A DNA stretch of 33,760 nt from Verrucomicrobium sp. BvORR034. Its GTDB lineage: Bacteria > Verrucomicrobiota > Verrucomicrobiia > Verrucomicrobiales > Verrucomicrobiaceae. The DNA lies in assembly GCF_000739635.1 (NCBI RefSeq), contig NZ_BATQ01000080.1, positions 1 to 33,760 on the forward strand. Direction: 5' to 3'. Shown here one piece after another: positions 1 through 33,760 of the stretch (positions are counted from its first letter, which is position 1; each line of letters starts with the position of its first letter). The notes below the pieces were generated by a model. That model saw only the letters and a list, made by a program, of their open reading frames with translations, searched no databases and was not told the origin of the DNA. The translations under genes and the position numbers were made by a program.

Positions 1-1
1 G

Positions 2-820
2 AACATCGGCGTGGCCCACATCGAGTACATGGGGTCCCGTGAGGGGATTGCGCAAGAGAAGGGCACGCTGGCTGAAGCCGTGCCGCACGGTGGCGTGGTG
101 GTGCTCAATGCCAATGATGACTTCTCCTCCTCCATCGCCGCCCGCAGTCATGCGCGTGTCGTCCTGGCTGGGGTGGGGGAAGGGGACGTGGTGGCCACGC
201 TCACGGAGAGCGGCGCCCGGGGCTCCTTCTTCAGTCTGAACTTTGACGGTCGCGTGGTGGTGGATGTCCACCTGCCCGTGCCCGGGGAACACATGGTGGG
301 CAATGCCGCGCTCGCCGCGGCGGTGGGCTGGCACTTCGGCGTGACGCCGCAGGAGATCGCCGCAGCGCTGGGCGAGGTGCAGCTGACCAAAGGGCGGGTG
401 CAGGTGAAATCCTGGCGCGGGGTCACGGTGCTGGATGACTCCTACAATGCGAATCCCGACTCCATGCGAGCCGGGCTCAAGACGCTGGCGGGCCTCAAGA
501 TTCCCGGGCGCCGTGTGGCCGTGCTGGGCCGGATGGGCGAGCTGGGGCCGCATGCAGAGTCCAGCCACCGGGAGGTGGGGGGGTATGCTGCTGAGCTGGG
601 CTTGGACGCGGTCTTTAGCGTGGGTGAAGAAGCTGCCCTAATCACCTCCCAGGCAGATGCTTCGGGTGGATCGGGAGACTATAGAAATTTCTCATCTCAT
701 GCCGCCGTCGCTGCCTGCCTCACCGAATGGTTGCACGAAGGTGATGCGGTTTTGTTGAAAGGAAGCCGTTCTGCTGGCATGGAGCAAGTGCTCACACATC
801 TCGACAACCCGGCATCATGA
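2..820 (+). CDS. murF: UDP-N-acetylmuramoyl-tripeptide--D-alanyl-D-alanine ligase (5' truncated by window)
   Basis: This is the C-terminal part of MurF, the cytoplasmic ATP-dependent ligase that adds D-Ala-D-Ala to the UDP-MurNAc-tripeptide. The reading frame is open from base 2, so the start and the ATP-binding loop lie outside the window. What is visible starts in the middle domain (NIGVAHIEYMGS, typical of Mur ligases). It continues through the linker to the C-terminal domain with the MurF signature DDSYNANPDSMRAGL and then VAVLGRMGELG. The last four bases, ATGA, are shared with the start codon of mraY, which implies translational coupling. The family is about 450 residues long, so roughly the last 60 percent is present. 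Family and order in the cluster both support the call. Confidence 0.95.
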   Translation, partial: NIGVAHIEYMGSREGIAQEKGTLAEAVPHGGVVVLNANDDFSSSIAARSHARVVLAGVGEGDVVATLTESGARGSFFSLNFDGRVVVDVHLPVPGEHMVGNAALAAAVGWHFGVTPQEIAAALGEVQLTKGRVQVKSWRGVTVLDDSYNANPDSMRAGLKTLAGLKIPGRRVAVLGRMGELGPHAESSHREVGGYAAELGLDAVFSVGEEAALITSQADASGGSGDYRNFSSHAAVAACLTEWLHEGDAVLLKGSRSAGMEQVLTHLDNPAS

Positions 821-1956
821 TACACTGGCTCGCTGAATTTCGGAACTCCGTTGGAGACACGCTGCTCTCCTCCCTGCTCAACCTCCTGCACTACCATACC
901 TTCCGCGCTGGCGGGGCCTGTCTGACGGCTTTTGCGCTCTCCCTTATGTTTGGAGAGCGCGTCATCCGGAAGCTCATCTCCCTGAAAGTGGGGCAGCCCA
1001 TCCGCTCGAAGGAAGAGGTGCAGAAGCTCTTCGACCTGCACGGGAAGAAGGCGGGCACGCCCACCATGGGCGGGGTCATGATGCTGGCCACCTTCACCCT
1101 CTCTGTCCTGCTCTGGACAGACTGGGCGAATCCGATTGTCTGGATGGTGCTCGGCACCACGCTGGCGCTGGGACTGCTGGGCTTCTGGGATGACTATGAG
1201 AAAGTCGCGAGGAAGAATTCCAAGGGCGTGAGCGCCAAGACCAAGCTGGTCTGGCAGTTCGCCGTCGCGATCGCGGTCTCCTGGATCTTCGCCTACGGGC
1301 TGCCGGGCGGGGTGACCTATGACAACCAGGTGGTGACGTATCGCAGCCTCTACATCCCGTTCTTCAAGGAGCCGCTCATCCTGGACATGGGATTCTTCGC
1401 CGTGATCTTCTTCTCCCTGATGATCGTGGGTTTCTCCAATGCGGTGAATCTCACGGATGGTCTGGACGGACTGGCGACGGGATGCTCCATCAGCACGGGT
1501 CTCGCCTACGCGGGATTCTGCTACCTGGCCAGCAATGTGAACTTCGCCAAGTTCCTGCTCATCCCATACTTTCACCTGGCGGATGAGCTCACCATTGTGG
1601 CGATGGCCCTGGTGGGGGCGTGTTTTGGATTCCTCTGGTTCAACTGCCAGCCGGCGCGCATGTTCATGGGGGACACCGGTTCCCTGGCCCTGGGCGGGGC
1701 GATCCCCACGCTGGCGATCGGCTGCAAGCAGGAGTTGATTCTCCTCATCGTGGGTGGCGTCTTCGTCATGGAGGCGGGTTCCGTGATGCTCCAGGTGGCC
1801 AGCTTCAAGCTGCGCAAGGTCCGCATTTTCCGCATGGCTCCCATCCATCATCATTTTGAACTCGGGGGATGGCAGGAGAGCCAGGTTGTGGTACGTTTTT
1901 GGATGCTGTCGTTAATTATGGCCCTCGTGGGCCTGGCGACTCTCAAACTGCGTTGA
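817..1956 (+). CDS. mraY: Phospho-N-acetylmuramoyl-pentapeptide transferase (lipid I synthase)
   Basis: MraY transfers phospho-MurNAc-pentapeptide from UDP to undecaprenyl phosphate at the inner face of the cytoplasmic membrane, giving lipid I. The 379-residue product is a polytopic membrane protein of about the usual length (around 360). Family motifs are visible: the cytoplasmic loop FWDDYEKVARKNSKG with the catalytic Asp pair, NLTDGLDGLATG with the metal-binding and nucleophile Asp residues, FMGDTGSLALGG, and the histidine triad APIHHHFELGGW near the C-terminus. The ATG overlaps the murF stop as ATGA. murD follows after a 19-base gap. There is no competing interpretation. Confidence 0.97.
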   Translation: MIHWLAEFRNSVGDTLLSSLLNLLHYHTFRAGGACLTAFALSLMFGERVIRKLISLKVGQPIRSKEEVQKLFDLHGKKAGTPTMGGVMMLATFTLSVLLWTDWANPIVWMVLGTTLALGLLGFWDDYEKVARKNSKGVSAKTKLVWQFAVAIAVSWIFAYGLPGGVTYDNQVVTYRSLYIPFFKEPLILDMGFFAVIFFSLMIVGFSNAVNLTDGLDGLATGCSISTGLAYAGFCYLASNVNFAKFLLIPYFHLADELTIVAMALVGACFGFLWFNCQPARMFMGDTGSLALGGAIPTLAIGCKQELILLIVGGVFVMEAGSVMLQVASFKLRKVRIFRMAPIHHHFELGGWQESQVVVRFWMLSLIMALVGLATLKLR

Positions 1957-1975
1957 TTCACGGCCTCTCCCACCC

Positions 1976-3349
1976 ATGGACCCACGTTCCGACCTCGACC
2001 TCGATCTTGCCAATCAGCATGTAGCCATCCTCGGCGCCGGCCGCAGCGGACTAGGCGCTGCCCGACTCGCCCGACAACTCGGAGCGGTGCCCGTCATCTT
2101 CGATGAAGGGGATCCGGTAAAGCTCCAGAAGGCCGTTCAGGCCATCGCGGATGAGGGTATTGAATGCCGCCTCGGCATTGAGGCGGCGAAGGCGGCTGTG
2201 GCGGAGAGGCCCTTCAGCCTGGTGGTGACGAGCCCCGGGCTCGATGCCAGTTGGCCGCTGCCCAAGGCCTTCACCGATGCGGGCGTACCGCTGGTGGGGG
2301 AGATCGAGTTTGCCTGGAGACCCATCAAGGAGGTCCCGACGGTGGCCATCACGGGCACCAACGGGAAGACGACCACGACGGAGCTGATGGAGCGGATGTT
2401 CAATGGCTGCGGTCACCGCACCATCGCCTGTGGGAACTACGGCCACGCTCTGAGCGAGGTGGCGGTGAGCGGGGAGACGTATGACCTGCTCACGGTGGAG
2501 GTCAGTTCCTTCCAGCTGGAGACGATCACGAGCTTCCGCCCGCGGGTGGCAGTGTGGCTGAACTTCGCGCCGGATCACCTGGACCGTTATCCGGACAACG
2601 AGGCTTACTTTACGGCCAAGAAGCGGATCTTCGACTACATGACGCCCAATGATGTCGCCATCATCCGGGCGGGGGAGCCTCTGGGGGAACTCCTGCCCCG
2701 GGTGGTGACCTTCACGACGGAGCCGGAGGTGGAGGCGGACTTCATGCTCTACCACGACCGGATCCTCTTCCGAGGGGAGAAGATTGCCCGGGTCTCAGAC
2801 CTGCCGCTTCATGAGCGCCATAACATCGAAAACCAGATGGCGGCCCTGGCGGCAGGCTGGGTGATGGGGCTGCCTTTTGAAGACATGCTGGAGGCCCTGA
2901 GCGGGTACGAGCCAGCGCGGCACCGCTGCGAGCTGGTCAGCGTGGTGAACGGCCGCTCCTATATCAATGATTCCAAGGCGACGAACCTGCACGCCCTGGA
3001 GACTTGCCTGAAATCTCAGGACGCACCGGTGGTACTAATTGCAGGCGGAAAGGAGAAGGGTCTTGATTATTCACCTTTCCGAAGCTTAATTACGGAGAAG
3101 GTGACTGCTCTGGTAACCATAGGAGAGATTGCCGACAAACTGAGTGCCCTGTTCTCGGACCTGGTGCCCTGTCGGCAGGCTCCCAGTGTGGTGGCCGCAG
3201 TAGAAATCGCCACCCAGCTCGCCGCCCCGCGACAATCCATCGTATTTTCACCCGGAACTTCCTCCTTCGACATGTTCAGCGGCTATGCAGAGCGCGGCAA
3301 TGTGTTCCGGGATGCAGTTTTGAATTTGCCCACCCCCGTTTTGAATTAA
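1976..3349 (+). CDS. murD: UDP-N-acetylmuramoylalanine--D-glutamate ligase
   Basis: MurD is the cytoplasmic ligase that adds D-Glu to UDP-MurNAc-L-Ala. The 457-residue protein has the usual three domains. The N-terminal Rossmann-like UDP-binding part starts at VAILGAGRSGLGAARLA. The central ATPase has the P-loop GTNGKTTTTE at about residues 127-136 and VEVSSFQLETI, with LNFAPDHLDRY further on. The C-terminal domain contains YEPARHRCE, NDSKATNLHA and SPGTSSFDMF. Length and motifs match the family closely. No Shine-Dalgarno sequence is obvious before the ATG, and the first ten residues (Asp-rich) are not conserved in the family, so the exact start is a little uncertain. It follows mraY on the same strand. 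Confidence 0.96.
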   Translation: MDPRSDLDLDLANQHVAILGAGRSGLGAARLARQLGAVPVIFDEGDPVKLQKAVQAIADEGIECRLGIEAAKAAVAERPFSLVVTSPGLDASWPLPKAFTDAGVPLVGEIEFAWRPIKEVPTVAITGTNGKTTTTELMERMFNGCGHRTIACGNYGHALSEVAVSGETYDLLTVEVSSFQLETITSFRPRVAVWLNFAPDHLDRYPDNEAYFTAKKRIFDYMTPNDVAIIRAGEPLGELLPRVVTFTTEPEVEADFMLYHDRILFRGEKIARVSDLPLHERHNIENQMAALAAGWVMGLPFEDMLEALSGYEPARHRCELVSVVNGRSYINDSKATNLHALETCLKSQDAPVVLIAGGKEKGLDYSPFRSLITEKVTALVTIGEIADKLSALFSDLVPCRQAPSVVAAVEIATQLAAPRQSIVFSPGTSSFDMFSGYAERGNVFRDAVLNLPTPVLN

Positions 3350-3371
3350 ACTCCGCCGAGGAGAGACGCTT

Positions 3372-4427
3372 ATGAATGACAAATCCAACCTCTCACCCAC
3401 GCGGCGCCTCTTTGCGTCGGAAAGCTTCCGCAGGCATTATGTGTCTGCGGTGGAGAACGGGGATCAGGCGGATTGGACGGAGCGAGAGCAGAGCGGCAAC
3501 CTCGGCCGTGTGTTCGTGTTTCTGCTGCTGCTCCACGTGTTTTTGATCGGGGCGATCGTGCTGTACAATATCGTCTCTGACCGGCCCAAGGTGCCGGTCG
3601 CAACCGGCATGGGCAAGGCTGCGCCTGCTCTCCCTGGCGACACCGCTGAGTCAAGCACTGGATCGACGGTGAAGCGCAGTGAGCTTTCCGAGTACCAGGT
3701 GCGCTCCGGTGACACGGTCCAGTCCATCGCAGACGCGACGGGGGCGACCACGGAGGAAATCATCCGCCTGAACCAGCTGGATCAGAACGGCGAGCTCTAT
3801 GTGAGCCGCCGTCTCCAGCTCCCGCTGCGCAAGGAAGTGGCCAATGAAGTGCCTGCTCCTGCGGCCGCAGTGGCTTTGACATCGGGCCAGACCAGTCACG
3901 AAACGACCGTGGCTGCGGCCAAAGAAGTGAGCGGCAAGGCTGGCAAAGGGCAGCCTGAATCCTTCAAGGCGGCCGTGGTGGCGGATTCCTCTGGTAGCAA
4001 GAGCAAGTCTGGCGAGTCGCATCCCGCACCGACCCTCATCAAGGCCAAGCCAGTGACTCTGCAAGACGCTCCTCCTGCAGAGACCCGTGCGGTCAAGCTG
4101 GAAGATTCCCCGCCTGCTGGCAAAGCTGGCTCGGGTGGTTCCACCCAGAAGGCCATCCCGGTCTCGCCCGTGAAGCTGCAGGAAGCTCCGCCCAAGGAGA
4201 AGCCTGCTCCGAAAGCTTCTCCCGTGGTGGCGGAGACGGCGAAAGAGAAGCCCGCTCCGGCAGCGTCGACGGGCGGTGGCCGCTCCTACGAGATCAAGGG
4301 AGGGGACACCTTCTACTCGATCGCCCGGAAGAACGGGATCAGCGTCAACGAGCTCATCAAGGCGAACCCGGGAACGAATCCCAGCCGCCTGAAAAAGGGC
4401 ATGGCGATCAAGATTCCAGCCAAATAA
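3372..4427 (+). CDS. Membrane-anchored protein with two LysM domains in the dcw cluster
   Basis: This is a predicted peptidoglycan-binding protein of 351 residues. A basic, cytosolic N-terminus precedes one membrane segment at about residues 47-68. The first LysM domain is at about 108-151 (YQVRSGDTVQSIADATG) and the second at the extreme C-terminus, about 306-351 (YEIKGGDTFYSIARKNG). The long linker is rich in Lys, Ala and Pro and repeats a VxLQ/E-x-x-PP motif three times. No M23 peptidase or amidase domain is present, so a structural or targeting role at the septal wall is more likely than hydrolysis. A strong GAGGAGA ribosome-binding site (3358-3364) precedes the ATG. Chlamydial genomes, as I recall, carry a LysM gene called nlpD at this same place between murD and ftsW. 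Orthology is inferred from position and domains. Confidence 0.85.
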   Translation: MNDKSNLSPTRRLFASESFRRHYVSAVENGDQADWTEREQSGNLGRVFVFLLLLHVFLIGAIVLYNIVSDRPKVPVATGMGKAAPALPGDTAESSTGSTVKRSELSEYQVRSGDTVQSIADATGATTEEIIRLNQLDQNGELYVSRRLQLPLRKEVANEVPAPAAAVALTSGQTSHETTVAAAKEVSGKAGKGQPESFKAAVVADSSGSKSKSGESHPAPTLIKAKPVTLQDAPPAETRAVKLEDSPPAGKAGSGGSTQKAIPVSPVKLQEAPPKEKPAPKASPVVAETAKEKPAPAASTGGGRSYEIKGGDTFYSIARKNGISVNELIKANPGTNPSRLKKGMAIKIPAK

Positions 4428-4436
4428 CCAATCTGC

Positions 4437-4460
4437 GGGGCGCCCAAAAGGCGCCCCTTT
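4437..4460 (+). terminator. Hairpin terminator after the LysM gene
   Basis: Ten bases after the LysM stop, GGGGCGCC (4437-4444) and GGCGCCCC (4450-4457) form a perfect 8-bp stem around a CAAAA loop, followed by TTTCATT. The T-tract is short, so termination may be partial, leaving some read-through into ftsW, which begins at 4485. Confidence 0.7.
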
Positions 4461-4484
4461 CATTCCCTCCCTTTCCCTTTCTCC

Positions 4485-5654
4485 ATGGGTCGAGCCAGTG
4501 TTTACGTTCTCGTCTTTGCCGTCAGCATGCTGAGTGCGCTCGGCCTGGTCATGCTGGCCAGCACGAGTTACTTTTTGGATGAGACGAGCGGGGAGGCGTA
4601 TTTCACGCTGCGCAGCCAGATCATTCGTCTGGGGATCGGGGTGCTTGCTGCCGGGGTCATGGCGTTCATCGCCTATCCGCGGCTCTACCGCCTGCGGTGG
4701 AAGATTTTTGGCGTGACGGTGGTGGCGCTCCTGCTGTGCTACGTGCCCTTCTTTGCCGATGAGGTGAACGGGGCCGCCCGCTGGATCAGCCTGAAGCGTC
4801 TCGGGATCGGCGGGCCGAATTTGCAGCCCTCTGAGCTGGCAAAGCTGGCCGTGGCCATCTTGCTGGCGGGGTGGTTTACCCGGCATGAGCCGCTGACCCG
4901 GGAGTTCAAGCAGGGGTTCCTGATGCCAGGCTGCATGGTGTTTGTCACGGTCGCCTTGATCGCTGGCGAGGTGGACCTGGGCAGTGCGGCGCTTGTTGGC
5001 GCACTGGGTGGCGGCATGATGTTCGTGGCGGGCACCCGCTTGCTGTACCTGCTCCCTATTTTAGGGGCCGGATTGGGCGGACTGGCCTGGGTGGTCAAGT
5101 TCATGCCCAACCGTGTGGAGCGTATCTTTGCCTTCCTGGATCTGGAGAAATACAAAGAGGGACTGGGCATGCAGCAGTGGCGGGCCTTGATCGCCTTTGG
5201 CTCCGGTGGCGTCGAGGGCGTGGGCTTGGGCAACGGCCGGCAGAAGATGCTCTATCTCCCGGAAGCGCACACGGACTTCATCTTTCCCATGGTGGGGGAG
5301 GAGCTGGGCCTCTATGGCACGCTTTTCGTGGTGATCACTTTTTCATTGCTCATCGCGGCAGGCATGAGCATCGCCCATCGGGCACCGGATCGTTTCAGCC
5401 GCTTGCTGGCCTTTGGCATCACGCTCACGATTGCCCTGGAAGCCCTGCTGAACATGGGGGTGACCACCGCTCTGCTGCCCAACAAGGGGCTGCCTTTGCC
5501 CTTCGTGAGCTACGGTGGATCCAGCCTTGTTTTCCGCATGATTGGCATCGGAATTCTCATTAACATCTACCGTCAAACGCCTTACGAACGGAAGAAGGAC
5601 TTGCTCGAAATACGGCGTCGTCGTATGACTGCGGTCTCCCATGGCTCGCTATAA
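4485..5654 (+). CDS. ftsW: FtsW, SEDS-family septal peptidoglycan glycosyltransferase
   Basis: FtsW is the polytopic SEDS protein that polymerises lipid II at the division site with its partner class B penicillin-binding protein. The 389-residue product is hydrophobic throughout. It carries the family motifs NGAARWISLKRLGIGGPNLQPSE (with the conserved Pro-Ser-Glu), EEGL-like MVGEELGLYG, and a C-terminal LLPNKGLPLPFVSYGGSS. RodA has a very similar fold, but the position between murD and murG favours FtsW. The ATG follows a 57-base gap containing a terminator hairpin, so the gene may also have its own promoter. Its last 14 bases overlap the start of murG. The C-terminus is a short basic tail (RRRRM). 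Confidence 0.93.
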   Translation: MGRASVYVLVFAVSMLSALGLVMLASTSYFLDETSGEAYFTLRSQIIRLGIGVLAAGVMAFIAYPRLYRLRWKIFGVTVVALLLCYVPFFADEVNGAARWISLKRLGIGGPNLQPSELAKLAVAILLAGWFTRHEPLTREFKQGFLMPGCMVFVTVALIAGEVDLGSAALVGALGGGMMFVAGTRLLYLLPILGAGLGGLAWVVKFMPNRVERIFAFLDLEKYKEGLGMQQWRALIAFGSGGVEGVGLGNGRQKMLYLPEAHTDFIFPMVGEELGLYGTLFVVITFSLLIAAGMSIAHRAPDRFSRLLAFGITLTIALEALLNMGVTTALLPNKGLPLPFVSYGGSSLVFRMIGIGILINIYRQTPYERKKDLLEIRRRRMTAVSHGSL

Positions 5655-6885
5655 GAAAAACCGCCAGAAGTCCAAGAACCCTCCCGTTCAGAGTGAAGTT
5701 CAAGGGACTGCCGTCGCGAAGCCGCAAACGAAATCCCGCACCACGACGCCTACTTCCAGCCAGTCGCCCTGGAAGAGCCGTCATATCATCATCGCCTGCG
5801 GTGGCACCGGGGGGCACTTGTTCCCGGGCATCGCGGTGGGTGAGGTGTTGCAGGCCCGCGGACATGACGTGATCCTTTTGATCAGTGAGAAGAAGATCGA
5901 TGCCCTGGCCTCGAGCGGGCACGCTTCTCTGCGATTCGAAAAAATGCCTTTCCTGGCCATGCCCAAGCCTTTGTCTCTGCAGATGCCCAAGTTCCTGCTG
6001 GGTGTGTGGAACGGGCTGAAGCAGTGCAAGGCGATGATCCGTGAGCACGACACGCAGGTGGTGCTGGGCATGGGGGGCTTCACCTCCTTCGCCCCGGTGC
6101 TTGCCGGTCGTCGCGCCAAGATCAAGACGCTCATTCACGATTCCAACGCCATCCCGGGCAAGGCCAACAAGCTCACCGCCAAGTTCTGCGATACGGTGCT
6201 GCTGGGCTTTCAAGAGTGTGCGAAGTACTTTCCCAAGGAGAAGGCGACCCGCATCGTGGGAACCCCGGTCCGCAGCGCGCTCCGTCGTGCGGCGGAGGAG
6301 ACCCAGGAGGATCCGTATGCCTTCTTTGGCCTCGATCCCAACCGCAAGACGGTGCTGGTGATCGGTGGCAGCCAGGGCGCGCGCGGCCTCAATAACGCGG
6401 TGACGCATACCTTGGATGAACTGAATGCCCTGGGCGTGCAGATGCTGCACATCACGGGGCCGGGCGATTATCAGGAGGTCTCGGACGCCTATGATGGCAA
6501 GGAGATCAAACTGCACTCTCATATCGCCGCCTTCTGCCATCGCATGGAGCTGGCGTACAAGATCGCCGATATTGCCCTGGCCCGCAGTGGTGCTTCCACG
6601 CTGGCAGAGCTCGCCTACTTCGGGGTGCCCAGCCTGCTGGTGCCTTACCCCTATGCAGCAGATGATCACCAGACGCTGAACGCCCGCATCTTCCACGAGG
6701 CCAAGGCCGGCATCATGGTGCCGGAGCTCGATCTGTCTCCAGAGAAGCTGATTCGCGTGGTGCGTGAGATCACCACCAATGACCAGCGGGCGGCCAACAT
6801 GAAAGCCGCGGCCAAGGCGATCTCCCACGCCAGTGCGGCAGAGGAAATCGCGAATATCGTGGAAGAGATGGCGATGGGGAAATGA
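5641..6885 (+). CDS. murG: UDP-GlcNAc:lipid I N-acetylglucosaminyltransferase with an N-terminal extension
   Basis: MurG is the GT28 membrane-associated enzyme that adds GlcNAc to lipid I at the inner membrane face, making lipid II. The core begins at about residue 48. It shows the glycine loop GGTGGHLFPG (54-63), LGMGGFTSFAP, the acceptor-side HDSNAIPGKANK, the second-domain GGSQGARGLN, and the UDP-GlcNAc-binding RSGASTLAEL with the downstream PYPYAADDHQ. The protein has 414 residues against about 355 usually. The extra ~47 residues are basic and low in complexity (Lys, Gln, Ser, Thr, Pro). No in-frame ATG, GTG or TTG lies between codon 1 and the glycine loop, so the extension is very probably translated. 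The start lies inside ftsW, which suggests coupled translation. Confidence 0.95.
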   Translation: MARYKKNRQKSKNPPVQSEVQGTAVAKPQTKSRTTTPTSSQSPWKSRHIIIACGGTGGHLFPGIAVGEVLQARGHDVILLISEKKIDALASSGHASLRFEKMPFLAMPKPLSLQMPKFLLGVWNGLKQCKAMIREHDTQVVLGMGGFTSFAPVLAGRRAKIKTLIHDSNAIPGKANKLTAKFCDTVLLGFQECAKYFPKEKATRIVGTPVRSALRRAAEETQEDPYAFFGLDPNRKTVLVIGGSQGARGLNNAVTHTLDELNALGVQMLHITGPGDYQEVSDAYDGKEIKLHSHIAAFCHRMELAYKIADIALARSGASTLAELAYFGVPSLLVPYPYAADDHQTLNARIFHEAKAGIMVPELDLSPEKLIRVVREITTNDQRAANMKAAAKAISHASAAEEIANIVEEMAMGK

Positions 6886-7274
6886 TGGGGGTCAGGGGTG
6901 AAGGGGTGGCCCTTTGAGACAGGATTGACAAGATTTTTAAGGATTAACAGGATTGGGATTGGGAGGTGAGGCTGAGGACTGAGGGTGGCCTCTACCTGAT
7001 CCTGCTTGCGGGATTTTTAGGAGTGCGGCAAGATTTGCTGCTTTGGGGAGTGCTGTGTCTTGCTCGTCTCTGTAGAGCGCGACCCAAGAGAACGAGAGAA
7101 GCTTCGTAGCTTGAACTTTTCTCCGCCGATTTGTCCTTTTGGACCCGCCCCAATCGTCAAGGGGATGGAATGACGAACCTTCGGGGTCGAATTGTGGCGT
7201 CCGCAAGGGCCGCCGCGTCGAAGTAGTCACCAAGAGCAACCAACCCATATTAACTCCACTCAACGATCTGCCTT
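6886..7274. other. Gene-free gap after the division cluster, with an AT-rich GGATT/ACAGGAT direct-repeat patch
   Basis: No convincing gene is visible in these 389 bases. Bases 6917-6959 contain short direct repeats of the type GACAGGATT / GACAAGATT / GGATTAACAGGATT, an AT-rich patch in an otherwise GC-rich region; I believe similar intergenic patches are common in Planctomycetes and Verrucomicrobia. The rest (6960-7274) has no clear promoter or terminator. The division cluster ends here without the murC that often follows murG. Confidence 0.5.
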
Positions 7275-7703
7275 ATGAATGCAAATGGCGAAACCAAGCG
7301 CGGCTTCGGAGCCATCGCTCCCCACATCGTCCGTCTTTTCTATGGACTTGGCTTCACGGTCTTTGGCCTCAATGGCTTTCTTGACTTCATCCCCAGGCCG
7401 GACACCCCCATGCCAGCGCCCGCGATGGCCCTGTTCACGGGCCTCATGGGATCCGGGTATATGATGCCGTTGATTGCGGGGACGCAGTTGGTGTCCGGGG
7501 TGTTGCTGCTGATCAATCGCTTTGTGCCGCTGGCCTTGGCGTTCCTGGCTCCGATGATCGTGAACATCGTGGCCTTCCATGTCTTTGCTGCACCGGAGGG
7601 GACGATCATCGCGCTCTTCTTTGCGGCCATGGAGGTGTATCTGGCCTGGTGTTATCGCCGGGTGTACTACCCGATGCTGGCGGCGGTGGTGCGGCCGGGG
7701 TGA
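7275..7703 (+). CDS. DoxX-like small integral membrane protein
   Basis: This is a 142-residue protein with four predicted membrane helices, at about residues 15-37, 48-78, 82-105 and 108-130. The spacing and features such as GFTVFGLNGFLDFIP in helix 1 and LIAGTQLVSGVLLLINRFVPLALAFLAP in the middle resemble DoxX/DoxD-like or YphA-type membrane proteins. These are often linked to redox or stress functions, but their biochemical role is generally poorly defined. It begins at ATG without an evident Shine-Dalgarno site. It is not obviously part of an operon: a repeat-rich kilobase follows. The fold-level call is reasonable; a specific function cannot be given. Confidence 0.7.
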   Translation: MNANGETKRGFGAIAPHIVRLFYGLGFTVFGLNGFLDFIPRPDTPMPAPAMALFTGLMGSGYMMPLIAGTQLVSGVLLLINRFVPLALAFLAPMIVNIVAFHVFAAPEGTIIALFFAAMEVYLAWCYRRVYYPMLAAVVRPG

Positions 7704-7731
7704 GCACTGAACCACGAGTAGGTTTGTGGCC

Positions 7732-7902
7732 CCCAAGGAGCGGCGGTTTGTGCTTGCACAACCGCCGGAGGTTGCCGGAGTTGAAGTGCTTCCAAACCGG
7801 CAGATCAGCCTTAGTGGGGCAGCATCGCGTGCTGGCAATTGGGTGTTTGATCGCTCCGTTTTCCCTCGGCGGTTGTGCAAGCACAAACCGCCGCTCCTTG
7901 GG
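7732..7902. repeat. REPIN-like element, family 1, copy 1
   Basis: Two inverted copies of a hairpin-forming motif bound a 171-base element. The left arm (7732-7767) contains CCCAAGGAG followed by CGGCGG-TTTGTGCTTGCACAA-CCGCCG-like sequence; the right arm (7867-7902) is its reverse complement ending CTCCTTGGG. Each arm is itself an imperfect palindrome centred on GTGCTTGCAC. The interior (7768-7866) is less conserved than the arms when compared with the second copy near 15.5 kb. It starts 29 bases after the DoxX-like gene. Confidence 0.85.
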
Positions 7903-8032
7903 AACAGGAGTGCGTTGTACGCTAGATGGAGGAGTGACTGGGTCTGTCGAAACTGGATGAGTTAGAGAGAAGACGTACGCCGTAGACGCTTCAGTTAGTG
8001 CCTGCCAAGGAGCCTTGGATGCGAAAGGCTCC

Positions 8033-8146
8033 CAGACCGCCACAACTCCTTCGGAGTAAAAACCTCCAACACCCGTACCCAACGTAGACTCGCTGGAAGC
8101 TCGTCAACGTTGGGCTTGTAGCCCCATCCTCTTCGAGGAAGAACTT
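8033..8146 (+). repeat. 114-base direct repeat, copy A
   Basis: This stretch matches 8611-8724 without gaps over 114 bases. It contains three small palindromes or hairpins: ACTCCTTCGGAGT, a CCCAACGT...ACGTTGGG stem, and CCTCTTCGAGGAAGA. It lies in a 1.1 kb stretch without a gene (7704-8834). Confidence 0.8.
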
Positions 8147-8231
8147 CGACTGAGCGAGTGGGTGGCCGCCAAGGAACCACCTGGAGGTGCCCTTCTCAGT
8201 TCGAAGTTGATCCCCAGCGGGGATCTTTAAC

Positions 8232-8275
8232 ACAGCCCAACGTTGGACGAGCCCTAAGCGAGTCAACGTTGGGTA
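8232..8275 (-). repeat. Inverted partial copy of the 114-base repeat core
   Basis: This segment resembles the reverse complement of the CCCAACGT...ACGTTGGG hairpin core found at about 8078-8119 and 8656-8697. It keeps the inner AGCGAGT and CGAGCC blocks and both CCAACGTTGG-like arms. Confidence 0.65.
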
Positions 8276-8610
8276 CCTCCGCGGAGGATGATCAGGTGGG
8301 GAGGCCGACAGCATCCGCTTTCTCTCCTCTGCCATCAACGCCTCCATGTAAGGCGGATGCGATGTCATGCGCTGCCTGATATTCGCGGCAAGATGCCGCG
8401 AACAGCACGCAGGGATGCGTGCGCTCCCCGAGCTTCCCAGGCAAAGGCCATTTTGAGAAACGGTCAGACCACGTTTCACCACCGCGAGGTTCCTTGGCAG
8501 GCACAAATATTCCGGTGTAGGGTGGGAGCAGGCAAGAAGGTGCCCATCTACCCAACGCTGATTCTGCCGAGGGGTTTGCGCGGCGCGGCTGAAGCATGCG
8601 TGCAACGAAC
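8276..8610. other. Gene-free spacer inside the repeat-rich region
   Basis: I see no supportable gene in these 335 bases. Codon patterns are irregular in all frames and there is no recognisable protein. Short palindromes such as ACCTCCGCGGAGG (8275-8287) and GCGGCAAGATGCCGC (8385-8399) are present, in keeping with the rest of this repeat-rich stretch. Confidence 0.4.
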
Positions 8611-8724
8611 CAGACCGCCGAAACTCCTTCGGAGTAGAGCTCGATATCTTACTCACCCAACGTAGACTCGCTTGAGGCTCGCCAACGTTGGGCTTGTCGT
8701 CGCAACCTCTTCGAGGAAGAGCTT
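8611..8724 (+). repeat. 114-base direct repeat, copy B
   Basis: This is the second copy of the element at 8033-8146, 578 bases downstream in the same orientation. The blocks CAGACCGCC, AACTCCTTCGGAGTA, ACCCAACGTAGACTCGCT, CAACGTTGGGCTTGT and CCTCTTCGAGGAAGA are shared exactly or nearly so. It ends about 110 bases before the start of the rhodanese/beta-helix gene and may hold part of its upstream region. Confidence 0.8.
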
Positions 8725-8834
8725 TGGCTGACTGCTTGGATCTGTGCGTGAGAGTCTTCGAGATCGCCGCGCTCGCCATCCGCCCTCGCGCTTGGGACTT
8801 GCCGCCATTCGTCTTTGCCGTCATGGTTTTGTCC

Positions 8835-10736
8835 ATGATGCGGATTTCTCGAGCTCTGATAGGGGTGGGGTTGCTATTGGCCTTCGCTTCCAGTCACCTG
8901 CGGGCAGATGAGCCGCCCAAGGTAGGGGAGCGGCCGCCAGTGATCCCAACAGGGGCTTCCAGCGATTCCACATCATTTCTCAAAGCGGCGCATGAGGCGG
9001 AGGCGTTGCGGGTGACGCGTCGTGTCAATGAGGCGGAGTTTGTTCGCATGGCGAAAGAGGAGAAGACGGTCATCCTGGATGCGAGGAGCAGGGCGCATTT
9101 TGACCGGTTGCGCATCAAGGGCAGCATGAACCTGCCCTACACGGAGATGGCAGAGGCAACGCTGCGGCGGTTGTTTCCTGACACATCGACCAGGATCCTG
9201 ATCTACTGCCGGAACAATCTGCCTGATGAACCCGCGTTTGTCGGGGATCCGAAGTCCCTTTTCCCGGCCGAGTTTGACCCTCCTAAATTCCCGAACGCAG
9301 GTCTCAATATCCCTACTTACATCACGCTCTATATCTACGGGTATCGGAATGTGTGGGAGTTGGACCCTGTGGTGAATCCCAATCAGTCGGTGATCAAGTT
9401 CGAGAAGGGGACTTCTGTGACCAAGGATCCGCAATTGAGTGCCTTGGTGCGGACGGGCACGTGGAAGGAGGACTGGCCGGATGGCAAGGGTGGGGTGGAG
9501 GTTCGAGAGGTCACGGCAGAGATCTGGACGGATGCGTTTCAGGCGGCGATTGAGAAGCATGGGCGGTTGGAGATCCCGGGCCGGAAAGAGCCGTACTACC
9601 TGGATGCGCCGCTGGTGCTGTCATCCGGTCAATCGATCAATGCGGCACCTGACGCGGAGATTCGGCTCAAACCGGGCGTGAACTCCTGCATGGTGCGCAA
9701 CCGGAGCATCCGTGATTTCTCCGACCGTCCCGTGCCGGAGGGGCTGGCGTCCGACAACGATCTGTGTGTGGAAGGCGGCATCTGGACCACGCTGGCGGTG
9801 GGGGTGCCTAGCATGAACGGCAATCGTGCGGGCCGCTCTGATGCGGCCAACACGGTGCCGAATTGCAACGGGACGCTGCTGTTCAGCAATGTGCGGAGGC
9901 TGGTGGTGAAGAACCTGGTCATCCGTCGCTGCCGGTCCTTTGGCGTGCATCTGGGCAATGTGAACCAGTTCCATGTGGAAGGCATCAAGTTCGAGGAAAA
10001 TGGGCGGGATGGGGTGCATGTAAACGGGCCCGCCCGGTACGGCGTGATCCGGGGCATTTCAGGAGTGACCCATGATGATCTTGTGGCGCTCAATGCCTGG
10101 GAATGGCGCAACTACACGCCGACGTTTGGCCCCATTCAGAATGTGTTGGTGGAGAAAGTCACGGGTGCGCCAACTGGTAGCAAGGCGACGGATGCCATCC
10201 GAATGCTGCCTGGGGTGAAGCGCTTTTCCAATGGGGATATCTTGGAGTGTTTGATCAGCGATGTGGTGTTGCGAGACCTCACGGACATTCGAGAGTTCAA
10301 GCTATACGACCAGCCCAATCTGGAGATGGGACGAGACAAAGATTTCAGCGTGGCGGTGGGGAAATTGCAGAATGTGACGATGAGACAGCTCCGATTCACG
10401 CGACCCGCGGTGGTTCAGATCGCCGCGGATGTGGAGGGGCTGTTCATCGAGGACGTGGATTTGCTGTTTACGCCTGAGCCTGCGTTCAAGCTGGTGGAGG
10501 TGGGTCCCATGTCTGCCACTTACCGGCACGGACCGGATCCTGCGCGCTGGGTGGAGATCTTTTCACCGGATCGCGACATCACGGTGAAAGGCTTCAACCT
10601 GGAAGCGGTGAGGGTGAACCAGCAGCCGGTGCCGGATGCGGCGGCGTTGGTTCAGACGAAGGATCAGCAGGTGAATCCAGACTACCCCAAGAGCACGCCG
10701 CGAGGAGGCGTGGGAAGGGTGCGCTGGGAAAAATGA
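8835..10736 (+). CDS. Exported rhodanese-domain / right-handed beta-helix fusion protein
   Basis: This protein of about 633 residues joins two modules. After a signal peptide (MMRISRALIGVGLLLAF, cleavage near SHLRA-DE), residues about 62-175 look like a rhodanese domain. They include VILDARSRAHFDRLRIKGSMNLPY and a candidate active-site Cys in LIYCRNNLP (about residue 125), followed by an inserted stretch and YIYGYRNVWELDP. From about residue 270 on, the sequence looks like a parallel beta-helix as in polygalacturonase or pectate-lyase folds (SGQSINAAPDAEIRLKPG, LVVKNLVIRRCRSFGVHLGN, FEENGRDGVHVNG). It ends near residue 633. The upstream in-frame ATG at 8823 and the TTG at 8688 are less likely starts because the signal peptide begins at 8835 or 8838. 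Substrates are unknown. Secretion is a firm inference; the enzymatic role is not. Confidence 0.75.
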   Translation: MMRISRALIGVGLLLAFASSHLRADEPPKVGERPPVIPTGASSDSTSFLKAAHEAEALRVTRRVNEAEFVRMAKEEKTVILDARSRAHFDRLRIKGSMNLPYTEMAEATLRRLFPDTSTRILIYCRNNLPDEPAFVGDPKSLFPAEFDPPKFPNAGLNIPTYITLYIYGYRNVWELDPVVNPNQSVIKFEKGTSVTKDPQLSALVRTGTWKEDWPDGKGGVEVREVTAEIWTDAFQAAIEKHGRLEIPGRKEPYYLDAPLVLSSGQSINAAPDAEIRLKPGVNSCMVRNRSIRDFSDRPVPEGLASDNDLCVEGGIWTTLAVGVPSMNGNRAGRSDAANTVPNCNGTLLFSNVRRLVVKNLVIRRCRSFGVHLGNVNQFHVEGIKFEENGRDGVHVNGPARYGVIRGISGVTHDDLVALNAWEWRNYTPTFGPIQNVLVEKVTGAPTGSKATDAIRMLPGVKRFSNGDILECLISDVVLRDLTDIREFKLYDQPNLEMGRDKDFSVAVGKLQNVTMRQLRFTRPAVVQIAADVEGLFIEDVDLLFTPEPAFKLVEVGPMSATYRHGPDPARWVEIFSPDRDITVKGFNLEAVRVNQQPVPDAAALVQTKDQQVNPDYPKSTPRGGVGRVRWEK

Positions 10737-10834
10737 GGCCCAATAGGGTGGCTCGACATTTCCCGATGAAGGCAGTGAAAAAATGCAGGTGACCAGAGGG
10801 CCGCAGCCTGGTGCTCCATGGTCAATGCCTCGAC

Positions 10835-11023
10835 TCAGCCGACAGGTTGAGCGGCTGGTGTCGATGTGGATACGAGTTGCCAGCCTCTAAGATCCCTCAT
10901 GGGGAAGATCAGTCTTTCCCCGTTCTGGCGAAGCAGAACAAAGGCATCCCTGCCGGTAACATGACGATCTGCCTGGTAGATTTTCCGGTCTCCGTTGATG
11001 AAGATGACAGTGTATATCCGCAT
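10835..11023 (-). CDS. Small hypothetical protein (about 62 residues)
   Basis: This short frame encodes a protein that reads like real sequence: MRIYTVIFINGDRKIYQAD, then an alternating hydrophobic pattern and LIFPMRDLRGWQLV. It suggests a small beta-rich soluble domain. No signal peptide or membrane helix is visible, and I do not recognise a family. I chose the ATG at 11023 because the product starts directly with the patterned region; an in-frame ATG at 11056 would add 11 residues. It is isolated, 98 bases beyond and convergent with the rhodanese/beta-helix gene. Treat as probable but unproven. Confidence 0.45.
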   Translation of the reverse strand: MRIYTVIFINGDRKIYQADRHVTGRDAFVLLRQNGERLIFPMRDLRGWQLVSTSTPAAQPVG

Positions 11024-11289
11024 GCCATAAGATAGGCGCACGATAACTGCGCACAATTCGTTACCGGGGCTCCACCCAATTGTGGGGGGAGGTCAGACAG
11101 GCGTCTCAATGAGGTGTCAATGGTGACGCCTTGGAACCTGTTTGGATGAGAACATCCGGGGGTGGCAGGTTCAATTATGGGAAGGAGATAGGAGCGGCTT
11201 CGCCGAACCTGAGAACTGCCCCTCCGGGTTGCGAGGCATTTTCATCCCGACAGGTTCTTGCGGCTGCGGGAATCACTTTCGTATCTCGC

Positions 11290-11634
11290 TTACAGCAGTC
11301 GCGTGCCCAATGGAACGTCTTGATCAGGTTCGCACAGGACGACATGGCCGTCTTCATTGTGAAAGCCGGTGACGAGGCATTCGGATTGGATGGGGCCGAT
11401 TTGTTTCTTGGGGAAGTTGATGACGGCGACGACGAGGCGGCCGACCAGGCTCTCGGGAGTGTAGAGAGCCGTGATCTGGGCGCTGGATTTCTTCACGCCC
11501 AGTTCTGGGCCGAAGTCCACCTGGAGGATGTAGGCGGGCTTTCTGGCCTGGGGAAAAGGCTGGGCGCTCAAGACGCGGCCCACGCGCAGTTGCACCTTGG
11601 TGAAGTCTGACCATTCGATGGTTTCCATTTCCAT
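11290..11634 (-). CDS. csaA: CsaA-like tRNA-binding-fold protein
   Basis: The 114-residue product matches the CsaA / EMAP-II-type tRNA-binding OB fold, also found at the C-terminus of methionyl- and N-terminus of phenylalanyl-tRNA synthetases. Visible features are IEWSDFTKVQLRVGRVLSA, KPAYILQVDFGPELGVKKSSAQI, LVGRLVVAVINFPKKQIG and SECLVTGF. Length fits CsaA (about 110 residues). CsaA in Bacillus has been described as a chaperone-like, secretion-related protein. The ATG at 11634 is the likely start (ATG at 11628 is also possible); the frame continues upstream to 11841 but that part does not look like coding sequence. It is transcribed divergently from the small lipoprotein gene, with 289 bases in between. 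Confidence 0.85.
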   Translation of the reverse strand: MEMETIEWSDFTKVQLRVGRVLSAQPFPQARKPAYILQVDFGPELGVKKSSAQITALYTPESLVGRLVVAVINFPKKQIGPIQSECLVTGFHNEDGHVVLCEPDQDVPLGTRLL

Positions 11635-11923
11635 GGTGGGAATGTGAACGCGGCCTGGACCGGTGCAAGCCGCGGCAAAGAAAGCCGGGGGGCGAATTCT
11701 TCGGAATCCGGATAGAGGGGAAGCTTTCCTCCTCAGAGGATTTGAGGCATGATCGAGTAAATGCAGCCGATGCAGGTTGCCCGATCCGATTACCCAGTGT
11801 CGTGGATGAGCCTGAAGATTGAAGGCTCCCCGGCCCTTCATTCATGTGCCCGGTGTTCCGGGGCAAGTTGTGCCTCTCAAGGGTGCCTTCGTTTCACTCC
11901 GTCTAACTCATCCACTTAACAAT

Positions 11924-12145
11924 ATGAAAGCTTTGCTGCTGGCCTTGTTGGCCCTGACCACTGCCACCTGTTTCACCTCCTGCGTGGCAGGCCACGTGGA
12001 TCGTGTGGAAGATCGCTATGATCGTCGCGAAGATCGCTATGACCGCCGCCACTACAGCGGACCGGGAGATCGCAGGGAGGACTACTGGGACAAGCGTGAG
12101 AACGTGAATGACAAGTTCCGCGGCCGTCGTGGGCTGATGTATTGA
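11924..12145 (+). CDS. Small Arg/Asp-rich putative lipoprotein
   Basis: The product is 73 residues. Residues 1-20 are a lipoprotein-type signal (MKALLLALLALTTATCFTSC) with a lipobox-like FTSC, making Cys20 the likely lipidated residue. The mature part is short and very charged, with a tandem repeat (EDRYDRR twice) followed by RREDYWDKRENVNDKFRGRRG. It resembles small, highly charged periplasmic or outer-membrane lipoproteins, whose function is generally unknown. A spaced RBS is not obvious. The frame is open further upstream, but a start at 11924 is clear because the signal peptide begins there. Confidence 0.7.
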   Translation: MKALLLALLALTTATCFTSCVAGHVDRVEDRYDRREDRYDRRHYSGPGDRREDYWDKRENVNDKFRGRRGLMY

Positions 12146-12202
12146 GGTGAGGGCGGGACGCATCCTGCCGGAGCGTCTGTGGCCTGCACAGCGGTTGTGC
12201 CT

Positions 12203-12511
12203 TTAACCGCCACCCAGATGGGCGGCATGGCGCAGTATGCCTGCGGTGGCCACCGCGATGAGGACGGTGGGCAGGAGGGAGAGGCGGGTGGCGGCAAAGA
12301 GAGTGACTCCCAGCGCGATGAGATTGGCAGAATTTCCAGACGCAAAGTCTGGGGCAATCACGGCGATCAGCACGCAGCCGGGAGCGGCTTCCAACACGGC
12401 TTTCGTGCGGGCTCCCAGCTCCCGGTTCCGCAGAAACAGATAACCACCGACGCGGGTCAGATAGGTGACAGCGGCCATGGCACCGATGGTGAGGAGGGTG
12501 GCGCTGTTCAT
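12203..12511 (-). CDS. azlD: AzlD-type branched-chain amino acid export subunit
   Basis: AzlD is the small membrane subunit (102 residues here) of the AzlCD exporter, thought to export branched-chain and related amino acids. Three or four hydrophobic segments are visible. The family pattern includes TIGAMAAVTYLTRVGGYLFLR near the N-terminus, AAPGCVLIAVIAPDFASG in the middle and LIALGVTLFAATRLSLLPTVL before the C-terminus. The ATG overlaps the azlC stop as ATGA, so the two are translationally coupled. It ends just after a 6-bp GCGGTT/AACCGC stem (12191-12210) that lacks a T-tract. Confidence 0.88.
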   Translation of the reverse strand: MNSATLLTIGAMAAVTYLTRVGGYLFLRNRELGARTKAVLEAAPGCVLIAVIAPDFASGNSANLIALGVTLFAATRLSLLPTVLIAVATAGILRHAAHLGGG

Positions 12512-13263
12512 GATGGGGACCTCGTGTTCCTGCAAGCGAAGGCCACGCCCGCGGCGGCACCGGCGGGGAGATACCATGCGCCGGGGATCAGCCGGTAGGT
12601 GGTGATCGCCACGGCCAGGCTCACCATCCAGGGTAGCGCTGTGCGGAGGCCCTTCCACATGCCCTTGAGCAGCACCAGGAAGACGGCGGGGAATGCCATG
12701 TCGAACCCGTAGGAGCGGATGTCTCCCAACCGGGGGCCCAATACGGCACCGGCTGCGGTGAAGAGGACCCAGGTGGCATACAGGCAAAGAGATAGCCCCA
12801 GGTAGTAGGGCAGACTGAAGGCGGGGAACATGCTCGAGCTTTTCCGGCGCTGCGTGTCCGCCAGGCCCATGGCCCAAGATTCGTCACACATTAGGAAGAG
12901 GGCTGGCAGGGCCTTCCACCTTGGCAGGTGACGCAGATGAGGGGCCAACGCCGCGCCCATGATGAGGTGGCGGCTGTTCACGAGGAAGGTGATGGCAACG
13001 ATCACCAGGAGGGCGGGCGGCGAGCCCCAGAGCTCCACGGCGGCGAACTCGGAGCCTCCTCCAAAGTTCAGTCCGGTCATGAGCGGCACTTCCTGGGTGG
13101 TGAATCCCTTTTGCACTGCATTGGTCCCCAGCACGAGGGCAAAGGGGATGAAGCCCACCATCACAGGAATGGAAGCGAACACGCCGCGTTGGAACTCGCT
13201 GGCGGTGTGCGACTTGGTCGTGACGGATTGGGTGGGGGCGGCTGCGATTTCACAGGTCTGCAT
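12508..13263 (-). CDS. azlC: AzlC-family branched-chain amino acid exporter large subunit
   Basis: The 251-residue membrane protein matches AzlC. An N-terminal motif FQRGVFASIPVMVGFIPFALVLGTNAVQKG is followed by GLNFGGGSEFAAVELW, FLVNSRHLIMGAALAPHL, FLMCDESWAMG and several further membrane helices. With AzlD it forms an amino-acid exporter in the inner membrane. The ATG at 13263 is chosen since the longer frame upstream crosses the regulatory region and the divergent Lrp-type gene. Divergent arrangement of azlCD and an Lrp/AsnC regulator is known from Bacillus azlB and others, so amino-acid-responsive control is likely. Confidence 0.9.
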   Translation of the reverse strand: MQTCEIAAAPTQSVTTKSHTASEFQRGVFASIPVMVGFIPFALVLGTNAVQKGFTTQEVPLMTGLNFGGGSEFAAVELWGSPPALLVIVAITFLVNSRHLIMGAALAPHLRHLPRWKALPALFLMCDESWAMGLADTQRRKSSSMFPAFSLPYYLGLSLCLYATWVLFTAAGAVLGPRLGDIRSYGFDMAFPAVFLVLLKGMWKGLRTALPWMVSLAVAITTYRLIPGAWYLPAGAAAGVAFACRNTRSPS

Positions 13264-13331
13264 GGCGTTGGCAGGATAATCGAAGGGTGACAAAAGATCC
13301 TTGCGTTTATGCCTGAATGCAGGGGTCAAAG

Positions 13332-13373
13332 TGGCATGCTGTATTGCATAAGGGCAAAGAAATGGCATGCTGT
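13332..13373 (+). promoter_or_regulatory. Repeated TGGCATGCTGT boxes between azlC and the Lrp-type gene (putative operator)
   Basis: The 11-mer TGGCATGCTGT occurs at 13332-13342 and again at 13363-13373, 31 bases apart (about three helical turns, same DNA face). Each box contains the palindrome GGCATGCT-like core GCATGC. They lie 5 to 46 bases before the regulator's ATG and about 70 to 110 bases upstream of azlC. The spacing fits a multimeric Lrp-type regulator; binding is inferred, not shown. Confidence 0.5.
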
Positions 13374-13377
13374 GCCA

Positions 13378-13842
13378 ATGATTCTGGACTCCATCGACCG
13401 ACGCATCCTGGCGGCGCTGCAACGGGACGGTCGGCTGCAAAATGCCGAACTGGCCAAGCAGGTGGGGCTGTCCCCATCCCCTTGTCTGCGGCGGGTACGG
13501 CTTCTGGAGGAGGCCGGGGTGATCAAGCGCTACGTGGCTCTGTTGGACCCTGCGAAGATTGGTCTGGGGTTGACGGTGTTTGCCCGCGTGTGGCTCACGG
13601 GCCAGGATGAGGAAACTACGAGCGGGTTCATGGAGGAGGTCCGCCAGATGCCGCAGGTGGTGGAGTGCCACCTGATGGCCGGGGATTGTGATTTCCTCCT
13701 CCGCGTGGTGGTGGCGAATCTGGATGCGTATCGCCGGTTTCAGATCGAACACCTCGGGCGCATCAAGGGGGTGCGGAACATCAAGACGGACATTCCCATG
13801 CAGATTGTGAAGACATCTGCCGAGCTGCCGGTGGGGGCGTAG
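13378..13842 (+). CDS. Lrp/AsnC-family transcriptional regulator
   Basis: The 154-residue protein has the family layout. An N-terminal helix-turn-helix (residues about 1-60) begins ILDSIDRRILAALQRDGRLQNAELA and continues into the recognition part VGLSPSPCLRRVRLLEEAGVIKRY. A C-terminal RAM/ligand-binding domain (about 65-150) contains VECHLMAGDCDFLLRVV and the glycine of GDCD. The ATG at 13378 is chosen as it gives the usual start of the family. It is divergent from azlCD, with the duplicated boxes in the shared intergenic region, so it is the probable amino-acid-responsive regulator of the exporter and of itself. Confidence 0.9.
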   Translation: MILDSIDRRILAALQRDGRLQNAELAKQVGLSPSPCLRRVRLLEEAGVIKRYVALLDPAKIGLGLTVFARVWLTGQDEETTSGFMEEVRQMPQVVECHLMAGDCDFLLRVVVANLDAYRRFQIEHLGRIKGVRNIKTDIPMQIVKTSAELPVGA

Positions 13843-13899
13843 CAGGACTGGACCGGTCCAGCGGGATATAGGATATAACCTAGAGGGGGCGGGGGCGGC

Positions 13900-14910
13900 T
13901 CACGCTCCGCGATCACTGCGCAGCGCTTTGAGCTTGCGGCGTTCTTCCCCTGAAGGGCGGGCGACGAGAATGGCGAAGGCGACAATGCCGAGAGTCACCA
14001 GGGCGGCTCCGCCCAGCGCCAGGCCTTGTGGCCAGGACTCGTGTAGGAAGAGGACGCCCAGCACCATGGCAAAGAGGAGCTCCGCCGCCTGCATGGCCTC
14101 GGCAGCCCCCAGGGCCACGGGTTGACTGCGGACCATGCCGGTGGCTTGAAAGAAGAGGATGGTGGCGATGACCCCAGCGCTCAGGGCCACTCCGGCGGCA
14201 AGCCACACCTGGCCGGATGAAGGAACGCCCGCCTGCCACCACGCGAAGACTGCGACGAGCCCCCACAACGGCTGGCTGGCAAGGGTCAGGCCAAAGACGC
14301 GCTGGGTGGCGTTGAGGCTCTCTCCCGTGCGCTCCAGGTGCACCAGCAGCAGGCGGTTGCCCAGGGGATAGGCCACCGCGGAGATCAATACGCAGATGAG
14401 AGCGATCCATGCGGCCGCATCCATAGGGCCGCTGCCGTGACCCAGCTGCATCATCAACACCCCGGCGAGGATGGCAATGGCGATCGCCACTGCGGCGAGG
14501 GGAATGCGCTTGCGGTTATCCCGATAGATGAACGGGGCGCAGAGCATCCCGGCGATGACGGTGAACTGGAAGCTGCCTGCGATCAGCCATGAAGGGCCGC
14601 TCGATGCGGCAAAAGAGAGGAGGCAGTAGAACAGGAGGAAGCCAATGACACTGCATCGAATCCACGCCCAGGGGTGGGCCATCATGGCGCGCCACACGGG
14701 AGCGATGCCACCCTGCGAGGGCATCAGCGGAAGCAGCATCGGCAGCGTGATGAAGTAGCGCAAACACGCGGTCCACGCCCAGTGCCCACCGCCCGTTGCG
14801 CTCACGCGGTTGAGCACATAGGTCATGGTGAAAAACAGCGCTGCGATGAGCGCGATGCCCACGGCAAGCAGGGCGCGGGAGCGATCGTGTCCGTGAGCGG
14901 CGTCCTTCAT
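13900..14910 (-). CDS. DMT-superfamily multidrug/metabolite transporter (EmrE-like, PF13536 type)
   Basis: The product has about 336 residues and around ten membrane helices in two EamA-like halves. The first starts RSRALLAVGIALIAALFFTMTYVLNR, matching the multidrug-efflux (EmrE) branch of the DMT superfamily. The C-terminal half contains GAAEAMQAAELLFAMVLGVLFLHE with the Glu common in EamA domains. I choose the ATG at 14910; an ATG at 14970 would add 20 residues that do not look conserved, and neither has a good RBS. It is convergent with the Lrp-type gene (gap 57 bases). The substrate is unknown. Confidence 0.82.
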   Translation of the reverse strand: MKDAAHGHDRSRALLAVGIALIAALFFTMTYVLNRVSATGGGHWAWTACLRYFITLPMLLPLMPSQGGIAPVWRAMMAHPWAWIRCSVIGFLLFYCLLSFAASSGPSWLIAGSFQFTVIAGMLCAPFIYRDNRKRIPLAAVAIAIAILAGVLMMQLGHGSGPMDAAAWIALICVLISAVAYPLGNRLLLVHLERTGESLNATQRVFGLTLASQPLWGLVAVFAWWQAGVPSSGQVWLAAGVALSAGVIATILFFQATGMVRSQPVALGAAEAMQAAELLFAMVLGVLFLHESWPQGLALGGAALVTLGIVAFAILVARPSGEERRKLKALRSDRGA

Positions 14911-15081
14911 GCGCACGGGGCAGAGGCGGAATGTGGGGGATGCGCGGGACGGGAGGAAGGCATTAAGCATCTGTTACGCTTGGGACGGGGCGGCGGGATG
15001 AGGCTGTTTGACCCGAAGCATGGCACGGTGCACTCGCTCTATCCAAAATCCGAAGCATTGCCGTGGAGGGTGCCTCCCGCG

Positions 15082-15110
15082 TTGACTTTTGTTTCGACTG
15101 ATCCTAACAA
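15082..15110 (+). promoter_or_regulatory. Sigma70-like promoter ahead of the GlsB/YeaQ-like gene
   Basis: TTGACT (15082-15087), a 17-base spacer and TAACAA (15105-15110) make a good match to the housekeeping consensus. The -10 lies 45 bases before the ATG at 15156. Confidence 0.5.
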
Positions 15111-15155
15111 TGGATCCCTGAAGGCATCTCCTGGTTACGTAACTGGAAAACTGTC

Positions 15156-15488
15156 ATGACCTTTGCCAAAGTCATTGTGTGGATTGTCACTGGCTTGATT
15201 GCGGGGACGCTGGCGGGACGCATCGTCACCATGAGCAAGGCCGGGCTGGGGCGCTGGGTGCACCTGGGTCTCGGCATGCTCGGAGCCATCGTCGGAGGGA
15301 TTCTGTTCTGGGCTTTAAAGATCGACTTTGGATGGGAGGACATTCACATCAGTGCCGAGGATCTTGTTTCTGCGTTGATTGGCTCGCTGATCTGCATTTT
15401 TGGCTGGAGGCTGATTCGCAAGTGGACTGAGGAGAAGGGGGATAAGGGGAAGGGCAAGGGTAAGACGGTGCCGCCTTCGGGGGGGTAG
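15156..15488 (+). CDS. GlsB/YeaQ/YmgE-family small membrane protein
   Basis: This 110-residue protein has three predicted membrane helices. The N-terminal segment IVWIVTGLIAGTLAGRIV, then LGLGMLGAIVGGILFWAL, and LVSALIGSLICIFGWRLI match the 'transglycosylase-associated' GlsB/YeaQ/YmgE family (Gly-rich helices). The name of the family is historical; its members are small, stress-induced inner-membrane proteins of unclear function. The C-terminus is Lys/Gly-rich and not conserved. It is a single gene with a plausible own promoter, consistent with stress induction. A REPIN-like repeat begins 24 bases downstream. Confidence 0.82.
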   Translation: MTFAKVIVWIVTGLIAGTLAGRIVTMSKAGLGRWVHLGLGMLGAIVGGILFWALKIDFGWEDIHISAEDLVSALIGSLICIFGWRLIRKWTEEKGDKGKGKGKTVPPSGG

Positions 15489-15512
15489 GGGGATGTGGAT
15501 GGCCCAGCAAGA

Positions 15513-15676
15513 CAAGGAGCGGCGGTTTGTGCTTGCACAACCGCCGAGGGTGGTCGGAGGAATCACGTGCCCAAGCCTCGAGGAGTCATGTGAGTCGCGG
15601 CGTGATTCGGTGTTGGATAGTCCATCGCTCTGCTTCCGTCCGGCGGTTGTGCAAGCACAAACCGCCGCTCCTTGGG
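15513..15676. repeat. REPIN-like element, family 1, copy 2
   Basis: This is the second copy of the element at 7732-7902. Its left arm (15513-15546) and right arm (15641-15676) are inverted repeats containing CAAGGAGCGGCGGTTTGTGC and its complement. The total is 164 bases and the interior differs in sequence from copy 1. It sits directly downstream of the GlsB/YeaQ-like gene. Confidence 0.85.
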
Positions 15677-15730
15677 GGGCGCTGGGTGTGGTTCTACCCT
15701 ATGACCGGGTTGCGTGGGTCAGGGGCTGTG

Positions 15731-15851
15731 CGACTGAGCCGTCCCGCATGCGGGACGGAATTCCAACCCTGCCGGCGGACGTTTAGGATCATCTGATCGT
15801 CAGCGCCCGATGCCGTGTCACAGAAGCGGGGCTGGAACCCCCGCCTCCTTT
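15731..15851. repeat. Partial copy of the 27-bp inverted-repeat element (right half)
   Basis: These bases match 29715-29830. Shared blocks are CGACTGAGCCGTC, TCCAACCCTGCCG, CGGACGT and the end CCGCCTCCTTT. The left arm is missing, so this looks like a truncated or degenerate copy; it lies between the family 1 element and the oxidoreductase stop codon. Confidence 0.7.
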
Positions 15852-15901
15852 GAGCTTCCCAACTCTTTGTGCCTTCGTGCCTTTGTGTGAGAATACTCAG
15901 G

Positions 15902-17104
15902 TCACGCCTTGAGCCCTGCCAGATCTGGCGTGGCGGGCTTGGCATTCGCGATGAACTGGTCCCAGGTCGCACCGCCGGGTGTCTTGGCAGCGTATTCACC
16001 GAACAGGGTGAGCAAGGCGGATTCGACGGCCCCTTCGATGGTGGGGTTGCCCTTCGGATCCTTGGCAGCGATGGCGGCGCGGAGTTGCTCGACATTTTTC
16101 TCTGAACCCGTGCGATACAGGTTGGTGGCCACGCCGCCGGGCCAGTAGGCTTCTTTGCCCCCGCGGATCATGACACGACCGGCGAACTCGGAGGTGAAGA
16201 TGCCCTTGTTCCCGACGAAGCGGTTGCCGCACATGAACGGCGATCCCCAGCCGTTGAACTGGCGGGAGGCGAAGCTCACGGAGCCCTTGGCAAACTCGAA
16301 TAAGAGGGAGAAGTGATCCGCCACATCCCCGATGTCGTCCGGGCGGGCGGCGCGTCCGCACTGGCCAGTGACGCGGGTGGGGCGCCCGAAGGCCCAGCTC
16401 ACGATGTCCAGGGCGTGGATGTTCTGCTCCGTGATGATGTCTCCGGCCAGGTCGCGATGGCGGATCCAGTTTTTCAGGCGGCCTTCCGGCTGGGTGTCGT
16501 CGTGCTTGCAGGGGATGAGCTCGGCCTCGTAGTGGCACTCGCCATAGAGGAGGTCACCGATGGCCCCTTCGTGTACCCGCTTGATGCCTTCCTGGAAGAA
16601 CTCGTCCCCGCGTGATTGTACGTCGGCCAGGACCACGATGCCTTTTGCCGCAGCATGCTTGGCGAGCTGGCGGATGGTTTCACACCCGGCCACATCAATG
16701 GCCATGGGCTTGGCGATGAGGACATGCTTGCCAGCGGCGACGGCATCGATGGCCTGTTGCACGTGAAAGTAGGGCGGGCTGTGAATGGCCACGACGTCCA
16801 CGTGCTCCATCATCTTCTTGTAGCCGTCCAGCCCGGTGAACTGCTTGTCGGTGGGGACATTGAACTTTTCGCCGTACTTGGTGGCGCTCTCTGGGAAGTA
16901 GTCACAGGCCGCAGCGATCCGGAACCCGGGGTTCTCCACGATGATGCCGGAGACAAAGTTTCCTCGACCCCCGCAGCCGATGTTCCCGATTTTGAAGACG
17001 GGGCCGCTGTAGTCTGCCTTGGCCGGAGTGGGGGCTGTCTGCGCGGCGAGCTGTGAGGCCAGGGTTGCGAGACCGGTGGCGTGGAAAAAGGAGCGGCGGT
17101 TCAT
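15902..17104 (-). CDS. Tat-exported Gfo/Idh/MocA-family oxidoreductase
   Basis: The product has 400 residues. A Tat signal (MNRRSFFHATGLATLASQLA, twin Arg followed by SFF) indicates export in folded form. Then comes a Rossmann domain starting FKIGNIGCGGRGNFVSG, with a nucleotide-binding pattern. VAIHSPPYFHVQQAIDAVAAGKHVLIAKPMA contains the family's (E/A)KP-type motif, followed by the substrate-binding alpha/beta domain (GDIITEQNIHALDIVSWAFGRP). Such exported members are very abundant in Planctomycetes and Verrucomicrobia and act on sugars or sugar derivatives. The cofactor is probably NAD(P), but the substrate cannot be told. The gene is alone on its strand; no operon partner is visible. Confidence 0.88.
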   Translation of the reverse strand: MNRRSFFHATGLATLASQLAAQTAPTPAKADYSGPVFKIGNIGCGGRGNFVSGIIVENPGFRIAAACDYFPESATKYGEKFNVPTDKQFTGLDGYKKMMEHVDVVAIHSPPYFHVQQAIDAVAAGKHVLIAKPMAIDVAGCETIRQLAKHAAAKGIVVLADVQSRGDEFFQEGIKRVHEGAIGDLLYGECHYEAELIPCKHDDTQPEGRLKNWIRHRDLAGDIITEQNIHALDIVSWAFGRPTRVTGQCGRAARPDDIGDVADHFSLLFEFAKGSVSFASRQFNGWGSPFMCGNRFVGNKGIFTSEFAGRVMIRGGKEAYWPGGVATNLYRTGSEKNVEQLRAAIAAKDPKGNPTIEGAVESALLTLFGEYAAKTPGGATWDQFIANAKPATPDLAGLKA

Positions 17105-17292
17105 AGGTGGGTGGACGGGATTCGCGACGAGGGGACTGGGTTTCAGTCATCCAATGACCCTGGGCAGTCAGGTGTAACGCGATTTGGTGGAGCGGGAGTT
17201 GGGGGTGTGGTTTTGCGGTGATCTGGAGGGGGTTGATTTTCAGGCGGTTGGAGGGTGGTTTGGCCTGCGTGGGAGGCGTGAGTGGAGAGGAG

Positions 17293-17730
17293 GCTCGTGG
17301 CTGCATTCGTGAAAATGCGGAATGGCAGGGTGAGAGCGACCTTGTGGGGTGGGTTGCTTCCGTTGGGTGTGAGCGGCCCACTCTGACCGCGTTCTTACGA
17401 ACGCAGCCACGACTGAAAGGAAATAACTAGCAGGCGTGAGTGGAGAGGTGGCTTGTGGCTGCATTCGTGAGAATGCGGAATGGCGGGGGGCGAGCGACCT
17501 TGTGGGGTGGGTTGCTTCCGTTGGGTGTGAGCGGCCCACTCTGACCGCGTTCTTACGAACGCAGCCACGACTGATAGGAAATAACAGGCGGGCGTGAGTG
17601 GAGAGGCAGCTCGTGGCTGCATTCGTGAGAATGCGGAATGGCGGGTGCGAGCGACCTTGTGGGGTGGATTGCTTCCGTTGGGTGCGAGCTGCCCACTCTG
17701 ACCGCGTTCTTACGAACGCAGCCACGACTG
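17293..17730. repeat. REPIN-like tandem array 1, three units of 158 bases
   Basis: Three tandem units start at 17293, 17451 and 17609 (period 158). Each begins with GTGGCTGCATTCGTGAGAAT-type sequence and ends with CGCGTTCTTACGAACGCAGC-type sequence. These two ends are inverted repeats of each other over about 24 bases, and each alone forms a perfect local hairpin (GCATTC-GTGA-GAATGC and GCGTTC-TTAC-GAACGC). A linker of about 90 bases lies between them. The array starts just 32 bases past the 3' end of the kinase gene, on its downstream side, and 189 bases upstream of the oxidoreductase start. Confidence 0.9.
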
Positions 17731-17761
17731 AAGGGAATGACTGGCAGGCGCGAGCTTCTGG

Positions 17762-20092
17762 CTAGGTGCTGCTCTTGCGCAGGCGTGTTTGGGCTCGAGC
17801 CTCCGCCTCGGCTTCCTTCAGGAGCAGGGAGGCGACGGACCAGTCGTACCATTTGAAGAAGATGACCTTTTCCTCGCTCACTTCATCGACTCTCGTGCGG
17901 CGAATGACGGACTTGGCCAGTTTGAGTTCAGCCTTGGCGGCATCCCCGTGACCGAGATTCTGATGGCAGACAGCCATCATGGCCCGGAGACCGGCGGCGC
18001 AGATTTCCCGGATGTTGGGCGCGGCGAGGGCCACATGGGCAATCTGGAGCACCTTCTCGTATTCGCCTTTTCGATAGTGATACAGGGCCAGGGAGTAGGC
18101 CTCCCATGCGGGGAAGGATCCTTCAGAGTGGGCTTGCACGGTGGCCTCGCAGATGGCCGCTGCGTCTGCCAGTTGTTGCAGCATTTCCGGCGAGGCCTTC
18201 ACAATCAGACAGGCCTTGAGAATGTGCTCGGCCTGCAGGGAATCTGTCACCGGCAGATACCGAGAGAGCATCTCGGTTCGGAAGGCATCGTAGGCTTTCT
18301 TGTCGCCCAGTTCCAGCAGGGCGGGGGCGGTGATGAGCAGATCCGTGCCGCGCAGGAGCTCTTCCGGGCGGGTCATCTGGGTGGCCTGGGCCATGAGGCG
18401 ATAGCATTGGACAGCCTCCGCCCACTTCCCGTAGGTGGCGTACCAGTTCCCGAGCGTTCTGAAGACGGAGGAAGCCTCCTTGGAGGGCTCGATGGAGACC
18501 AGGGGCGTCTGCTGCAGCAGTTCTTCTGCCTCGCTGATCTTGCCTTCCCCGAGCAGGAAGGCGGCGCGTGAGACATTGGCTCTGGCCTGGGCCTGCTGAC
18601 GGAGGGCGAGCTCCTGATCGCGGGACTTCTGCGCCTCCAGGCTTAACCGCTCCTGTTCACTGAGTGCCTCTTTCTCCCGGAGGTAGAGCATGGTGGAGGC
18701 GCCGAATCCCAGGAGGATCGCGGTGATCCCGGCGAGAGCGGAGTAGAAGGGGATGCGATTGCGCCGGACGAACCGGGTGAAGGTGTAGAAGTTGTTGGGC
18801 CGGCGGGCTGTCACCGGCTTGTCCTGCAAGTGTCGCTTCAGATCCAGCGCCAGGGCGCTCGCGGTCTCATAGCGGCTGTTGCGGTCCTTCTCCAGGGCCT
18901 TCATGACGATGCCGTCCAGATCACCCCGCACGGAGGCGAGCAGTCGCGATGGCTCCGCCTGCCGGGCGGTGGCGATGGTCTTCAGCTCCTCCTCACCCAC
19001 CTCCGTAAGCCGCGCGGAGGGCTTGAGGTGCTGCTTGTCCAGGATGAGTTTCCTCATACCCGCCATGCCGGCGCTCATCAGCATCTTGCGGTCAAAGGGC
19101 GTCTGGGAGGTGAGCAGCTCATAGAGCAGCACGCCGAGGCTGTACACATCGCTGCGGGTATCCACATCGATGCCGATCATCTCCACCTGCTCCGGGCTCA
19201 TGTAGGCCGGGGTGCCGAGGAAGTGATCGTGACCGGTGAGGCGCGGCTCCACCTTGGTGTCGGTGGCCACGGCCTTGGCGATGCCGAAGTCGATGACCTT
19301 GGCGACGGGTTGATGACGGGGGCCGCTCACGAGCACGTTGGACGGCTTGATATCGCGGTGAATGATCCGCTTGGAATGCGCGTGCTGGATGGCCTCGCAC
19401 ACATCGATGAAGAGGGCGATGCGCTGCCGCACATCCAGCTTCTCGCGATCGCAGTAGCTGGTGATGGACTCTCCCTCCACCAGCTCCAGGACGAAGTAGG
19501 GGCTGCCATTGTGAAAGCCGCCCACGTCCAGCACCTTCGCGATGTTCGGGTGGTCCATGATGGCCAGCGCCTGGCGCTCCACATCGAAGCGCGCCTTGGT
19601 AATGGCGCTGCCGGTATCGATCCAAAAGAGCTTGAGCGCGACGCGTCTTCTCACGGGCTGGGCCTGCTCTGCCTCATACACGATACCGCTGCCGCCTTCA
19701 CCGAGACACCGCACCAGAAGATAGTCCCCAATGCAGGAACCCACCTCCGGCGGACGATCTGCCGCCGCCGTAGTGGGAGACGTCTTCTGGGGAGGCAGGT
19801 CGCTCATGAGCTGCGTGGCCAGATGCGTGCGAGCCTCCCGTGCCTCCAGAAAAAACGAGGTGGCCTCACTGGCCGCGCCCAGGAGTGTTTTCATCCGCTG
19901 CAGCCCCTGGGGATCATCGCGGAAGGTGAGTTCAAGGAAATCCTGTTGCTGCTTCGCGTCTTCCAGCGACAGCGCGACCTCGTAGATGGCTCCTTCAACA
20001 GCGGTGTTCACAGGCAGGGGGTCTCCAGGCTTCAGGAGCGGTTGAGATCCTCCTGGATCATCTGGTACAGGCGGGCTTTGGCAAAGGTCCAC
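17762..20092 (-). CDS. Membrane-anchored Ser/Thr protein kinase with C-terminal helical (TPR-like) region
   Basis: This PknB-type kinase has 776 residues if the ATG at 20092 is used. The kinase domain (about 120-425) has the glycine loop GEGGSGIVYEAE (about 131), the ATP-binding Lys in VALKLF (about K154), the catalytic HRDIKPSN (about 245-252), DFGIAKA (about 268), and TPAYMSPEQ. A membrane helix follows at about 448-470, then a charged, probably coiled segment and a long alpha-helical region like TPR repeats, predicted on the far side of the membrane. A GTG at 20011, 20 bases after the sigma-factor stop and with GGAG upstream, is an alternative start. The gene directly follows and overlaps an ECF sigma gene, an ECF/kinase pairing known from related phyla. 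Confidence 0.9.
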   Translation of the reverse strand: MDLCQSPPVPDDPGGSQPLLKPGDPLPVNTAVEGAIYEVALSLEDAKQQQDFLELTFRDDPQGLQRMKTLLGAASEATSFFLEAREARTHLATQLMSDLPPQKTSPTTAAADRPPEVGSCIGDYLLVRCLGEGGSGIVYEAEQAQPVRRRVALKLFWIDTGSAITKARFDVERQALAIMDHPNIAKVLDVGGFHNGSPYFVLELVEGESITSYCDREKLDVRQRIALFIDVCEAIQHAHSKRIIHRDIKPSNVLVSGPRHQPVAKVIDFGIAKAVATDTKVEPRLTGHDHFLGTPAYMSPEQVEMIGIDVDTRSDVYSLGVLLYELLTSQTPFDRKMLMSAGMAGMRKLILDKQHLKPSARLTEVGEEELKTIATARQAEPSRLLASVRGDLDGIVMKALEKDRNSRYETASALALDLKRHLQDKPVTARRPNNFYTFTRFVRRNRIPFYSALAGITAILLGFGASTMLYLREKEALSEQERLSLEAQKSRDQELALRQQAQARANVSRAAFLLGEGKISEAEELLQQTPLVSIEPSKEASSVFRTLGNWYATYGKWAEAVQCYRLMAQATQMTRPEELLRGTDLLITAPALLELGDKKAYDAFRTEMLSRYLPVTDSLQAEHILKACLIVKASPEMLQQLADAAAICEATVQAHSEGSFPAWEAYSLALYHYRKGEYEKVLQIAHVALAAPNIREICAAGLRAMMAVCHQNLGHGDAAKAELKLAKSVIRRTRVDEVSEEKVIFFKWYDWSVASLLLKEAEAEARAQTRLRKSST

Positions 20093-20625
20093 TGTCTTTC
20101 CACCGTCCTGAGACTGTGCCCCAACATGGAAGCGATCTCCTCACTGGTGGATCCGCTGAAGAACTTGAGCATGACAATCCGCGCCGCGTGAGCATCCTCC
20201 TGCTCCAACCGGGTGAGGGCCTCGTGGATGAGCAGGATATGGTCGCCGTCTGCGGGCTCCTCGCTCTGGGCAAGCGAGGGATCATCGGTGAGCTGGCGTT
20301 TGACGGCGGACTTGGTCCGGGCCCGGTCCACCAGGATGCGCCGCATCGCCTCCGCAGCGGCGCCAAAGAAATGGGCCTGGCTGTCCCACTCCGATTGGGA
20401 GGTGGCCAGGCGCAGCCACGCCTCATGCACCAGCGCGGTGGGTTGCAGGGTCTGCAGGCCAGACTCCCGGAACAGCTTGGACGCCGCGAGCCGTCGCAGC
20501 TTCTCATACATGACCGGCAACAGTTCGTCTGAGGTGAGACTTTCACCTGAAGGGGCATCCGCCGGATGGGCCGCTCCATCTACAGCGGTCTTCCCGGAAG
20601 ATTCGGCAGGTGAGGAGGGGTTCAT
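20032..20625 (-). CDS. ECF-type RNA polymerase sigma factor (TIGR02999-like)
   Basis: The 197-residue product contains a sigma region 2 (LLPVMYEKLRRLAASKLFRE...TALVHEAWLRLA, SQAHFFGAAAEAMRRILVDRART) and a region 4 helix-turn-helix (MLKFFSGSTSEEIASMLGHSLRTVERQWTFAKARLYQ). This pattern fits the ECF group found next to Ser/Thr kinases in Planctomycetes, Verrucomicrobia and Acidobacteria. The ATG at 20625 is chosen; the frame runs further up to 20814, but that region looks non-coding. The kinase ORF begins before this gene's stop, suggesting that the kinase controls the sigma factor, directly or through its target genes; no anti-sigma gene is seen. Confidence 0.85.
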   Translation of the reverse strand: MNPSSPAESSGKTAVDGAAHPADAPSGESLTSDELLPVMYEKLRRLAASKLFRESGLQTLQPTALVHEAWLRLATSQSEWDSQAHFFGAAAEAMRRILVDRARTKSAVKRQLTDDPSLAQSEEPADGDHILLIHEALTRLEQEDAHAARIVMLKFFSGSTSEEIASMLGHSLRTVERQWTFAKARLYQMIQEDLNRS

Positions 20626-21061
20626 GGCAATGAGGCTGGATCTGGAACGCCAATTAAACGCCTCATCAAGCCGAGGTCCAGCATCAAGAGGAAAGATAGT
20701 CTTCACATCATGAGAGGGCGTTGCACCGTGTTGAGGGGTGATTTCAGGAAAAGTAGCATGTTTTGAAAAATCTTGGCGGACGAGGGACTCCGAATCCGCA
20801 TCAACTCGCGCCAATGGTCGAATTGATCGAGATTAGAACTGCATACGAGTCCCTGGAGAAGCTGGTAACGGGATTCCAGCCGGGATGCAGTCCGATCGAG
20901 GTGACAAAATCGTCACCAGGCCGGTATTCGGCGCAGACGGACAGGAGCCGCTCTGCGGGCCGGGTCGTACGCGCGCCCCTGCCTGTGCCGCCAGCCACGC
21001 GGCCGGGCCTCTGCCTCAGGAATAATTACCTGTAACCCAAGAACAAACCACGTCCTTCCTC
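20626..21061. other. 436-base divergent intergenic region between the sigma factor and the PEP-CTERM gene
   Basis: I see no supportable gene here. The stretch near 20695-20775 is AT-richer than its surroundings, as expected for promoters. No clear -35/-10 pair or operator stands out. It should hold the promoters for both the sigma/kinase pair and the PEP-CTERM gene. Confidence 0.4.
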
Positions 21062-21934
21062 ATGCGCCTTACTCCGTCCACCGTCTGCAAAGCTCTGGCC
21101 TCATGCGCTGCTCTCGCCTGTCTCGCGGCTCCTGCGTGGGCGGCCACCGTGGTGACCGATGCAAATTTCAACTCCGGCACCTTTGCGGATGCCGGGCTGT
21201 TTGACTTCAGCCTGCAACGAAATCCCACGGTGCGTGCAAACGTTGGGGTGGGGGGCTCCACCGGGCTGGAGTTTGGCAACAACGGCGGTGCCGTGACGGC
21301 ATCCATGACCATTGGTTCCACCGCCACCTTCTCGATGTACGGCGAGTACAATGGGAATTCAGGAAATAATGGCAGCGCCATGTCGTTTGGCTGGACACGG
21401 GCCACGACGGAGTTCAATTCCTTCAGCGGAGCTGGCACGGGTGTGACCGCCGCAGATACCATCCTGGTGGGGCTGGCTCGCACGTCCGACGGTGGCTTCA
21501 GTCTCGGTGCGGCCAACGGAGCCACAGGGGCGGTGGGAGGTACTGGCACCTACTTTGGGAACACGGTGGCCTCCCTCACCTCCGGCAACTGGTATCGGCT
21601 GGAGGGCACCATCACCTATGATCCGGTCACGGGCACGTTCACCTTTGTGAATGTCTCGCTGGATGACTTTGGCGCGGATGGCACTGGCGAGGTCACGGCG
21701 AATGTCCTGAGCGGCACGGGAAAGACGATCGTCGTGCCAGACTTTGGCACGGTGGGGCGGGGTATCTTTGCCACGAACCAGGATCGCGGTGTGTTCTACA
21801 CAGACAACTACTACCTGGCAGTAACTCCAGAGCCCACAGTATCAATGCTGCTGGTCTTGGGCGGTGTGGCGCTCGTGGGGCGTCGGCGCAGGCCGGGGTG
21901 TGCCAGCCATCGTCCTGAGAGCGCGCCCGCCTGA
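21062..21934 (+). CDS. PEP-CTERM-sorted exported protein
   Basis: The 290-residue product has an N-terminal signal peptide (MRLTPSTVCKALASCAALAC..., likely cleaved after AWA), a beta-rich, Gly/Thr/Ser-rich body, and a PEP-CTERM sorting signal: VTPEPTVSMLLVLGGVALVGRRRR at about residues 254-277. PEP-CTERM proteins are processed by an exosortase and end up at the surface or in extracellular matrix. The body resembles many verrucomicrobial PEP-CTERM proteins of unknown function. An odd point is a tail of about 13 residues after the RRRR cluster, whereas the motif usually lies at the very end. It starts a plus-strand group with the prepilin-like and phosphatase genes. Confidence 0.85.
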   Translation: MRLTPSTVCKALASCAALACLAAPAWAATVVTDANFNSGTFADAGLFDFSLQRNPTVRANVGVGGSTGLEFGNNGGAVTASMTIGSTATFSMYGEYNGNSGNNGSAMSFGWTRATTEFNSFSGAGTGVTAADTILVGLARTSDGGFSLGAANGATGAVGGTGTYFGNTVASLTSGNWYRLEGTITYDPVTGTFTFVNVSLDDFGADGTGEVTANVLSGTGKTIVVPDFGTVGRGIFATNQDRGVFYTDNYYLAVTPEPTVSMLLVLGGVALVGRRRRPGCASHRPESAPA

Positions 21935-21988
21935 ATCCTGGTGGGGATATGGGAAACGACCTTGTCACAGCCAACTCCTGAAATCCGC

Positions 21989-22231
21989 ATGAATCTTCCT
22001 GCCTCCACATGCCGTGCCCGACGTGGCTTCAGCCTTCTGGAGGTGGTGCTTGCCACGGGCATCATCAGCAGTTCATTGCTGGCGGTGGTATGTCTGTTGC
22101 CCGTCTTCATGGCGGTGGAGCAAGACCGGACGCAAGAGCCTGTGCTGCCGCGGCCCGAGTCAGTCGCGCCTGAGGGGTGTGTGCTCGCTGGCGGGCCAGC
22201 CTCGGAGGCGGGTGCCGGCAAGCTGAACTGA
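21989..22231 (+). CDS. Short prepilin-like protein with N-terminal methylation motif
   Basis: The 80-residue product begins MNLPASTCRARRGFSLLEVVLATG, a type IV prepilin leader: basic residues, Gly at the cleavage site, Phe1 and Glu5 of the mature protein, then a hydrophobic helix (about 17-40). Only about 40 residues follow the helix, and they are Pro/Glu/Ala-rich without pilin features. True pilins and minor pilins are usually 130-200 residues. It may be a minor pseudopilin-like protein, a truncated gene, or one of the short prepilin-leader proteins common in this phylum. The ATG at 21989 gives the normal leader length. Confidence 0.65.
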   Translation: MNLPASTCRARRGFSLLEVVLATGIISSSLLAVVCLLPVFMAVEQDRTQEPVLPRPESVAPEGCVLAGGPASEAGAGKLN

Positions 22232-22283
22232 ACGAAACTCTCCCACATCGCATAAGAGCGATTTGCCAAGATATCTATTGTCC

Positions 22284-23282
22284 ATGAAGAACATTGCCCC
22301 TGTATCCTCCCGTCCCTGCGCTTGTAAACCCGGCCCGCATCGCCAATCTGCTTCCCGCCTGCGGTGGGTGCCAGGTTCCCTGACTCCGCTCATGCTGGCA
22401 GTCGTGCTGTTGCTTTTGGGGACCCAGGTGTCTCAGGCAGTCATTGTCGGCACCTTTAACATCCGGTATGACAATCCCAAGGATGGGGAAAACGGGAACG
22501 GCTGGCTGCAGCGGGCACCGGTCATCGCCTCGCTGATCCGCTTTCACCGGTTCGATGTATTGGGTATTCAGGAAGCCCTGCATCATCAGGTGGAGGATCT
22601 GCAGAGCCAGCTGCCGGCCTATACCCACACCGGCTGCGGACGCGATGACGGGCATGAGGAGGGAGAGTTCGCGGCCATCTTCTATCGCAAGGATGTGTTC
22701 ACCCTGAAGGACAGCGGCACGTTCTGGCTTTCGCCGACGCCAGAGGTGCCTTCCATCGGCTGGGACGCGAAGTTCAACCGCATCTGCACCTGGGTGAAAC
22801 TGGAGTCGAACAAGACGCATGAGACGCTTTACGTGTTCAACACCCACTTTGACCACCAGGGCACGACGGCCCGCATGGAGAGCGCGCGACTCATTCTGGC
22901 GAAGATCCAGGAGATCGCCGGCGGGAAACCCACCGTGCTCACCGGGGATTTCAATGTGGATCAAACGAGCGAGAGCTACCGGCAGATTCACGACTCCCAG
23001 CTCCTGGTGGATGGCTTTGAAACCGCAGAGGAGAGGTATGCGCTGAACGGTACGGCCAATGGGTTCAAGGTAAGTGCCTTCACTGACCGCCGCATTGACC
23101 ACGTCTTTCACAGCCGGGCGTTCAAGGTGCTGCGCTACGGCGTGCTCACGGACAGCTACCGCTCGCCATCAGAGGATGTGGCGGAAACGGGCTCGGTTGC
23201 GCTTCCGCGTGAGATGAAGTTCAGGAACTACCTGCCTAGGACTCCGTCCGACCACTTCCCGGTGCTGCTGGAGTTGGAGTGA
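22284..23282 (+). CDS. Exported endonuclease/exonuclease/phosphatase-family protein
   Basis: This protein of about 332 residues has a hydrophobic segment after a basic N-terminus (about 35-50), acting as signal peptide or anchor. The EEP-superfamily domain follows: IVGTFNIRYDNPKDG (metal-binding Asn), VLGIQEAL (Glu), YVFNTHFDH (His region), TVLTGDFNVDQ (Asp and Asn) and the C-terminal PSDHFPVLLELE with the catalytic Asp-His pair. This covers nucleases, phosphodiesterases and phosphatases; the substrate cannot be told. An upstream TTG at 22263 would add seven residues; the ATG at 22284 is preferred. It is 52 bases after the prepilin-like gene. Confidence 0.85.
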   Translation: MKNIAPVSSRPCACKPGPHRQSASRLRWVPGSLTPLMLAVVLLLLGTQVSQAVIVGTFNIRYDNPKDGENGNGWLQRAPVIASLIRFHRFDVLGIQEALHHQVEDLQSQLPAYTHTGCGRDDGHEEGEFAAIFYRKDVFTLKDSGTFWLSPTPEVPSIGWDAKFNRICTWVKLESNKTHETLYVFNTHFDHQGTTARMESARLILAKIQEIAGGKPTVLTGDFNVDQTSESYRQIHDSQLLVDGFETAEERYALNGTANGFKVSAFTDRRIDHVFHSRAFKVLRYGVLTDSYRSPSEDVAETGSVALPREMKFRNYLPRTPSDHFPVLLELE

Positions 23283-23303
23283 GGAGGCGGGGGCAGCGTG
23301 ACG

Positions 23304-23730
23304 GCTCGTGGCTGTATTCGTGAGAATGCGGGAGGGTTCGGGGGAATTTGGCTGCGCGGAAAGTCTTGTCTCCGCCGTGGTCGGATGACGTGCCTGACCG
23401 CGTTCTCACGAACGCAGCCACGACTGAAAGGGGGTGAGCGGTCGGTGTGGGGTGCGAGGAAGCTTGTAGCTGCGTTCGTGAGAACGCGGGGGGCGGGTGC
23501 GAGGGGCTGTGGGAGGGTTGTTTGTGTTGCGTGCGAGCGGTGCGTCCTGACCACGTTCTTACGAACGCAGCCACGACTGAAGGGGGTGGGCTGTAGGCGT
23601 GGGGTTTTAGGAAGCTTGTAGCTGCGTTCGTGAGAACGCGGAGGGCGGGTGCGAGGGGCTGTGGGGTGAGTTGTTTCTGTTGCGTGCGAGCGGTGCGCTC
23701 TGACCACGTTCTTACGAACGCAGCCACACG
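23304..23730. repeat. REPIN-like tandem array 2, three units (periods 158 and 152)
   Basis: Units start at 23304, 23462 and 23614. They share the plan of array 1 (left hairpin, linker, right hairpin ending in ACGAACGCAGCCAC), in the same orientation. In units 2 and 3 the left hairpin is GCGTTC-GTGA-GAACGC rather than GCATTC-GTGA-GAATGC, a paired change that keeps the stem. The array fills the convergent gap between the EEP gene (ends 23282) and the lyase gene (3' end at 23774), 21 bases after the former. Confidence 0.9.
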
Positions 23731-23773
23731 AATGAAAGGGGTTGAGCGGTCGGTGTGGGGTTCTAGGACGGAC

Positions 23774-25777
23774 TCAGGGGGTTGCGGGCAGGAAGTCTTC
23801 GAGTCGGGCCTGCTCACTGCCAATTTTGACATCGGTGACGTACACGGTCTTGCGTTTCACGTTCGTCTGTTCCGCCTCGAAGGCGAGGCGCTTGCGCTCC
23901 TGGTCCACATGCCACTCCGGGTGGTAGATGCCGGTTTTCAGATAGGGGGTGTAGGCCACACCGATGGTGCCATATACATTCGGGCCCTTGCGCTCAAAGA
24001 CGGGCTTGCCATCGCGCCAGATTTTGGTGAGGCCGCTCTCTTCCGGTGACCACTTTGCCTGTATGATCCAGGAGACCCACTGACCGCGTTTCACCGGCTC
24101 TTCCAGCACCTGGCCCTGGCGGGTGGGGCCTGCCTGAGGTGAGCCGTAGCTCTGCGCGATGCGCCAGCGGTCATTGGCCACAGAGATGGCCAGATTGGAG
24201 AAGGTTGGCCGCCAGTTCCCGGGGACGCCGTGCCACTGCAAGACGATGTCCTGCCCTTTGGTCGGGTCGAAGATCCAGTCTTCCGGAATGAAGATGCGGG
24301 CGGCATACCAGCGTTCGTTGAAACTACTTTCAGAGGGCAGGGAGATTTCAGACCGGAAGGAGTTGGGAGCGCGCTCCACGTTGAAGCGTACGGCCTTGGT
24401 GCCCGCCGGCATCTTTGGCGCATCCACCACCTGGATGCACTCCGGGGTGGGGGCGGGCAGTGAGTAGCGGTCGTCTTCAGAGAAGTTCCAGCGGGCGAGC
24501 CCGGCGTCCTGGAAGTCGTCCGCAAACAGGATGCGCTGCTTCGTCTTGAAGACATCCGCGGCCCGCACCCGTCTCGTCGCGGCAGGGGTGGAGGTGTGGT
24601 TGAAGAGGGAGGTCCACAGCAGCGGCTGGGTGATGGGATTGTTCCGCCGGATTTCAAAGTCCTGGGGGTCGGGTTTCAGCCTGTGCCAGAGCATCAGATA
24701 TTTTTCCTCGTGCAAGGCCAGGCCGCCGAAGAGCAGCGCTGGCTGCCTTACTGGCCAGCCCTCCCAGGCATTCACATCCGGGGCCTTTGGCCAGGAGGAT
24801 TTGTCCGCCAGGTAGGGGTGGAGGAAAGCCACGGCCTTGGCCATGTTTCTGCCGTCCGGCGCGGTGAAGGTCCAGAGATTGTCTGACGGTGTGGAGAGGA
24901 GCTGGCACAGCGCCGCCATGAGGTCGAGCTGGAAGATGGAGTAGGCGTAGGGCTTGGTGCGGGCCAGTTCAAAAGGGAAGCCGCCATCACCGCCCATCTG
25001 CATGGGCACGAAGATTTCCTTGAACTGGCGGCGGCACTCGGTGAGCAGCGCTGCATCCCCGGTGAGTGTGGCAAAGGAGGCCACCTGCAGCCAGTAGGCC
25101 ACGGCATGGTTGTTCTTTGCGGTGGCCTCATTCTTGCCCTTCGGGCTTTCGATAAACCACTTCGTGTAGTCCACGAACCACTGACGCAGGCTGGCAAAGT
25201 CCTCCTTAGACAGGGCCTTGGAGTCACGCAGGGCAAGGATGGACAACGGCACCTCGATGAGATGCAGGGTATCGATCAAGCCCGTGCCACGTTGCGGCGT
25301 GGCCTTGCCGACGATGGCCTGGGCGTAGTCCAGGCTGGGATGCATGCGGGTTGCCTTGTCGATGAAGAACACCTTCAGCAACTCCACCGCCTTGGCCGCA
25401 TAGCGTTCCTCCTGGGTCAGCAGATAGGCGGCCGCCAGGGCGGAGGTGGCATCGCGCATGGCCATGAGGGACTTGCGATGCTCATTGAAGTTCTCCGGGT
25501 TCGACTGGCCGTCCCGCATGAGGTAGGGCTTCCCGTCCGGCTTTGCGGGATCGGGCCAGTAGTAGTCGCTCATGGAAAAGAACTCGTCAGGCCGGCCTTC
25601 GCTGAGCGGGGAGCGGTCGGACGTGATGGACACCGGCTGCATCGTCAAGGCAGCATCCGCCCGGGTCAGAATTCGCTCCCGATCCTGTTTGGCAACCCGG
25701 GAAGGGCCAGGCGCGGCGGCGGGTGAGGAGAGGGCAAAAAGGAGGGCCGGAAGGGCCGCGAAAAAAAGTTTCGTCAT
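23774..25777 (-). CDS. Two-domain exported polysaccharide lyase (alginate-lyase-like PL5 plus concanavalin-type lyase)
   Basis: The product is 667 residues. A signal peptide (MTKLFFAALPALLFALSSPAA) starts at the ATG at 25777; the open frame continues upstream but overlaps the divergent promoter region. Residues about 60-390 resemble the alginate-lyase (PL5, alpha/alpha-toroid) fold, with the conserved NNHAVAYWLQVASFA (about 222-236, catalytic-type Asn-His) and FELARTKPYAYSIFQLDLMA (about 269-288, candidate Arg and Tyr). Residues about 415-660 resemble PL20/heparin-lyase-I-type jelly-roll domains: FADDFQDAGLARW, FRSEISLPSESSFNERWYAARIF, DIVLQWHGVPG and the Lys/Tyr-rich C-terminal part. The fusion suggests use of uronate-containing polysaccharides from algae or plants. 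The substrate is inferred from family only. Confidence 0.8.
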   Translation of the reverse strand: MTKLFFAALPALLFALSSPAAAPGPSRVAKQDRERILTRADAALTMQPVSITSDRSPLSEGRPDEFFSMSDYYWPDPAKPDGKPYLMRDGQSNPENFNEHRKSLMAMRDATSALAAAYLLTQEERYAAKAVELLKVFFIDKATRMHPSLDYAQAIVGKATPQRGTGLIDTLHLIEVPLSILALRDSKALSKEDFASLRQWFVDYTKWFIESPKGKNEATAKNNHAVAYWLQVASFATLTGDAALLTECRRQFKEIFVPMQMGGDGGFPFELARTKPYAYSIFQLDLMAALCQLLSTPSDNLWTFTAPDGRNMAKAVAFLHPYLADKSSWPKAPDVNAWEGWPVRQPALLFGGLALHEEKYLMLWHRLKPDPQDFEIRRNNPITQPLLWTSLFNHTSTPAATRRVRAADVFKTKQRILFADDFQDAGLARWNFSEDDRYSLPAPTPECIQVVDAPKMPAGTKAVRFNVERAPNSFRSEISLPSESSFNERWYAARIFIPEDWIFDPTKGQDIVLQWHGVPGNWRPTFSNLAISVANDRWRIAQSYGSPQAGPTRQGQVLEEPVKRGQWVSWIIQAKWSPEESGLTKIWRDGKPVFERKGPNVYGTIGVAYTPYLKTGIYHPEWHVDQERKRLAFEAEQTNVKRKTVYVTDVKIGSEQARLEDFLPATP

Positions 25778-25931
25778 GGATGGCGGGTGGGCGACAAATG
25801 TCCTGCCGCGTTCCGGGGTTGCGGAATATTTTACAGATGCCGTCGGGCAGGGCCGCCTATTGTCAAAAGGCGCTCGGGATGAGCCTTGCATCCCGTCGCA
25901 AAAAGAGGGTTGCAATTTTATGCGGCTCAAA

Positions 25932-25950
25932 TACTCTTGATTTAAGAGTA
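25932..25950. promoter_or_regulatory. Perfect 7-bp inverted repeat upstream of the winged-helix regulator (putative operator)
   Basis: TACTCTT-GATTT-AAGAGTA at 25932-25950 is a perfect inverted repeat with a 5-base spacer, 14 bases before the regulator's GTG and about 155 bases from the divergent lyase start. A TTGCAA at 25910-25915 upstream could be a -35, placing the palindrome over the -10. It probably serves an autoregulatory operator; this is inferred. Confidence 0.5.
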
Positions 25951-25964
25951 ATCTGAAACGAAGA

Positions 25965-26315
25965 GTGAGTGCGCCCCAGCCCATCGACTTCTCCAACCTG
26001 GACACCGCCGTGCACGGTCCCGTCCGGCTGGGGTTGCTGACGGCGCTGCAGTCTGGTGGGCCGATGGACTTCACGACGTTGAAAGGCCGGTTGAAGACTG
26101 CGGATGGGGCTCTAGGGCTGCATCTGCAGAAGCTGGAGTCGATAGGCTACATCACGGCGACGAAGCGCTTCATCGGCAAACGGCCGAACACCACCTATGA
26201 ACTGACGCACCCGGGCCGCACGGCGCTCTTTGAGTACCTGGCCATCATGCAGCGGCTTATCGATTCGATGGATCTCGCCCAGTGGGAAAAGTCCAAGTCA
26301 AAACATCAAACCTGA
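25965..26315 (+). CDS. Winged-helix transcriptional regulator (HTH_34 / PF13601-like)
   Basis: This 116-residue regulator (GTG start) contains a MarR/ArsR-type winged helix. Helix 1 is LDTAVHGPVRLGLLTALQSGGP. The helix-turn-helix and wing follow in DFTTLKGRLKTADGALGLHLQKLESIGYITATKRF and IGKRPNTTYELTHPGRTALFEYL. It resembles the PF13601 regulators that often precede a small membrane protein. Its partner here begins only 8 bases after its stop, which makes an operon almost certain. It is divergent from the lyase gene, and a perfect palindrome sits just upstream, so it may regulate its own operon and perhaps the lyase. Confidence 0.85.
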   Translation: MSAPQPIDFSNLDTAVHGPVRLGLLTALQSGGPMDFTTLKGRLKTADGALGLHLQKLESIGYITATKRFIGKRPNTTYELTHPGRTALFEYLAIMQRLIDSMDLAQWEKSKSKHQT

Positions 26316-26323
26316 CCGGTCCT

Positions 26324-26800
26324 ATGGAAAACCAGCATCCCTCCGTTCCGCCAACGTTCGCACCGGTGGCCCCGCCTCCACAGCCGATGTCCCCGCAGCA
26401 ATTGCAGTCAGACATGGAGACGATCCGTTCGATTCTGAATGAGTCGCCTGCCAGCAAGGGGCCGCACCGGCTCATCCTCGCCGGGGCCAATATCTTCTGC
26501 GGTCTCATGCCCCTGGTGGCGGTGCCCTTCATCTTGCTGGGCACGGGCATTCCCGCCATGGTCGTGCCGCATGAGGAGGGGTCATTCATCCCGCTGGTCA
26601 TCGGCCTCGCCATCTCCGCGTTTCTGGTGCTCTTTGCCATCCCGTTCTTCCTGGCGGGGTGGGGGTTGTTCAAGGACCGCAGTTGGGGGACGGTGGCGGC
26701 GATTGTGGCCGCGGTGCTGAACGTCATGAATGTGCCCTTTGGCACGGCGATCTCGATCTACACCTTCTGGGCTCTGGCAAAGAACAAGCTGACGAGTTGA
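26324..26800 (+). CDS. Small integral membrane protein, operon partner of the winged-helix regulator
   Basis: The 158-residue product has a Pro/Gln-rich soluble N-terminus of about 60 residues. Three or four membrane helices follow, including RLILAGANIFCGLMPLVAVPFILLG, LVIGLAISAFLVLFAIPFFLAGWGL and WGTVAAIVAAVLNVMNVPFGTAISIYTFWAL. The last part resembles small 'DUF4064-like' or related membrane proteins. I cannot name the function. The ATG at 26324 is preferred over a GTG-type extension at 26282 that would overlap the regulator. PF13601-type regulators with a membrane protein partner usually control that partner. Confidence 0.75.
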   Translation: MENQHPSVPPTFAPVAPPPQPMSPQQLQSDMETIRSILNESPASKGPHRLILAGANIFCGLMPLVAVPFILLGTGIPAMVVPHEEGSFIPLVIGLAISAFLVLFAIPFFLAGWGLFKDRSWGTVAAIVAAVLNVMNVPFGTAISIYTFWALAKNKLTS

Positions 26801-26882
26801 TGCTCCTGCTGGCCTGGCGAGGTTCAGCGGGAGGCAGATTTCACGTTGAGTTCTGGGCAGGCTGGCCCATAGCCTTCCGCTC

Positions 26883-28148
26883 ATGCCGGAAAATTCCATC
26901 GAACTCGTGCGGACCACGCTGGACGGCCTCTACCGCTCGGAATCTGGTCGCATTCTCGCCACGCTCATCCGGTTGCTGGGTGACTTTGACCTGGCGGAGG
27001 ACGCCATGCATGACGCCTTTGCCGCGGGACTGGAGCGCTGGCCGCAGGAGGGCGTGCCGGCCAATCCCCGTTCCTGGCTGATCTCCACCGGGCGACACAA
27101 GGCCATCGATGGGCTGCGGCGTCGGGCGCGGTTCGATGCTTCACAGGACAAGATCGCGGACCAACTCCTGCCCAGCGGTGACTTTGCCCCTGCTGATGTG
27201 GGGACGGAGTCCGACGAGAGCGTGCCCGACGACCAGCTCCGCCTGATCTTCACCTGCTGTCATCCCGCCCTGGCACCAGAGGGGCGGCTGGCGCTGACGC
27301 TGCGGGAGGTCTGCGGTCTGACGACGGAGGAGATCGCCCGCGCCTTCCTCACCACCGCGCCTACGCTGGCGCAGCGCATCGTGCGGGCCAAGGCCAAGAT
27401 CCGGGACGAGCGCCTGCCGTATCAAGTGCCAGCGCCGGAGGAACTGCCAGCGCGTCTGGATGCGGTGCTGCAGGTGGTGTATCTCATGTTCAACGAGGGC
27501 TACTCCGCCTCAGCAGGGGCGTCGCTCACGCGGGCTGATCTTTCTGGCGAGGCGATCCGCCTGGGGCGTTTGTTGCTGGAGTTGTTGCCTGAACCCGAGG
27601 GGATGGGGCTGCTCGCCCTTATGCTCTTGCAGGAGTCTCGCCGTGCCGCACGGACGTCGCCATCGGGTGAACTGATCCTGCTGGAGGATCAAGACCGCAC
27701 GCAGTGGGATCGTGCCCTCATTGCAGAGGGCGTGAAGCTGGTGGAGCGGGCGCTGCTTTCGCGTCGCTTCGGCCCCTACACGTTGCAGGCAGCGATCGCG
27801 GCGGTGCATTCTGAGGCGGCCTCTGCCGCTGCCACGGACTGGCCGCAGATCGTGGCGCTGTACAATCTGCTGGCCCGTGCGGTGCCCTCGCCAGTCATTG
27901 AGCTGAACCGCGCGGTGGCCGTGGCCATGAGGGATGGACCCGAGGCAGGGTTGGCGTTGATCGATGGCCTGCTCCAGCGCGGTGTGTTGACGGAGTATCA
28001 CCTGGCTCATTCGGCGCGGGCGGATCTCTGCCGGCGTCTGGGCAGGAAAGGGGAGGCGCGTGCCTCGTATGAGCGTGCTCTGGCGCTTACCCAGCAGGAG
28101 CCGGAGCGGCGATTTCTGGAGAAGCGGCTGCGGGAGCTGGAAGAATAA
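26883..28148 (+). CDS. ECF42-type sigma factor with C-terminal TPR-like domain
   Basis: This 421-residue protein has an N-terminal sigma region 2 (about 1-75: LIRLLGDFDLAEDAMHDAFAAGLERWP, NPRSWLISTGRHKAIDGLRRRA). A region 4 helix-turn-helix follows at about 120-175 (RLALTLREVCGLTTEEIARAFLTTAPTLAQRIVRAKAKI). A long C-terminal extension of about 240 residues includes VLQVVYLMFNEGYSAS and NRAVAVAMRDGPEAGL, hallmarks of the ECF42/SigJ-like group (DUF6596). In this group the extension is needed for activity and there is no anti-sigma factor. The DGPF/YCII gene directly downstream is its usual genomic partner, and an ECF42-type promoter lies between the two genes. Confidence 0.92.
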   Translation: MPENSIELVRTTLDGLYRSESGRILATLIRLLGDFDLAEDAMHDAFAAGLERWPQEGVPANPRSWLISTGRHKAIDGLRRRARFDASQDKIADQLLPSGDFAPADVGTESDESVPDDQLRLIFTCCHPALAPEGRLALTLREVCGLTTEEIARAFLTTAPTLAQRIVRAKAKIRDERLPYQVPAPEELPARLDAVLQVVYLMFNEGYSASAGASLTRADLSGEAIRLGRLLLELLPEPEGMGLLALMLLQESRRAARTSPSGELILLEDQDRTQWDRALIAEGVKLVERALLSRRFGPYTLQAAIAAVHSEAASAAATDWPQIVALYNLLARAVPSPVIELNRAVAVAMRDGPEAGLALIDGLLQRGVLTEYHLAHSARADLCRRLGRKGEARASYERALALTQQEPERRFLEKRLRELEE

Positions 28149-28166
28149 CAAAAAAGTGTGCAGGGT

Positions 28167-28193
28167 GTCGAATTCCAGGATTGGCAATCGACT
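28167..28193 (+). promoter_or_regulatory. ECF42-type promoter upstream of the DGPF/YCII gene
   Basis: TGTCGA (28167-28172), a 17-base spacer and CGAC (28190-28193) fit the ECF42 consensus as I recall it (TGTCGA at -35 and CGWC-like at -10). It ends 60 bases before the ATG at 28254. So the sigma factor should drive its partner gene. Confidence 0.7.
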
Positions 28194-28253
28194 ACCTCAT
28201 GAAGCGGTCAAAAAACAAAGGCCGCTGTGAACTCGCCAACTTATTGAACCGAC

Positions 28254-28637
28254 ATGAAATACATCTGCCTTGGATACATCGAACCCAACAAGTTTGAGAA
28301 CCTGTCTGAAGCCGAGCGCAACGCGCTGGTGGACGCATGCTTCAGCTATGACGACGAGCTGCGGAAGAATGGCCACTTTGCCGGTGGCGAAGGCCTGCAG
28401 GGTCCGCAGTCTGCCGCCACCCTGCGCTGGGAGAATGGCAAGGTCGCGGTGACCGATGGGCCCTATGCCGAGACCAAGGAACAGATCGGCGGCATCCTCA
28501 TTCTGGAAGCGCGGGACTTGAATCACGCCATTCAACTGATGTCCAAGCACCCCGGAGTGAAGGCGGGTCCGTTTGAGATCCGGCCAGCGGCGGATTTGTC
28601 TGGGATGATGCAGGAAAGCGAGGAGCGGAGAGGGTGA
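28254..28637 (+). CDS. YCII-related (DGPF) domain protein
   Basis: The 127-residue product belongs to the YCII/DGPF family of small ferredoxin-like-fold proteins. Features are [36 protein letters not shown] at the N-terminus, [30 protein letters not shown] (the DGPF-type motif, here DGPYAETKE), and [17 protein letters not shown]. The function is not established; it always travels with ECF42-type sigma factors, and several are regulated by them. Usually the DGPF gene lies upstream of or next to the sigma gene; here it is downstream, with its own ECF42-type promoter. Confidence 0.9.
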
Positions 28638-28649
28638 TTCGGTGGGGCG

Positions 28650-28673
28650 GTGCGTCAGTGCGTCAGTGCGTCG
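28650..28673 (+). repeat. Octamer tandem repeat (three GTGCGTCA units)
   Basis: GTGCGTCA occurs twice followed by GTGCGTCG, directly after the DGPF gene stop. It is a short microsatellite-like patch between the gene and REPIN array 3. Confidence 0.8.
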
Positions 28674-28695
28674 GTGGGCGGCGCTCGTAGGGAGG

Positions 28696-29128
28696 GCTTG
28701 TAGCTGCATTCGTGAGAATGCGGAATGGGCGGGTGCGAGCGGGCTTTTGGGGTGGGTTGGTGCTGCTGCGTACGTGCGGCCCATCCTGACCACGTTCTTA
28801 CGAACGCAGCCACGAGTGCAGGAAATAATCTGTGGGCGTGGGGGCGAGGAAGCTCGTAGCTGCATTCGTGAGAATGCGGAAGGGCGGGTGCGAGCGGCCT
28901 TTTGGGGTGGGTTGGTGCTGCTGCGTGCGTGCGGCCCATCCTGACCACGTTCTTACGAACGCAGCCACGAGTGCTGGAAATAATCTGTGGGCGTGGGGGT
29001 GGGGAAGCTTGTAGCTGCATTCGTGAGAATGCGGAATGGGCGGGTGCGAGCGGGCTTTTGGGGTGGGTTGGTGCTGCTGCGTGTAGGCGGCCCGCCCTGA
29101 CCACGTTCTTACGAATGCAGCCACGACG
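28696..29128. repeat. REPIN-like tandem array 3, three units (periods 156 and 155)
   Basis: Units start at 28696, 28852 and 29007 in the same orientation as arrays 1 and 2. Each has a left hairpin in GTAGCTGCATTCGTGAGAAT, a linker with GGGTTGGTGCTGCTGCG, and a right hairpin in CGTTCTTACGAACGCAGCCA (the last copy has one base changed in one arm, GAATGC for GAACGC). The linker differs from arrays 1 and 2 in sequence but not much in length. The array starts 59 bases after the DGPF stop. Confidence 0.9.
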
Positions 29129-29148
29129 GTATGGATCGCGTCAGGATT

Positions 29149-29219
29149 GTAGAAGAGCCGTCCCGGCTCTTTAGGGTGCTGGATGATGCGGGCACAAGAA
29201 CCTCGACGGCTCTCCTATA
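29149..29219. repeat. 71-base REPIN-like element, family 3, copy 1
   Basis: It begins GTAGAAGAGCCGTCCCGGCT and ends with a GACGGCTCTCCTA-type inverted motif. It is paired in the same orientation with a copy at 29536-29606. It lies 6 bases from the 3' end of the small membrane-protein gene. Confidence 0.75.
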
Positions 29220-29225
29220 TCGCCA

Positions 29226-29441
29226 TCACGACTTCCTTCGCACGATTCTCACCGCAATCACCGCCGAGGCGATCATCAACAAGAAGCCCAGCAACGCTGC
29301 GCCGGGGGCGTCGTCAGTCTCGCCGACATAGATGCCTGCGACCGCCAGGGCCACGCCGATGACGACGAGGCCCAGTGCCGCGATGTACTTGGTGGCAGGG
29401 GACTTCACGGGGGTGTCTCCCAGGAGTTCGGGCTTGCTCAT
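29226..29441 (-). CDS. Small two-helix membrane protein, function unknown
   Basis: The 71-residue product starts MSKPELLGDTPVKSPATKYI and has two membrane helices, IAALGLVVIGVALAVAGIYV and AALLGFLLMIASAVIAVRIV, joined by a short acidic loop (GETDDAPG) and ending RRKS. I chose the ATG at 29441, since the frame further upstream (to 29639) runs through a repeat. I do not recognise a family; small proteins of this type often have regulatory or structural roles in the membrane. Copies of the 71-base family 3 repeat lie on both sides of the gene in the same orientation. Confidence 0.6.
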   Translation of the reverse strand: MSKPELLGDTPVKSPATKYIAALGLVVIGVALAVAGIYVGETDDAPGAALLGFLLMIASAVIAVRIVRRKS

Positions 29442-29535
29442 AGGGGCACAGAGTACGCGCAGGGGATGAACGAATGATGAACCGCGCGTGAAATCGAGGT
29501 GAAATGGACCGGCTGGGTGGCGTTGCGTTGGGAAG

Positions 29536-29606
29536 GTAGAAGAGCCGTCCCGGCTCTTGGGGTTGCTGGGTGGTTCGAGGAACAAGAACCGAGACGGTTC
29601 TTCTAC
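29536..29606. repeat. 71-base REPIN-like element, family 3, copy 2
   Basis: Two hairpin motifs face each other: GTAGAAGAGCCGTCCCGGCT at the left and AAGAACCGAGACGGTTCTTC at the right. It is the second copy of 29149-29219 and is 13 bases from the 27-bp inverted-repeat element. Confidence 0.75.
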
Positions 29607-29618
29607 AGTGTTGAGCGC

Positions 29619-29830
29619 AAAGGAGGCGGGGTTTCCCAACCCCGCGGAGGAGCGGAGGATTGGACGCGGGTTGGCGGTAGAGCGTAATTAGCGGGGGAGG
29701 CGTCCGGTGTTGTTCGACTGAGCCGTCTAAAGACGGTACTCCAACCCTGCCGACGGACGTCTGGGGTAGATGGGTCGTTTGCAGCCGACGCGGAGTCACA
29801 TACGCGGGGTTGGGAAACCCCGCCTCCTTT
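29619..29830. repeat. MITE-like element with perfect 27-bp terminal inverted repeats
   Basis: The ends at 29619-29645 and 29804-29830 are exact reverse complements over 27 bases (key parts AAAGGAGGCGGGG and CCCCGCCTCCTTT). The 212-base element carries no coding capacity. Each arm also contains the hairpin GGGGTTTCCCAACCCC. A related right half is present near 15.7-15.85 kb. No target-site duplication is obvious. Confidence 0.8.
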
Positions 29831-29854
29831 AAGCCTCCCGGCAGGCGTCGCGCC

Positions 29855-29897
29855 AAAACAAAACGCCCCGACACAGCCTTCAAGCCATGCCGGGGCG
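29855..29897 (-). terminator. Terminator of the TonB-dependent receptor gene
   Basis: Read on the minus strand, CGCCCCG (29897-29891) pairs with CGGGGCG (29870-29864) and is followed by a T-rich tract, TTTTGTTTT (29863-29855). It lies 77 bases beyond the receptor's stop codon. Confidence 0.7.
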
Positions 29898-29920
29898 GGC
29901 AATCTACAGTGGAGCGACGT

Positions 29921-29955
29921 CTAACGTCTAACTCTTAACTCTTAACTCTTAACTT
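29921..29955 (-). repeat. Heptamer microsatellite, GTTAAGA/GTTAGAC type
   Basis: Five tandem 7-base units, seen on the minus strand as GTTAAGA or GTTAGAC variants. It sits between the terminator and the receptor's stop codon. It is related in unit to the GTTGGAC heptamers at 33624-33672. Confidence 0.75.
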
Positions 29956-29973
29956 ACCACTTTTTACTCTCCC

Positions 29974-32253
29974 CTAGAAGTTATACCGCAACGACACCTG
30001 CACGTTCCGGGGTTCGCCGTAAAACACGCCGTCGTAGAAGCCGACGTTCTGGTAGTACGTCTTGTCGAAGAGGTTGTTCACCACCACGCTGAGCATGACT
30101 TTGTCTGTGATCCGGTACTGCGCGTTCAGGTCAAACACGAAGTAGCCGTTCTGCTCGAAGTTCAGGCTCGCATCGCTGCCCCAGTAGCTGTTGTTGGTAT
30201 CGCTCTGCCAGCGCATGCCGCCGCCGAGGGAGAGCTTGTTCAGCTTGCCGGGCAGGCGGTAGTTGGTGGAGAGCACGACCATGTCGATGGGCGAGCTGCT
30301 GTTGGCGCGGGCGCCGAAGTCGTCCTTCGTGCTCACGTGGGTGTAGCCGGCGTTGATCGTCCAGTCGTCCGTGATGCGGCCGGCCAGCTCGAGCTCGAAG
30401 CCCTGGCTGGTGATGGGGCCGGTGGAGATGGAGGGGTAGGTGCCGTCTGGGAAGGGGCTGGACCAGTCGCTGATGTACGAGTTGTCCTGCTCTGTCTCAA
30501 ACACGCTGAAGGTCGCGATGAGGCGCTTCTCGAAGAACTCGGCTTTGACCCCGGCTTCGATGTTGGAGCCGCGGATGGGGTCGATGATGTTGCCGTTGAT
30601 ATCGCGGCCCATCTGGGGCTCGAAGATATCCGTGTAGCTCACATAGAGGGAGGTCGTGTCCGTCACATCCCATACCAGACCGGCGTAGGGCGTGAACTCG
30701 GCGTCCACGCTGGCCACGTTGTCGTTGTACAGGTGCTTGCCCTTGGCGTCATAGTTGTCCGTATAAGTCTCCCAGCTGCTCAGGCGGGCGCCGAGGATGA
30801 GGGAGAGGGGATCAGCCAGGCTGAAGCGGATGGAGGCATAGCCGCCATACTGCTCCACATAACGGTCCGCGCTGGGCGTGCCCTGCTTGGGCTCGGTGGG
30901 GTTGCGATCCAGCTTGAAGGCATTCGGGATGTCGGCGGGATAGCTTGATGAGGAGTTCGTCCAGACCGGAGTTTCCTCGAATCGGCTGTACTGGAAGCCG
31001 GTGGCGATCTTGTGCTTGCGGCCAAAGAGGTCAAACGCCCCCGCCAGGTGGAGATCGGCGTTGTCGCGCGTTTCTTCCATGTACGTGTTCGCGAACCACC
31101 AGCTCATGCCGGTGCCGGTGGTCAGGTCGGGAAAGCCGCTGCCGGCGTAGCCGATGACGTTGTCCGTGCTGCCCTCGGTGTGGGAATACCCGGCGCGGAT
31201 GCTCCAGTCATCGTTAAACTTGTGCTCCAGCATGGTGAAGAGCGTGCCGGTCTCCTTGGTCCAGCGGCTCCAGTCGGCCGCCCAGTTGGTGGAGCGGGGG
31301 AGGTTGGCAGGCGTGCCATCGGCAGACCAGTAGGGCACTGCGCCCCAGGAGGCCCCGCGGGGATCGCTCTTCTGGTACTGGTAGCCCAGGCTCAGCGTGG
31401 TGTCTTCGGTCAGGTCGGCCTCGACAATGCCGTACAGACCGAACTGCTCCTCGCTGTAGTGATCGAGGTAGGAGTTGCGCTCCTGGTAGAAGCCGACGAA
31501 GCGCGAACGCACGCTGCCGTCCTTCGTGATCGGGATGGTCACGTCGCCTTCACCGCGGTAGTACTCCCACGTGCCGATGGTGGCCGCGATGGAGCCGCCG
31601 AACTCACGGCCGGGGCGCTTGCGATTGAGATTGATCGTGGCGGAAGGGTAGCCGGGGCCGGAGAGCAGGCCGTTGGAACCGCGCAGGATGTCGATGCTCT
31701 CATAGAAGGAGGTGTCATACACGGGCGTCGCGCCCCAGGACTCATTGGCCCCGGTGAAGTAGGGCATGCCATCCACCTGGAACTGGGTGATGGGGAACCC
31801 GCGGGCGTAGTAGGAGGTGCGCTCGGTATCCAGGTTCACCACGGTGATGCCGGGTGTGTCTGCCAGCACTTCGGCGATGTTGGTGAAGCCTTCCTGCTCG
31901 ATGCGCTGGCGGTCCACGATCGTCACAGACTGCGGCGTCTCGCGAATGGTCAGGGCCAGACCCGTGGAGGTCGAGGCGGGCACGGTGGTGATCGGAGCCT
32001 CGGCCGTCGCGGTGACGGTGACGGTGTCCAACTCCTGGGTGGTGCCGGGGGCGGCAGCGGCGGGCGTGGAAGGCGTCGTTGAGACGGGAGCGGCAGCGGC
32101 GCTGGCTGCGGTTGCCTCTGGCTTGGCAGGTTTTTCAGGCTCTGCGCTCATCCCAGTGAGGGGCAGGCAGGCAAGGGTCGTGGCCAGGGATCCGACGAGG
32201 GTGAGAGGGCGGGAGCGAGGGAGTCGTTGCTTGAGGCAATATCTTTGAGGCAT
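29974..32253 (-). CDS. TonB-dependent siderophore-type outer-membrane receptor
   Basis: This protein of 759 residues has the layout of a TonB-dependent siderophore receptor. There is a signal peptide (about 1-37). A Thr/Ala-rich N-terminal stretch holds a TonB-box-like LDTVTVTA (about residues 75-82). A plug domain follows (ETPQSVTIVDRQRIEQEGFTNIAEVLADTPGITV, RGFPITQFQVDGMPYF), then a 22-strand barrel whose last strand ends NVQVSLRYNF with a terminal Phe. Sequence features in the plug (ETPQSVTIVD, VDGMP) are typical of ferric-siderophore receptors such as FpvA/FhuE-type. No TonB-ExbBD genes are in the window. A Fur-box-like palindrome lies 40 bases before the ATG, in keeping with iron repression. 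Confidence 0.93.
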   Translation of the reverse strand: MPQRYCLKQRLPRSRPLTLVGSLATTLACLPLTGMSAEPEKPAKPEATAASAAAAPVSTTPSTPAAAAPGTTQELDTVTVTATAEAPITTVPASTSTGLALTIRETPQSVTIVDRQRIEQEGFTNIAEVLADTPGITVVNLDTERTSYYARGFPITQFQVDGMPYFTGANESWGATPVYDTSFYESIDILRGSNGLLSGPGYPSATINLNRKRPGREFGGSIAATIGTWEYYRGEGDVTIPITKDGSVRSRFVGFYQERNSYLDHYSEEQFGLYGIVEADLTEDTTLSLGYQYQKSDPRGASWGAVPYWSADGTPANLPRSTNWAADWSRWTKETGTLFTMLEHKFNDDWSIRAGYSHTEGSTDNVIGYAGSGFPDLTTGTGMSWWFANTYMEETRDNADLHLAGAFDLFGRKHKIATGFQYSRFEETPVWTNSSSSYPADIPNAFKLDRNPTEPKQGTPSADRYVEQYGGYASIRFSLADPLSLILGARLSSWETYTDNYDAKGKHLYNDNVASVDAEFTPYAGLVWDVTDTTSLYVSYTDIFEPQMGRDINGNIIDPIRGSNIEAGVKAEFFEKRLIATFSVFETEQDNSYISDWSSPFPDGTYPSISTGPITSQGFELELAGRITDDWTINAGYTHVSTKDDFGARANSSSPIDMVVLSTNYRLPGKLNKLSLGGGMRWQSDTNNSYWGSDASLNFEQNGYFVFDLNAQYRITDKVMLSVVVNNLFDKTYYQNVGFYDGVFYGEPRNVQVSLRYNF

Positions 32254-32293
32254 ACTGGGCTCCCATCGTAGGCCTGGATAGACAGGTCAAACT

Positions 32294-32312
32294 GAGAATG
32301 CGAATGCGTCTC
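32294..32312 (-). promoter_or_regulatory. Fur-box-like site upstream of the TonB-dependent receptor
   Basis: GAGAATGCGAATGCGTCTC matches the classical 19-base Fur box at 12 of 19 positions by my count and keeps the flanking TGAGAAT/TCTCA arms. It is 40 bases upstream of the ATG on the receptor's strand and overlaps a possible TTGACC -35 at 32323-32318. Binding is inferred. Confidence 0.5.
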
Positions 32313-32509
32313 AATACGGTCAATCTCGGGCTAATGGGAGATTGAACGCGGGCTAAGAGCTACGTCGAATCGGTAGGGCGGGCATAGGGAGATGGAGTCC
32401 GGGCGGCCTCATCCTTGCAGCAGAAAGACTGTTCAAGTGAACATTATTTTTCTGGCGGGTTTCTCCATCCGGTGCTAGCTGTCTGGGGAGCTGAACTCCC
32501 TTCGAACCC

Positions 32510-33361
32510 ATGGCCACGACTGATCCGTATTTCCGTTTTCCCCTGAGTGCTTTGACGTATGGAGAGACTTCATTGCAGTGCATGGGTGCCATTCTGGATC
32601 ACTCCATACTCTCCGCAGGGGTGGGAGCCAGAACGCTGAATCCCAAGGAGCACGAGGCGCTGGCAGCAGCCCATGCCCTGCCAGATCCTCCACGCAAGGA
32701 GCAAGGGGAGGACTGGAAGGCGTACCTGGATGTCTGTGTCGGCTCGCAGCTCACTCAGGCGAAGGTGGGAGACTGGCAGTCAGTCCGGTCGGGCTACGAG
32801 AGGCTGCTACAGCACACGTCAGCGCTCCCCAAGTCTGCCCTCGTTACCATCAATGCCAAGTGGGTTTGGAACGCGCTGGACACCGCGTTTATGGAGGCGG
32901 GCAGGTCTCCTCTCCACGAAAATGCAGGCTACCTTTCGTGGCGGGAGTTCCGCGTGCTGTGTGCCGTGCTCTCCGTCATCGGGCAGAAACAATACGCCTG
33001 GGTCTCTACGAACACCCTTCAGCACCGGGTCTGCGGCTACACCGCAGCCAGCGCCTTCAAGGGCAAGGTGCCTGCGGCGCATTGCCCGCGTCTCTCCCGC
33101 TGGATGCTGGGGGCCACGCTGAACCGGCTGGAGGAACTGGGATTCTTCCTGCGCGTGCGCGTCTCCCGGTCCCCCACGGGACGTGGAGGACGTACGGCCT
33201 GTAGCATTCGCCACAAGAACCGGGAAGCCCTCGTTATCGAGCTGCGTACCTCCCTCTTCGCCACGGTTGCCGAGAATCGCAAAGCGGACCATCAGCTCTG
33301 GACCCAGGGGGTGGGTACCATGTCCCAACGGACCTCCAGTTCTATAATTTCCACATTTTAG
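32510..33361 (+). CDS. Unrecognised protein, possible winged-helix DNA-binding
   Basis: This 283-residue soluble protein starts MATTDPYFRFPLSALTYGE. I do not recognise a named family, although the YFRFPLSAL start reminds me of uncharacterised verrucomicrobial proteins. The centre, at about residues 140-230 (WREFRVLCAVLSVIGQKQYAWVSTNTLQHRVCGY ... LSRWMLGATLNRLEELGFFLRVRVSRS), has the feel of a winged helix: three helices followed by a basic beta-hairpin. No signal peptide or membrane helix is seen. The C-terminal tail is Ser/Thr-rich. It is divergent from the TonB-dependent receptor with 256 bases between, and no operon partner follows. Function unknown. Confidence 0.6.
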   Translation: MATTDPYFRFPLSALTYGETSLQCMGAILDHSILSAGVGARTLNPKEHEALAAAHALPDPPRKEQGEDWKAYLDVCVGSQLTQAKVGDWQSVRSGYERLLQHTSALPKSALVTINAKWVWNALDTAFMEAGRSPLHENAGYLSWREFRVLCAVLSVIGQKQYAWVSTNTLQHRVCGYTAASAFKGKVPAAHCPRLSRWMLGATLNRLEELGFFLRVRVSRSPTGRGGRTACSIRHKNREALVIELRTSLFATVAENRKADHQLWTQGVGTMSQRTSSSIISTF

Positions 33362-33760
33362 CCTCAAGTCCCCTGCAACACGGCCCCAAGCTGCCCCCAT
33401 GTCATCGGCAACCTCCTCTCAATCCTCCTCAACCCACTTCCAAGGCACCTCCCACCCCACCTGCAACGGCTCAGCAAGTAGCCCTGCAACATTAATGAAA
33501 AAGTCTTCCAATGATAAAGTCTGTTGAGTGAGAAAGTCATTGGCGGAGTTGGGCACACTCGGAACAGAGATAGAATCGGAATCGAGAGGAATCGAGAGGG
33601 AGTGTGTGAGTGGGTAAGGGGGCGTTGGATGTTGGACGTTGGACGTTGGACGTTGGACGTTGTACGTTAGGCGTGGAAATTCCCACGAAAAGGTGCTGAG
33701 GTGGAGGAGATCACGAAGGACCTGGAGAAAGCGCTGGGTGGGAAGGGGAGCTGAGCCATT
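33362..33760. other. Gene-free end of the window with short repeats and a possible gene remnant
   Basis: No clear gene is present. Bases 33572-33600 have a short direct repeat (GGAATCGAGAG twice), and 33624-33672 is a heptamer array. From 33671 to the stop at 33752-33754 the frame is open and encodes charged sequence ending VEEITKDLEKALGGKGS, which looks like the tail of a protein but has no start. Confidence 0.4.
33624..33672 (+). repeat. Heptamer microsatellite, GTTGGAC type (seven units)
   Basis: GTTGGAT, four perfect GTTGGAC units, then GTTGTAC and GTTAGGC, all in phase with a period of 7 (49 bases). A related heptamer patch is at 29921-29955. Confidence 0.9.

Follow-up and report, generated by a model that had tools for sequence, protein, structure and literature searches.

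Tandem REPIN arrays of a GTRG-tagged REP family in Verrucomicrobium sp. BvORR034, probably resized in place

The 33,760-nucleotide stretch of Verrucomicrobium sp. BvORR034 analyzed here (the window) contains three neighboring arrays of tandem hairpin units, which raises the question of why each of them should hold exactly three units, all in one orientation. The original prediction described the units as REPIN-like and the number three as fixed. We conclude that these are very probably tandem REPIN arrays, organized like BIME-2, of a GTRG-tagged REP family, most likely begun by single REPINs that a RAYT transposase brought in and then resized in place in each lineage. Three copies at three neighboring loci looks like a coincidence and not a rule, since the rows change length in place.

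The layout of three loci with three tandem units each and a shared orientation was borne out by TRF, which placed array 1 at 17270-17754 (period 158), array 2 at 23393-23768 (period 153), and array 3 at 28696-29126 (period 155), and by an arm scan of the window, in which every array consists of six arms, or three units, that alternate between + and - (17297-17725, 23308-23727, and 28700-29124; Table 1). The units within an array are alike in array 1 (pairwise identity of 95-96%) and array 3 (91-97%) but not in array 2, where 2b and 2c are 89% identical to each other and 2a is only 66% identical to 2b and 63% to 2c. Identity between units of different window arrays is only 63-85%. With its ortholog in the congeneric genome G003, unit 2a shares 94% identity, versus 63-67% with the remaining eight window units; it is also spanned by the alignment of the window to a second congener, G002. 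In the window, each of the nine left arms directly follows the motif GCTY.

Table 1. Features of the three array loci in the window, with strand and basis of assignment.
Feature	Position	Strand	Remarks
Array 1	17297-17725	+	REPIN units 17297-17410, 17455-17568, 17613-17725; period 158; TRF, arm scan
Left arm example (REP)	17297-17320	+	GTGG tag, 8-bp stem, 4-nt loop
Right arm example (REP)	17387-17410	-	stem unlike that of the left arm
Spacer 1 of array 1	17411-17454	.	start and end resemble the right and left flanks, respectively, at the G003 locus, which has one unit
Array 2, unit 2a	23308-23421	+	older unit; ortholog of first G003 unit at locus 2
Array 2, units 2b and 2c	23466-23727	+	2b 23466-23574, 2c 23618-23727; unlike 2a
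Array 3	28700-29124	+	REPIN units 28700-28813, 28856-28968, 29011-29124; arm scan
GFO/IDH/MocA-type oxidoreductase gene	15902-17104	-	flanks array 1; Pfam
Protein kinase gene	17762-20011	-	3' end 37 bp from array 1; Pfam on 17762-20092; start from gene caller
Endonuclease/exonuclease/phosphatase family gene	22392-23282	+	26 bp ahead of array 2; Pfam
Alginate lyase domain gene	23774-25777	-	convergent with the endonuclease/exonuclease/phosphatase family gene; Pfam on 23774-26074; start from gene caller
YCII-related protein gene	28254-28637	+	stops 63 bp ahead of array 3; Pfam

The arms follow one plan, a GTRG tag followed by an 8-bp stem around a 4-nt loop (mostly GTGA or GTAA), and changes in the stem are compensated. 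Among 161 arms, which were selected for likeness to a consensus that itself includes GTRG, the tag is GTGG in 86 and GTAG in 67 (153/161 together); each of the eight stem positions is paired in 153-160 of the 161 arms, and there are many compensated stem types. Because of this selection, the fairest measure of pairing is the stem position that was free on both sides, with 90 G-C and 69 A-T pairs versus 2 other combinations. The arms have the properties of GTAG-type REPs: a GTAG-like tetranucleotide at the foot of the hairpin and outside the pairing, a short palindrome kept by pairing, and a multicopy, extragenic distribution (159 matches; 27 gene-free clusters). Each unit pairs two REPs of opposite orientation across a linker, like a REPIN, which upholds the REPIN-like designation, and the start-to-start spacing from + to - arm is 69-93 bases in the BvORR034 genome and 77-92 bases in G003. 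Tandem units with alternating, differing REPs are, in turn, the arrangement of BIME-2.

The pattern GCTGCRTTCNTNRGAAYGCGG, with up to three mismatches, gave 159 matches in the BvORR034 genome (72 forward and 87 reverse), versus 3 for the reversed control pattern. The matches listed form 53 clusters, and the contig-internal ones among them carry one to eight arms. Ten of these 53 clusters lie at contig ends, where 0.6 would be expected (P = 6e-10; the excess was computed with all 53 clusters and also with the 38 that have at least two arms). Since clusters pile up there, the assembly probably cuts long arrays at contig ends. In the G003 genome, a single contig, the matches listed include 39 clusters of at least two arms (one row with unusual minus arms was split into two clusters), with 2 to 39 arms per cluster and 343 arms among them. 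Many rows in this listed set exceed four units and extend to about 20, and clusters of six arms number just 2 of 39, one of them nonalternating. The idea of a fixed number of three does not withstand these counts, nor the differing unit numbers at the syntenic loci of the two relatives. Similarly, the single orientation is true of the three window arrays but gives way to mixed polarity genome-wide: of 29 scorable arrays of BvORR034, where contig orientation is arbitrary, 10 carry the G-type arm on the + strand and 19 on the - strand, and of 30 arrays of G003, 19 carry it on the + strand and 11 on the - strand.

Gene positions and distances were obtained with a simple codon-score gene caller. 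All three arrays had been thought to start close to the 3' end of a gene; arrays 2 and 3 do, 26 and 63 bp after plus-strand genes, but the start of array 1 is not near one, and it is its right end that adjoins a 3' end (37 bp from the minus-strand gene ending at 17762). Across the BvORR034 genome, the clusters do for the most part follow genes. No called gene overlaps any of the 27 contig-internal clusters with at least two arms; 26 of them lie in convergent (16) or tandem (10) gaps and 1 in a divergent gap, and 24 of those 26 have a 3' end 10-99 bp away. The excess of convergent gaps (16/27 clusters) over a control set of 132 gaps (minimum length 150 bp) at the same loci gave a rough Fisher P of 1.6e-6, with array gaps subtracted from the control gaps and genes taken from the same caller. 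Such placement would suit selected 3'-end devices, RNA hairpins that protect mRNA ends or attenuate read-through and whose effect would be tuned by unit number. The RNA folds of three units point the same way: all six (both strands) fall below the shuffle mean, with z-scores of -2.95 to -7.26, and in one of the six, 2/200 shuffles fold equally well. However, harmful insertion elsewhere predicts identical placement, and the syntenic comparison located no array at G002 locus 3. We regard 3'-end devices as possible but improbable.

We are more doubtful about structural DNA sites that would be bound by gyrase, IHF, or HU-type proteins, by analogy with Escherichia coli BIMEs. The layout of tandem, alternating pairs of differing REPs does resemble BIME-2 as described in the part of PMC2817692 drawn on here, but the units of separate window arrays are as divergent as given above. 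The DNA folds of two units also speak against this role, with mixed z-scores (-4.48, -3.21, -0.43, and -1.59), and because of this mixed support we make no claim for a cruciform. In the minimum structures, whether RNA or DNA, an arm pairs with another arm instead of folding on itself.

A search for a RAYT gene, which the original prediction had proposed, returned a RAYT-like gene inside an array of G003 but no full-length relative of it in the BvORR034 genome. The G003 gene encodes a 201-amino-acid RAYT-like protein, and the arrays on either side of it are 69-70% identical to window array 3 over about 430-460 bases. PDH-x-H, Q-x(4)-DHVLR, and Y-[IV]-x(2)-NP are present in 8/8 aligned relatives, and we take these motifs in the G003 protein to be the HUH motif and the catalytic tyrosine block of RAYT. 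The meaning of the RAYT motifs comes in part from sections of PMC6006769. The sole NCBIfam match of the G003 protein is REP_Tyr_transpos (60.3 bits, E value of 1.8e-16), and we call it RAYT-like because this score is under the cutoff of 80. Of 39 Y1_Tnp matches in G003, 20 were inspected.

In the BvORR034 genome, the G003 RAYT has three matches, all of them partial (23-38% identity). Arms with up to four deviations were absent from 13/13 Y1_Tnp loci examined in this genome; two matches with five deviations (L093 and L097) look like chance, and a Y1_Tnp gene of BvORR034 as the neighbor of the arms is unsupported. Several of its Y1_Tnp genes carry GTAG hairpins of different sequence. A two-piece RAYT-like remnant on contig C15 (L181; 31-35% identity, with no arms nearby) is no more than a candidate for the lost partner. 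A further genome, G007, has 96 arms and likewise lacks a full-length relative of this G003 RAYT, and the pairing of a RAYT with these REPs therefore rests on G003 and on more distant genomes. Among the first 34 of at least 80 loci of distant RAYT relatives (33 of them PVC by title), 17 have GTRG-tagged hairpins with an 8-bp stem and a 4-nt loop within 600 bp and the other 17 do not, and the density is 89 hairpins in 37.7 kb near the genes versus 6 in 85.0 kb far from them. Among the nearer relatives, the hairpin plan is missing in 4/8. A RAYT-like gene beside the same REPs is thus present in the congener and none was found in the BvORR034 genome, whose contigs often end at arrays; the arrays of this genome would be orphans that have outlived their transposase. 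Arms inverted around a linker could also derive from a known insertion sequence with no relation to RAYT, as its ends or as remnants of it (MITE-like), but the GTRG tag outside the stem and the RAYT-like neighbors in other genomes fit REPs better, and no arm was found at the 13 Y1_Tnp loci, which makes this origin very improbable.

The syntenic loci show how the rows differ between congeners. Against the three units at each of loci 1, 2, and 3 in the window, G003 has one unit, four units plus a lone arm, and four units, and G002 has one arm at locus 1, the 2a ortholog plus two units from a different family at locus 2, and none at locus 3. Three adjacent, like-oriented arrays with three units apiece would suit a nonautonomous element that moves as a preassembled triplet, but such an element is hardly credible given these unequal numbers, the rarity of six-arm clusters among the G003 matches listed, the makeup of array 2 from one old unit and two others, and a unit tree that joins the units of array 1, those of array 3, 2b with 2c, and 2a with its G003 ortholog, so that row position does not predict pairing.

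A probable trace of resizing in place is seen at locus 1. The units of array 1 are 88-89% identical to the single G003 unit, and after the arm the spacers match the right flank of that unit at 17/17 (spacer 1) and 16/17 (spacer 2) bases and then continue as its left flank, as in-place tandem duplication would leave them. G003 may itself have contracted from more units here, since G002 locus 1 retains a spacer-like junction. Locus 1 and unit 2a are shown to be orthologous, and locus 3 is the weaker ortholog: its units are only 79-82% identical to those of G003 and the YCII gene is missing from the syntenic place in both G002 and G003, which makes separate arrivals possible. Under the preferred reading of tandem REPINs, a Y1 transposase of the RAYT type, working on single-stranded DNA, would once have inserted single REPINs (two inverted hairpins with usually differing stems around a linker) downstream of genes. 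The rows would then have grown and shrunk in place, independently in each lineage, as a unit with its immediate flanks was duplicated or lost by slippage or unequal recombination, and at locus 2 other units would have arrived beside an older one.

The kind of element is already known, and a description of this particular family was not found in the literature searched, which covered RAYT/REPIN and Verrucomicrobia papers by titles and abstract openings. The following comparisons draw on portions of the cited papers. Like E. coli BIME-2 and the yafM REPtron (PMC2817692, PMC8266576), the arrays are tandem units of two differing, inverted GTAG-type REPs, and, as at yafM, a RAYT gene has arrays on both sides, here in G003. 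Unlike BIME-2, the family has an 8-bp stem and a 4-nt loop, lacks the E. coli bulge, and has many compensated stem types per genome, and unlike yafM, no such RAYT was found in the BvORR034 genome. REPINs of Pseudomonas fluorescens SBW25 (PMC3116915) share the REP doublet units, the tandem clusters that repeat the flanks, and the RAYT-adjacent clusters, but they occur mostly as singlets and in ordered REPIN clusters of four units at most, whereas G003 rows have up to about 20. SBW25 also has tandem REP arrays of twelve REPs (PMC3116915). The GTAG families that Di Nocera et al. (2013) described, Opitutus terrae included (PMC3733652), resemble the present one in the GTAG tag, stems mostly of 6-9 bp, heterodimers, tandem reiteration with flanks, and position behind genes. 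The likeness to GTAG-20 is by description, not by sequence; in most O. terrae GTAG-20 elements, GTAG is mutated to GTGG (PMC3733652). Stenotrophomonas group 3 REPs (PMC8266576) likewise have a short perfect palindrome immediately after GTAG, with a 3-nt interruption where the window family has a 4-nt loop. Text searches returned no occurrence of the word spinosum in PMC3733652 and none of Verrucomicrobia or RAYT in the portion of PMC12306157 covered.

The arrays extend REPIN and BIME-2 biology to a RAYT clade that was encountered mainly in PVC bacteria and in which rows can reach about 20 units. Neighboring loci of three congeneric genomes allow a comparison of single, triple, quadruple, remnant, and absent states that is relevant to the origin of tandem REPIN clusters, for which a second, unnamed mechanism has been inferred (PMC3116915, in the part used here). 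Unit counts call for caution in fragmented assemblies, which cut them at contig ends.

The two arms of a unit also differ in a way that may be maintained. We suggest, as a possible but improbable reading, that the REPINs of this RAYT clade (mostly PVC superphylum) are polar: a difference between the stem tips of the two arms persists while the stems drift, so that one arm would be coded as the left end and the other as the right. Among 18 distinct RAYT loci that have a pair, the stems differ in 55/56 pairs (36/37 at 15 loci with stricter stems), and at 17/18 loci the arms of the most frequent pair are unlike in their loop-side halves. The left half-stems differ in 64/67 units of the BvORR034 genome and 153/154 units of G003. 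Counted by array, identical left half-stems occur in 1/35 and 0/35, respectively, where random pairing, by shuffles that ignore relatedness, expects 4.8 and 5.8. Against polarity stand the exceptions in the BvORR034 genome (2b, 2c, and 3c), all of which are in the window itself, and common descent of the pairs as a possible source of the difference. Heterodimers are already on record, unexplained, in the part of PMC3733652 used here. TnpA-REP cuts at a CT dinucleotide, according to excerpts of PMC8266576, and in the window CT stands just before the tag in 9/9 left arms versus 2/9 right arms.

TRF recovered the three window arrays, and arm scanning detected six arms of alternating orientation in each, which therefore hold three REPIN units each (a unit being two inverted, mostly unlike hairpin arms and a linker), as originally predicted. 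An arm consists of a GTRG tag, an 8-bp stem half, a 4-nt loop, and the other stem half. Among 161 arms chosen by similarity to a consensus, the loop was GTGA in 94 and GTAA in 54, stem pairing was preserved through two-sided changes, and the stem position that the consensus left unconstrained in both halves was still paired in 159 (90 G-C and 69 A-T). The window spans all of contig C121, one of 200 in an 8.58-Mb genome that gave 105 BLAST matches and 159 pattern matches (3 for the reversed control), indicating that the family is spread genome-wide. Its organization agrees with that of Escherichia coli BIME-2 and the REPtron concept (PMC2817692, PMC8266576) and of the tandem REPIN clusters of SBW25 (PMC3116915), as far as excerpts of these papers describe them, and by this analogy the family matches the BIME-2/tandem-REPIN kind. 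No description of this family, whose rows are long in one congener, was found in the literature searched.

Repeat features of the window and contig boundaries of the genome at REPIN clusters
Feature	Position or contigs	Strand	Details
Array 1	17297-17725		three REPIN units; TRF period 158
Array 2	23308-23727		three REPIN units; TRF period 153
Array 3	28700-29124		three REPIN units; TRF period 155
GTAGAAGARCCGTCYCGGYTCTT family arm	29149-29171	+	
GTAGAAGARCCGTCYCGGYTCTT family arm	29536-29558	+	
GTAGAAGARCCGTCYCGGYTCTT family arm	29584-29606	-	
7-base tandem repeat	29929-29954		TAACTCT x3.7 (TRF)
7-base tandem repeat	33623-33668		CGTTGGA x6.6 (TRF)
Contig ends	C24, C116, C118, C125, C174		in or ≤250 bp from REPIN clusters
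Contig starts	C23, C115, C123, C143, C173		in or ≤250 bp from REPIN clusters

The fixed number of three units per array that had been proposed did not hold. We examined 53 clusters of the genome, of which the 43 internal ones contained one to eight arms: 15 were single arms, and 9, 3, 7, 1, 5, and 3 had two, three, four, five, six, and eight arms, respectively. Three of the five with six arms are the window arrays themselves. The other 10 clusters were no more than 250 bp from the end of a contig (0.6 expected), suggesting that the assembly tends to break in arrays and that long ones may be concealed; REPIN arrays seem to limit this assembly. The congeneric genome G003, a single contig of 8,220,857 bases, had clusters of 2 to 39 arms (39 examined), only two of them with six arms and one of these without alternation.

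The window region is syntenic with G003 (C1, ∼4.787 to 4.799 Mb) and with contig C64 of a second congener, G002, reversed in both. At locus 1, the site of array 1, there is one unit in G003 and one arm in G002. Locus 2 contains four units and a single left arm in G003; in G002, it contains an ortholog of unit 2a (in array 2) together with two units that belong to another family. Locus 3 has four units in G003, and no arm was found there in G002. The G002 alignment passes through unit 2a, to window position 23488; this unit shares 94% identity with its ortholog in G003 versus 63 to 67% with the other window units. Units 2b and 2c are 79 to 82% identical to array 3 versus 72 to 77% to G003 units 2b to 2d, which are 88 to 91% identical to the G003 locus-3 units. 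This identity pattern suggests that rows are renewed within each genome, while one old unit can remain. In array 1, the first bases of each spacer after the arm match the right flank of the lone unit that G003 has at locus 1 (17/17 bases in spacer 1 and 16/17 in spacer 2), and the spacer ends resemble the left flank of that unit. Such right-flank/left-flank junctions would be left if a unit were duplicated together with its flanking sequence; however, G002 retains a similar junction at locus 1, which counts against simple expansion and suggests that the ancestral locus may have carried more than one unit. The YCII-type gene preceding array 3 (28254-28637) is absent from the corresponding position in both G002 and G003, where its best matches lie elsewhere, making locus 3 a weaker case. 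In G003, the best match (C1:3846817-3847284) has a further REPIN array (C1:3845041-3846059) <1 kb away.

A gene resembling that of RAYT, the Y1-type transposase that the original prediction proposed to look for, was encountered in G003, and no full-length relative of it was found in the window's genome. This G003 RAYT-like gene (201 amino acids) is embedded in an array, preceded by five and a half units and followed by three, rows that match array 3 at 69 to 70%, and was the only one of 20 loci examined (of 39 Y1_Tnp matches) with arms within ∼1.5 kb. Full-length relatives were found in six other genomes of the 57 searched (G006, G009, G012, G023, G042, and G053), with second ones in G003 and G053. 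All eight aligned members keep the HUH and tyrosine blocks; four have hairpins of the same plan, three further ones have GTRG-tagged inverted repeats detected by script (control, 2 of 85 stretches), and at the eighth, L135, such a repeat is visible by eye only. Among 34 relatives (the first 34 of 80 loci listed; 33 PVC by record title and one Armatimonadetes), 17 had GTRG 8-bp/4-nt hairpins within 600 bp and 17 had none, with 89 hairpins in 37.7 kb near versus 6 in 85.0 kb far. There were 15 Y1_Tnp matches in the window's genome, and no arm with ≤4 deviations was found at the 13 loci examined. Only partial matches to the G003 protein were obtained there, so that the arrays look orphaned from their RAYT, unless the gene was lost in an assembly gap.

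The two arms of a pair are rarely alike. Homotypic arrays numbered 1 of 35 (4.8 expected; shuffle P = 0.027) in the window's genome and 0 of 35 (5.8 expected; P = 0.0015) in G003, with relatedness ignored in both tests, and the same left half-stem occurred in both arms of 3 of 67 and 1 of 154 units, respectively, the former three being window units 2b, 2c, and 3c. At RAYT loci, 1 of 56 pairs was homotypic (at L227; 18 distinct loci with a pair), or 1 of 37 with stricter stems (15 loci). CT directly precedes the tag in 9/9 left and 2/9 right arms of the window. Heterodimers are already on record, as a preference without obvious explanation (PMC3733652).

Sixteen of the 27 internal clusters of at least two arms lie between convergent genes, 10 between tandem genes, and 1 between divergent genes (convergent-gap excess over other gaps of the same loci, P = 1.6e-6). 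Predicted RNA folds of three units were better than the shuffle mean on both strands (z, −2.95 to −7.26), and DNA folds gave a mixed result. Gene placement and RNA folds would allow an action of the arrays on transcript ends.

Other Y1 transposase genes and hairpins were also observed. A RAYT-like gene on contig C15 (L181, 52500-54700) forms two separate matching pieces with 31 to 35% identity to the G003 RAYT and has no arms in its neighborhood. A ∼350-amino-acid Y1_Tnp family, with several copies in G003 and four among the loci examined in the window's genome (L093, L096, L097, and L099), lacks window-type arms nearby. Transposase genes L088, L090, L095, and L167 have GTAG hairpins of their own sequence on both sides, suggesting that several REP-like systems coexist. 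G007 (3.5 Mb, same family) has 96 arms, mostly of the close variant GTAGCCGCGTTCGTAAGAACGC among the matches listed and some 168 to 170 bases apart, and no full-length relative of the G003 RAYT was found there. A second GTAG-tagged hairpin family, GTAGAAGARCCGTCYCGGYTCTT, has 77 matches in the window's genome (0 in the control) and many in G002 and G003. One of its arms lies 25 bp beyond array 3, and its pairs often join a GAGCC arm to a GAACC arm, and are hence unlike as well.
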